From Periplaneta americana (Eukaryota; Arthropoda; Insecta; Blattodea; Blattidae), in contig NC_091131.1 in assembly GCF_040183065.1 (NCBI RefSeq), forward strand, positions 13,414,300 through 13,478,299: a DNA stretch of 64,000 bases. Direction: 5' to 3'. The notes beneath the pieces are model-generated. The model worked only from the letters and a program-made list of their open reading frames with translations, searched no databases and was not told the origin of the DNA. This document shows positions 1 through 64,000 of the stretch, in pieces. Within the stretch, counting starts at the first letter, position 1; the number at the start of each line of letters is the position of its first letter. Position numbers and translations under genes: made by a program.

Positions 1-209
1 GAACGTTCAGCCACGTCTGGAAAAATGTGCAGCAAATGTTGGTGCTTACATCGAATTTTAATATTGGTGCGTTTTTAAGCAACCCTAATGACTGGACTGT
101 TAGTTCATGCTACTTTGATCCTGTCATGTTAATTCATTTACTTGTGATAAACGAATAAAAAGTTGGACATAAATATGGGTCGCCCTGTAGGCTATTCATA
201 TCATACAAT
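1..209. other. Unassigned sequence at left edge
   Basis: No open frame or repeat boundary is recognised here. By analogy with gene B, whose intron before the equivalent exon is about 5.4 kb, this is probably intron of IR gene A. The last seven bases (203-209, ATACAAT) are the left target-site copy of the next element. Confidence 0.5.
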
Positions 210-1377
210 CACAGTCTACTATATACAGTCGCGAAGCTTGAGGTGATTTTTTGCAAATCTCGCGATAAAGCGCTCCAAGCGGTTAGCAACTAGAAACAAT
301 AGACTGTCCACTGTCCACTTTGGATTTAGAGTCGACTGTGTCTTATTTCCATCGAGCGCTAGGTCGTTGCGTATTTCGCATTGATGCTTGTGAAGAAAAA
401 TCCTAACATCTATTTCTTATTTTACTTCTAGATGCAAAAATTGGTTAATAAACAGCAGGAGGGAAGATCGAATGACAAAGAATGAAGCATATCTTTATAA
501 TAATATAAAGTTTTGCTCTCTTCATTTTGAAAACACACAATTTATGAATGAAAACAAAAATAAATTAATCTGGAATTCAGTTCGAACTTCATTTGGTGTT
601 TCAAATAAACCTGTTCTGGTATTACCTGCAGCTGAGAAACAAAAGCTTTGCACTAATTCTACGTCTGTATCAGCTGATTCCTTGAATAATTGTAAATTTT
701 CAGACAACTTAGGCCTACTTTTTTTTTTTTCAAAGGATATGTTTTTAATTGTAGCTGTTAATTTTGTTGCTATTTTTATTTGTTGCTTTACTAGAGACGT
801 AGAAAAAGTAAGCCTGTTACAATAAAATTTATTGATCACGTTTTATTTCCAATTCTGGTGTGATTATTATTGCTTTGTTAACTCATCCCACTTTGTTAAC
901 TACGTAAGCCTACACTACAAGTACAGGTACACGTAAGTTACTCCCATTAATTCATATTTCCATTATTATTGTTATTATATTATTGTTGTAAAGGAAATGC
1001 AAATTAATATTTATTGGTTTCATAGTTCATTATCGCTGTAATCTTGAATGAGTGAAGCGATTATAGTAAATTTCAGTTCGTTTTGCACAAACAAAACAAT
1101 ATTAACCTATTTCTTGCAGGTATCTTCGAGTTTATGGCAGAATTTAATATACTTAATTAAAATAATAAATTAACTTTATCCATTTAATATTTCAATAATG
1201 GAAGGAAGGTGTTAATTTTTCCAAAAGAACCCGACAACGAAAGTGTAACATATTTTGTCGTCTGCTAGGAGAGATCTGTGATGATGAGGCGATAGTAGCG
1301 ATCCTAGTGGTGGGTAACTACCCATGTTTGCATTTTTACTACATATTGAGCTTCGCGACTGTTTATAGTAGACTGTG
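210..1377 (+). mobile_element. P-superfamily-like DNA transposon with THAP remnant, copy 1
   Basis: The element starts CACAGTCTACTATATACAGT and ends with the inverted complement of that sequence. It is flanked by the 7-bp direct duplication ATACAAT (203-209 and 1378-1384). An open frame at 472-825 carries FCSLHFE followed by a short basic stretch, which matches the second half (C-x2-H) of a THAP zinc finger, the DNA-binding domain of P-element transposases. No DDE catalytic region is visible, so the copy is nonautonomous. Two more copies lie at 10731-11703 and 11840-13125. It ends 93 bp before the first visible exon of IR gene A. The ends and duplication are read directly; the P assignment is inferred from the THAP motif. 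Confidence 0.7.
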
Positions 1378-1470
1378 ATACAATGTCACATGACTTAACT
1401 GTGAATTAACTGGAAACATAGCCAGAGATTGAGAAAATGAAAAAAGAAAAAATCAGACATATTTTTCCAG

Positions 1471-1697
1471 AGGAACATTTATGTTCCTGGAGCCTTCCCT
1501 GTCGGAAATATCCAACATCTACACGCTGCCCTTCAGCCGCGCCGTGTGGCTGGCCTACTTCGTCATCATGACCATCTTCACCGTCGCCATGTATGTCAGC
1601 CAAAACGCAGAGGACAGACTGTTGAATTCGAAGCAAGCAGAGCCTGTGACGATGATTGAATCCATCTTCACGTCGATTGCGGTCATCTGCCAAGAAG
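1471..1697 (+). CDS. Gene A exon: end of S1, M1, pore loop
   Basis: The acceptor is tttttccag at 1470 and the donor is gtgggt at 1698. Length is 227 nt, identical to gene B exon 6. The frame starts with one base completing a split codon and ends with one base of a glycine codon. The product has [19 protein letters not shown], then membrane segment [16 protein letters not shown], then pore-loop sequence ending ICQEG. About seven of 75 residues differ from gene B. Confidence 0.93.
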
Positions 1698-2433
1698 GTG
1701 GGTATGCTCCTGTATATTGTTCTACGGTGAAGTTTATTGCCAACTCGAAATTTTGAAAGTCGCTTTAATCTTGTAGAAAAGTATTTAGATTGACCCGGAA
1801 AATTGCCATATTTTAAATTCAAACTTAGTTTATGATTAGATTTCGGAAACAAAGTGGACATGTACTTTTATGTTCAAAGAACTACAGTAAATCTAATGAT
1901 TTTAATTTGATTTCAGTTGATCCAGAATTTTAATGTTGTTTTTTTCTTAATAAAATGTTAATGGGAACACGAATTAGTACATAATTTAATTGTTTTTTCA
2001 TAATACGAGGCTCATTTGTATGTAATTAATGCGCCATTTTTCCTTGACGGGTGTAAATTGATTAATGTCTCCGTGAATGTCATGAACCAAAACTATTTCA
2101 GTACCGATTAATAGTGGATTATTTCTTGCTCTTGTAATAAAGAAACTTAAAATGCCCCCTCTTTTTCCAAAACTTGATAAATTAACACTTAACGGATTTT
2201 TCCAATAAGTCCATGATATAATATAAAGAATATGTTCTAATATTCATTCTTTCAGTGATCTTGTAGTTTAAAAACCTTACTATCCGTACATAATAGACAG
2301 AGTTGACAGTGAATTCAGTTCTCTTAATAATAATAATAATAATAATAATAATTCATTTTATTTTACCTGACAGAGTTAAGACCTTAAGGCCTTCTCTTAC
2401 ACTCAACCATATCTACAATAATTAATACAAGTG

Positions 2434-2479
<46 letters not shown>

Positions 2480-2658
2480 TTATTTTATTTTACCTAGTAG
2501 AGTTAAGGCCTAAAGGCCTTCTCTTACACTCGACCATACCTAGAATTAATACAAGTGCATAAATATTAATAATAATTTATTTTATTTTACCCGGCAGAGT
2601 TAAGGCCTTAAGGCCTTCTCTTACATTAAACCATATCTAGAATTAATATATGTGCATA

Positions 2659-2700
<42 letters not shown>

Positions 2701-2786
2701 TTATTTTGTTTTACCCGGCAGAGTTAAGGCCTTAAGGCCTTCTCTTACACTCAACCACATCAACAATTAATACAAGTGCATAAATA

Positions 2787-2817
<31 letters not shown>

Positions 2818-2904
2818 TTTATTTTGTTTTACCCGGCAGAGTTAAGGCCTTAAGGCCTTCTCTTACACTCAACCATATCAACAATTAATACAAGTGCATA
2901 AATA

Positions 2905-2957
<53 letters not shown>

Positions 2958-3043
2958 TTATTTTGTTTTACCCGGCAGAGTTAAGGCCTTAAGGCCTTCT
3001 CTTACACTCAACCATATCAACAATTAATACAAGTGCATAAATA

Positions 3044-3093
<50 letters not shown>

Positions 3094-3179
3094 TTATTTT
3101 GTTTTACCCGGCAGAGTTAAGGCCTTAAGGCCTTCTCTTACACTCAACCATATCAACAATTAATAAAAGTGCATAAATA

Positions 3180-3220
<41 letters not shown>

Positions 3221-3306
3221 TTATTTTGTTTTACCCGGCAGAGTTAAGGCCTTAAGGCCTTCTCTTACACTCAACCATATAAACAATTAATACAAGTGCA
3301 TAAATA

Positions 3307-3359
<53 letters not shown>

Positions 3360-3445
3360 TTATTTTGTTTTACCCGGCAGAGTTAAGGCCTTAAGGCCTT
3401 CTCTTACACTCAACCATATCAACAATTAATACAAGTGCATAAATA

Positions 3446-3476
<31 letters not shown>

Positions 3477-6400
3477 TATTAATAATAATAATGTGAAATA
3501 CTATTATTGAAACTTATCTAAGTTACCAGTTAATCTGATTACATTAGAAATGTAAACATAAATTACTTAGGACAATCATTTATGAAGTAAAAATACAATT
3601 ATTTGGATATTTAAATACAATCACTGTTTAACATATTAAGATAAAATCAATTCATTAAACTACTCTGAAAAAATTCAAATTATTAAATATTATTATTGTT
3701 CCTGCAATAACTCCTATGTGCAAAATATAAAATTTTTCAGTAGGAAGAAAAAACACATTCATTGATCCTATGGCAGCCGTACATCTAGGAGACCGTGAAT
3801 TCTTACATTTTCGAAACAAAGCAATATAATTACATATAGGTAAAGGTAAAGGTATCCCCGTAACATGCCATGAAGGCACATGGGGGGGCATGGAGTTAGA
3901 GCCCCATGCTTTCCATGACCTCGGCACTAGAATGAGGTGGTGGTCGGCACCACGCTCTGACCGCCTTTTACCCCCGGGAAAGACCCGGTACTCAATTTTA
4001 TAGGAGGCTGAGTGAACCTCGGGGCCGTTCTGAAAGTTTGGCAACGAGAAAAAATCCTGTCACCGCCAGGGATCGAACCCCGGACCTTCCAGTCCGTAGC
4101 CATCTGCTCTGGAGAGTTTATTATTTGCTGTATCACTATTTAAGTTATTTAACAGAGCAAAAATCTGAAAATCGACAAATAAGTCACATAGGTAATTATT
4201 GCAGGAACAACGACGATATTCCTTACGAATATTACATTTAAGAGCGAATGTAATTTACTGTGTCTGTTCAAGTAATCATGCATTTTAATTTTGAAAAAAA
4301 AGATCTACATTTCTCTAGGATTCATTTGATGTAGACCCTATGATTTGTTGCAAAAAATAATATTTGAAGCCTCAAAGATAGTTTTAAATTACCGTATAGG
4401 TGTGAAACTTGTGTATTTAAATATCATGCTCTCTCTCAGGCTTTTTTTCAATCCTGAAATAATTTTAGAATAGTTTTTTTTTTCATGATTATCCTAATTC
4501 TTGGTTTTGTGTTTACAAAATGGACACGTCCATCTCTGTTTGTTTAAAAAACGGAAGAAAGTCAATCTTTGTTTTAAAAGTGGACGATGCAGTATTTCTT
4601 AATTTTTCCGTAAACTTATTTTTTCAAACTAAATTGCTTGGACCAATCAACTTGCGTGAATGTTTCACACACATTATTAAATAATGTCTGAATTCTGTGA
4701 ACTAAGACTGTTTGATGCTGGGTAACTTTCGGTGCTGGACCCCGGACTCTTTTCACCGGCATTATCACCTTCATATCATTCAGACGCTAAATAACCGAAG
4801 ATGTTGATAAAGCGTCGTAAAATAACCTACTAAAAAAAAAGACTGTTTGAATATTTTAATTATTTCATAGAAATTAGTACCAATAATCGCTGCAAAATAT
4901 GAAGAAAATTACATTAATTTTTCAAATTTCAAAAAAAAAAAAAAAAAAATCGCATGTAATATCCAAATCGATATATAAAAAAAATGATTCTAATTTCCAA
5001 AATTAAATTATGTCTTTATTTCATGTCAAAAAATTTCATTCCCATCACTTTACTAGTTTCTGAGAAAAATAGGCGTTTATATCTCATTGTTTTCAGTTTC
5101 TTTCTGCAATTTTTATTTTACAAAATATTTTATTAACATTTTTATACGTTTACTAAAATGTTGAAATGTACAGGGATTGTTCATCAGAGTTTTTTTATCT
5201 CTCTTAAAAATGTCAAGTAGATTCCTTTGTACAGAAAGAAATGTGCGCTACTGTATTTTGTAGTGAATTTACACTTCATGGTTACGGTACCTTAAAACTT
5301 GCTGAATTTTTTTCTCTTAAAGGGTTAGGTACAGCTTACAGCAGTGAAATTTTGGAAATATTCAACTTTTTTTCCTCCATTACTGTATCTTGTATAATAA
5401 TGAAAATTAGTATGTGTAAAACACTGTCCTTCCGCAATATGAAAAAAAAAATATATTTTTACGGTTAAAAAAATACTTCTTTTTTTTTTTTTAAATTCAG
5501 TTCACTGTGCAGTGATGAAGCATTTCCCACATAACTCAAAAACTATCTAACATCATATGATGAAACTTTTTGTGTGTATTTATGCATGTCATGTCTACAA
5601 TACGTTGCAAGATCACTACTCTACCTTTGATAGATGTCTGATAAAATATAAATTTATTTTAAAAATGGTCAAATATCAGTATTTTCTTTTAACAGAAAAT
5701 AAAAAATAATAATGTATTAAGGAATGTAGTTGAAAGAGCATGATATTGTAAACATGAGTTTCAGCAATAAAATAAAAGAGAGAAAAAATGAAAAAGTTAA
5801 CAAGTTTATGAGTTATGAGGGAAACGCTTCATCACTGCTCAGTGAACTGCCAACATTTTGAATTTTGAAAAAAATATATATAAATATTTTTTTTTTTAAA
5901 TCGCATATATATTTTCATGCTCGACCATGCCGAAATCTAGTAATTATACACCTGGTAGCAGTCCTTTAATGCATGTCATTGAAGTACACCTATTCATTAA
6001 AGTTCAGGTTTTCGATTATTCTCGGATATCCAATCGAAAGACAACGAGGGAAACGTCACGGAGGCTGGAAATCCAATACTGTAGCAGAAGGTTATGTTCT
6101 GTTACTATAATAATTAGCGTTAATTGTAAATAATATTCAAATAAATTCAATTTGTCATCTCGTTTTTCAATTCTAAATCAATTTCCAGGTTATATCAAAA
6201 TTAGTTCATGTTATTCTCTAGATTACATCAAGGTCAATGACATTATCGTTCCTCGGAAAAAATCAATAGTTTCGCGTCTGCGCACATCTCACAATTTACG
6301 AGCTATGCACAAGGTCACTTCCGATCTTCAGTCAGATACGAATAAAATGAATACGTCTGAATAATTTCAAGTTATAAATATGGTCGAGCATAAAAAGTCG

Positions 6401-9400
6401 CATGAAACTTGCCTATAATGATAATAATTAAGACGCTGGTATGAAATTATGAAACTCGCTTGCGCTCGTCTCATAAACAAACATACTCGCGTCTTAATTA
6501 CTATCATTATAGGCTCGTTGCATAATGTACTATTTCATATAGCAAAAGGACAGTGTTTTACACATACCAATTTTCATTATTGTACAAGCTACAGTAATAG
6601 AGAAAAAAAAAAGTTCAATATTTCGAAAAATTTTACTGCTGTAAGCTATACCTAACCCCATAAGTAAACAAAAATGCAGATTTCTGGCTAGTTAGACAAA
6701 GTCTGTAGGAAATTGTTACCCATACTCGCCAGATATAGCTATAAATCGCTGACTTTGCAACTTTGTTGGTACTAAATATCTAGTATCATTCCTTATTTTA
6801 TTAATATGTCGCAGGCATCGTTGTATCTGTGTCTGATTTGATTACATTTCTTCCAGCATCTATTATTGACATTGATAAACTTTTTCTTCTTGTGACAGGA
6901 GCGACTCGAGATCCCAAGATTTTCTCTTTCAGGATTCTATTCCTTTCGTTTTTGATGCTGTCTTTATTCGTGACCGTGTCCTACTCCGCCATCATTGTAT
7001 CCTTGCTGCAGACCACAAGCTCAGCTATTCAGACATTTAAGGATCTCCTGGACAGTCCTTTCAAAATGAGCATGAAGGACTTCGTCGTCAACAGAAATTA
7101 TATAAATGTACGTGCTGATCATATTATTCTACATTTCCTTACACTAGATCGTAAAATTAGATCAGTAATTCTGCTAATATGAATCCCGCTAAATTTACTG
7201 ACTCAGTGAGTTAAGCTCTGTAAGCAGTCACTACGGTCGTCATTGTCAGTGTCACCATGCGGCAGGAAACTGAAACTTTCGAAACATATCGTGAACAAAA
7301 CTACTTCAATTTCAAGGAAATGTCAAGTATTCCTATCATTATTTTTGCATTTGTCTTTTTTATATTTGTGTCTGCAATTTTACTACTATTTATTATTTCC
7401 CCCTCCTCTCTGCATTTGTTTCTTGTATAATATGTCTATTTGTGAATAATTTCAAGGGAAAAATTGTTCCGGGGCCGGGTATCGATCCCGGGACCTCTGG
7501 TTGAACGTACCAGAGGTCAAGGGATCGATTCCCGGCCCCGGAACAATTTTTCCCTTGAAATTATTCAAATGTGCTTTACAGGAAGCTTTACCTGATAGAT
7601 TAGATTTGCATGTCTATTTGTATTCTGGTGGTGTGGTAGAGAAGGCCTGATGACCTTAACTCCGCCAGATTAAATAAATAAATTAATGAATGAATGAACG
7701 AACGAGTAAGCAAGCATAAAATAAAATTTATTTATTTATTTATTTATTCATTCATTCATTCATTCATTCATTCATTCATTCATTCATTCATTCATTCATT
7801 CATTCATTCATTCATTCATTCATTCATTCATTCATTCAACCTGGTAGATATAAGCCAGACGTTTGAGATGGGCAGGGCATGTAGCACATATGGGCGAAAC
7901 CAGAAATGCATATAGAGTGTTAGTTGGGAGACCGGAGGGGAAAAGACCTTTGGAGAGGCCGAGACATAGATGGGAAGATAATATTAAAATGGATTTGAGG
8001 GAGGTGGGATATGATGGTAAAGACTGGATTAATCTTGCTCAGGATAGGGACCAATGGCGGGCTTATGTGAGGGCGGCAATGAACCTCCGGGTTCCTTAAA
8101 AGCCAGTAAGTAAGAAGTAAGGTAGATATAAGGCCATCAGGCCTTCTCTTCCCCTCTACCAGTGGATTACAACCACAATATTAAGAATACAATTACAATT
8201 ATAATTAGAATTAATATTAAATTTGCAAATACAATACAAATGAAAGTACTAAAAGATTAACTGATTAATAAAAAGCTAGACAGTTTATTTTAAAAGTTAC
8301 GAAGAGACAAACACTCTGTTTTTTATTAATTAAGTAAAAATTAAACCTACTCTACGCAGTAAGAAAATGCTTAATAATTTTACTTTTGAACGCTACTAAA
8401 TTCCAATACCCTGTATAATCTAATATCTTTTTTTGCCCCGAACTCTTCTCCCGTTCACAATTTCTTCCAGTGCATCCTTCAGAAGACAATTTCTTCTCAA
8501 CCAATTATTTATAAACTAGCCGTACCCGTGCGCTCCGCTGCACCCGTTAGAAATAAATATAAAGTAATTACATAATTAAAATAGGACATTCGATCCAGGG
8601 AACATTCGTGTTTGATAGAAGGATAAATCGTTTAATATGTTACTTAATTTAAATTTTATTACAAAATTAAAATGCGATCATTTTGATCCAGAGACACTCA
8701 TTTGGTGCAATGACAATTCCTTTAACATGTTTCTTAATTGTTATTACCAATTAATTTTGGAAAAGCGAAAATTAACAGAAAAATTTTGGCTACAGATTTA
8801 TTATTATGTTTATATTATATTATATTATGAAAAAGTGTGTTGATAACGGATGTACTCGAATTAGAAAGTTTTTAATTTGTTGTGGGAGCTCTTGAATCTC
8901 AGGAGGAACAACTTTTACAACAGCGCAACATAATCTGCTTGGCTCATTACCCAATTTTTTTGCATTTCATTTATTGCATATGTATTTTATGTATTTTAAC
9001 ACGATTGAATTGAGCATAGTTAAAATTTGAATTATAAAATAATGGATTGCTAAGCTAACGTACTATTACTGCATACTAAATCAATACACTCTCGTTGTTC
9101 GTTGATTCTCTGAGATAAAAATGAATATGTTCATAAACATTATTATAAGAAATACAGGAAATAAATATACAGAATAACCTATCAAGTTTTCTGTGCATAA
9201 GAAGCTATTTTAATCTTACCTGTCCTCAATTCACTCATACGTTACTGTAATAACATTATAGCATTATGTCCATTCAGAGAAACTACATTTTCCAATGATG
9301 AAATAATAATAATTATACAAATCGGTTAATTTAGCTTCCGATATTGCTTCATACAAACACAGAAACATTCCCTGTAGGCTATCTTTCATAGCTTTCAATT

Positions 9401-12400
9401 GTTGCTGACCAAGGCCCCTTATAGACGAAGTCTTTTGTTTTTTAATTCATTACACGGCCTTATATGGCAGTTATTTTAATTTTAAAACTCATTTATCTCA
9501 TTAAATATCAGTCCTATCAAAGTTTTTCAAAGAATAAAACATATCGGAAATTATTTTTAAAGAAATGTTTGTTATGTAACAGTTTTCATAAAAATCAATA
9601 ATAAGAGAGATATTTCGATTTATTTAATTCAGGCCCTCTTATAACCCCCCCCCTTTAAATAATGTATTTTGAATGCCATATAGCCTATAATCTAAGTTAC
9701 AACGAACTTAATTTATATTCCAATTTTCATCGAAATCGGTTCAGCCATTATCGCGTGAAAAGGTAACAAACATACAGACAGACAGACAGACAGACATACA
9801 TACAAACAAAAATTTAAAAAAAGCGATTTTCGGTTTGAGGGTGGTTAATTATATATGTTAGGACCAATTATTTTTGGAAAATCGAAAATTACCAGGAAAA
9901 TTTCGGCTACAGATTTATTATTAGTATAGATGTCGTTGAAGCATATGGAAGTTAAACTTATAATGAAAGTTTTTTTCATTTTAAAGGAAACCACGGACCG
10001 CGACATCAGGGCACTGTACTACAAGAAGCTGTACACCCAACCTCAGAGCGAAGCCTTCACCTCCACGGAGATCGGGGTGAAGAACGTCCGGCTGGGACTT
10101 CACGCGTTCCACGGAGAAGCAGACGCTTTCAAGATCATCAGCGAAACGTTTGACGAGTACGAGAAGTGTAGGCTGAAGCGGATTAAAATGTTCTCGACGC
10201 TACAAGTAGCGTTCGCCGTGCCGAAGGGGTCGCCACATCGAGAACACATCACGAGAGGGTGAGGGGAATACTCTTAACATTTCCGTATTGCTTTCTAATT
10301 GAGCTTATTTCTGCAGTAACTTTCCTTCATAAAACCCTGTTTGTATCTCTTATATTGATCCATAGTACTTTTACGAAAAAGTAATTATTTTGTTTTATTG
10401 AAAAATAGTTTTTCAATTAATTGATTACTTGATAGTATTTTCCGAATTAAGTACCATCTAATATATAAAAGTGAATGTATGTATGTATGTATGTATGTAT
10501 GTATGTATGTATGTATGTATGTATGTATGTATGTATGTATGTATGTATGTATGTATGTTCTCTATACAAATATACACGCTTTGACCGAAATGTACCAAAG
10601 TTTGCACATTTGACCTTCATAACCAGGAGAAAAAAAAACATAGGCTATGTTAAAATTGTGCAAATGGACGTTAAATTAAATAAAAAATAAAAACTAAGAA
10701 TAAATACAATCAAATATTCAAGTGTAATACCACAGTCAACTATATACAGTCGCGAAGCTCAATATGTAGTAAAAATGCAAACATGGGTAGTTGCCCACCA
10801 CTAGGATCGCTACTATCGCCTCATCATCGCAGATCTCTTTCCTAGCAGACGACAAAATATGTTACACTTTCGTTGTCGTGTTCTTTTGGAAAAATTAGCA
10901 CCTTCCTTCCATTATTGAAATATTAAATGCATAAAGTTAATTTATTATTTTAATGAAGTATATTAAATTCCACCATAAACTCGAAGATATCTGCAAGAAA
11001 TAGGTTAATATCATTTTTGTTTGTGCAAAGCGAACTGAAATTTACTATAATCGCTTCACTCATTCAAGATTATGGCGATAATTAACTATGAAACCAATAA
11101 ATATTAATTTTCATTTCCCTTTACAACAATAATAATGGAAGTATGAATTAATGGAGTAACTTACGTGTACCGGTACTTGTAGTATGCTTACGTAGTTAAC
11201 AAAGTGGGATGAGGTTAAGCAATAATAATCACACCAGAATTGGAAATAAAACGTGATCAATAACTTTTATTGTAACAGACTTTTTCTACGTCTCTAGTAA
11301 AGCAACAAATAAAAATAACAACAAAATTAACAGCTATAATTAAAAACGTATCCTTTGAAGAAAAAAGTAGGCCTAAGCAATAATAATCCCACCAGAATTG
11401 AAAATAAAACGTGAACAATAAATTTCATTAAAACAAACTTAATTTTTCTACGTCTCTAGTAAAATAATATTATTCCAATTATTGTATTTTAGCCATTAAC
11501 ATTTCCATTACAACCAATAACGAACATTTCACAAGCATCAATGTGAAATACGCAACGAGCTAGCACTCGATGGAAATACGACACAGTCCAAAGTCGACCG
11601 TGGACAGTCTATTGTTTCTAGTTGCTAACAGCTTGGAGCGCTTTATCGCGAGATTTGCAAAAAAAATCACCTCAAGCTTCGCGACTGTATATAGTAGACT
11701 GTGGTAATACTAAAATGCAATCTTCTATAGTCAATTGTTTTTTTTTTATTATTGTCTGTTGTATTCTGTTGTCACGAGGCCATGGAAATTATACACGAAA
11801 TACTCGCGATATGACCAAAGATGTTAAAGCGAGTATAACCACAGTCTACTATATACAGTCGCGAAGCTTGAGGTGTTTTTTTGCAAATCTCGTGATAAAG
11901 CGCTCCAAGCGGTTAGCAACTAGAAACAATAGACTGTCCATGGTCGACTTTGTACTGTGTCGTATTTCTATCGAGTGTTAGCTCGTTGCGTATTTCACAT
12001 TGATGCTTGTGAAATGTTCGTTATTGGTTGTAATGAAAATGTTAATGGCTAAAATATAATAATTTGAATAATAATATGGGACAAGGAGGAGACGTTTGCA
12101 GTGCTATAAATTGTAGCAACAGTAAGAGAAAGAGGCCATAGTTATCCTTTGTCCGATTTCCGAAAGAATGCTGTGCAGAAACAAAACTCTTAATTTTGAA
12201 GTTCTTTGTGACTGTTAGAATACATTATATCCTTAAATTTCACAATGAAATGTTTCAGTCTAACCGAAAGGACATTATATACCGGTTAAAGTTCTGTCAC
12301 TTAGGCTGCTAAATTTCCAGAGAAATAAAGGTTAGGTCTACTTTTTTTTCAGAGGATATATTTTTAATTTTAGCTATTAATTTTGTTATAATTTTATGTG

Positions 12401-13778
12401 TTATTTTACTAAAGACGTAGAAAAATTAAGTTTGTTTTAATGAAATTTATTGATCACGTTTTATTTTCAATTCTGGTGGGATTGTTATTGCTTAGGCCTA
12501 TTTTTTTTTCAAAGGATATGTTTTTAATTATAGCTGTTAATTTTGTTGTTATTTTTATTTGTTGCTTTACTAGAGACGTAGAAAAAGTCTGTTACAATAA
12601 AATTTATTGATCACGTTTTATTTCCAATTCTGGTGTGATTATTATTGCTTAACCTCATCCCACTTTGTTAATTACGTAAGCCTACACTACAAGTACCGGT
12701 ACGCGTAAGTTACTCCAGTAATTCATATTTCCATTATTATTGTTGAAAAGGAAATGAAAATTAATATTTATTGGTTTCATAGTTAATTATCGCTATAATT
12801 TTGAATGAGTGAGTAAATTTCAGTTCGTTTTGCACAAACAAAAATTATATTACTTATATCTTGCAGGTATCTTCGAGTTTATGGTGGAATTTAATATACT
12901 TCATTAAAATAATAAATTAACTTTATGCATTTAATATTTCAATAATGGAAGGAAGGTGTTAATTTTTCCAAAAGAACACGACAACGAAAGTGTAACATAT
13001 TTTGTCGTCTGCTAGGAGAGAGATCTGCGATGATGAGGCGATAGTAGCGATCCTAGTGGTGGGCAACTACCCTGTTTGCATTTTTACTACATATTGAGCT
13101 TCGCGACTGTATATAGTAGACTGTGGTATAAATAACAGCGAGAGAAAAAAAACACGAAATTAAATAACATTGTTGATACACATCATGAAGGCTAAAACTA
13201 GATAATTCGTGCAATAAATATCTTTACGCAGTCCAGGACCGTATTATGAATTTCTTGATGCAGTTGTAGTTGGTGAGCAGGCTGTGTTTTATCCAGCTGA
13301 ATTCTAAGGAGTTCATCAATTCATGTAAGTCACGTTAAGTAAAGATTCATCTTAGCTTAGTAAAGACAATTCGTTTTGGATGTCTATAGTTAGGTTTCCG
13401 AGTTTCCCGAAAATGTAATAACCAGTTTAATTAAAAATAGAAGCAGAAAGGAAAACCCGTGCAACGCCGGGTGCTTTCAGCTAGTATCTAATAAACGCAC
13501 ATGATAGAAGACGTATGTTCACTAGACGTATTGTGAAACGTTTCAGGGCACGATGGTTAAAGGAGTCTGGACTGTCGGACCGTGAATACAAGTTCTGGGT
13601 GATCCAGTTTCCCAAGTGTCAAGGCCACACTGAGAGCTTCACCAGTGTTCGAATCCAGGACTTCTACCCGGCCTTGCTCGTCCTTGCGTATGGCGCTGCT
13701 ATCTCCGTAGGAATCCTGGTTCTGGAGATGGTGTACTTCAAGATACGAAGTCCTACGGAGCACTCCCACAAAAATTAG
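1471..13778 (+). CDS. IR75-clade ionotropic receptor, gene A (3' four exons; 5' part outside window)
   Basis: Chemosensory ionotropic receptor, a ligand-gated cation channel subunit of dendrite membranes; IR75-type tuning receptors usually act with the co-receptor IR8a (family knowledge). Coding segments are 1471-1697, 6899-7107, 9987-10258 and 13547-13778, all with AG/GT borders. They splice to 312 residues plus a split first codon. In order they encode the end of S1, membrane segment M1, the pore loop, the M3-type segment with [12 protein letters not shown] (equivalent of the iGluR SYTANLAAF gate), the S2 lobe with the IR75-typical ...[12 protein letters not shown] pattern, the RW..E.G hinge, PKC, and final membrane segment YPALLVL. 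No stop or frameshift is seen. It needs a preceding exon ending in phase 2, as gene B exon 5 does. It is the tandem paralogue of gene B, with the same exon sizes and phases. I do not assign a numbered symbol because the subfamily cannot be resolved by eye. Confidence 0.9.
1698..2320. other. Gene A intron, unique-looking part
   Basis: AT-rich intron sequence following the donor. No open frame, repeat boundary or RNA gene recognised. Confidence 0.6.
2322..3492 (+). repeat. Tandem array of (AAT)n plus palindromic module, nine units
   Basis: Nine units of roughly 105-145 bp alternate an (AAT)n tract of variable length with a conserved block of about 60 bp. The core is the 16-bp palindrome AAGGCCTTAAGGCCTT followed by CTCTTACACTCAACCA. 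Copies of the core start near 2374, 2493, 2597, 2724, 2837, 2980, 3116, 3246 and 3381. The first three are the most diverged and the later ones nearly identical, which suggests recent amplification rightward. The same module occurs singly near 7640, 8133, 35335, 37895 and 43045, usually beside AAT or AAAT tracts, like a retroelement 3' end. Confidence 0.85.
3493..3692. other. Gene A intron, unassigned
   Basis: AT-rich sequence between the tandem array and an inverted repeat. Nothing recognised. Confidence 0.5.
3693..4215. repeat. Inverted-repeat element interrupted by a SINE
   Basis: The block GTTCCTGCAATAA..CCTATGTG near 3695-3721 reappears as its reverse complement near 4187-4213, giving arms of roughly 28 bp. 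The pair brackets the SINE-like insertion at 3840-4122. This looks like a small MITE with a retroelement nested in it; outer borders are not defined. Confidence 0.5.
3840..4122 (-). mobile_element. tRNA-related SINE, family D
   Basis: Read on the minus strand, the unit begins with a tRNA-like head containing GGGGTTCGATCCC (B-box type). A GC-rich body follows and it ends in TACCTTTACCTTTACC. GC content is far above the surrounding intron. The open frames crossing it are by-products of this GC-rich repeat and are not genes. Confidence 0.6.
4216..4703. other. Gene A intron, unassigned
   Basis: AT-rich, with homopolymer A and T runs. No feature recognised. Confidence 0.5.
4704..4850 (+). mobile_element. 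SINE-A 3' half with 12-bp target duplication
   Basis: The body 4716-4838 starts GCTGGGTAACTTTCGGTG after one base and ends in an A-run. It matches the 3' half of the complete SINE-A at 47177-47430. The 12-bp duplication AAGACTGTTTGA stands at 4704-4715 and 4839-4850, typical of target-primed reverse transcription. The tRNA-like head is absent. Confidence 0.85.
4851..5320. other. Gene A intron, unassigned
   Basis: AT-rich with an A-run near 4930-4949. No gene or element recognised. Confidence 0.5.
5498..5849. mobile_element. Short inverted-repeat element (MITE-like)
   Basis: The ends CAGTTCACTGTGCAGTGATG and ...CATCACTGCTCAGTGAACTG are imperfect inverted repeats of about 40 bp, extending into AAGCATTTCCCACATAACTC on the left and its complement on the right. 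There is no coding capacity. The superfamily is not determined. Confidence 0.65.
5917..6531 (+). repeat. Dispersed GGTCGAGCAT repeat, copy 1
   Basis: This copy starts ATGCTCGACCAT and has ATGGTCGAGCAT at 6380-6391. It then continues into a block ending CTCGTTGCATAATGTACTA. The right part has a separate inverted pair, GCCTATAATGATAAT..AAGACGC near 6411 and its complement near 6490. Related copies are at 55240-55818 and 60029-60575. No coding capacity; class unresolved. Confidence 0.7.
6659..6898. other. Gene A intron, unassigned
   Basis: Sequence leading to the acceptor of the next exon. The acceptor has a T-rich tract (TTTTTCTTCTTGTGACAG) but nothing else is recognised. Confidence 0.5.
6899..7107 (+). 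CDS. Gene A exon: M3-type segment and start of S2
   Basis: Acceptor tgtgacag at 6898, donor gtacgt at 7108, length 209 nt as in gene B exon 7. It encodes [20 protein letters not shown], then the gate motif [12 protein letters not shown], then [19 protein letters not shown], where the FKDLLDS block is typical of IR75 receptors. It ends on a codon boundary. Confidence 0.93.
7108..7442. other. Gene A intron, unassigned
   Basis: Intron after the donor, with a T-rich stretch near 7340-7420. No feature recognised. Confidence 0.5.
7443..7568. repeat. Long hairpin with tRNA-like arms
   Basis: The left arm 7443-7500 and right arm 7510-7568 are near-perfect reverse complements of about 58 bp around a 9-base centre (TTGAACGTA). 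Both arms contain GGGATCGAT..CCC beside CCAGAGGTC, which resembles a tRNA T-arm/B-box. The structure looks like two head-to-head copies of the start of a tRNA-derived SINE. Confidence 0.85.
7620..7854 (+). repeat. LINE-type 3' hairpin module plus (TTTA)n/(TTCA)n tract
   Basis: GGTAGAGAAGGCCTGATGACC at 7633-7653 is a diverged copy of the AAGGCC..GGCCTT module, followed by AAAT/AATG repeats to about 7705. A (TTTA)n tract at 7727-7748 and about 22 units of TTCA (7749-7838) follow. The open frame here (rich in HSFI) is a microsatellite artefact. Confidence 0.75.
7855..8120 (+). mobile_element. 5'-truncated LINE ([10 protein letters not shown] family) with 12-bp target duplication
   Basis: Only the 3' end of the element's second open frame is present: [20 protein letters not shown], then [20 protein letters not shown] and a final MNLRVP stop. 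A tail AAGTAAGAAGTAA follows. GGTAGATATAAG at 7843-7854 and 8121-8132 is the target duplication. The insertion split another repeat, because the module at 8133 continues directly from the left flank (..CTGGTAGATATAAG|GCCATCAGGCCTTCTC). Confidence 0.88.
8121..8515. other. Remainder of split repeat and unassigned intron
   Basis: 8121-8185 completes the hairpin module (AAGGCCATCAGGCCTTCTCT ... CTCTACCAG). The remainder is AT-rich and unassigned. Confidence 0.5.
8516..9930 (-). mobile_element. Helitron-like element, minus strand
   Basis: Read on the minus strand it starts TCTATACTAATAATAAATCT after an A. It ends with a GC-rich segment containing the short hairpin GTGC(8)GCAC and then CTAG before a T. 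A|TC...CTAG|T ends with a small subterminal hairpin and no terminal inverted repeats are the Helitron signature. No Rep/helicase is visible, so it is nonautonomous. It includes a (GACA)n stretch near 9776-9797. Its 5' end lies 56 bp before the gene A exon at 9987. Confidence 0.65.
9987..10258 (+). CDS. Gene A exon: S2 lobe
   Basis: Acceptor ttttaaag at 9986, donor gtgagg at 10259, 272 nt as in gene B exon 8. It encodes the second half of the ligand-binding domain, including [34 protein letters not shown] and [11 protein letters not shown]. It ends two bases into a glycine codon. Confidence 0.93.
10474..10558 (+). repeat. (ATGT)n microsatellite
   Basis: About 21 uninterrupted units just inside the 5' end of the Helitron-like element. 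The MYVC open frame across it is an artefact. Confidence 0.9.
10731..11703 (-). mobile_element. P-superfamily-like transposon, copy 2 (inverted)
   Basis: The 973-bp copy lies opposite in orientation to copies 1 and 3. Terminal inverted repeats begin CACAGTC, and the 7-bp duplication GTAATAC is perfect at 10724-10730 and 11704-11710. It is internally deleted relative to copy 3. No usable coding frame remains. Confidence 0.8.
11840..13125 (+). mobile_element. P-superfamily-like transposon, copy 3, with THAP N-terminus
   Basis: The 1286-bp copy is flanked by GTATAAC (11833-11839) and GTATAAA (13126-13132), a 7-bp duplication with one mismatch. From the ATG at 12076 it reads [15 protein letters not shown], a stop, then SFVRFPKE. 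That is the C-x4-C..RFPK start of a THAP domain, complementary to the C-x2-H end seen in copy 1. The stop at 12136 shows decay. It lies 136 bp from copy 2 in inverted orientation. Confidence 0.78.
13547..13778 (+). CDS. Gene A last exon: S2 end, M4, C-terminal tail
   Basis: Acceptor cgtttcag at 13546; stop codon at 13776-13778. It encodes [40 protein letters not shown] and a final membrane segment. The 14-residue cytoplasmic tail differs completely from that of gene B, while the rest is nearly identical. No convincing AATAAA is seen in the next 100 bp. Confidence 0.93.
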
Positions 13779-13918
13779 GAATTGGTAATTTCACTTACTC
13801 TTCAGCTGTAAACGTAATGTACACCGTGTCCGAAACGAAACCTACCGATAAAGACACTAAATAATTTATTCCTTAATTATGACACACAAAAGTTAAGAGG
13901 GAAGTATTATATGATATC

Positions 13919-15112
13919 TATATATATAATTTGAACTGGTAATGGAAATTACGGGAAAACGGCTGAACGGATTTTAATGAGTGACCCCTCATTTTCATGC
14001 CTGGCATCCAAAGTTTTTCGGAAAAGTAGTAGTTTTCAGTGAAATGTCAATTTTCCTACATAATTTTCCTATTTTCCAAAATCCATCTGTTGTCAGTTTT
14101 GATAACTAATTTTATTGAATCACGGCCGACTTGATTGAATTTCAGAACAAAACACACACTACAATAAACAATAGGCTATTACACGAAGGCCATGACCTGC
14201 AGGATTGCCGACATATTTAGAGCTCAATTCAATTTGTTATTAAAAACTGATTCTGCAGTGTATAATTTTGTGAGTACAGATGTGTATTGGATATTCAAAT
14301 CTACGAAACTTGAGGTGGTTTGATGACATTATTACCATTAGAAATTAAATATTATTATAGTTAATATCATGATGCATCTATTATTTAATTAATTGTACAT
14401 AATTTTGATGTTATATTGATGACATGAAAGTGAAACGTTTTGTGGTTATGTAAGTAAATGTAGAGAATATCTTAATTTAGATCTTCATTTCTTTAATTTA
14501 CTGAGTGGCTGCTATATATAACTACAAAACTTAAGTAAGATAATAATATTATTAAAAATCAATATATTTTTATACGTTGGGTCTTTTTCATATACTTAAT
14601 GGCGGTGTAGTGTAGATATTGATACAGTATGTGTCATTGCCTTCAGTATTGGCTCGAGAGAGCGCAAAAATTACAGTTCCTAAGGAAAGATCAAAAGGTA
14701 TTACTTACTGATAAAATAAGAGGCCTAGAAAATTTTGTAGTCTCCTGATCATTTCAGCAAGATCTCTTAGTAGGATAAAATGATTTTACGCTCTACATTT
14801 CAAGTTCTACATGCAGCAGCTATACGAAAATGCCATTGTTCGAAAGCTTAGCAAACCTGACATTTTTTTAACTTTTGCCTATAATCCACAATGACCTGAA
14901 ATAGCTACTGCTATCGTCCTGACATTGATACTTGCGTTTTCGCGTTGAAACTCAAAAACTGAAGTTGGATAGGTTCAAGAAAAAGTATTTGGCCTAAAAA
15001 AATCCATTCAGAGGGAGTATGTTTCATTATTATGGAAACAAATAACTATCAAAAAGACAAGTATTCTTCATTGAAAATAAATCTCAAAAAGTTTTATTTG
15101 AACGTCTAACGA
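13919..15112 (+). repeat. Long inverted arm, left
   Basis: Starts ATATATAATTTGAACTGGTA and matches the reverse complement of 16705-17942 with scattered differences. A third, shorter copy is at 25023-25639. There is no open frame. The paired arms could be long terminal repeats of one foldback element or two independent insertions. Confidence 0.7.
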
Positions 15113-15115
15113 ACT

Positions 15116-16203
15116 TAGTTTGCAGCAGTATTTCCTGCACAAGCCACTAGTTCTTATTGAATTTGGTATTCCCAAGAAACTAGTTCGATTAATTAAAATG
15201 TGCCTCAGTGAAACATACATCAGAGTCTGTATAGGCCAGTTTCTATCTGATGCTTTTCCAATTCACTGCGGGCTAAAGCAGGGAGATGCACTATCACCTT
15301 TACTTTTTAACTTCGCTTTAGAATATGCCATTAGGAAAGTTCAGGATAACGGAGAGGGTTTGGAATTGAACGGGTTACATCAGCTTCTTGTCTATGCAGA
15401 TGACGTGAATATGTTAGGGAAAACACGGAAATTTTACTTGAAGCAAGTAAAGCGATTGGTTTGGAAATAAATCCCGAAAAGACAAAGTATATGATTATGT
15501 CTCGTGACCAGAATATTGTACGAAATGGAAATATAAAAATTGGAGATTTATCCTTCGAAGAGGTGGAAAAATTCAAATATCTTGGAGCAACAGTAACAAA
15601 TATAAATGACACTCGGGAGGAAATTAAACGCAGAATAAATATGGGAAATGCGTGTTATTATTCGGTTGAGAAGCTCTTATCATCCAGTCTGCTGTCCAAA
15701 AATCTGAAAGTTAGAATTTATAAAACAGTTATATTACCGGTTGTTCTTTATGGTTGTGAAACTTGGACTCTCACTCTGAGAGAGGAACATAGGTTAACGG
15801 TGTTTGAGAATAAGGTGCTTAGGAAAATATTTGGGGCTAAGCGGGATGAAGTTACAGGAGAATGGAGAAAGTTACACAACACAGAACTTCACGCATTGTA
15901 TTCTTCACCTAACATAATTAGGAACTTAAAATCCAGACGTTTGAGATGGGCAGGGCATGTAGCACGTATGGGCGAATCCAGAAATACATATAGAGTGTTA
16001 GTTGGGAGACCAGAGGGAAAAAGACCTTTAGGGAGGCCGAGACGTAGATGAGAGGATAATATTAAAATGGATTTGAGTTAGGTGGGATATGATGATAGAG
16101 ACTGGATTAATCTTGCACAGGATAGGGACCGATGGCGGGCTTATTTGAGGGCGGCAATGAACCTTCGGGTTCCTTAAAAGCCATTTGTAAATAAGTAAGT
16201 ATG
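15116..16203 (+). mobile_element. LINE ([10 protein letters not shown] family), 5'-truncated, two frames
   Basis: The reverse-transcriptase portion at 15120-15470 has [19 protein letters not shown] and VYADDVNML (the YADD catalytic motif). The frame shifts near 15415-15465, where the LL..EASK region begins. 15461-16051 continues through [30 protein letters not shown] and [16 protein letters not shown], then meets a TGA at 16049 in place of the W of RRRWED. The 3' end MNLRVP is intact. It belongs to a non-LTR retrotransposon family, RTE-like by my recollection. It sits between the two long arms. Confidence 0.85.
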
Positions 16204-16700
16204 ACACACAAAAACAAATTAGGGGAAAATATTAATCAACTCAACAAATTTATTTCGCCATCAGTAAATCTCAACATGTCCCCCTCTAGTAGCACGACAC
16301 ACATCTAATCTGTATTCAATCCTTCTCCAGGCATTGTGTAACATCTGCGGAGTTACAGATCTTACTGTGGTGATAATCATTTGACGTAACACTTGAAGGT
16401 TATCCATTCTGATGTTGTAAACACAGTCTTTCACGAATCTCCAAAGAAAAAAGTCCAGTGGTTAAGATCAGGAGATCGTGAGGGCCATGCAATAGGACCA
16501 CCACGACCAATCCATCGTCCAGGGAAATGATTGTGTAAAGGTTCAACTGCTTACCTGACAGATTTCCATGGGCTTCGTATGAATCCTTCACGAATGGCTT
16601 CGACGTTTTCATCCGACGTCCTCTTCCTACCGCCGCCAGCATGTCGCTGAAAGTCTCCATTTTCTAGCAAACTAGTGGCTTTTGCAGCAAATGCTAAAAA
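16201..16700 (-). pseudogene. Tc1/mariner transposase, 3' remnant
   Basis: On the minus strand, across frameshifts, one reads SPDLNPLDFFLW, RFVKDCVYN and EYRLDVCRATRGGHVE. This is the last catalytic-aspartate block and C-terminus of an insect Tc1/mariner transposase. The 5' part is probably interrupted by the right arm and may continue at 17943-18220. Not functional. Confidence 0.65.
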
Positions 16701-16704
16701 CAAA

Positions 16705-17942
16705 GCTCATTAGACGTTCAAATGAACATTTTTCAGAATTATTTTCAATGAAGAATATCAGACATTCTGAAAGTTATTTCCTACCATAATAATGAAACAT
16801 ACTCTCTCTGAATGTTTTTTATGCCAAATACTTTTTCTTGAACCTATACACCTTCAGTTTTTTAATTTGAACGCGAAAACGCAAGTAACAATGTCAGGAC
16901 GATCAGTCGGTTTTTCATGTGTGAGTAAAGCAGTAGCTATTTCAGATCATTGCGAATTGTAGGTGAAAATTAAAAAAAAAAGTCAGGTTTGCTGTGCTTT
17001 CGAACAATAGACATAGCATCTTGGTATAGCTGCTGCATGTTTCGTAAACTACCTTGAAATGTAGAGGGTAAAATCATTTTATCCTGCTAAGAGATCTTGC
17101 TGAAATGATCGGGAGATTACAAAATCTTGTAGGCCTCATATTTTATCAGTAAGTAATACCTTTTGGTCTTTCCTTAGGAACTCTAATTTTTGCGCTCCCT
17201 CGAGCCAATAGTGAAGAGAATCACGCACCACCACACCGCCATTAAATATATAAAAAAGACCCAAACCCACTTGATTAATAACTAGAAAAATATTTGATTT
17301 TTAATAACAATATTATTATTTTACGTAAGTTTTATAGTTTTCAATAACATATACTATTTAGCCGCCACTCAGTAAATTATATAAATCAAGATATAATTTA
17401 AGATATTCTCTACATCTACTTATATAACCCCAAAACGTTTCACTTTCATATCACCAATAAAACATTAAAATTTATGAAAAACAGTCACATCATGGCATTA
17501 ACTATAATAATATATCATTTCTAATGGTAATAATGTCATCAAACCACCTCAAGTTTTGTAGATTTTAATATCGAATACACAGCTGTACTCAGAAAATTAC
17601 ACACCACAGAATCGAACCTGTAAATTATTTTTAGTAAGTTAAGTTTTTAATAACCAATTTAATTTGAGCTCTAAATATGTCAGCATTCTTGCAGATCATG
17701 GCCTTCGTGTAATATTGTTTACTGTAGTGTGTCTTTTGTTTTGTTCTGAAATGCAATTAGTGACGTCAGATGGATTTTAGAAAATAGGAAAATTATGTTG
17801 AAAAATTGACATTTCACTGAAAACTACTATTTTTCTGAAAAACTTTGGGTTCCAAGCTTCAGAATGAGGGGTCATTTATTAAAATCCGTTCAGCTGTTTT
17901 CCCGTAATTTCCATTACCAGTTCAAATTATATTTATAGATGT
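16705..17942 (-). repeat. Long inverted arm, right
   Basis: Reverse-complement partner of 13919-15112. Shared landmarks include the CGTTCAAATGAACATTTTTC region at the inner end and TTCCATTACCAGTTCAAATT at the outer end. Confidence 0.7.
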
Positions 17943-18060
17943 TTGTGCCAGTGAAAAATGGTGTGCATATCAGGAACTGCACTTCAGTATTTTTCACGAA
18001 ATCTCCGCTGAACTGTAACCGGAAACTTAAACTCTGCTAACCAATAACAGCACTGCACTT

Positions 18061-18688
18061 TTTCTTGCGGTGTGAATGGAACCATTTTGGAGAACAATCT
18101 GTGTATACACAACAATAGGAATAACAGATTCGCCAATTTTACGACATAAAAAAACTTGTTGAGTTTCTCTACATTTTAGTGCAAGCTGGCCGCATGTAAC
18201 TTTTATAGATGTCTAGTTAATTCATTTCTTTATCGGTAGGTTTCATTTCGGACACGGTGTATTTTGCTGTAGTTAGGTTTCTTACTGTATAGGTGGTGGC
18301 GAAATAAAGTAGATTGTAGAAGTAGATCAATTTATACTACAATAACTACATGTAACTGGTAAACTTGTGTGTAGTACGGTATAGGCTATATCGTCTCACT
18401 CTTTTTATAATATATGCTCTGTAGTTAAGAAGGAACACAATAAAGTTGTGAACGTTGTACTCTTTGTCACTCCTTTCCTTACATTTCTTTCTTACTGTAG
18501 GTATGGCTATTTTTCATTTTACTAACGAGAATTTTCTTGCGGTGTGAATGGAGCCATTTTGGAAAATAATATGTGTATACACAACAATAGGAATAACAGA
18601 TTCGCCAATTTCACGACATAAAATACTTGTTGAGTTTCTCTACATTTTAGTGCAAGCTGGCCGCATGTAACTTTTATAGATGTCTAGA
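18061..18688. repeat. Direct duplication of about 155 bp
   Basis: 18061-18215 and 18533-18688 are near-identical, from TTTCTTGCGGTGTGAATGGA to TTTTATAGATGTCTAG. The first copy lies inside the TA-flanked composite and the second about 270 bp outside its right end. The mobile element, or part of its right side, was therefore duplicated locally. Confidence 0.75.
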
Positions 18689-18852
18689 TGCACGATAACT
18701 GCACGATTATGTGGCGCACGTGAAATTGGTTATAGGGAAATTGTGTTTTGGCATTAGAGTTCATAAAAATATCCACGTTCTTAAATTAATATGCCATTTT
18801 TTCGAGTAGACGTCTTTGGATTATCTTCCTGGCTCTATTTTTTTTTTGTTAA

Positions 18853-19710
18853 GGGGAAAGAATGGTATTTTTTTTAACTTTTTTCCTATTTGGTGTAAAA
18901 TATTAATTTTTTGTATGTAGAGAGCTCAACCAAATAAAAATATTTTGAAAAAAAAAAATTGGGGACCCAAATTTGAAAAAAATATACCCAATGCAGGATT
19001 GTACTACAACCAATATATGTAAACCGTTCTTAAAGATAGAATCAAACAGTTTTTTGCAATGTATTTGCAAAAGCATGTTCTATAAACTGTCTGTAACAGA
19101 ATTTTGATATTAGTCCCTACGTTTGTAAAATAAACAATTACATTTAATAACAATTTTCTGATTTCCTTTCTTGCAAACAAACGGACATATTTTTAAAATG
19201 AAATCAATTAACATAATTCTGTTACAGAGAAAAGTTTCCTAATAGTCTAAAGAATGTGTGTTCTAAATTTCATGCATGTATCTTTAATAGTTCAGAAATT
19301 ATATCCATTTTTGTCTGGCAATGTAGCAAAAAAATGAAGTTACTGGAAACCGATAAAAGCGGGCGTGTGATTTAAAAATCCATAGCGCAGGAATTATAAA
19401 AATGGCGACTCAACATCCGATAAGGGCACAAATACCCACAAAATGTTATGCAATGAATTCCACACATATCAAAGGGTATTTTAGAGAATTTTTTTTAAAT
19501 TTAATTTACAGGAAACAACAATAAAAGTGGGCGAGTGATTTAAAAATCCATAATATAGGAAGTTTAAAAATGACGTCTCAACATCCGATAAGGGCACAAA
19601 TACCCAAAAAATGTTATGCTATGCATTGCACACATATCACAGAGTACTCTAAAGGATTTTTTTTTTTGAAAATTTACTCATTTTTCACCAAAAAATACCA
19701 TCCTCTCCCC
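18853..19710. mobile_element. TTAA-flanked inverted-repeat element
   Basis: TTAA at 18849-18852 and 19711-19714 flank inverted ends GGGGAAAGAATGGTATTTTT and its complement. TTAA target duplication is typical of piggyBac-like transposition, although the GGGG ends are not the classical CCC. A direct duplication of about 150 bp (near 19350 and 19525, CAACATCCGATAAGGGCACA) lies inside. No transposase. Confidence 0.6.
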
Positions 19711-19925
19711 TTAATATTCTCTGAATCTGAATGAATCCATCGTGCCGGTGATTGTGCTTGCGATGACTTCACCATTGCCTCTGTTAGTCTAGGCTGGAGT
19801 TTCATGGTTATCGCCAATTTGTTACCGTAGTGATGATAGGATACAACTTGTCACTCTACTTTTTTCTAACAAGTCATCCACTACTTTTCTAATTATCACG
19901 ATGAGGACGCAAAGGTTCGAATTGA

Positions 19926-20779
19926 AGCTTACTTACTTGCAAAATTGCTTTAGAGAACCCGCAGGTTCATTGCCGCCCTCACATAATCCCGCCATCGGTC
20001 CTTATCCTGAGTAAGATTAATGCAGTCCTTACAATCATATCCCACCTCCCTCAAAACAATTTTAATATTATCCTCCCATCTACGTCTCAGCCTCCCTAAA
20101 GGTCTTTTTCCCTCCAACCTTCCAACTAACACTCTATATGCATTTCTGGATTCGCCCATACGTGCTACATGCCCTGCTCATCTAAAACGTCTGGATTTGA
20201 TGTTCCTGATTATGTCAGGTGAAGAATACAATGCGTGCAGTTCTGTGTTGTGTAACTTTCTCCATTCTCCTGTGACTTCATCCCTCTTAGCCCCAAATAT
20301 TTTCCTAAGCAACATATTGTTAAACACCCTTAATCTCTGTTCCTCTCTCAAAGTGGGAGTCCAAGTTTCGCAACCATACAGAACAACCGGTAATATAACT
20401 GTTTTAGAAATTATAACTTTCAGTTTTTTTTTTTTATTTTTTGAGAGCAGACTGGATAACAGAATCTTCTCAACCTAATAATAACGGGCATTTTACATAT
20501 TTATTCTGCGTTTAATTTCCTCCCGAGTGTCATTTATATTTGTTACTGTTGCTCCAAGATATTTGAATTTTTACACCTTTTCAGAGGATAAATTTTCAAT
20601 TTTTATATTTCTATTTCGTACAATATTTTGGTCACGAGACATAATCATATACTTAGTCTTTTCGGGATTTACTTCCAAACCTGCCTCTTTATTTGCTTCA
20701 ATTAAGATTCCCGTGTTTTGTCTAATAGTTTGTGGATTTTCTCCTAACATATTCACGTCATCCGCATAGACAAGCAATT
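19926..20779 (-). mobile_element. LINE ([10 protein letters not shown] family), truncated and decayed
   Basis: The minus strand encodes [31 protein letters not shown] and the C-terminus ending MNLRVL, with frameshifts and T-run insertions. The 3' end carries the ACTTACTTAC tail at 19927-19937. Confidence 0.83.
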
Positions 20780-20957
20780 AAACTAAATTACAATTAATCA
20801 ACGGACCTGGTAAGACAATTTGCAGATCATGTAAATTCATTATACATCAAGTGTACCGGTAAAATATAGTCTCTTCTTTAAGTTAACAGAAGATAGTAGA
20901 CATTAACAGGAAAATATGGAAACTTCGAAGTTACAAATAAAAATCAATATAAAACCC

Positions 20958-21023
20958 GGTGGTGGTGGTGGTGGTGGTGGTGGTGGTGGTGGTGGTGGTG
21001 GTGGTGGTGGTGGTGGTGGTGGT
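20958..21023 (+). repeat. (GGT)22 microsatellite
   Basis: 66 bp of uninterrupted GGT. On the plus strand it is G-rich and could form G-quadruplex-like structures. No gene. Confidence 0.95.
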
Positions 21024-21339
21024 GACAGCATCCCATCAGGAGAGATGTGAATAAGTAAGTTAACCGAATTTAGGTTGAGTTATACGATCGAATTCGTACA
21101 TAGAATGGTCTAATTCACTAGAATAAGCGGAATATCGTTTTGTATGACGCGACGTTCGTTTATTCGAAGTTTATCTATTCCATAATTAGCCGAACTGAAA
21201 CAGAAGTTGGCAATACCGGTATTTGTAGAGGATGTTTTGTTTATAATGTGCATTCACAATACCAGTAACTGTTGAAATAATTCTGAACATGGCATAGTTT
21301 TGTCTACGGAGTTTATTATAAAGGAAAAAGTAAATCAAT
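21024..21339. other. Intergenic, unassigned
   Basis: No feature recognised between the GGT tract and SINE-B. Confidence 0.5.
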
Positions 21340-21350
21340 ACTAATTAGGA

Positions 21351-21684
21351 CTGCCTACGTGGTCTGTTGGTGAGCATGCTGGCTTCCAGATCAGGAGGTC
21401 CCTGGTTCGATTCCCGGGCTCGGCTCTCGGTGAATTTTTCTTGAAGAAGAGGAATTCCCTGGGTGTCTAGAGTCTGGAAATTTGTATGAATGTGAGTGTG
21501 AGTGTGCCGGGTTAATATTAATTAACCAATCATCACAAATTAATAAAAATACATCAGGACTGTCGCTGGGCAGTACACCTGAACACACGTTTCAGCGTCA
21601 CATTGTTGACAAGTAGCTCCATCTGCTAGCACAACCATAAAGCATGTAATAGATGCTCTAGAGTTACCAACAACGAAAAAAAAA
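21351..21684 (+). mobile_element. tRNA-derived SINE, family B
   Basis: The tRNA-like head has GTTGGTGAGCATGCTGGCTT and the B box GGTTCGATTCC at 21404-21414. An unrelated body and an A-rich end follow. ACTAATTAG is duplicated at 21340-21348 and 21685-21693. It is not a functional tRNA because it continues into the SINE body and lacks a clean acceptor stem. Confidence 0.8.
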
Positions 21685-21835
21685 ACTAATTAGAAATCAA
21701 GACCATAAGATAGAAGATACACAAGCTATTTGAGGCAGTGAATGACTATAAGAACGTACTATAAAAACAACTGATGCCATGTACTATAATATTATGCGTA
21801 TATATTTTATTTTCTTGAAACAGTGTTCAATAGAT

Positions 21836-22092
21836 TTTTTTATTTTATTGGCTTATTTTACGACGCTGTATCAACATCTAGGTAATTTATAGTCTGAATT
21901 AAATGAAGGTGATAATGCCGGTGAAATAAGTCCGGAGTCCAGCACCGAAAGTTGCCCAGCATTTGCTCGTATTGGGTTAAGGGAAAACCCCGGAAAAAAC
22001 CTAAACCAGGTAACTTGCCCCGACCGGGATTCGAACCCGGGCCAACTGGTTTCGCGCCCAGACGCACTGACCGTTACTCCACAGGTGTGGAC
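21836..22092 (-). mobile_element. SINE-A, full length
   Basis: Minus-strand copy of the family described at 47177-47430, including the GGTTCGAATCCCGGTCGGGG B-box segment. Confidence 0.85.
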
Positions 22093-22394
22093 TGTTCAAT
22101 AGATATACACAAAAAATTATTTGCTGTGGATACGAATAAAAATATATAAATACTGTTTGCCCAACGGACCACATTAACATTTTTTAATACCTATAAAAGT
22201 GTTGCAAGGCATAATTGATCAATGGAACTTTGTCCATTTTTGCTTCCCTTTGGCTTTATTACCAGGAACTCAGCATTAACAATATACGGCATTTGATGAC
22301 GGAAAGAATGTACTGTGGAATAGAAGAATATGAATTTGAGACTCCTTTCTTCAAACTATCACATTTTGTTGGACACTGAGACACTCCCATCTTA
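22093..22394. other. Intergenic, unassigned
   Basis: AT-rich; nothing recognised. Confidence 0.5.
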
Positions 22395-24045
22395 TTTTTG
22401 CTCTGCTTTCCTTTTTTAATCATCTTCTCTTTTCTTTCCTAGTATTTCTTCAGTTTTCTTATTTTTCTTCTGCTTTTTTCCTTAGTTTTTTCATAATTTT
22501 TCTTCTTTTTCCGTTACCCATTTTTCTTCTGTTTTCTTTATTTTCCTTTTGATTTTATGGCCTTATTTTCCCGCTGCTTTTCTTTCCTTATTATTCTTAT
22601 ACTTTCCTTTTCTTATTTTTGTTCTGCTTTTCTTTTTTGAATGATCTTCTCTTTTCTTTCCCAGTATTTCTTTAGTTTTCTTATTTTTCTTCCGCCTTTT
22701 TCCTTAGTTTTTTTCATAATTTTTCTTTTTTTTCCGTTACCCATTTTTCTTCTGTTTTCTTTATATTCCTTTTGATTTTATGTCCTTACTTTCCTGCTGC
22801 TTTTCTTTCCTTATTTTTCTTATACTTTCCTTTTCTTATTTTTGTTCTGCTTTTCTTTTTTTAATGATCTTCTCCCTTTCTTTCCTAGTATTTCTTCAGT
22901 TTTCTTATTTTTCTTCCGCTTTTTTCCTTAGTTTTTTCATAACTTTTCTTCTTTTTCCGTTTCCCATTTTTCTTCTGTTTTCTTTATTTTCCTTTTGATT
23001 TTATGTCCTTATTTTCCTGCTGCTTTTCTTTCCTTAATTTCCTTCTGCCTTTCTATTCTTATTTCCTTCTGCTTTTATTTCCTTATTTTTCTTATATTTT
23101 CCTTTTCTTATTTTTGTTCTGCTTTTCTGTTTTTAATGATCTTCTCCTTTTCTTTCCTTACCTTTCTTCTGTTCTTCTTCCTAGTATTTCTTATTTTTCT
23201 TCCGCTTTTTTCCTTAGTTTTTTCATAATTTTTTTTCTTTTTCCGTTCCCCATTTTTCTTCTGTTTTCTTTCTTTATTTTCCTTTTGATTTTATGTCCTT
23301 ACTTTCCTTCTGCTTTTCTTTCCTTATTTTTCTTATACTTTCCTTTCTTATTTTTGTTCTGCTTTTCTTTTTTTTAATGATCTTCTCTTTTCTTTCCCAG
23401 TATTTCTTAAGTTTTCTTATTTTCCTTAGTATTTTCATAATTTTTCTTCTTTTTCCGTTCCCCATTTTTCTTCTGTTTTCTGTCTTTATTTTCCTTTTGA
23501 TTTTATGCCCTTATTTTCCTGCTGCTTTTCTTTCCTTAATTTCCTTCTGCCTTTCTTTCCTTATTTTTCTTATACTTTCCTTTTCTTATTTTTGTTTTGG
23601 TTTTCTTTTTTTAAAGATCTTCTCCTTTTCTTTCTTTGCCTTTCTTCTACTCTTCTTCCTAGTATTTCTTTAGTTTTTTCTTATTTTTCTTCCGTTTTCT
23701 TTCCTTATTTTACTTTTGCTTTTCTAGCCTTATTTTCATAGTGATTTTATTTCCTTAATTTCCTTCTGATTTCCTTTTCTTAATTTCCTCCTGATTTTCT
23801 TTCCTTAATTTCCTTCACTTTTCATTTCTTAATTTTCTTGTGTTCTTCTTTCCCTATTTCCTTTTGGTTTTCTTTTCTTATTTTCTTTCTGCTTTTCTTT
23901 TCTTTCCTTAATTTCCGTCTGTTCTTCCTTCCTTACTTTCCTTCTGCTTTCCATTCCTTATTTTCTCTCAGATTTTCTTTTCTTCTTTACTTCTGCTTTA
24001 CTCTCTTGTCTTTCTATATCTTTCGTGTATTTTATCTAATTTTTC
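22395..24045 (+). repeat. Pyrimidine-rich (TTTTC)n-type satellite with higher-order units
   Basis: Nearly pure T and C on this strand for 1.65 kb. A recurring landmark, TTCTGCTTTTCTTTTTT..ATGATCTTCTC, is found near 22621, 22844, 23117 and 23357. This gives higher-order units of about 220-270 bp. Many overlapping frames rich in F, L and S result from composition and are not genes. Confidence 0.85.
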
Positions 24046-24849
24046 CCCCCTTCTGACATGTTACATGTCCGAACAGTAAACTACATTAAAGCAGCTATTT
24101 GCTTAACTGGTTTTGACGTAGATGAAACTGCACAGTTTGACCAAACACTGACGTAAGATAAATGGACACTATCACTCTCGAAATGTCTTAAGTTAACATT
24201 GTTATGCACGACAAAATAGCTTTTGAAGTGAAATTGTCATGGCTAAAAAATGCAAGAGGATGAAGCAATGTAGAAGTGGAAAGAAGCATTTTATTTGTAA
24301 TGTAATTAACCATTACCTTTTCTGAGACTTAGTGATACCGGTACTGATTTTATGTCTGGACGAAGTCCTATGTAACCTCAACTTTTGTTCTAGAAATCTC
24401 CTCTTGCAAATAAACGCTGAATAAATGACACGCCAAACACAGGATTAGTTTCGTGTTATCTGGCCACAATCTTACTCAATTCTTATACAAATATTTAAAC
24501 ATCGTAACTGTCCATCATTGAATTTGTGCATCTGAATATAAATGCAAGAATTTACGGAAAGTGATATAAAAATACTGTTGAGTAACTACATTGTAAACAT
24601 ATCAGTTTCATGCAAAAAATGCTACTTTATCATCTGTGATATTTATGTGAAAATTTATAGCACTGCGCAGTCGTATCCCCCGACATGATTGTACATAAAA
24701 GCAAGATAATGGCGTTTGGTCTGAGATAATTACTGTAGAATGGCAACTGTAAACTGAAACTCCAACTCATATAATGTATCGGAATCAGTGATACGGATTT
24801 ATAATGATACAACAAATTCTCATTTCATAAAACTGCGCAAATTGGCAAT
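24046..24849 (+). promoter_or_regulatory. Upstream region of IR gene B
   Basis: About 0.8 kb between the satellite and the initiator ATG, free of recognisable transposons. It presumably holds the 5' UTR and promoter. I see no decisive TATA box or initiator, so the transcription start cannot be placed. Confidence 0.4.
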
Positions 24850-25012
24850 ATGTTGTATCTGGAACGGTCATTGTTGTTGATGTTCATTTTCCTTCTCGAA
24901 GTTCAGTTATTTCAAGCAAAGATTATCACGCCCGACAGACTGGCGCTGATGGGTTCATTTTTGGACGACAACCACATTTCATTTGCAGTCGTCGTGACTT
25001 GTAGCAGATCAG
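24850..25012 (+). CDS. Gene B exon 1: signal peptide
   Basis: ATG at 24850, donor gtaatt at 25013. The product starts [20 protein letters not shown], a hydrophobic signal sequence, and ends [10 protein letters not shown], the short beta-strand and cysteine typical of IR75 N-termini. It ends in phase 1. Confidence 0.85.
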
Positions 25013-28000
25013 GTAATTTTGAATATATATAATTTGAACTGGTAATGGAAATTACGGGAAAACGGCTGAACGGATTTTAATGAATGACCCCTCATTTTGA
25101 AGCTTAGAACCCGAAGTTTTTCAGAAAAATAGTAACTTTCAGTGAAGCGTTAGTTTTCCTACAGAATTTTCATATTTTCCAAAAACCATCTTTCGTCAGT
25201 TTTGAGAACTAATTGCATCATTTCAGAATAAAACAAAACACACTAGCCTACAATAAACAATAGACTATTACACGAAGGCCATGACCTGCAGGATTGCTGA
25301 CATATTTAGAGCTCAAATTCAATTGGTTATTAAAAACTTCAAGGCTTACTAAAAATAATTTACAGGCTGATTGCTGGTGTGTAATTTTATGAGTACAGCT
25401 GTGTATTGGATATTAAAATCTACAAAACTTGAGGTGGTTTGATGACATTAGTACCATTAGAAATTAAATGTTATTATAATTAATGCCATGATGCGACTAT
25501 TTTTCATTAATTATACCTATTAATGCTATATTGATGATATGAAAGTGAAACTTTTGGGGTTATATAAGTAGATGTAGAGAATATATGAAATTAGATCTTC
25601 ATTTCTATAATTTACTGAATGGCGGCTATGTAGTATATACTAGGGCTGGATAAAAAGTAATGGCAACAGTTCGATATTTCTGACATGGCTTTATTCACAG
25701 GGGTACAACATTTACGTACCTTCTATATAGTCGCCCCCCTTATTTATTACCTTTTGCCAAATGTTTGGAAATCGTCGTACACTATCAGCGCGTCCATCTT
25801 TGTTGATATTCCGTATTGTCCGCCCTATTGCACGGATAAGTTCATCTCTGGTATTGTACCGGGTCCCTCGCAGTGGTTCTTTCACTTTGGTGAAAAGATC
25901 GTAATCGCATGGACTCATATCGGGTGAGTACGGTGGATGTTCCAGAATCTCCCATTGCCAGCGGCGCAAGAGGTCCTTGACAGCAGCAGCGGTGTGACTC
26001 CTTGCATTATCATGAAGAATGATAGGATTCTGTACTACCAAGTGTCGTTGTTTTCTCCTGAGGTCTGGAAGAAGGTGGTGCTACAGGAACCTGCAGTAGT
26101 AGTCCGCGTTTGCCGTCTGCCTTGGAGGTACAGCGTGGTGCAGTATTACCCCATCAATGTCATACGTCACAATGAACATCACTTTCACAGCACTTTGTGT
26201 AGGACGCACTTTCTTCGGGCGAGAAGAACCTGGTTGCTTCCATTCATTTGGTTGGTTCGTATGAGCGAGTCCAGGTTTCGTCCATAGCGACGATTCGTCC
26301 AAGAAAGTCATCTTTCCTTTGGTACCGGTCCAACAAGGCCTGTGCGACTGCATAGCGATGCCATTGTTAAACTTAGGAAATTTCATGGTGTATCCAACGC
26401 CCTGTAATTTTGCGGTAACCCAGAATGTCTTGCAGAATGTGGAGCACAATTTTGTGACATACTCCGATTTCCGCTGCTAACTCACGCGCAGTCCATCGGC
26501 TATCAGCATCCAACAGGGAAGCAAGGAGTTGAACTGTGTTGCAAGGAGATGCACTATCACCTTTACTTTTTAACTTCGCTCTAGAATATGCCATTAGGAA
26601 AGTCCAGGATAACAGAGAGGGTTTGGAATTGAACGGGCTACATCAGCTGCTTGTCTATGCGAATGACGTGAATATGTTAGGAAAAAATACTCAAACGATT
26701 AGTTAAAACACGGGAATTTTACTTGAAGCAAGTAAAGAGATAGGTTTGGAAGTAAATCCCGAAAAGACGAAGTATATTATTATGTCTCGTGACCAGAATA
26801 TTGTACGAAATGGAAATATAAAAATTGCAGATTTATCCTTCGAAGAGGTAGAAAAATTCAAATATCTTGGAGCAACAGTAACAAATATAAATGATACTGG
26901 GAGGAAATTTAACACAGAATAAATATGGGAAATGCCTGTTATTATTCGCTTGAGTGGCTTTTGTCATCTAGTCTGCTGTGAAAGAATCTGAAAATTAGAA
27001 TTTATAAAACAGTTATATTACCTGTTATTCTGCATGGTTATGAAATTTGGACTCTCACTTTGAGAAAGGAATAGAGATTAATGATGTGTGAGAATAAGGT
27101 GCTTAGAAAAGTATTTGGGGCTAAGAGGGATTAAGTTATAGGAGAATGGAGAAAGTTACACAACACAGAACTGCACGCATTGTATTCTTCACCTGACATA
27201 ATTAGGAACATTAAATCCAGACGTTTGAGATGGCCAAGGCATGTAGCACGTATGGGCCAATCCAGAAATGCATATAGAGTGTTAGTTGGGAGGCCGGAGG
27301 GAAAAAAGACCTTTGGAGAGGCCGAGAGGTAGATGGGAGGATAACATTAAAATGGATTTGAGGGAGGTGGGATATGATGGTAGAGACTGGATTAATCTTG
27401 CACAGAGTAGTGACCGAAGGCGGAGTTATGTGTAGGCGGCAATGAACCTGCGGATTTCTTAAAGGCTATAAGTAAGGAAGATGTCATTATCAAACATTTG
27501 AAATAGTCATAATATTTTGTTCAGTTGAGTTTTTCCTTCTATAACTGTTAGGTAGGTACTTGCTATAATAGTATATGTGACTGATTTTATGTTAACCCTG
27601 ACATATTCATGCATTAAATACATTTTCGGTAATAATTGGGAAACAGTTACAATAGCGACGGAATCGTGTAACGTGCACGTATTCAGTAAACTTTATTTTT
27701 GGTCTGTTGTGTCTCAGAGGACGTGCAGATCGCCAAGTTCTTCTCGAACAGAGGCCTTCGAGTGAAGATTCAGCGTGCAGATGAACCGACAGATGTCGCT
27801 TCTTTGTTGTCAGTGGATATGTACAAGCTGGCTGTATTTCTACACTGGCAGTGTGAGGGCAGCTCCGTCGTTTTGAAAAAGGTCAGTGTGATAGGTTAGA
27901 AATTAAAGTTCTTCGATAAATAATGATTGAATATAAGAAATGAGGCCATGAGCATATTTCTTCTGGTTGGTTGGATCCAACCATGCCTTCCAATTAATAA

Positions 28001-31000
28001 ATCTAGATACACATTCAGAGTGAACCAGCCAAGGCTAGACTCCTTACCGCACTCACGGCGGCTGATTCATACGTAACGACGCTATCCTATGCACCCTAAC
28101 AATATGGTGGTTGTAGCACATGATAGCAGAAACTGTATAACAAAATGGCCTTGCTTCCACTGAAACAATGCAGGTGGAGACATCTATAACACTAAAAAAA
28201 AACACAAAACAATAAAAGAGTGGAAACATGTAATGCGGAAGCAACATCAAAACTGCACGTATGTCATTTCGTACGCCATGGTCGCTAATACAGGGACATC
28301 ATTTTATTTTTACTTCAATTTTTATTTTACCTGAGTTTTTGAATGTACTTCACTCCCACCCCTTCTACTAGTAAACTTCCAACCGTTCTCCACACAGAAC
28401 CAAGCGTATACAGTCAAAGTCTCCTTACGGTCATAGTAAACACAAACAGTACTGAGTTAGTGAGTATAGTACGTTCCAAAAATACGTTCCCTTTCAATAT
28501 TGAATCATATTCTCGCACAGGTACTGTCGTTCGTTTGCCTATGTCGCATCCCGGTTTCCCCATCCACTTCTGCCCGTCCCTTTGTGGCTGGGCTGTCTTA
28601 GCTATTTTCTGAAAACATTAATTTCTGTTAGGAATTGGACGTCTACGTAATATTATACAACTATTTAAAATAACTTAAATAGAAGGGCCTCGTTAAGTAA
28701 TTGTCACGTGATTTCCCCCCTTTCTGCAACTCTGCGACAAAACCACTTGGACGGACAGTAGATAGCATGTCTGAATAGTTTTATCTTTTCGGATCGGGCA
28801 GAAGTGAAGATTGAATTTACAGTACGTAAGGTACTCTTTTATAGAGTAGGTACAGAATTATTTCAATATGAGTTAGTAGTACGAAAGACGAAATTGGTAA
28901 TTGGAATTTGGTATAATAGTCTATGTGCGATAATATGCAAAAAAGAACTGAAACCTGTATAGAAACGAACGGCCATCATTTTCAAATATGTGTTTAAATA
29001 TCCATATTGTGATTATTTTTAAATTTAACTTCATTCTCTATATTGTACGCTAATGTGCTGTAGACAGTATAATATACACAGCATAATGAATACGTCCGAA
29101 CGGACAGCTCAGATCGTGAGAAAAAACACTTATTGTTAATATTTTACTGCATTTTGATTAAAGAAAAACCTAATGAAAATTATCAAACTCAAAATCGCGA
29201 TATTTCCTATTTTACGTAAATGGATGAACTACTTTTCATCCCTCCTATACCTAGTAAAAGTTATTTGTTTGTATCTTACGTCAGTATCATCGAACTCCAG
29301 TCGTGGAAGCGGTAGCAAACGGTGTTTCCGATTCACAACTTTTAAGCCAAAGGTATAGCCAGGTTAATATTACAAATGTTAGTAAAAATTAAATGATGTC
29401 CCGGTACTATCGTAGAAACTTAATTTCACCGTCTTCATTCGCTGTATTACGAAAACTTGTTTATTCCAGGCCTCCGAGCACAGGTTGTTCACCATTCAAC
29501 ACTTCTGGCTGGTCTTCACTGACCGACCTGCTGCATCGAGCGACAGTCTCGCTGCTTTGCAGGAGGTGAACATTCTTCTGGACAGCCACTTCACGCTGGT
29601 GCGGCCAGGGTCGGTGCAGAATGAATATCTTCTGCAGGATGTGTACAAGATCTTGGCCAGATCGCCACTCACATTTACTCCTGAACGTGCATGGAGCCCT
29701 GGGCAGAAGTTTCCTGCTGGTCCGCCAAGGAAAGATTTTGGTGGAACTGTTCTGCGATCAGCAACCGTGGTGAGTATAGCCTACAGGATTTACAAAAATT
29801 ACGCGAGCTAAACTCTGGTACGAAACAGACTGGAACAGTTAGCAATGTAAAATAAATACAGGGACATCATTTTATTTTTCTTCAATTATTATTGTACCTG
29901 AGTTTTTTTAATGTACTTCACTCTCACCCCCTCTACTAGTAAACATTTCATCCGTTCTCCACACAGAACCAAGCGTATACACGATGAAAGAGTAATGGAA
30001 CGGAGAAAAATTCTCTCCGGCGCCGGGATTTGAACCCGGGTTTTCAGCTCTACGTGCTGATGCTTTATCCACTAAGCCACACCGGATACCCACCCCGGCG
30101 TCGTACAGAATCGTCTCAGTTTAAGTTCCAACTCTTGGGTTCCCTCTAGTGGCCGCCCTCTGCACTACGTCATAGATGTCTATGAACGTAGGACTGAAAT
30201 CCGCACATGTGCTGAGGTGCACTCGTTATGAGTGACTAGTTGGCCGGGATCCGACGGAATAGGCGCCGTCTTAAATCACGAAGTGATTTACGCATATCAT
30301 ATATTATTTTAATGTACCGAAGTTCATCGCATGATGACGCAGAATATTTTTTTATTTTAGTAGGTTATTTTACGACGCTGTATCAACATCTAGGTTATTT
30401 AGCGTCTGAATGATATGAAGGTGATAATGCCGGTGAAATGAGTCCGGGGTCCAGCACCGCAAGTTACCCAGCATTTGCTCATCTTGGGTTGAGGAAAAAC
30501 CCCGGAAAAAACCTCAACCAGGTAACTTGCCCCGACCGGGATTCGACCCCGGGCCACCTGGTTTTGCGGCCAGACGCGCTGACCATTACTCCACAGGTGT
30601 GGACGACGCAGAATATCTGCATGGAAATATCATATGTACTTCGGTACATTAAAATAATATACAAGCGTATACAGTCAAAGTCGCCTTAAAGTCATATTAT
30701 ACACAAACAGTACTGAAATAGTATAGTGTGTTCCAGAAATATGTTCAAGTTTTCCAGTGACGAAAGAGCTTTCAATATTGAATCATATTCTCGCACAGGT
30801 ACTGCCCTCCATTTGCCTAAGTCGCATCCCGGTTTCTCCCACCCGTTTCTGCTCGTTCCTCTGTAAAGGCTAGTGGCTGGGCTGTCTTAGCTCTTTCTGA
30901 AAACATTAATTTCTGTTAGGAAACCGTTTGCTACCCCTTTCTAAGACTGGAGTTCGATGATACTGGCGTAAAATACAAACAAATCACTTTACTAGGTATA

Positions 31001-32422
31001 GGAGGGAAGAAAAGTAGTTCATCCATTTACGTAAACTAGGAAATATTGCGATTTTGATTTTGATAATTTTCATTAGGTTTTTCTTTAATCAAATTCAGTA
31101 CCCTATTAACAATAAGTGTCCACACATGTGGAGTAACGGTCAGCGCGTCTGGCCGCGAAACCAGGTGGCCCGGCTTCGAATCCCGGTCGGGGCAAGTTAC
31201 CTGGTTGAGGTTTTTTCCGGGGTTTGCCCTCAACCCAATACTAGCAAATGCTGGGTAACTTTCGGTGCTGGACCCCCGAACTCATTTCACCGGCATTATC
31301 ACCTTCATATCATTCAGACGCTAAATAACCTAGATGTTGATACAGCGTCGTAAAATAACCCAATAAAATGAAAAAAAAAATTATAATAAGTGTTTTTACT
31401 CACGAACTGAGCTATCCATTCGGACGTATTCATTGTACTTCTGTCGATGTATATTCTTGTGAAAGTTCTCTCCCAGCATTTTATGGGTATGTCCAATAAT
31501 CTAAAAAAATATATATCATAAATTTATATGATTAGTTCTTTTCAAATTTTCTTCAAGCCAAGCCACATGGGGCTGATGTAAACCTGTCCTTTTAAAATAA
31601 TTAGTTATTGTTGTTTGAAGAAAGCAATATGTTGTGTGGTTCGTGATTCCATGTCTTCATCATGTCGTAGGAAATTACTTGACAGTTAATTAACGAAGCC
31701 CTTTTATTTAAGTTATTTTGAACAGTTATACAATATTACATAGACGCTCTGCGCTTTGTTGAGGAAACCAAATGCACGTCGGTTAGTTCTATCAGGCCCT
31801 AGCACTCCATTTTTAATGTTAACTCTCTGATGACTGAGTAACAATAACTATACCCAAAAACAACACACAGTGACGAATCAATGCTCTTAGCAATAACAAA
31901 CAATCACACTGTGGCAAACAGTCACAAAACTAAAACAAGTGCAGCATCGTACCGATGCGAGATAGGACACATATCGATTAATGAAAAATGTTTGTTTGAA
32001 TAGATCTACTCTGTATTCACCCCATTCTTCTGTAACATAAGATCTGAATCACTCTGTATAAATGTATTTAAATTAAACTCGAACCCTAAGCCTATACGTA
32101 AAAGAAGATTTTAAATTGTCGTATTTCAACTTAAAGAATATATTTTTTTTTTACAAAACTATACGAGTATATAAAGCTTACATTAATATTTGCTGTTTTC
32201 AGGTTGTGGCAGACGTCTGGGAAAACTACCTCGATGTACGCTACAAGCACATAAACTCTTACCCTAAGTACAACTACGTTGAGACACAACTCATTGCCAA
32301 ATACAGCAACTTCAGGTGCAGTTAGAATTTGTTTTACTTCTACCGTATTTTCTAGATATTAGGCGCAGTGATTCATATCAAAATTATTTACAATTTTAAT
32401 AAAATATTAGCGTCATGAAGGC

Positions 32423-32473
<51 letters not shown>

Positions 32474-35400
32474 TCTCTGCTTCTACATCTCACGCGTTGC
32501 GTAACACTTCATTTCCTTCGGAATATGTATGATAAGACTTTCTTGTGTTCAAATCTAACGTACCTTGTTTACATGTTTCGACCTATTATGGGTCATCCTC
32601 AGAACTGCTCGTTGCTGGTCTTGGCGCCTCTTATTTTGTTTCCTGTGAGGGTGTGTTCGTGTGGTGTAAAGTGGAGTCAAAGAATGTCTGTGTTCTGAAA
32701 TTGAGTTGTGGGTTGAGAATTTCTTTGGGGTGTATTTTTGTGTTTCTGCACATTTCATATTGTTCTAGTGTGTTCAATTTCTGGCTTTTTGGTTGGATGT
32801 ATAGACACACAAATACACACCCCAAATAAATTCTCAACCCACAACTCAATTTCAGAACACAGACACTCTTTGACTCCACTTTACACCACACGAACACACC
32901 CTCACAGGAAACAAAACAAGAGGCGCCAAGACAGCAACGACCAGTTCTGAGGATGACCCATAATAGGTCTGAACATATAAACATGATACATTAGAATTTA
33001 ACACGAAGTCTTATCACACATATTCCGAAGTCATACAGTGTTAAAAGTTGTGTAATGAAGAGGTGTACTTCATCTCCTTTATCACGCTCTTTCATATTTA
33101 AGTATAAAAATGTAGGGATTCCATTTGAAATTTGAAAGAGGGAGTGGCTGAGGGTGGTGGTGAAATCTAAAATGCAATTAAGCCTGGTTTCAGACTTCCC
33201 CCTCAATATCTAAATTGACGTGTTTTTTTTTTTGTTTAAATTGAATTCAATTTAAATAATTAGTTATTTACACAGGAAAGTTTTGAAATGAAAGCTCTGT
33301 AGGCTATATTGATTTTATCGAATATTCCATCGTGTTAAGACTTGTATACTTTGGGAGTTCGTCGTTTTAAATAATTTTATGAATTTAACTGATTGTACCC
33401 GTCCATTTCTTATTGTGATTATGTGTTGAAGATACATCTGATGAGTTCAATCGTGTGGTGATCGCACTAGTCGAGTTGTCGTGTGCCTATGATATTTGTA
33501 ATGATTTTTAGAGTTTAAGAAAGTATTTCTGCAGAAAAGTATATTCTATTATCCATGTGCTAAAAAAGGATAAATGTTCATCTCCCTTCTTGCTTAAAAA
33601 AGTCCCTTGTACAGACGCTTGCATTGCCCTATTTTGACTATGCTGACATTTTACTGACTGACCTTTCCAACGACAACAAAACGAAACTTCAACGTGCTCA
33701 TAATTTGTGTGTACGTTTTGTAAGCAATGTTCGTAAATATGATCACATTACCCCATCCCTGGAAGCAATAGGTTGGCTTAAACTAGATAAGAAAAGAAAT
33801 TTACATTCACTTCTCCTTCCCTTCGAAATCTTGAACTCTTCTATTCCTTCGTACCTGTCGTCTCGCTTCACTTACCTTTCTTCCCACCATAATCTGAACA
33901 CACGCTCTCGTCAGGAAACAATACTAACAATACCATCCCATCGCAACTCCTCATACTCATCCTCTTTCACAATAGCCCTGCCAAGACTCTGGAATTCGTT
34001 ACCTGCTAACATCAGGAACTGTCGAAATAAAATTGAATTCAAACGCAAACTTACTAGGCACTTGGTCAGTAATTGATTTCTTGTAAATAGTTTCCTTAAT
34101 CTATCACAAAATATTTCAATATCCAATAATTTCATCACTATACAATTTTGTTATTCTAGGTTTAATTTGTAATTCAGTAAATATAAAATATTCTTTGTTT
34201 TTCTATGACTATTACACTCTTACTACGTCATATTACTTTTGACCAATAAAACGATACGAAAGGACGTATTTCAACCAATCATGGCTGCTTATCGCACAAT
34301 TTTATCGCGTCCCTAGCATTTGTTTAATTTTATCGCGTCCCTAGCATTTGTTTAATTTTATCGCGTCCCTAGCATTTGTTTCTTTGTTTGCCAACATTTG
34401 AAACTGCGCTGGTCTGGACGTCAAAAATATATATAAAATTACAAACCACTCCAGTCGATGCACAGCAGTTTCAATATGACTCGCATTGGCATTCAAGATC
34501 AAGAATTAATAAAAATCACTGATCATACCTATGCATCTTCTGAAATCCGATTTACAAATAAATGAAGAGCACCATTCGGAAATCCTGAATAAGTTGAATA
34601 CACCATGTAGGCCTAAATCAACGAGTTCCACTTCTATCATGCACACGTCCAATATAACATCAATTGAACCACCAACCACATTCAAATTTGAAAATTGTAC
34701 ATTCAATAATTATTATTATAATAATTATTCATGTTTATTTTTTATGTCATCGTCGTTAATTAAAACTTTTCTAACACTTGTGTATATTAGTTAGGTTATG
34801 TTATAGCTTCTGCTCTGAGAGGATAAAAAGAACTTCTGCTTTATGATATTATGGATAGTCACGTATCAGAGATTGTTTAATATTAAGATTTATTGAATAG
34901 TAATCATTACAGTGTCTTTATAAAGACACTACTGCCATCTAGCATGCATCTAGCGTAATATTTGTAATGTTGAGATGGTACAATAATACATTTGAAGACA
35001 GTTGTATTTTCGTAAGTCAATATTTTATTGTATTGGAGTACTTCGTTACTTCTAAGCTTTATATACTTTCTTCTAATCGTGTAATAGTCAATTAAATCCC
35101 ACTCGAGTTTTGATTTTCTCTAGATAAATCAAAACGTCTAGTGAGATTACTGTTGATAAATTATCTAGCTTTAATTAGTCAGGTAATCTTTTCGTACTTT
35201 GATTTTTATTGTAATTGTAATTGTAAATTTAATACCAATTGTAATGTTATTTGTAATTGTAATTGTAAATTTAATAGTAATTGTAATTTTATTCTTCATA
35301 TTATAGTTGGAATCTCCTGGTAGAGGGGCAGAGTAGGCCTGACGGCCTTATCTCTACCAGGTTAAATAAATAAATACTACTAATACTACTACTACTACTG

Positions 35401-37103
35401 CGTCTGTTACTTGAAAATTATCTATTTCCGTGAATTATTGATTTTACAATGTTAAAAAATGCTGTTTTGCATTTTTATATTGTTATATTGCAGAGACTAT
35501 TTTAGATATGTACGAAATAAGTACCGGAATTTATTTTCAGATGTTTTGGATTTTAGGGTAGTAAATTAATGTCAACAATTTGTCTGATCTGTAAATTTTA
35601 ATGAATATACTAATTGAACGTTATCTACTGTTGCTATCACAATGATGTGTTTTAGGTTGAATGTGACACCTCAGGGATCCTGGGGTTTCCCGATAAACTC
35701 GACGCACTATGACGGTATAGTGGGGCTGCTCCAGCGTGAAGAGATAGACCTCTCATCTTGTGGTATCATGTTCAAAACCAGGAGGTTGGACGTGTTGGAT
35801 TACGCCGGAGAAGTAGGGGCATACGAGTAAGTCTAATAAAGTTAAATATTTACTAACTTACTTACTTATTTACTGGCTTTTAAGGAACTCTGAGGTTCAT
35901 TGCCGCCCTCACATAAGCCCGCCATTGGTCCGTATCCTGAGCAAGATTAATCCAGTCTCTACCATCATATCCCACCTCCCTCAAATCCATTTTAATATCA
36001 TCCTCCCATCTACGTCTCGGCCTCCCCAAAGGTCTTTTTCCCTCCGGTCTCCCAATAAAGTTAAATTGTATTCGTAATTATTAAAAAAAAATATATATGG
36101 CTTAGTAATGAATGGAGACAGCGCCATGTAGACTTTCACAATTACAAATAATCGTGCAAACCGGAAGAGGTTTAAGGTCGAGAAAGGCCGTTTTGTTTCA
36201 TTTTTCCTTAGACTAGACCTGTTTTCATAATTATCTATAAGTGCTAGGAATATCAAAAGTGCAGTAAGATTATAAGTAATGGTGTATGCGTTTTAAGTGC
36301 GGAATGCTTTGCACATGTTTGACACGACATAAAATAAATAATATATTACGATTCAAGTTGGGAAGTGCTTTTTACAGAACCAAGGAAAAGCTTGAAAAAC
36401 CAGCTGAGTGAGTTTTTCAGTTTCAGAGATATAGTAATGCACTTCAGAAACTTGAATTGTACAACATTTTTTGTAGGATCATATTTTAAGAATTGCAAAT
36501 ACAATTTTGAAAATTTAGAGCAATATTATTTATTTATTTATTTACTTTTATGTATTTATTTAATGTATTTAATTTACTTAATTTTATCTATTTATTTAAT
36601 TTACTTAATTTTATCTATTTATTTCATTTACTTAATTTTATTTATCTATTTAATTTACTTAATTTTATTTATTTATTTAATTTACTTAATTTTATTTATC
36701 TATTTAATTTACTTAATTTTATTTATCTATTTAATTTACTTAATTTTATTTATTTATTTAATTTATTTAATTTTAGTTATTTATTTAATTTTATTTATGT
36801 ATTTAATTTATTTAATTTTATTTATGTATTTAATTTATTTAATTTTATTTATGTATTTAATTTATTTAATTTTATTTATGTATTTAATTTATTTAATTTT
36901 ATTTATTTATTTAATTTATTTAATTTTATTTATTTATTTTATTTATTCAATTTTATTGGAAGGAAAACATAACCAACGATTCGAAAACACTGAATGTAGA
37001 GAATTGGCCAAATCTTGTTCATAACAGAAAAGAATGGCGTAAATTAATTGAGGAGCTCAAAGCTTCGACGAAATTGTAGCACCTACTGAAGAAGAAGAAG
37101 AAG

Positions 37104-37135
<32 letters not shown>

Positions 37136-40100
37136 CCTACTGAAGAAGAAGAAGAAGAAGAAGAAGAAGCACCTACTGAAGAAGAAGAAGAAGAAGAAGG
37201 AGAAGGAGAATTCAAATTTATTTATTTATTTAATTTATTCAATTTCATTTATTTATTTAATTTAATTTAATTTAATTTAATTTATCTTATTTAATTTATT
37301 TATCTATTTAATTTCATTTATTTATTTTATATATTCAATTTTATTGGAAGGAAAACATAACCAACGATTTGAAAACACTGAATGTAAAGAATTGGCCAAA
37401 TCTTGTTCATAACAGAAAGGAATGGCGTAAATTGATTGAGAAGGTCAAAACTTCGACGAAATTGTAGCACCTTCTGAAGAAGAAGAAGAAGAAGAAGAAG
37501 AAGAAGAAGAAGAAGAAGAAGAAGAAGAAGAAGACGAAGAAGGAGAATTCAATTTTATTTATTTATTTAATTTATTCGATTTTATTTATTTATTTAATTT
37601 ATTCGATTTTATTTATTTATTTAATTTATTCAATTTCATTTATTTATTTAATTTATTCAATTTCATTCATTTACTTAATTTTATTTAATTTAATTTATCT
37701 TATTTAATTTATTAATTTTATTTATTTATTTAATTTATTTATCTATTTAATTTTACTTATTTATTTAATTTATTTACTTTTATTTCTTTATTTAATTTAT
37801 TTAATTTGATTTCTTTATTTAATTTATTTATTTAATCTATTTATTTAATCTATTTATTTAATTTATTTATTTACTTATTTATTTATTCTAGTGTAGTTAA
37901 GGCCATGAGGCCTTCTCTTCCACAACTCCAGGAATACAAATACAGCAATATTATTCCAAAGCCTTGGAAAAACTATACTGTAATGGTAACTAAGTAACAA
38001 TAAGTGCACTGTAATGGGTCTATTTCAGTATAGTTTTATGTTATGAAGAATGCTTTCCATAGCAACAAGTCTCTGTGTGGGAATTCTAACTTTCAAGGCC
38101 TAACAACAGTAGCTGTAAATACAGCAAAAAACACGACAGTACAAAGACATACAATTCCCCAAAAAAGGAATGTGACGAATATTGGTCGTTGAAAGTTAAA
38201 GTTCTATAGCGCAGTTCACGCGATATCGACATATCCAGGAAGACATCTGGTCGTGCATGCGTAGGCCTATTTTCATCCTACTCCAAAGTACACACCAGTG
38301 CAAAATGTTATCAGTTGTCTATTTCTGATGTAGGTCTCTCTTTATGCCCTCGATCGTTTACCTTTCATGAAAGTTTGAAATATACCGTGTAACAGGAAAG
38401 TCATTCTCCAAGGTAGGAGAACAATATTAATTTTGAAATGACAAATCCAGACTCACGGGAAAGACAGCAAGGAACACTGTATGGACCACGACAAGGACAA
38501 AGATCAGGACCACGATAACATATTACAATTAACACAACAAACACAACGACAAGGATTATGATAAATACCATGACATGGACTACGATAAGTATTACAAGGA
38601 CCAGAACCACGAAAAGAACTACAGATCTTACACTGCCTCCACTTTCCAGGGATACATCGATTTGGTGATTTGGGAAGGTTTCCTTTTCAATCTCAGGCTC
38701 AGGTGTAATTTTGTTCTTTGCAAATACGAGCAGAGATGTAGTGGAGGTGGAGCGGAGCGACGCTCCGGCACTGTGTTCGAAGGTGGAGCGGAGCTCCGGC
38801 ACTGATTTGGAATTTTAAAATCTGTTTTGGCATCACAATACTTTCCCAGCTAACGATATCTAAGTTAATATCAGAATATTTAGTGATTATATTTTCTGTG
38901 CTTCCTTTAGAAAATCGGAACAAGTTCGGAAGTAGAGGGTCGCGAGACCGCTAGGAGCGTAGACTGTGTGTGTTGAGAAATGGGGGAAGAATCGGTGACA
39001 GGACAACCACCAAACTAAACTTTAGTGCGCCTGCGCGAAATGATCACGTTCCTAATTCGCTTTCGTTTCGTATCGTATTTCGTTAGTTTTCGCGTCTTTG
39101 TACGATACAGGAGATTGTCTATGGTGTTACTTACCGAAATGTGTTGTGTTTGTTTCCAGTTATTTTACGAAGTGAATTTTAAACAGTTAACTTACTGCCT
39201 ATAACGTGACTAAAAGACTGCTTGAAACTTTTGTTTTTATCTATTGTCCTTCAGTAAATATGGAACAAAATAAACATAGACAAAAAACATTAACTTCTTT
39301 CTTTTCTCGCGTCATTGCTGTTACTAGTGGAGTTACAAAAGCTTCCTCTCCTGATATCGTTGATATCTCAAACCTATCGCTTCTATTTGATGAAGCTAGT
39401 AATTCAACCAGATATACTGTTATAGAAGATACAGACAGTTCCAGTATGACTGCGAAGAATATTCAACGTCATAATGTTCAAAATAGTGAAAGCCAAACAG
39501 TCGGCCTGCAAAGTGAGTGGCCGAATGTACGGAATGAAAAAAAATATGTGGTCAAGTAAAAAAGAAGCTTATCTGTGGATTGAGTGTAAGCAATGTAAGC
39601 TAGGCTGTAAAGTGAGTCATGAAGTAAATTGCTACGGATCGAACAGATCAAATCAGCATAAGTCACTACGAAAAAATAATTGAACAAAAAACATCCAGTG
39701 CTCATAAAATAGCACAAAAAATGGAACAACTGGATAATTCCCACGGCAGGGCAATGTCGACGTTACTCGCTGGCCACTAGTCACCAGGCCGTACCGAGCC
39801 GTGCCAAACAAAACACAATCGAAATGGTGGTAGTAAAATTCGCGACTATATTCTTAAATAATTCACTGCATTAGTCAAGTGCAAGACTTCTGTTGCATTC
39901 AAACAATTATAAAATACGATAATTTGGTCCAGGGAGCACCCGTTTTTGATGCAAAATTATTTGTTTGGCTTGTTTCTTGAATAAAATTACGAAATGGCGT
40001 TCCTGTGCTTAACATTTAATAAAAAAAGAAGTATAGCAAAACTGTTTTGTCTCGAGACTCTCATCTAAGTCACGTAATAGGTCACGTAATCTACTTCAAT

Positions 40101-41680
40101 ATATTTGCGCAAATATATCTTGTAGCTAACAGTGGTGCTATCTCTCAGTAATATTCAGAACGAAGGAGGTAGAGAGAGAAAAGAAACAAATTTCTCCCTC
40201 CAACGATGCCACACACCAACGTCGTGTTCTTATGTTGGCGAGATTGTGTATTTACTTAAATTTGGTGCTAAACGTAACGGCACGGTTCAAAGATACCGTG
40301 GGAATTCTCCAGTTTAGCGAAGAAATGCCATAAAGTAAGACTGTAAGGAGAATGCAAGGCAACACCAATCAATACCTACTCCAGTTAGCTTCTGAAGCTC
40401 AAGTAAACCGAAATGGTCACTGTAAGGGTGATTATTCTGCGCAATGTAATAAGCTGATCTAAATTTCGCTTTTGCTGCTTCACGGTGGGCTGCACTCGTT
40501 TATTCGCCAACATTTTCAATAGATTGCTTTTCAAACATATGAATAATTTTTTGCGCTAGACTGGAGAATTCCCACGGTATCTTTGAAATTTGTTTTTTTT
40601 TCTCTCTCTACCTCCTTCGTTCTGAACATTACTGAGAGATAGCACCACTGTTAGCTACAAGATATATTTGCGAAAATATATTGAAGTAGATTACGTGACC
40701 TATTATGTGACTTAGATGAGAGTATCGAGACAAAACAGTTTTGCTATATTTCTTTTTTTATTAAATGTTAAGCACAGGAACGCCATTTCGTAATTTTATT
40801 CAAGAAACAAGCCAAACAAATAATTTTGCATCAAAAACGGGTGCTCCCTGGACCAAATTATCGTATTTTATAATTGTTTGAATGCAACAGAAGTCTTGCA
40901 CTTGACTAATGCAGTGAATTATTCAAGAATATAGTCGCGAATTTTACTACCACCATTTCGATTGTGTTTTGTTTGGCACGGCTCGGTACGGCCTGGTGAC
41001 TAGTGGCCAGCGAGTAACATCGACATTGCTCTGCAGTGGGTATTATCCAGTTGTTCACATTTCTTTCTTTGTCTTATTTTTTGCATCCAAACCTTCCCCT
41101 TCCCCAAAAGTTAAAAAAACAACAAAAAAGAGCTCCGGCACTGTAAAGTTTGGGACTACAACCCTGAATACGAGACTCATTAATGCATTTCAGGGGTGCC
41201 TTTCTGTTCCTGAAACCTTCCCTGTCGGAAATATCCAACATCTACACGCTGCCATTCAGTCGCGCCGTGTGGCTGGCGTACTTCGTCATCATGATCATCT
41301 TCACCCTCGCCATGTATATCAGCCAAAACGCAGAGGACAGGCTGTTGAATTCGAAGCAAGCAGAGCCTGTGACAATGGTTGAATCCATCTTCACGTCGAT
41401 TGCGGTTATCTGCCAAGAAGGTGGGTATGCTTTATATTGCCGTAAGAAAATGAGGACCTAGCATTCTGAATATGCCAAGTGCCAAAAATAACTTTCTGAG
41501 ATGCTGATGAAAAATACACTGCGAAATGCATGTTGACATACCTACAACACTGTTTTTGGCGCTCGAATGAGTTACTTAGTTTATTTATTTATTTGTTTGT
41601 TTGTAGAATAGTTGGTAATAAGCATTGTGTGTTATTAAACCGTTGTGGATAAAATTAAATTCATATAAATTCAGAAGAAG

Positions 41681-41736
<56 letters not shown>

Positions 41737-42962
41737 CTTACAAATGGCTTTTAAGGGACCCGAAGGTTCATTGCCGCCCTCACATAAGACCGCCATAGGT
41801 CCCTATCCTGTGCAAGATTAATCCAGTCTCTATCATCATAGCCCACCTCCCTCAAATCCATTTTAATATTATCTTCCAATCTACGTCTCGGCCTCCCCAA
41901 AGGTCTTTTTCTCTCCGGTCTCCCAACTAACACTCTATATGCATTTCTGGATTCGCCCATACGTGCTACATGCCCTGCCCATCTCAAACGTCTGGATTTA
42001 ATGTTCCTAATTATGTCAGGTGAAGAATACAATGCGTGCAGTTCTGCGTTGTGTAACTTTCTCCATTCTCCTGTAACTTCATCCCTCTTAGCCCCAAATA
42101 TTTTCCTAAGCACCTTATTCTCAAACACCCTTAACCTATGTTCCTCTCTCAAAGTGAGAGTCCAAGTTTCACAACCCTACAGAACAACCGGTAATATAAC
42201 TGTTTTATAAATTCTAACTTTCAGATTTTTTGACAGCAGACTGGATGATAAAATCTTCTCAACCGAATAATAACACGCATTTCCCATATTTATTCTGCGT
42301 TTAATTTCCTCCCGAACGTCATTTGTATTTGTTACTGTTGCTCCAAGATATTTGAATTTTTCCACCTCTTCGAAGGATAAATCTCCAATTTTTATATTTC
42401 CATTTCGTACAATATTCTGGTCACGAGACATAATTATATACTTTGTCTTTTCGGGATTTACTTCCAAACCGATCGCTTTACTTGCTTCAAGTAAAATTTC
42501 CGTTTTTTCTCTAATCGTTTGTGGATTTTCTCCTAACATATTCACGTCATCCGCATAGACAAGAAGCTGATGTAACCCGTTCAATTCCAAACCCTCTGTG
42601 TTATCCTGAACTTTCCTAATGGCATATTCTAAAGCGAAGTTAAAAAGTAAAGATGATAGTGCATCTCCCTGCTTTAGCCCGCAGTGAATTGGAAAAGCAT
42701 CAGACAGAAACTGACCTATACGGACTCTGCTGTATGTTTCACTGAGACACATTTTAATTAATCGAACTAGTTTCTTGGGTATACCAAATTCAATAAGAAT
42801 ATCATATATTACTTCCCTCTTAACCGAGTCATATGCCTTTTTGAAATCTATGAATAACTGATGCACTGTACCCTTATACCCCCATTTTTTCTCCATTATC
42901 TTTCGAATACAAAAAATCTGATCAATAGTAGATTTATTACGCCTAAAACCGCACTGATAATC

Positions 42963-43030
<68 letters not shown>

Positions 43031-46000
43031 TTATTTTAGCTGGCAGAGTTAAGGCCGTAAGGCCTTCTCTTGCAATCAACAGCAAAAAGTATACATACAT
43101 ATGTATGAACTTACAAAGAATTCAACAAACTATGTAGCAGAGTTAAGCTAAAATACCTAGAATGTTAATATATTTCAAATATAATATTTGTAATCTGCTG
43201 TTGTCTGTATACAGCTTTTTAGATGAGTCGAGTACTCATTATTATTATTAATATTATTATCATTATTATCATTATTATCAGGTGTGTATTCTAATGTAGC
43301 TGCTTTCTCTTGAAAATTTGCTTCAAATGTCTTTTCGGATTATCGGATAGTGAAGTGGAAACGATTCATTGAAATGTTTTGGGTACATTTATAGTATAAA
43401 GTGTTTAAAAATGCGCAGCAAAATATACTAAACAATTTAATGCATTACTTTGTTAAAAATTGATACGTAAGCTTATAGTAGCAAGGAACTTCCTTATTTT
43501 GCCAGGAACCTCGCGGGATCCACGTAACGTGTCTTCGAGGATCATATTCCTTTCGCTGCTGATGCTGTCCTTGTTCGTGACCACGTCCTACTCCGCCATC
43601 ATCGTGTCCTTGCTCCAGACCACCAGTTCACAGATCCAGACTCTCAAAGACCTCCTGGACAGCCAGTTCAAATTGAGCATGAAGGACTTCGTTGCAAACA
43701 GAAGATTTATCAATGTGAGTCAACATACAGAAACAATTCATTTCAGAACTCTACAAAGGCTGACTTCATACTTGTAAGAATTTTTACAAGTTCTGTCGAA
43801 TCGGAACATTTTTACCTGTTCAGATTTTGACTTCGCGTCTCTGTATTCTACTTTCTCATTATACAAAGCTTAAAAGCACTGGTTGCCAAACACCACGAAA
43901 TTGTGACGTAATAGAAATGCAATCCGCACACCACTATCGCAGGGAGATGGGTGGAGTGGGTATCTCCTCAGGTAATGCAGCGAATAACAGTGCAGAGACG
44001 GACTGTGACCAAAAAACGAAAGCAATATAATATTCTTCTACTTATTAACCACAAACTCTTTCCGTGTTAACTTTTATCCTCCTATTCATTATTTTTGTAT
44101 CAAAAAATAAAATATATTTTCTTATTTACCATAAAAGGAACGTGTACTTTACATCAGCAGATATTTGAAATCAGAAAAACGTACCAGGCTGGTCACGAAG
44201 TTGTAAATTACACTACATACTTCAAAAATACGTCGAAGTCTTTTATCCCGATTAAGACATAGAAACCGATACTTTTTATTGTTTGTTTATTAATTAAATA
44301 TTCAAATTACACTACATACGTCAAAAAAAAGTCGAAGTATTTTATCCTGATTAAGACATAGAAGCCGATACTTTTTATTGTTTGTTTATTAATTAAATAT
44401 TCAAATTACACTACATACGTCAAAAAAAGTCGAAGTATTTTACCCTGATTAAGACATAGAAGCCGATACTTTTTATTGTTTGTTTATTAATTAAATATTC
44501 AAATTACACTACATACGTCAAAAAAAGTCGAAGTATTTTACCCTGATTAAGACATAGAAGCCGATACTTTTTATTGTTTGTTTATTAATGCACTGAATGT
44601 TTCTTCAGTACTCGCGTGGATTACAATAGTAATCCACTGATATTTAATCCTCTATTACGTCACTGCCTGCAGCACTGCGTAGTTGAGCGTCAATGCAATT
44701 TCTCGTCACAGTCTAAGTGAGGCATTACTGGTGTTTAGACGTATTTGTCGCAACCCTTTGGAAAGTTATACGAAGTTTTATAAAGTGATGCACAATTTTT
44801 CCGAGTGGATTACCATTGTAATCCACGCGAGTACTGACGTCAGTTTTTTGTTCAGGTAAGTGAAATAGTTTTTAATATGGTTATAAGTGATGCAATGCAG
44901 TAAGTTTATGAAAAAATATGTGGCATCGTTCCATCCTCTTCGCAGTTTGCTCCAATGGGTACGGAAACTACAAACAACATTTGCAAATGGCTGGATGAAG
45001 ATATGGATGATGGCATTGAAAATGAAAGTGATGTTGAAAGCAACAGGGGAGATCTTTAGAATGAAGTTCACGATTCTAATTCAGAACAAGACAATGATGA
45101 TGATGATGACGGTGGTGGTGGTGATGATGAAAGACTAATGTCTATAAATGATGGAAACTGCTATACGGATAGAAAAAAGACTACAATTTGGCAGGAAGAA
45201 CCAGTAGCTCAACGAGGGAGAAGACGAGCACAAAATATAGTGATTCATTTATCGAGCCCTAAAAGGGCTGCAAGAATTGCGCGGACCCACACAGAGAGTT
45301 TTGACTGCTTTATTGATCAGACAATAATCAATGTAATTGTAAGGGTACTAATATTTGTATTGAAAAAGTGAAGCGTAATTACGGACGTGACAGAGATTGC
45401 AAATTAACAAATGACGTTGAAATTGAGGCACTCTTGGGTATTTTGTATTTTGCTGGCGCCTTGAAATCGGGAAGACTGAACGTAAGAGAACTATGGGATA
45501 AAAATGGCACAGGAATAGAGTCAATTTACCTGACAATGACCTACAATAGATTCTAATTTTTGTTACGATGTCTACTCTTTGATAACATTTATGACAAAAG
45601 GAAAGGAAAGAAATTTATGAATTGGCTGCTATACGTGAAGTATTAGAGTTATTTGTTCACAACTCACAAAAATGCTGTAGTCCAAGCGAATATGTAACTA
45701 TAGACGAGCAGTTGGTTGCATTCAGAGGACGATGTCCCATGAAGAGTATATACCTACTAAACCAACAAAATGTTGGATCAAAATTTTTGCTAAGGTGGAT
45801 GTGAAAACATATTACACTCATAACTTCGAAATTTATGCTGGTATTCAACCAGACTGTCCATTTCACCGAAGTAACAGTGCACATGCAGTGGTGAAGAGGC
45901 TGGTTCATCCCATCAAAGGAACAGGAAGAAATGTGACCACCGATAACTGTTTCATGAGCATACCTCTGTGTTTAGATCTTCTAGAAAATGACAAAATTAC

Positions 46001-49000
46001 ACTTGTAGGAACATAGAAAGAAAACAAAAGAGAAATCCCTCCTCATTTCACAACTACTAAGACAGGCAAGTTAACAGTACATTGTTTGGATTCAATGAAC
46101 GCTGCACAATTATTTCGTATGTACCAAAGAAAAAAAACACTGTTAGCATTATCAACCATGCATTATGATAAGGCAATGGATGAGGAAACGGGAGGCAGCT
46201 AGAAACATGAAATAATATCATTTTATAATATAACTAAATGTGCTGTGAATGTCCTGGAACAGTTATGCTCAGCCTATGATGTAAGCAGAAATTCACGACG
46301 CTGGCCTCTATTTTCTTTGACTTACTAAACATGTAATTAGTTTGAACTGTATGGAAGAAATGCGTAGGCCTACTTAGATAATTGAATCAGATGTAGATTA
46401 GGCTATCATGTGCGTTAAATCTGAACTGCAAAAACATCTGTAAAATATTATATGTGAAGTGTGAATGATTGTTACATCCCTGAATTTTTTCATTGCTACA
46501 CCCCTGAGTGAGGTATTTAGTTATCAAATATGACGTAACAAAGGTCAGCAGTAGTGAACTTGCGTTTCCTGTGGGAGAGTTTACATTAAGATATCAGGTG
46601 ACCTTCAAACAGCGAATGAGCAACAATTCTAGATAACCTACATAATTAAGATGATAGTGAACTAACTCATAACTATGGTGCAACAATAAATTATGACTCA
46701 TAGACACGTCCAGTGTGGAAACATTATGTAAACATGTCACTTGAATGCAATTTGTGTACTATAATACGTTTCATTATTAATATTTATATTTACGTTCCGT
46801 TATGCGTAACATATTCATTCTCATTACTGTAATAACTGAAAACAATATATTTCTTAACATTTAAATCTAATTGCAATGTTTAAACCATGTCTGCAAACAA
46901 AAACAAATGTGGATTACCATTGTAATCCAGGTGAGTACTGGCGTTACGAAATTTAACGCGAGTAACGAAGGGTTAAGTACTGAAGAGCGATTCACACCAA
47001 TAAATTAGTATGTTTGCTGTCTCCTTTGAGTTCAAGTCGGTTGGTTGCAGTTCCTACTTAAATAAAGAATGAATACAGACCACAAAATAATAAATGTGGA
47101 CGTCAATGAGACAATAACGTGAAGGAAAGTTAAACTATAATTACCTGAAATGGCATGTGTAGCATAATTTTCTGCGGTCCACACCTGTGGAGTAACGGTC
47201 AGCGCGTCTGGCCGCGAAACCAGGTGGCCCGGGTTCGAATCCCGGTCGGGGCAAGTTACCTGGTTGAGGTTTTTTCCGGGCTTTTCCCTCAATCCATTAC
47301 GAGCAAATGCTGGGTAACTTTCGGTGCTGGACCCCGGACTCATTTCACCGTCATAACCACCTTCATTTCATTCAGACGCTAAATAACCTAGATGTTGATA
47401 CAGCGTCGTAAAATAACCCAATAAAAAAAAGTAAAATGCCTCTTTACATTGAAATTAGAAATATAATTGCTGTACTACTTTTCCACAAATTAAACAAATA
47501 GTCTTTCTCTCATGAAATACATAAAAGTATTCGTCTTCCTGTTCCCGGTGGTAGTAATTTCCAGACGAAGAAACCATTTTTACGGCGAGTTTGCAGAGGT
47601 ATTATTTGGAGGTACCTGTCATTTCCGCGAACGCCACAGACGTATCACAAGCAGTGCTTACGAGCGTATTCCGAATCTCACCGGTGAGCAATCCGATGGC
47701 ATCACGGTGTTCCGAATTCCACCTATGACGTCATTGATGCTCCACCGGTGTCGCACCGGTGCCATTCAACTTGCAGAGGTGGTGGCAGTCTCCATCAGCC
47801 GCCATCAGTGAATCTGATTGGTTCTTGCATAGGGCGGGAATTAGCAGACGAATGACATCGTGCACTGTTGTGTCATGGCGGTGTGTTCTGCTGTATTGTT
47901 TGTAATGAGCACAACGTAAAAACAATATGTTAATGGCTTATGAGCGAACATGTCAACGGACCAGTTATTACTACCGGTTCAAGAAATAAATTGTTTATGT
48001 TATCTTTTCTTTGAATGAGATGGGAGTACGAAAATTTCGCAAAATTTTGCTAGCGTGGCACAGACAACAACTTGCACAGTCGCCATGACAGCCATCGATC
48101 CTTCCAACAGTTTTGTTCCTTATTTCGCTGCAACGTGACGTCATTGATGCCACCGGAACGGTGAGATTCGGAATACGCTGTACGTTTGAATCCTACTTTC
48201 CCCTACTGAGCGGACTGGTGTGGGGTGCATGAAAGCAGTGACGTCATCTCTCATTGAGAGACAGTCGCCCACCCATGTACATGAACAACACGTAACAAGT
48301 AAAGGAAAATGAGAGATTGGTTATAGAATTTCTTACATGGAAAAGGGAAATTCTGCTGTGAACAGAGAACTGGAAAGTGAGAGTTTTGCACCAGCACTCA
48401 TATTTCAAAGCAAAAATATTACAGGAAAGAGTTGCTTTTGAAACAAAAATCACCGTTTCTATGTCCTATGTATTCGGATGAACTAATCTAGTAAAGTCGA
48501 ATGTCTTTTTCTGTTTAGGACACAACAGATCGCGTCGTCAAGACACTGTACAACAAGCATCTGTTCACACAGCCTGACAATGAAGCATTCACCTCCACGG
48601 AGGTCGGCGTGAAGAAGATTCGTCAAGGATTGCACGCCTTCCACGGGGATGCTGACTCCTACAGGATCATCAGCAAGACGTTTGAAGAACACGAGAAATG
48701 CAAACTGAAAACAATTAGAATGCACCCTACGCTCCTGACTGCTATTGCTGTGACCAAAGGCTCGCCTCTTGGAGAGCATATGAAGAGAGGGTAAGTTCAC
48801 AGATTACTTTTACCTATTCTTCATCTAAGTCAGTCATGTCAACTGATGCCCATAGGAGCAAGCGCGCGCTTTAGAGCTCAGGAGAGCCTGAGCACTTTAC
48901 AGCGGAAAGGAAAGAGACAGACGAAAGAGGTGGTATATGCCGCTTGGTCGAGCTATATTCAGGGATGGCCAGCACTGATTCAATGGATAAAGGGAAGAGA

Positions 49001-52000
49001 ACTTATTAAAACTGTATCCATGTTAATTTTTAGATTTGCCTGAAAAGTATAGGTGCATTATAAGAATGTAAGTTTTAATTTTAATGCTCATTTTTTACAA
49101 GTTTGATTTTTTTCATTCAAAAGAAATATTTTCTCAAGTTTTTTTTATAGAAAAGTGAAATTTTCATATATAGGCCTATTTATTTAGTATCCTTACAGAA
49201 TGTTTTCGTAAATCTAATATACCGTATATACGTATTACTGAAGATAGTGTATTGAAAATTTTGAAAATATTCCCATGGAAATTGTTTGTAAGGAAATGAA
49301 TTAACAAAGCAACTACTGTTACATCATAAGCAAAAGATACGTGCCCATGTGTTGTAAAAATGTCAGCTCTATAGCTTCAGCAGGTTTCGAGAAAATAATT
49401 TAATATTCTGATGATAGGAAGTTGCTCACCAATATCACCTTAAAAGCATAATGCGATAAAAGTTTTGTTATGTAATATTAGTTACACTTAAAAGAGATAC
49501 GGTACCTACATAAGTAACTTTGTTTTGTACTGTAATATTGTTTTGATTAGCTTATTGATTACTTTTATAAGGCTAAAGGTACCATCAATATAAATTCCAA
49601 CTTATCGTGTTATACTCAATCTCTTTCTTTGGAATATCACTTTCTTTATGAATAATGTGTTTCATCCACTTAATACAGTATAATATTATACTACTATGGA
49701 ATTTAGTGAATATTCCTTCTTAACTCTTTATTATGTTATTAAGATTTGAAACACAAGTGCAATATTAAGAAATTGATATTAGTACTTTTGTTTTACAGAC
49801 AATATAGATGATATCAAAGAGAAAGAAACCATATAAAAATAACGACATAAAATTTCAAGTTCCGTTTGAAGTTTGTGCACCACTGTTTTCTTAATCCAAC
49901 AGGCTGCTTATTCATATACACAACCCTTCCTTTTTTTATACCTAGCGCTTGATGCCCACGCACGACGTCAAGGTCAGAATAATGCGCTTGCTTTGACTCA
50001 CTGATTTACGTCTTCCTTTATCTTTTACAATAATGTAACGTAAGGCTGTCGTAGCACGGAATCTTACTTCTGGTCTACAGGTCGAGCATCAGCCAGTGAA
50101 ATGCTGCTTAGTGCCCACAACGGCGGAAGCAGGAATGGATTATGAAACATATTTTACAGTAGATGTTGAAAGTGTCGTCTTTCCCCTCGTATACAAGCTT
50201 GACATCGCGAGAATATGTTGTCACTCATTTGTCTAAGCTCATTAACCGAAATTCTTATTATTTACTGTTCAATATTAGTCTAGAGCAGGCATGCCAAAAC
50301 CCTGCACATTGTGCAGTACTCTGTGTGCGATTTGTATGTATTTATTTACACTGCAAGTGGGCAAGCACCCGGTGGCAGTGGTATACACAATATAAACAAT
50401 ACACAAAAAAAAAAAAATAAGGAATACACAATAAATTTACAGTACACAATACAATTATACAATACACAATACAATTTTATACACAATACAATAAGAATAC
50501 ACAATATAATTTAACACAATAATAATAAAACATAAATAAAATACCTAATTTTACAATACAACCTACATAATTATGTATAGGCCCTACATAAGTTTCAATA
50601 GTCTTTCACTTTACTCTCATCTCACTCACTGTAGTGGCACTATGACGCATTTCACTGACACTTTAGAACACATTTCACTGACACTATAGAACACATTTCA
50701 TTGACGCTATAAATTATCACTCATCGGAACTGTTCACTGCACTGTAAAACCATAACTTCACTGACTCACCTCGCTTCACTGATACAACAGTTCAAGTAAG
50801 TCAAATAATTACATCCTTATGCATACTTATAAACAGAATTACATTTAAACTAAACATTTCTAGTCTAAGGCCCTCTTACACGCTATTTTTAAATAATTTA
50901 CAATTCAAACCAAGGCAGTAAACTCGTCAGGCTAGATAAATACACGTCACCTTAAAAAATTAAATGTTGAATGTCACCTTAATTTTAATTTGCACTTGAT
51001 ACACAATTTTTTAAATTATTCTTTAAACTCCTTAAGGAAGGACAGCCCTCAAAGACCGCTGCAGGTAGGTCGTTCCAATCATTTATAGTTCATATTTAAA
51101 AATGAGAATTTACCTACATCCGTTTTCTGTTTCCTACATTTGATTTCAAAATCATGATCGTTCCTACCATAGTACGTTGGCTTTTCTAACCGAGCCGATG
51201 TGCACTTTCTATTCCCCTACCTGGAGGGAGTGAATCGCCTTGGAGGGGAACGCGACTGGGCTATACAGACCTGCAGCAGCCTTTGTTTCAGTAAAGGTAC
51301 TGTCACACGTCGCTACTTTTGCAGCGCTGCAGTACAAAAACTGCGCAACTCTCGTACTGCGACGTGTGAACAACGGTGCAACCCGAAAAGTAGCGGCTGC
51401 CGAACCTGCTGCCCGCTACTTTTTCATGCTGCGCGCAGCTTAGAAGTAGCGACGTGTGAACAGGGTTCTCAGGGTTGCAGCCGCAGCATTTTTGATATCG
51501 GTTTTGTTGAAACTTTCGCTGCGGTTGCGACCAGTGTTACCACCCAAATGTGCCAATGATACTTTTATTGTTTGGATGTGTTTTAATGTTAGATGTGATG
51601 AAAATAAATTATTTGTAACAGTTATTAAATGTACAACACAGTCTGAGCATATTTGCTGACGATATAATTCACTTTTTTAATTTTCTGTAGCGTAGTTTCA
51701 AACAGGAGGGTTGCCAACATTGATTACGTGAATATGCTGTTGGTTATCACTTAAGTATATAGGCGTTTTTGAAAGCTTTATACTAAAAATAATGCCAATT
51801 TCTGAATACTAGTTAGGACAGAAAAGCGAATAATAGATAAGTAAGCTTTCGCATGAGTTTCTTAATAATGCGAACATAACCACAAAATGTATATTGAGAA
51901 GTCAACACGGAGATGGAAACCTGCAGCATGACTGCGGCTGCAAATGTAGCGCCTTGTGTGTGAACAGACTCGCAACCTCCAGTTGCAACTTTTGCTGCAC

Positions 52001-54664
52001 TCGGGTTGCGCAGCACGAAAAGTAGCGTGCAGCGCGCTACTCTTGGCTTACGTGTGAACACTACACGCAACTTTTGCAGCTGCAGTACAAAAGTTGCGCA
52101 GCAAAAGTAGCTACGTGTGAACGTACGTTAACACAGTTTCAGTACGGATGCTTATTTGGCTGTGTCTGTGAATGAGTTATGATAAATAAAGTGAGGAGTT
52201 CACAGATAACGGAGAAGAGAAATTACGAATCATATGGCATAATTGTTATAATGTTTTCCTCATCCAAAAATAATTATTTTAAAATGAAAGGCTTTCATCA
52301 GCCCATGTCGAGGTATAATAGTGTTGTGACAGTTTAGATCAGATTAGTAAAGTTCTCAAAATATGATATTGCCAGGGCTTATTTCTTAATCAGCACTCTC
52401 ACGGCAAAACGAACTTGACAATGGCGTTGTTTTGGAGTCTGTACTAACATAGCCATCAAAGATTAGACGACTTACGACTTTCATTTCATAAACTGGTAAG
52501 TGATGAGAATATAGTGAGGAATACATATGAGGCTCTTGAGATTGTAAGGAACGAAGAAAGCAACTATTTGCAAGGCGGAAAAATTTTCTGGAAAAATATA
52601 TAATGGCAAATTTTGCATCTCACGTCACTATATTATGCTAATATACTTACATTAATAAACCTTTCAACCTGACATAAATAGAATATCGTCGCTTCTCAGC
52701 TTGTAAACTACACTTTTAATTTCTTTCAGTAGGCCTAACGCTTCCAACTTGTCGATACTTGGTCTCAACGTTTTCCAAATAAACTATATGCAAATTTAAT
52801 TCTAAGCTTAATTTATATCATTTATTAATATTAATGTTAATTTATATTGACATAAAGCAAGGAAATGATTTCAGTGTAAAAACTTCACAATGTCCTACTG
52901 CATGTAATTAATTGGGAATATAATATTTTCTTCAACATTTGTACCAATGGTCCCAGTAAATACGTAATACGTAATAATCCTGGATGAACAATGAAAGAGT
53001 AGGGTCTATTACTTTAAAATAATTAGTACCTACTACGTAAAATGAAATACTTGTTCGTTTTTTTTTTTGTTTCGAAATTAGTACAATATTTTTTTCTTCA
53101 AATACTAGTCTATATAAAAATCATATTAATAAATTATGCTTTAAAAACCACTACTTTGTAAAATACAACTGAGTAAGCCTAAAGTTTCTTGTATTACAGT
53201 TGTCAAGTATAGACACTGATAATAACCGTGTTTTTTTTTATTCTGCTAAGTGTGCTTATTATGTCCAAATGCATATTTAATCGAAACCTAGACGCGCAGC
53301 TAAGAAAGAGTAAGAGCGACGCTCGAATGATGCAGTCTGCACAGACCGGCGATCCGCGCAGAAAATTGCACATTTAGAGTCTGATTTCTGACATGCCTGG
53401 TGTAGCGAATGCTGTCAAACTCGTGCTCCAGAGGCGCGAACGAATACGGAGGGGGTGGTTATAGTATCCTGACTGCTACATTTCCCTTGCATTAACACAA
53501 CGTAAGGTAGGGCCCCCGACCGGACATCGGAATGGGGGACTATTTTACCTCCGAATTGTTTTACTTCTCTTGACATCATACATAAAAATATCGGAGAGTG
53601 ATGTGGCAAAAATATAGCGGTTTTTAAGTAGGCAATTTATTTTAATAATATTATTTATTTATTTTTATTGCTAGTAAGTTTGAAATGAATACAAATTAAT
53701 AAATACAATGAAAGATAAACTAGCCCACTCCTGAATGAGTAAGACTCGTGCTCAGGAGGGAATTCCAATACAAACAAAAACAAAATTAAAGTTGAAAGTG
53801 AATACAGATTAAATAGTGTTTAATATGTTTAAGTCCAAACTTCAAATCCAATACATTTTTTTTATTAATTTGGAGAGGATTCGTGATTGAAATATTATTG
53901 GAATAAAATTTGTTTAATAATCTGGGACCTTGATTGATACTATGATAAAAAGCTGCATTGGTTTTACATTTTGGTTCAGACAAACGCAGAGAATTAATAT
54001 TTTTGGTTCTATATTTGAGCCGTTCAGAGCAAAAGTGGTGTAAGTCAAATTTGGGTAACGAGGTTTAAAGTAAAAAATTCTGTAAAATACAGCGCAAAGT
54101 AGCAATTAATATATCCTTCTTGTTATCCACTGACTACTATAACCCTCATTACCCATTATTGACTTACACCACTTCTGCTCTTAATGGCTCATTTATGTAT
54201 ATACCTTTCAAAGTTATTAAAATTTCTATGAAAATATTTTAATGAAGTAAAATAATACATTTGTTTAATGTTATAATGTTTAATGTTATATAGTTATATC
54301 ACCTACACGTAACCCCCAAACTTTTCGGAAGAACAAATCTGCCGATGGAAATAAAATATATGAATAAATCAGATGAATACAATAATCTACATTTAATAAG
54401 CAAAGTTCGCATCATGATTTCAGGGTGCGATGGTTAAAGGAATCTGGACTGTCTGACCGTGAATACAAGTTCTGGGTGATCCAGTTCCCCAAGTGCCAAG
54501 GTCGCGCTGAGAGCTTCACCAGTGTTCGAATCCAGGACTTCTACCCGGCCTTGCTTGTTCTTGTATATGGCGCTGTTATCTCCGTAGGACTTCTTCTTCT
54601 AGAGAAGATGTACTCACATCTGCGAAATCTGAAGTCTCAACGGCTCGACGACAAGAAATATTAG
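24850..54664 (+). CDS. IR75-clade ionotropic receptor, gene B (complete, nine exons)
   Basis: Join 24850-25012, 27718-27881, 29470-29769, 32203-32315, 35656-35826, 41194-41420, 43506-43714, 48519-48790, 54424-54664. The 1860 nt give 619 residues and a stop, near the usual IR75 length. All introns are GT-AG and all phases join. Residues 1-23 form a signal peptide. Residues about 24-210 are the divergent N-terminal region. S1 follows ([20 protein letters not shown] near 262-281, [20 protein letters not shown]). M1 is about 329-346, pore loop 363-380, M3-type segment 392-416 with [10 protein letters not shown] (407-416), S2 about 417-570 with [12 protein letters not shown], and M4 about 580-600. 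IR75 receptors are chemosensory, often acid- or amine-tuned, partnered by IR8a (family knowledge). The start is the ATG that gives the signal peptide. No premature stop was seen, so it appears functional. Confidence 0.92.
25023..25639 (+). repeat. Third copy of the long-arm repeat
   Basis: Starts ATATATAATTTGAACTGGTA only 11 bp after the exon 1 donor and follows the arm at 13919 for about 615 bp. It ends exactly where the mariner element begins. Confidence 0.75.
25640..26541 (-). pseudogene. mariner transposase, truncated and frameshifted
   Basis: On the minus strand three frames give the helix-turn-helix region ([10 protein letters not shown]), then [15 protein letters not shown], then [10 protein letters not shown] and [18 protein letters not shown] with conserved catalytic aspartates, and the end [17 protein letters not shown]. 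The 3' terminal repeat is GGGCTGGATAAAAAGTAATG at 25643-25662. The element is cut at 26541, where LINE sequence of opposite coding strand begins. Frameshifts lie near 26050-26080 and 26400-26450. Fragments like this make up SETMAR-like predictions in insects. Confidence 0.85.
26542..27480 (+). mobile_element. LINE ([10 protein letters not shown] family), decayed
   Basis: Starts at GGAGATGCACTATCACC (the QGDALSP codons) and runs to the MNLR end, with many stops and frameshifts (for example TAA after NPQTIS-like sequence near 26703). It is fused directly to the mariner remnant on its left. Confidence 0.83.
27481..27717. other. Gene B intron, unassigned
   Basis: Intron end leading to the TTGTGTCTCAG acceptor. 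No feature recognised. Confidence 0.5.
27718..27881 (+). CDS. Gene B exon 2: N-terminal region
   Basis: Acceptor gtctcag at 27717, donor gtcagt at 27882, 164 nt. It encodes [19 protein letters not shown] ... [12 protein letters not shown] and [17 protein letters not shown]. The closest sequence in the window is the relic exon at 58084-58244. Confidence 0.9.
27882..28290. other. Gene B intron, unassigned
   Basis: No clear feature before the TA-flanked element. Confidence 0.5.
28291..29404 (+). mobile_element. TA-flanked nonautonomous element X, copy 1
   Basis: Ends CAGGGACATCATTTTATTTT and complement (GATGTCCCGG), with TA on both sides (28289-28290, 29405-29406). 1114 bp with no transposase. 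Copy 2 is at 58631-59777 in the opposite orientation; a scrambled copy is at 29859-31760. A two-base TA target points to the Tc1/mariner group. It ends 65 bp before exon 3. Confidence 0.78.
29470..29769 (+). CDS. Gene B exon 3: N-terminal region
   Basis: Acceptor ttattccag at 29469, donor gtgagt at 29770, 300 nt, in phase 0 at both ends. It encodes [14 protein letters not shown] ... [15 protein letters not shown] ... [15 protein letters not shown], typical of the IR75 extracellular N-terminal domain. Confidence 0.9.
29985..30300 (-). mobile_element. tRNA-derived SINE, family C
   Basis: On the minus strand the head reads GTGTGGCTTAGTGGATAAAG ... GCTGAAAACCCGGGTTC, with A-box and B-box-like segments. 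A body follows that is shared with 61150-61445. The head resembles a tRNA but continues into SINE sequence. Confidence 0.75.
30348..30603 (-). mobile_element. SINE-A, full length
   Basis: Minus-strand copy ending (head side) at CCACAGGTGTGGAC. The B box is slightly mutated (GATTCGACCCC on the plus strand). Confidence 0.85.
31118..31380 (+). mobile_element. SINE-A, full length
   Basis: Plus-strand copy with an A-rich end. AATAAGTGT flanks it on both sides (near 31111 and 31385), consistent with a target duplication inside element X. Confidence 0.85.
31761..32202. other. Gene B intron, unassigned
   Basis: AT-rich intron ending in the TTTGCTGTTTTCAG acceptor. No feature recognised. Confidence 0.5.
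32203..32315 (+). CDS. Gene B exon 4: start of ligand-binding S1
   Basis: Acceptor ctgttttcag at 32202, donor gtgcag at 32316, 113 nt. It encodes [20 protein letters not shown] ... [10 protein letters not shown]. It ends two bases into an arginine codon completed by exon 5. Confidence 0.88.
32426..32472 (+). repeat. (AT)n microsatellite
   Basis: Uninterrupted TA dinucleotides for about 46 bp, immediately left of the large inverted repeat. Confidence 0.92.
32503..33042. mobile_element. Inverted-repeat unit, possibly a Penelope-like element terminus
   Basis: Left arm 32503-32745 and right arm 32795-33042 are reverse complements with small differences, separated by about 50 bp. Both carry CTGAGGATGACCCATAATAG followed by GGTCGAAAC or GGTCTGAAC. 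This combination recalls the degenerate hammerhead motifs in the terminal repeats of Penelope-like elements. No reverse transcriptase is present. Overlapping frames on both strands are palindrome artefacts. Confidence 0.55.
33043..33599. other. Gene B intron, unassigned
   Basis: Nothing firm. May include the upstream part of the decayed LINE that follows. Confidence 0.4.
33600..35375 (+). mobile_element. Second LINE family: C-terminus, 3' UTR and terminal hairpin
   Basis: The frame at 33624-34076 reads [42 protein letters not shown] and [15 protein letters not shown]. This is the region after the reverse transcriptase in CR1/Jockey-type LINEs. The 3' region ends in the hairpin CTGGTAGAGG ... 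CTCTACCAGG around GGCCTGACGGCCTT, followed by AAAT repeats. This supplies a parent for the AAGGCC..GGCCTT modules elsewhere. The 5' part is missing. Assignment of the whole 1.3-kb 3' region to one element is inferred. Confidence 0.65.
34296..34384 (+). repeat. Three 29-bp tandem copies
   Basis: TTTATCGCGTCCCTAGCATT followed by TGTTTAATT is repeated three times without change inside the LINE 3' region. Confidence 0.9.
35376..35655. other. Gene B intron, unassigned
   Basis: A short ACT-rich run near 35378-35398, then AT-rich sequence to the TGTGTTTTAG acceptor. Confidence 0.5.
35656..35826 (+). CDS. Gene B exon 5: S1 lobe
   Basis: Acceptor gtgttttag at 35655, donor gtaagt at 35827, 171 nt. 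It encodes [20 protein letters not shown] and [20 protein letters not shown], the S1 segment that contributes to the ligand pocket. It ends GA, completed by exon 6 to give glutamate. Confidence 0.92.
35848..36053 (-). mobile_element. LINE 3' fragment with 13-bp target duplication
   Basis: The last about 200 bp of the [14 protein letters not shown] family, tail first. AATAAAGTTAAAT stands at 35835-35847 and 36054-36066. The insertion is 21 bp downstream of the exon 5 splice donor and left the donor intact. Confidence 0.88.
36067..36524. other. Gene B intron, unassigned
   Basis: No feature recognised. Confidence 0.5.
36525..37885 (+). repeat. TTTA-type and GAA microsatellites with two copies of a LINE C-terminal tail
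   Basis: Long TTTATTTAATT-type tracts (36525-36955, 37215-37340, 37550-37880) alternate with (GAA)n tracts (near 37088-37205 and 37478-37545). Two near-identical blocks at 36942-37087 and 37331-37478 read [20 protein letters not shown] in one frame. This matches the tail following reverse transcriptase in some LINEs. The 219- and 140-residue open frames are microsatellite artefacts. Confidence 0.75.
37886..37940 (+). repeat. Single AAGGCC..GGCCTT module
   Basis: GTTAAGGCCATGAGGCCTTC after a TTTA tract; a solitary relative of the array at 2322-3492. Confidence 0.75.
37941..38739. other. Gene B intron, mostly unassigned
   Basis: Near 38480-38620 an imperfect repeat based on GACCACGA and AAGGAC gives spurious D/H/K-rich frames. 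Nothing else recognised. Confidence 0.5.
38740..38806 (+). repeat. Two hAT-like terminal sequences in tandem
   Basis: GCTCCGGCACTG occurs at the ends of two consecutive blocks starting GGTGGAGCGGAG (near 38764 and 38800). The same 3' end is at 41132-41143. CAGTGCCGGAGC read inward resembles hAT terminal repeats, but no matching 5' end is seen in the window. Confidence 0.45.
39000..39690 (+). pseudogene. hAT-like transposase N-terminus, frameshifted
   Basis: ATG at 39260 gives [18 protein letters not shown] and continues to a stop at 39557. An A-run at 39537-39544 shifts the frame into 39474-39683, which reads [20 protein letters not shown] with CxxC cysteines. The KRQKTLxSFF start followed by a W..KKEAY.WI..C..GC.VC block resembles the KIAA1586-like hAT proteins (family memory only). 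Sequence similar to the rest is missing, presumably displaced by the next element. Confidence 0.45.
39723..41056. mobile_element. Long inverted-repeat element
   Basis: GAACAACTGGATAATTCCCA at 39723 is mirrored at 41037-41056. The arms (about 470 bp each, to about 40200 and from about 40590) are nearly identical reverse complements. The spacer of about 390 bp holds a second inverted pair, CCGTGGGAATTCTCCAGT near 40297 and its complement near 40561. No transposase. It could fold into a very stable hairpin. Confidence 0.8.
41057..41143 (+). repeat. hAT-like 3' terminus
   Basis: Ends AGCTCCGGCACTG at 41143, 50 bp before exon 6. Probably the right end of the element whose transposase remnant lies at 39260-39690. 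Confidence 0.4.
41194..41420 (+). CDS. Gene B exon 6: end of S1, M1, pore loop
   Basis: Acceptor gcatttcag at 41193, donor gtgggt at 41421, 227 nt. It encodes [19 protein letters not shown], membrane segment [16 protein letters not shown] and the pore loop to ICQEG. Confidence 0.94.
41421..41682. other. Gene B intron, unassigned
   Basis: No feature recognised before the AAT tract. Confidence 0.5.
41683..43080. repeat. (AAT)n/module repeat split by a LINE
   Basis: (AAT)n at 41683-41731 and again at 42962-43031 flank the LINE. The right tract continues into TTTATTTTAGCTGGCAGAG and the palindromic module AAGGCCGTAAGGCCTTCTCT. The LINE therefore inserted into one (AAT)n tract of this repeat class. 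Confidence 0.8.
41734..42960 (-). mobile_element. LINE ([10 protein letters not shown] family), longest copy
   Basis: On the minus strand the reverse transcriptase runs from [19 protein letters not shown] through [20 protein letters not shown] and VYADDVNML to [10 protein letters not shown], then a single TAG (42175-42177) in place of the tyrosine of LYGCETWT. The rest, to MNLRVP, is open (41751-42152). The 3' tail is ACTTACTTACAA type. The N-terminal endonuclease region is absent. Of the copies here it is the least damaged. Confidence 0.88.
43081..43505. other. Gene B intron, unassigned
   Basis: Contains an ATT-rich run near 43240-43280. Ends in the CTTATTTTGCCAG acceptor. Confidence 0.5.
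43506..43714 (+). CDS. Gene B exon 7: M3-type segment and start of S2
   Basis: Acceptor ttgccag at 43505, donor gtgagt at 43715, 209 nt. It encodes [20 protein letters not shown] and the gate motif [12 protein letters not shown], then [19 protein letters not shown]. Confidence 0.94.
43715..44204. other. Gene B intron, unassigned
   Basis: No feature recognised. Confidence 0.5.
44205..44590 (+). repeat. Four tandem copies of a 99-bp unit
   Basis: AAATTACACTACATAC starts units near 44205, 44304, 44403 and 44501 (spacing 99, 99, 98). Each has GATTAAGACATAGAAGCCGA and ends TTTGTTTATTAAT. The last three are nearly identical. No coding capacity. Confidence 0.9.
44608..44840. repeat. Inverted repeat at left end of the piggyBac-like element
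   Basis: CAGTACTCGCGTGGATTACA near 44610 is mirrored by TGTAATCCACGCGAGTACTG near 44817. The near-palindrome GGATTAC(C)ATTGTAATCC is in both and again at 46913, inside the right end of the transposon. Confidence 0.7.
44754..46972 (+). pseudogene. piggyBac-type transposon with broken transposase
   Basis: Translated pieces from about 44890 to 46330 give [20 protein letters not shown], then [45 protein letters not shown] and ITLVGT. This order and spacing match PGBD4/piggyBac transposases and include two DDD-type aspartates (in IDEQL and TTDN). Stops lie at 45554 and 46013 and there are several frameshifts. The right end is AACGAAGGG followed by TTAA (46973-46976). The left end is CCCTTTGG at 44754 preceded by GCAA rather than TTAA. 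Not functional. Confidence 0.82.
46977..47176. other. Gene B intron, unassigned
   Basis: Short unassigned stretch between two elements. Confidence 0.4.
47177..47430 (+). mobile_element. SINE-A, reference copy
   Basis: The tRNA-like head has GTGGAGTAACGGTCAGCGCG (A-box type) and GGTTCGAATCCCGGTCGGGG (B box). The body CTGGTTGAGGTTTTTTCCGG, GCTGGGTAACTTTCGGTGCT and ACAGCGTCGTAAAATAACCC follows, ending in an A-run. Four near-complete copies and two 3' halves are in the window. Presumably transcribed by RNA polymerase III and mobilised by a LINE. Confidence 0.9.
47431..47654. other. Gene B intron, unassigned
   Basis: No feature recognised. Confidence 0.4.
47655..48184. mobile_element. Inverted-repeat element with TGACGTCATTGATGC
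   Basis: Ends AGCGTATTCCGAATCTCACC and its complement near 48163-48182. TGACGTCATTGATGC occurs near both ends (47727 and 48136), the latter within the extended right end. About 525 bp, GC-richer than the intron. No transposase; superfamily unknown. Confidence 0.65.
48185..48518. other. Gene B intron, unassigned
   Basis: Leads to the CTTTTTCTGTTTAG acceptor. Nothing else recognised. Confidence 0.5.
48519..48790 (+). CDS. Gene B exon 8: S2 lobe
   Basis: Acceptor ctgtttag at 48518, donor gtaagt at 48791, 272 nt. It encodes [32 protein letters not shown] and [11 protein letters not shown], then RG split across the junction. Confidence 0.94.
48791..50285. other. Gene B intron, no firm feature
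   Basis: 48830-48960 is a GC-richer stretch with CAGTCATGTCAACTGATGCC that could be a hAT-like end, but no partner was found. The remainder is AT-rich. Confidence 0.4.
50286..53399. mobile_element. Possible 3.1-kb hAT-like element
   Basis: CAGGCATGCCAAA at 50286 and its complement-like TTTCTGACATGCCTG ending 53399 suggest terminal inverted repeats. The 8-bp flanks GTCTAGAG and GTGTAGCG agree at six positions. No transposase is readable inside. A GC-rich inverted-repeat element (51293-52132) is nested within. Confidence 0.4.
51293..52132. mobile_element. GC-rich inverted-repeat element with repeated GTAGC/ACGTGTGAAC
   Basis: GTCACACGTCGCTACTTTTG near 51301 is mirrored by GCAAAAGTAGCTACGTGTGA near 52099. 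Between the ends there are many copies of (A)CGTGTGAAC, AAAGTAGC and TTGCAGC in both orientations, concentrated at the two ends. Such subterminal arrays are typical binding sites for hAT-like transposases. No gene. Confidence 0.65.
53400..54016. other. Gene B intron, unassigned
   Basis: No feature recognised. Confidence 0.4.
54017..54190. mobile_element. Short inverted-repeat element
   Basis: TTCAGAGCAAAAGTGGTGTA at 54022-54041 is mirrored with few changes at about 54161-54183. The arms are about 40 bp (..AAGTCAAATTTGGGTAACGA) and the unit about 170 bp. MITE-like; class unknown. Confidence 0.65.
54424..54664 (+). CDS. Gene B exon 9: S2 end, M4, tail
   Basis: Acceptor tgatttcag at 54423; stop codon 54662-54664. 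It encodes [41 protein letters not shown] and the last membrane segment. A lysine/arginine-rich cytoplasmic tail follows that differs from gene A. Confidence 0.94.
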
Positions 54665-55239
54665 TAACACATGCGCCTGTTAGGAAGTTAGGACCCCTAC
54701 ACAGTGAATTCCACCTCGCTTTATATATACACATTTCTATACCAAGCACTCGTGCTCCATATCCAAATTTCTTAGAAGCACAGTGGGAATGTTCGTCTTG
54801 AACATGTTTTATTTGATCTCAAACGACTTGAATGTCTATCGGTAGTGGTTAATGGTTTCCAATACCGAGCATTTATCTAAGCCATTGGCTGTTCACTGGT
54901 ATCTGTTCCTGATTAATTGTTATCACTTTCAATGTTTGCATATCACACGTGTACGAAGACACAGAGAAGGTTGTGACCAGTCAAATATTGAATGATGTTC
55001 TCATTTACCATACATGTTAAGACGCCAAATCTAACGATTATTTCAAAAATATTAAATCCGTCATTTAAACTTTTTCAGTCTTGCAAAACTGACTGTTTCT
55101 TCAAACGGACATGCCTTCCATTTTTAATTCGTAATCAAGAATTGCAGTGTATATATTGTTGAAAGAACATCTGGACTTGTACACAAACTTTCAAATTATT
55201 GCGTTGTTACATTTGAAGTATCGTGTCATAATGTTATTT
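54665..55239. other. Downstream of gene B
   Basis: Presumed 3' UTR and intergenic DNA. No convincing AATAAA in the first 300 bp and no other feature. Confidence 0.45.
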
Positions 55240-55818
55240 ATGCTCGACCATGCCGAAATGTAGTAATTATACATCTGGTAGCAGCCCTTTAATGGCCCTC
55301 ATTAAAGTACACCTATTCATTAAAGTTGAGGTGTTCCACCAATCAGAAAATACCATTGTAGCAATATGAAAGCGCAAGTATCGATTATTCTCGGATATGC
55401 AATCGAAAGACAACTAGTTCTGTTACTATAATAATTAGCGTTAATTGTAAATAATATTAAAATAAATTCAATTTGTCAGCTCGTTTTTCAATGTCTAATT
55501 CAATTTCAAGGTTATATCAGGATTAATTTTTATTTTACTCTCTAGATTATATCAAGGTCAATGTCGACATTTGTTTCTCGGAAAAAAATCAATACTTTCA
55601 CGTCTGCGCGCATCTCACAATTTACGAGGTATTGCACAAGGTCAGTTCCGCTCCTCAGTCAGATAAGAATAACATGAATACTTATGAATAATTTCAAGTT
55701 AGAAATATGGTCGAGCATAAAAAGTCGTATGAAAATTATGAAACTCGCTTGCGCTCGTTTCATAAACATACTCGCGTCCTAATTACTATCATTATAGGCT
55801 CGTTGCATAATGTACTAT
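55240..55818 (+). repeat. Dispersed GGTCGAGCAT repeat, copy 2
   Basis: Starts ATGCTCGACCAT, has ATGGTCGAGCAT at 55707-55718, and ends CTCGTTGCATAATGTACTA. Slightly shorter than copy 1 in the right palindrome. Confidence 0.75.
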
Positions 55819-56243
55819 TAACCAACTATGTCCGAAACTGTGATTTAATCATTTGACTCTTGCAAACCATTACATTGAACTATGAGAAGTGTTCCTCTAA
55901 CCTGAGTCTTAAACGTTAAAAAAAATTGAAAGTAATTGAGGAACACATTCCTGAATTTTGATGAAGATGGTGAACGTTTTATAAGACTGTAGTGCCATAA
56001 TATTGGTCTTTCTGCGCCAGGTTACAATTACATTGACATCAAACGATCCGAAAATACTCCATTATGGAAATCATCAAAAGAAAACTATATATAGTATCCG
56101 TGATAGCCATCGAATTTGTGGTTCTTGTTCCGGACGGGTCAGGTGTACCAAGACTAGTTTGATTCTTCAATCGTACTTGCTGAAAATAGTCAGAACGTTT
56201 TTTTTTTCTTCCATTCTACAATACTGTGAAAAAATGAAAATAG

Positions 56244-56300
<57 letters not shown>

Positions 56301-56829
56301 ATTCAAAACCTCTTGATATAACTATTTAATTGAAGAATATAGACACGCAACTTAAAATAACTTTAAAGAAAGGCACCAAATATAGAGAACTTTAGTGGAT
56401 AAAGTAATGTCTGAAAAAGTCATGGGAAGGAAACTTGTTGCTTAGAATAAAAAAAAAAAGGAATATAATTGCTGTGAAGCAGAAAATGATCACTTTCTAG
56501 AGCTACTTGTAATAACTTGATATAGGAGCTGATTTGTCTATGATGATTTGTCATTGACCGTAAATGTACGACATTTTGCAGTACAGAATATAAAATTCGT
56601 ACCCAGAGCACTCCAGATACAGAATCTCAATATCGGAATTTGTATGTCATTATACTGAAAACATTTATAAATATTACATCGTCTTATGAATACTATGTTG
56701 ATTTGACAATAGCCAACTAGGCTAACAGATCGATATACTGTGTTCAAATTTGACGATAATTTTTACACTTTGAAGGGATCACAAGCGTCGATAATGTGAA
56801 CAGGTTCTTTGACAGTGGCTATGCATTTG
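55819..56829. other. Intergenic, including A48 homopolymer
   Basis: A run of 48 A residues spans 56252-56299. No clear retroelement precedes it. No exon 1 of a third receptor was found here by eye. Confidence 0.5.
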
Positions 56830-58066
56830 ACGATGAACTTGTTTTGAATATGATTGATGACATCGTACGACAAGATATAGTATCTAGTGGTGCAATTTTA
56901 TCCAAGAAGATTGATGATCAACTTGTTTTGAATATGATTGATGACATCGTGTGACAAGATTTTATATGTAGTGTTGCAGTTGAAACCACAAAATTTTATG
57001 ATCAACTTATTTTGAATATGGTTGACGACATCGTACAAGATTTAGTATCTAATGTTGCAGTTGTATCCACAAAGTTTGATGATCAACTTGTTTTGAATAT
57101 GGTTGATGACATCGTACGACAAGATTTAGTATCTAGTGTTGCAGTTGTATCCACAAAGTTTGATGATCAACTTGTTTTGAATATGGTTGATGACATGGTA
57201 CGACAAGATTTAGTATCTAGTGTTGCAGTTGTATCCACAAAATTTGATGATCAACTTGTTTTGAATATGGTTGATGACATCGTACGACAAGATTTAGTAT
57301 CTAGTGTTGCAGTTATATTCATAAAGTTTGATGATCAACTTGTTTTGAATATGGTTGATGACATCGTACGACAAGATTTAGTATCTAGTGTTGCAGTTTT
57401 ATCCACAAAGTTTGATGATCAACTTGTTTTGAATATGGTTGATGACATCGTACGACAAGATTTAGTATCTAGTGTTGCAGTTATATCCATAAAGTTTGAT
57501 GATCAACTTGTTTTGAATATGGTTGATGACATGGTACGACAAGATTTAGTATCTAGTGTTGCAGTTATATCCACAAAGTTTGATGATCAACTTGTTTTGA
57601 ATATGGTTGATGACATCGTACGATAAGATTTAGTATCTAGTGTTGCAGTTGTATCCACAAAGTTTGATGATCAACTTGTTTTGAATACGGTTGATGACAT
57701 CGTACGACAAGATTTAGTATCTAGTGTTGCAGTTGTATCCACAAAGTTTGATGATCAACTTGTTTTGAATACGGTTGATGACATCGTACGACAAGATTTA
57801 GTATCTAGTGTTGCAGTTATATCCACAAAGTTTGATGATCAACTTGTTTTGAATATGGTTGATGACATCGTACGACAAGATTTAGTATCTAGTGTTGCAG
57901 TTATATCCATAAAGTTTGATGATCAACTTGTTTTGAATATGGTTGATGACATCGTACGACAAGATTTAGTATCTAGTGTTGCAGTTATATCCACAAAGTT
58001 TGATCAGCTTGTTTTGAATATGGTTGACGACATCGTGCGACAAGATTTAGTTCTAGTGTTGCAGTT
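56830..58066 (+). repeat. 84-bp tandem array, 15 units, open in frame
   Basis: Units start GATGAACTTGTTTTG or GATCAACTTGTTTTG near 56830, 56914, 56998, 57079 and then every 84 bp to 58003. Translated, the 28-residue unit is about DDQLVLNMVDDIVRQDLVSS followed by VAVISTKF. Two stops (56955, 57624) interrupt an otherwise continuous frame. Length changes of 3 bp occur in units 3 and 15, and the only frame-breaking change is a 1-bp loss in the last unit. The first three units are diverged and the middle ones nearly identical. The array stops 17 bp before the relic IR75 exon. Confidence 0.9.
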
Positions 58067-58083
58067 GTACCCACAAAGTGTAG

Positions 58084-58244
58084 AGGACGCGCAGAAACCG
58101 AAGCTCCTCTGAAGACATGAACCCATACTGGAGATTCTTCACATTGATGAGCTACCAAACGTCCTTTGACTGTTGTCTGCGAGGAACACCATGGCGGTGA
58201 TCATGGGCTGGGAGTGTAACAGCAGCATCGGATTCCTGAAGGAG
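58084..58244 (+). pseudogene. IR75-clade receptor gene C, relic exon 2
   Basis: In the phase of gene B exon 2 this reads EDAQKPKLL, stop, RHEPILEILHIDELPNVL, stop, LLSARNTMAVIMGWECNSSI and GFLKE. It aligns along its whole length with gene B exon 2 with one residue missing. Shared landmarks include ED.Q..K, DE...V, LLS, AV...W.C..S and LK. It keeps the acceptor-like TAG with the AG|GAC start and a donor GTTAGT at 58245. The stops at 58110 and 58167 make it a pseudogene unless they are sequence errors. No exon 1 or exon 3 was found in the window. Confidence 0.75.
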
Positions 58245-58630
58245 GTTAGTTATTTGTTAAGCTATTTACTTAAAAAAGAGGTGGGAAAATTTCAACTTAG
58301 GAAGAAAAGGGGGAAAGGGTGAAATGTTTTGTTATCGCATCTGGGAAAGAAAAGGAAGAGAGCACGGACTCTTTCATTCTATGGACGAATTTTTAGACGT
58401 GTTGAGCAGTTACGTAAGAGATCTGATAAAAAACTATCCAACGTTTGGCAAAAAAGATATAAGCTTGCAAGTTTAGATCAAAACATAGCCCCTTCAGATA
58501 ACTTCCATCTGAGTAATCATACTTCTGGAATAATTTTTTTAAATTACATTTTGGTTCTTAATAAGGCGTTTCTTTGCATTAGTCTTTATTTTTCTTTATT
58601 CTATTTAAATTTAGTACACCAGACCTTCTA
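58245..58630. other. Unassigned
   Basis: After the relic exon donor. The frame at 58329-58688 is not recognised and lies partly in element X. Confidence 0.4.
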
Positions 58631-59777
58631 CAGGGACATCATTTTATTTTTACTAACATTTTTAATATTCACCTGGCTATACCTTTAGATTAACGGTTGA
58701 CAACCGGAAACACAGTTTGTTACCCACTTCCACGACTGGAGTTCGATGATACTGGAGTAAAATACAAACAAATCATTTTACTAGGTATAGGAGGGAAGAA
58801 AAGTAGTTCATCCATTTACGTAAACTAGGAAATATCGCAATTTTGAGTTTGATAATTTTCATTAGGTTTTTGTTTAATCAAAATACAGTACAGTATTAAC
58901 AATAAGTAGCCAATTTTTACACACGAACTGAGCTGTCCATGTGAACGTATTCATCATGCAATATATATCTATTATACTGTCTATTATACAGCACATTAGC
59001 GTACAATATTGAGAATGAAGTTAAATTGAAAAATAATCATAATATGGATATTTAAACACATTTTTGAAAATGATGTCCGTTCATTTCGATATAGACTTCA
59101 GTTCTTTTGTGCATATTATCGCACTATAGACTATTGCAACTAATCCCAATTACCAATTTCTTCCTTCGTACTAGTAATAAATAATAGAAATAATATATTT
59201 TGTACCTACTCTATAAAAGAGTACCTTACGTACTGTAAATTCAATCTTCACTTCTGCCCTACCCGCACAGATAAAATTAGCTACTCAGACATGCTATATA
59301 CTGTCCGTGCAAGTGGTTATGTCAAAGGATCGTAGAAAGGGGGGAAATCACGTGGCAGTTAATTACTTAACGAGGCCCTTTTATTTAAGTAATTTTAAAC
59401 AGTTGTATAATATTATGTAGACGTCCAATTCCTAACAGAAATTAATGTTTTCAGAAAAGAGCTAAGACAGCCCAGCCACTAGCCTTTACAGAGGGGCGAG
59501 CAGAAGCGGATGAGAGAAATCGAGATGCGACGTAGGCAAACGGATGACAGTACCTGTGTGAAAATATGATTCAATATTGAAAGCTCTTTCGTCACTGGAA
59601 AATGCGAACATATTTCTGAAACATACTATACTCACTAACTCAGTACTGTTTACTATATGCGGCATTGGTTCTGTGTGGAGGACAGTTGGAACTTCATTAA
59701 TAGAAGGAGTGGGAGCGAAGTACATTCAAAACCTCAGGTACAATAAAAATTGAAATAAAAATAAAATTATGTCCCTG
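58631..59777 (-). mobile_element. TA-flanked nonautonomous element X, copy 2
   Basis: Ends CAGGGACATCATTTTATTTT at 58631 and its complement at 59777, with TA outside both (58629-58630, 59778-59779). The interior is the reverse complement of the copy at 28291-29404. Confidence 0.82.
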
Positions 59778-60028
59778 TATATTACATCATGACATCAGAT
59801 TATGTTGTATGATGTGCTTTTGTGTTTTTTTAATAATGTGGTGTAGGTCTACACTTGCAGAAATTTCGTAATGTTGTATGTATAGATAAAAATGACGTGT
59901 CTAAACTGTCGCAAAAAAATCTCGTGATGACGCAAGTGTCTGCCAACTGTTATTGACTTTATATTACGAATTCTGAAATTTTATTTTTCTGAATAGAAGA
60001 TTCATACGTGAAGTGTTTAATAAGGCTT
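59778..60028. other. Unassigned
   Basis: No feature recognised. Confidence 0.4.
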
Positions 60029-60575
60029 ATGGTCGACCATGCCAAAATGTAGTAATTATACACCTGGTAGCAGACCTTTAATGCATGTCATTAAAGTACA
60101 CCTACTCATTAAAGGTCAGGTCTTTCAACCAATGACGATTCAGGTTACAACTGTTCAGCCAATGACAGGTCAGCTTTCTACCGTTATAAAACCGCAAGTA
60201 TCGATTATTCTCGGATATGCAATCGAAAGAGAATTAGAGAAAAGTCACGGAGACTGGAAATCCAATACTGTCGCAGAAGGTTATGTTCTATTACTATAAT
60301 AATTAGCGTTAATTGTAAATAATATTCAAATAAATTGAATTTGTCATCTCGTTTTTCAATGTCTAATTTAATTTCATGTTATCTCTGTAGGTTCTTATGG
60401 CTTAGCAAGGTCAATGTGTACATCTGTTCCTCGGAAAAAGTCAATACTTTCGCGTTTGCGCACATCTCACAACATACGGGACACTGCTAAAAAATTAATA
60501 ATATCAAGTTAGAAATATGGTCGAGCATAAAAAGTCGTATGAAACTCGCCTATAATGGTAATTAAGAAGCTCGTA
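60029..60575 (+). repeat. Dispersed GGTCGAGCAT repeat, copy 3
   Basis: ATGGTCGACCAT at 60029 and ATGGTCGAGCAT at 60517-60528. This copy keeps two CCAAT-type sequences (AACCAATGACG, AGCCAATGACA) followed by TTATAAAACCGC about 40-60 bp later, a promoter-like arrangement. A later AATAAA lies near 60329. Confidence 0.7.
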
Positions 60576-61149
60576 TGCAAAACTCTACACATTGTAAATC
60601 ATTGTCATTAAAATGCGACACTTGTGACCTCTTATTATTCCCATTATATATATTAATGCAATCAATAATTACGTGGGGTATATTGAATTTTTTCCTTACT
60701 TTTAAATGTACCATTAAATTTTTCAAATTTTACTTCAGTATTTACAACCGGTGAGCTTCGTTCCTTCATTTAATTTCGGGAAAAAAATAGTACAGTACAT
60801 TACGAAGTGTTTTTACAAAATCGAGGAAAAGTTTGAAAAACTAGCAGAGCAGAATTCCTGCATGGAAATATCATATCTACTTCGGTACATCACAATAATG
60901 TGATATGCGTAAAATGATGAACTCAGGCATGTAATAACAAGACTAGCAGTCCACGGATTCCATCACCTTAGCTGCAAGACAAGAACATACCACGACCCGA
61001 GTGACTCACTGTGCAGCGAGAAATGTGAACGCTATCATATTGAACTATGCACCAAAAGAACAAAATCAATAAGCGAGTACGCAAAAACAAAAGTAAATTA
61101 AATGCAATCTAAATGGCCATTTGGCTGCAATAAATACATTAATGAAAAT
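60576..61149. other. Unassigned
   Basis: 60862-60905 resembles sequence near 30615-30660 (GCATGGAAATATCATATxTA), so part is repetitive. Otherwise nothing recognised. Confidence 0.4.
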
Positions 61150-61445
61150 GATCACTTAGTGATTTAAGACGGCGCTCATCCCGTCGGATCCCGACCACTT
61201 GGTCACTCGTAATGAGTGCACCTCTGCACATTAGTGTGTTGGACATTGTGCCACTGTCACACATCTGTGACACAGTGCATGAGGGTTGGCCACTAAAGGG
61301 AAACTAAAAGGTGGAACTTAAACTGAGAGGATTCAATCCGGCATAGGAGCTGGAATCCGGTGTGGCTTAGTGGATAAAGCGTCAGCACGTAGAGCTGAAA
61401 ACCCGGGGTTGAGTCCCGGTGTGGAGAGATTTTTCTCGGCTACAC
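61150..61445 (+). mobile_element. tRNA-derived SINE, family C, copy 2
   Basis: Contains GTGTGGCTTAGTGGATAAAG at 61359-61378 and GCTGAAAACCCGGGG further right. The body to the left matches 30100-30300 in reverse (TGATTTAAGACGGCG, CGTCGGATCC). The tRNA-like part is at the right end here, so the copy may be rearranged. Confidence 0.6.
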
Positions 61446-61455
61446 CCATCCATCC

Positions 61456-61456
61456 T

Positions 61457-61515
<59 letters not shown>

Positions 61516-62158
61516 TTAAGTTAGTTAGTTATTTATTCATTTAGTTATTTATTTATTCATTTAGTTATTTAGTTATTTATTTAGTTATCCATTTAGTTAT
61601 TTATTTATTTATTTATTCATTTATTCATTTATTCATTCATTTATTCATTCATTAATTCTTTCATTTATTCATTCATTTACTTGTTCACTTATTCATTTAT
61701 TTACTTATTTATTTATTTATTCATTCATTCATTCACTTATTTAGTTCTTTATTTATTCAGTTATTTATTTATTTATTTATTTATTTATTCATTCATTCAT
61801 TCATTCATTCATTTATTCATTCAGTCATTTAGTTATTTAGTTCTTTATTTATTCAGTTATTTACTTATTCATTCATTCATTTAGTTATTTAGTTTTTTAT
61901 TTATTCAGTTATTTATTTATTTATTCATTCATTTATTCATTCATTCATTCATTCATTCATTTAGTTATTTAGTTCTTTATTTATTCAGTTATTTATTTAT
62001 TCATTCATTTATTTATTCATTCATTCATTTAGTTATTTAGTTCTTTATTTATTCATTTACGTATTTGTTTATTTATTTATTCATTCATTTATTTATTCAT
62101 TCATTTATTTATTCATTCATTTATTCATTCATTTATTTATTTATTTGTCTGTCTGTCT
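61456..62158 (+). repeat. (TTTA)n/(TTCA)n satellite
   Basis: 700 bp of TTTA, TTCA, TTAG and related tetranucleotides, with loose higher-order units around TTTAGTTATTTAGTTCTTTA every 100-130 bp. Open frames are artefacts. Confidence 0.88.
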
Positions 62159-62730
62159 ATCGGTCTATTTTGTTACTCATCCCAATTTTTGTTTGAAGTT
62201 CGTGTAACACAATAAAGGACATAACTTAATGATGACATGTAGACTCCTTTGAAACAAGAAATGTTTGTTTTTCTGCTCGTAAGTACTCGTAAAAATAATA
62301 GATTACAGGTGATTTTTTACGTAATATGTCACTGACATTGCCAACAATTTATCCAGTACTAGCACAATGTATTATACATTATACCATACCCAATGCGTGG
62401 CACATTGAATAACACGTTATAGCATTTCTTTCTGCCTGTGAGAACTTGAAGCATAAGCCTACAGTTTACATCTCGCTGCAAAATTCGTAAGTAATTAGAG
62501 CCTTGGCCACGTTTTGTTTTCATGGTAAGTTTCGGTTTGAGAAAACATTAATTTCTTCAGATTGTATCTCGAGAATAATAGCCGCACAGAAAGTACAATG
62601 AACAGTGAAAGAAAAAAAGCTTTTAGTTCGAGAAATACGAGTATTTGATAGTATTACATTGTATAACGTATGTAATGTAATATGAAGTAATATAGTATAA
62701 TACACTATAATATAGCTTAGGTTTTTTCAG
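62159..62730. other. Unassigned
   Basis: No feature recognised. Confidence 0.4.
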
Positions 62731-64000
62731 ATGCCTTTCCTATTTTGTTTTCTTGTTTTTTTTTTTGGCTTATATATATATATTTTTTTGGTTTTTGTTT
62801 CTTTTCTTCTTTGGTGTTTAATTTTTTCTTGTTTTATTATAGGCCTACTTTGTTGTTGGTTTTCTACTTTCTTGCATTGTTTTTGTTTTCTTTTCTTGTT
62901 TTTGTTTTTCTCTCTTCTGGTTTTTTGTTTTTGTTTTTTATTTTCTTGATCTTGTTTTTTTTTGTTTTTGTTTCCAGTTTTCTTATTAGTTTTCGTGTTT
63001 TTTGTTTTAGTTCTTTGTTTTCCATTTTTATTTTTTTCTGTTTATCTTGTTTTCTGTTTTTCAGTTTTTTACATTGCTTGTTTATTGTTTTGTTTATTTT
63101 TGCTATTCATTGTATTTTTTGTTCTTTCCTTTTTGTTTTTTGTTTCCGTTTCATGTTTTGTTTTCTCTTCTTTTGTAGTTTTGAGAGTTCTTTTGTTTTT
63201 TTTGTTTAATGTTTTTTGAGTCTTATTTTTTATCTTTTTCCATGTTTTTTGTTTCATTTAATGCTATATTTTTCTTGCCTTTTGTATTTTACTTTTTTGT
63301 TTTCGTTTTTTGTTTTCAATTTATCTTTTTGTGTTTTTTTTGGTTTTATAATTTCGTTTTTCTATTTTTTGTGTTTCTTTCCGCTTTTATTTTAGTTTTC
63401 TTTTGCTGGGTAACTTTCGGTGCTGGACCCCGGACACATTTCACCGGCATTATCACCTTCACTTCATTCAGACGCTAAATAACCTAGATGTTGATACAGC
63501 GTCGTAAAATAACCCAATAAAAAATAAATAAATAAAAAGTTTTCTTTTTTTTTCCTTTTTTAGGTTTTTCTTTTTTGTTTTCTTTGTTTTTTTTTTTTAG
63601 GTTTTTCTTTTTTGTTTTTCTGTGTTTTTCCTTTTTTTAGGTTTTCTTTTTTGTTTTCTTTGTTTATTTTTTTCGTTTTCGTTTCTTTTGTTCCTTCTGT
63701 TAGTAAAACACATCTTAAGCCAAAACTCTTAGCTGTCCATGAAACAGCAATTGCTAGAGAATTATACCCTTGAAAGCAGAATTACGTTTACAGTGTTTTT
63801 GCTTTTATTAGCTTTTGTTTTTGTTTTTAGTTTTTTGTTTTCATTTGTTTTTCAGTGTCTTATTTTTTGTTTTGTTTTATATTTTTGTTTTTGCTTTTAA
63901 TTAATTTTTTATTTTTATTCCGTTTTTGTTTTATATTTTTGTTTTGTTTTTAATTTTTTGCTTATTTTTTGTTTTGTTTTTGTTTAATGTTTTTCTGTTC
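62731..64000 (+). repeat. T-rich (TTTTGTTTTT)-type low-complexity DNA
   Basis: T, G and C only over long stretches, interrupted by a SINE-A 3' half and by ordinary sequence at 63690-63800. Phenylalanine-rich frames are composition artefacts. Confidence 0.85.
63394..63549 (+). mobile_element. SINE-A 3' half with 11-bp target duplication
   Basis: The body 63405-63538 begins GCTGGGTAACTTTCGGTGCT and ends in AAATAAATAAAAA. AGTTTTCTTTT flanks both sides (63394-63404 and 63539-63549). It has the same 5' boundary as the copy at 4716. Confidence 0.85.

Follow-up and report, generated by a model that had tools for sequence, protein, structure and literature searches.

An 84-bp minisatellite beside a decayed IR75-type receptor exon in Periplaneta americana, probably non-coding DNA grown in a former intron

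Introduction

A locus in the genome of Periplaneta americana carries fifteen head-to-tail units of 84 bp directly in front of a stop-containing homologue of exon 2 of the IR75-type ionotropic receptor (IR) genes, and it raises the question of what such an array is. It could be a receptor exon that was amplified in its reading frame, a satellite that destroyed a receptor gene, a repeat with a function of its own, or ordinary DNA within a gene that was already dead. A sequence-only reading of the locus had put weight on the unit length, which is a multiple of three, and on the nearly uninterrupted reading frame, and had proposed the first two of these possibilities. Minisatellites (VNTR loci) have units of roughly 10–100 bp, and exon-derived coding minisatellites exist as a class. 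The titles and abstract openings of the top-ranked papers in literature searches name neither an array like this one nor a minisatellite derived from an IR exon, which does not prove that none has been described.

The window referred to throughout is a stretch of 64,000 nucleotides (C15:13414300-13478299) within an assembly of 3.23 Gb and 91 contigs. Positions are those of the window unless a contig is named. Several analyses cover 224 kb, which is the window extended by 70 kb upstream and 90 kb downstream.

Results

The Receptor Cluster

Matches to the IR75 N-terminal family (PF24576, IR75A_N) occur on many contigs of the assembly and form a run on contig C15 from approximately 13.29 to 13.98 Mb. 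In tblastn searches the neighboring genes A, B, D, and E match one another in exon 2, exon 3 and two membrane exons, all of which each gene contains. Their exon 1s, which end in a phase-1 donor, were located by tblastx between the upstream intervals. An additional copy of exon 3 lies upstream of gene A. The following exons of gene B are used below for comparison:

24850..25012, plus strand: exon 1 of gene B, used as a yardstick (tblastx against gene A exon 1; reading and donor)
27718..27881, plus strand: exon 2 of gene B, the homologue of the relic exon (tblastn)
54422..54646, plus strand: last exon of gene B (extent of the tblastx match)

Exons 2 and 3 of gene B together match IR75A_N with an E-value of 6.4e-16, and exons 1 and 2 together match from profile position 3 (E 1.5e-6), which supports the exon 1 that was called for this gene. 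None of the four exon 1s that were tried alone reached the family, so that the lack of a Pfam match above the cut-off for a doubled 84-bp unit is uninformative as to its relation to exon 1.

Upstream of the array, no receptor exon was found closer than the last exon of gene B, at a distance of 2.2 kb, and the first exon of gene D starts 0.8 kb beyond the window. Between these two exons a single receptor exon was found, the relic exon 2 that is assigned to gene C. The description of gene C as a third receptor holds for the plus strand of the window, where it follows genes A and B, but the contig carries further IR75-type matches to either side. In the German cockroach, 897 IR genes are reported, of which 393 (43.8%) are pseudogenes, together with many further fragments (PMC6175461). 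Given such a large expansion with pseudogenes, a lone decayed IR exon within a cluster is unsurprising.

The Relic Exon and Its Borders

58084..58244, plus strand: decayed IR75 exon 2 of gene C (profile, tblastn, nhmmer)
58079..58083, plus strand: tgtag, probable remnant of the 3' end of native intron 1 with the acceptor AG (alignment to gene A)
58245..58250, plus strand: GTTAGT, similar to a splice donor, 3' of the relic exon (compare GTCAGT in genes A and B)

The relic exon is one codon shorter than its relatives and contains two in-frame TGA stops, in agreement with the sequence-only reading. Its DNA identity to gene A exon 2 is 65% (121 of 186 aligned bases, borders included). The match is recovered by nhmmer with an E-value of 1.2e-10, that to gene B exon 2 with 9.6e-7, and four of the nine matches listed lie above the inclusion threshold. 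Against exon 2 of each of the five relatives tested, the relic DNA scored above all 1000 shuffles. At the protein level the profile score of 22.7 bits was equalled by none of 5000 residue shuffles (highest 12.6). A read-through six-frame scan of the 224 kb gave the relic an E-value of 2.1e-4, a rank surpassed only by the exon-2 copies of genes A, B, D, and E and by one partial copy at gene A (the exon-2 sequences of D and E were entered in the profile work with E instead of D as first residue). The alignment is thus better than chance, the point on which the homology had been said to depend. The relic matched 0 families in a comparison with Pfam PF24576, and exon 2 of gene B, although intact, also reached only 12.9 bits (E 0.084) by itself against a cut-off of 27. 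In the whole assembly the relic matched only itself, as DNA or as protein, in a search that reports close copies. Judged by these alignments, the relic is a genuine decayed IR75-type exon 2.

The borders of the relic read TAG/AGGACG and GAG/GTTAGT, compared with CAG/AGGACG and GAG/GTCAGT in gene A. The five bases tgtag are all that separates the last unit of the array (end 58078) from the exon, a gap that had previously been given as 17 bp, and the counterpart of this region in gene A is GTGTCTCAG/AGGACG. Since tgtag resembles a shortened native intron end, the array probably occupies the place of the former intron 1.

Differences between the relic and gene A exon 2 are spread evenly over the three codon positions (22, 22, and 18 over 54 codons). 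The exon 2s of gene A (C15:13406414-13406578) and gene B (window 27718-27881) also differ evenly (6, 6, and 7 over 55 codons), an uncommon pattern if both genes are under constraint, although the numbers are small. The even differences of the relic are those of neutral decay, for which they are therefore weak evidence. A tblastn search of the 6.6 kb between the relic and gene D, with two versions of exon 3, the two membrane exons and the last exon as queries, gave no match below an E-value of 0.24.

Structure of the Array

56826..58078, plus strand: 84-bp minisatellite, units u1 to u15 (TRF, unit cut, identity matrix)
56749..56825, plus strand: possible older, strongly decayed unit u0 of 77 bp (global alignment to the consensus and to u1)

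TRF reports 15.0 copies of 84 bp at 56826-58079 with 93% matches, and a separate cut of the array likewise yields the fifteen units described earlier (thirteen of 84 bp, one of 81 bp, and one of 80 bp), a count that comes from one assembly, in which tandem arrays may be mis-sized. In the identity matrix the inner units u4 to u14 are 94–100% identical to one another, and u1 and u2 share 80–90% identity with the remaining units. The outer units (u1 to u3 and u15) are more decayed than the inner ones, and the gaps of the array sit in u3 and u15. A homogeneous center with decayed edges is the usual look of an array that is turning over in its middle. The gaps number three in total, two of 3 bp and one of 1 bp, so that the remark that most indels measure 3 bp is numerically correct for a sample too small to mean anything.

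To judge from alignment, the array may be preceded by a unit in an even more advanced state of decay. Units u0 and u1 begin with the identical sequence TTTGACGAT, and the global alignment score of u0, the start of which was picked by eye, was equalled by 1 of 2000 shuffles for the consensus and by 3 of 2000 for u1. When the whole left flank (56400-56825) was aligned locally with unit 1, 111 of 500 shuffles scored as well, so that the result does not exceed chance. Approximately 0.5 kb 5' of the array, at 56252-56299, lies a stretch of 48 A that may be the tail of a retroposed sequence.

All eight matches of a whole-assembly DNA search with positions 56900-57070 (mostly units 2 and 3) and all 15 matches of a whole-assembly protein search with the consensus unit lie within the array, and the left flank (56300-56825) matched only itself in the same close-copy search. 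This search skips common words and overlooked the exon 2s of genes A and B that tblastn detects next door, so its silence proves only the absence of close copies. At that sensitivity the array, with its 15.0 head-to-tail units of 84 bp, is a tandem repeat in the range of 10–100 bp per unit at a single locus and not a dispersed satellite. Copies at unrelated loci, which had been named as evidence against a link between array and receptor, were not found among close copies in the 3.23 Gb. A search for a parent of the unit by nhmmer, in the 224 kb with the array masked and in seven further stretches (L040-L046), gave a best E-value of 2.5. The region from 54 to 61 kb has no Rfam match at gathering thresholds.

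The Open Reading Frame

Only one of the six frames of the unit is open. In this frame 13 of the 15 units are stop-free, and the frame is broken by a TGA in u2, a TAA in u10 and a 1-bp deletion in u15. The nearly stop-free 1.2 kb to which attention had been drawn is accordingly one frame of one unit repeated fifteen times, real in itself but not a kilobase of independent sequence. An open circular frame occurred at least once in 1384 of the 2000 dinucleotide shuffles made from the unit, and in 3577 of the 5000 pieces of 84 bp drawn at random from the 224 kb.

A total of 30 distinct changes were identified between units, 6 of them synonymous compared with 6.8 expected without selection (from the codon table at equal rates, a synonymous share of 0.226; the share would be 0.345 if all changes were transitions), and no excess of synonymous change is seen. 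Together with the stops and the frameshift, a pattern this close to expectation gives no sign that selection has maintained the frame since the units arose.

The chance that a length is divisible by three is one in three. Among the 23 non-overlapping tandem arrays of the 224 kb with a period of at least 20 and at least 2.5 copies, the period is divisible by three in 10. These arrays include 99 bp × 27 (C15 13359961-13362637), 51 bp × 63 (C15 13372572-13375777), 43 bp × 22.5, and 260 bp × 46. The last spans 12 kb downstream of the membrane exons of gene E (C15:13551537-13563557, stretches L038-L039) with copies that are 96% alike. The in-frame property of the 84-bp unit carries little weight, and the emphasis placed earlier on a coding register is unsupported by these counts.

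Comparison of the Unit with Receptor Exon 1

Nine exon 1s were available for comparison, those of genes A, B, D, and E, of genes F, G, and H (stretches L045, L041, and L046), one from L040 and one on contig C11 (L042). Stretches L043 and L044, in which no exon 1 was found, are outside this set. In a gapless profile of the nine exon 1s at four block widths the unit scores 9.8–12.6, which is equalled by 4–23 of 2000 shuffles and by 5–24 of 2000 random 28-mers depending on the block width. The score of 12.6 belongs to a block of 22, with 4 and 5 of 2000 controls, respectively (units treated as circular). With an earlier profile of seven exon 1s, 19 and 26 of 5000 controls equalled the unit. The match always falls in one register, with Thr27 of the unit at the position of the conserved Cys, and the consensus unit contains no Cys. 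When real exon 1s were left out in turn, with their own clade excluded, the lowest scores were 21.0–25.9 by width. An hhalign comparison, for which the unit alignment comprised five variants (two of them composites and not exact units), was equalled by 59 of 200 column shuffles. The HMMER exon-1 profile gave the doubled unit −3.1 bits, a score equalled by 1674 of the 3080 shuffles reported (5000 run).

The DNA of the unit is similar to none of the seven exon 1s of genes A, B, D, E, F, G, and H (111 to 675 of 1000 shuffles equal the score; the slices of D and E were one base off at one end). The exon 1 of gene A detects those of B, D, E, and F by nhmmer (E 1.2e-5 or better). The exon 1s of G and H were not found in this way, and 151 of 500 shuffles equalled the alignment of A with G. 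Since exon 1s of distant clades are dissimilar in DNA as well, the DNA test excludes only the sampled kinds. Because DNA comparison recovers the relic as well as sister exon 1s, an exon 1 of gene C that had decayed to the same degree as its exon 2 should be detected. No other exon 1 of gene C was present upstream among the exon-1 profile matches listed. The likeness of the unit to exon 1 at the protein level appears weak and is suggestive at best.

Discussion

There is a strong probability that the array is a non-coding minisatellite grown in the former intron 1 of a tandem IR75 copy that is now dead. Gene C would have been an IR75-type ionotropic receptor copy in tandem between genes B and D that died and lost all recognizable parts except exon 2. 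A non-coding stretch of 84 bp in the former intron 1 would have been duplicated head to tail, up to approximately 5 bp from the acceptor of exon 2, and the array would have spread to 15 units by replication slippage and unequal exchange, with a middle that homogenizes and edges that decay. We infer these processes from the gradient between edges and center, and the order of events is likewise a suggested one. The open frame would be an accident of the unit that every copy inherited; nothing would be encoded, and no function is proposed. Ordinary non-coding DNA in a dead gene is the most likely reading of the locus. With minisatellites the array shares head-to-tail units, a homogeneous center, decayed edges and, at the sensitivity of the search, a single locus; many neighboring arrays are alike and no difference was found. 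As in IR75-type pseudogenes (PF24576), the relic aligns with exon 2 of its neighbors and keeps both splice borders, but gene C differs in that only one exon was found, which is too short and decayed for the Pfam model. Exon-derived coding minisatellites resemble the array in the open frame and the unit length divisible by three, whereas the array has stops and a frameshift and lacks a demonstrated parent exon or frame constraint.

Several observations count against growth in an intron: when read in its open frame on the correct strand, the unit is more exon-1-like than most controls, the array occupies the position expected of exon 1, on the strand of exon 2 and 5' of it, and the exon-1 profile matches listed include no other candidate for this exon of gene C upstream. 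They are what would be seen if the 28-residue unit were the mature part of gene C exon 1, brought next to exon 2 by deletion of intron 1 and then amplified in register, and few controls (4–24 of 2000) match its gapless score. This origin is nevertheless unlikely, given that the unit scores below every left-out exon 1, does no better than shuffles with HMMER and finds no support from hhalign, contains no Cys, and shows no DNA likeness to seven exon 1s by means that recover both the relic and the sister exon 1s; in addition, the last bases before the relic look like native intron. The amplified receptor exon proposed earlier is thus not supported, although a weak gapless likeness is left. It is similarly improbable that the unit is a much diverged mature IR75 exon 1 of an unsampled clade, fused to exon 2 and amplified fifteen-fold in register; if true, a receptor exon would have turned into a minisatellite. 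Still less can be said for a translated 28-residue repeat protein or a functional transcribed satellite, which must be considered very improbable: the 13 stop-free units speak for it, and the neutral change pattern, the two stops, the frameshift (in u15, itself one of the stop-free units), the lack of Pfam and Rfam matches and the frequency of such open frames by chance speak against it.

The array might also have been the cause of death of gene C, if, as it grew, it displaced the branch point and the pyrimidine tract of intron 1, with decay of the gene following. It does reach to within 5 bp of the acceptor and replaces a T-rich tract that genes A and B have kept. However, it does not explain why searches of the interval from the relic to gene D recovered neither exon 3 nor the two membrane exons nor the last exon. 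The relic differs from gene A to a similar extent at all three codon positions, as in neutral decay (although the same is true of A and B), and the nearly identical inner units look younger. A killing array is a distinctly unlikely explanation; the missing later exons and the near-identity of the inner units favor growth in a gene C that was already dead, which seems more likely than that the array helped to kill it.

For a minisatellite grown in the intron of a dead gene, the significance goes little beyond the locus. One open unit repeated fifteen times makes a kilobase of nearly open frame, and repeats easily look coding. The relic documents one more decayed exon in the history of gains and losses of the receptor cluster, and the gradient from the edges to the center of the array could order the events, given sequences from sister species.

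Other Features of the Cluster

In addition to its exon 2, gene A has a second, partial copy of this exon 75 bp before exon 3 (L030:5947-6027 and 6103-6402 for the partial copy and exon 3; C15:13410246-13410701). No GT donor follows it directly (GAGAAG/TTGAGC) and the exon-3 acceptor is present; it is the second loose exon-2 copy in the cluster. Among the 91 matches to PF24576, 22 are weak (E 0.2 to 9), below the cut-off, and share a profile start at 5–7 and an end at 67–81. Mostly frames of approximately 80 residues on many contigs (e.g., C9:123033146-123033340 and C12:45112256-45112456), they look like one dispersed element or a short gene family and not like receptor exons. Copies of one repeated element in the same orientation (55235-55820 and 60027-60547) bracket the array and the relic, and tblastx finds the element near genes A and E as well. 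Between exons 1 and 2 of gene B, two adjoining reading frames on the minus strand (25712-26476) resemble what we take to be a broken mariner-type transposase.
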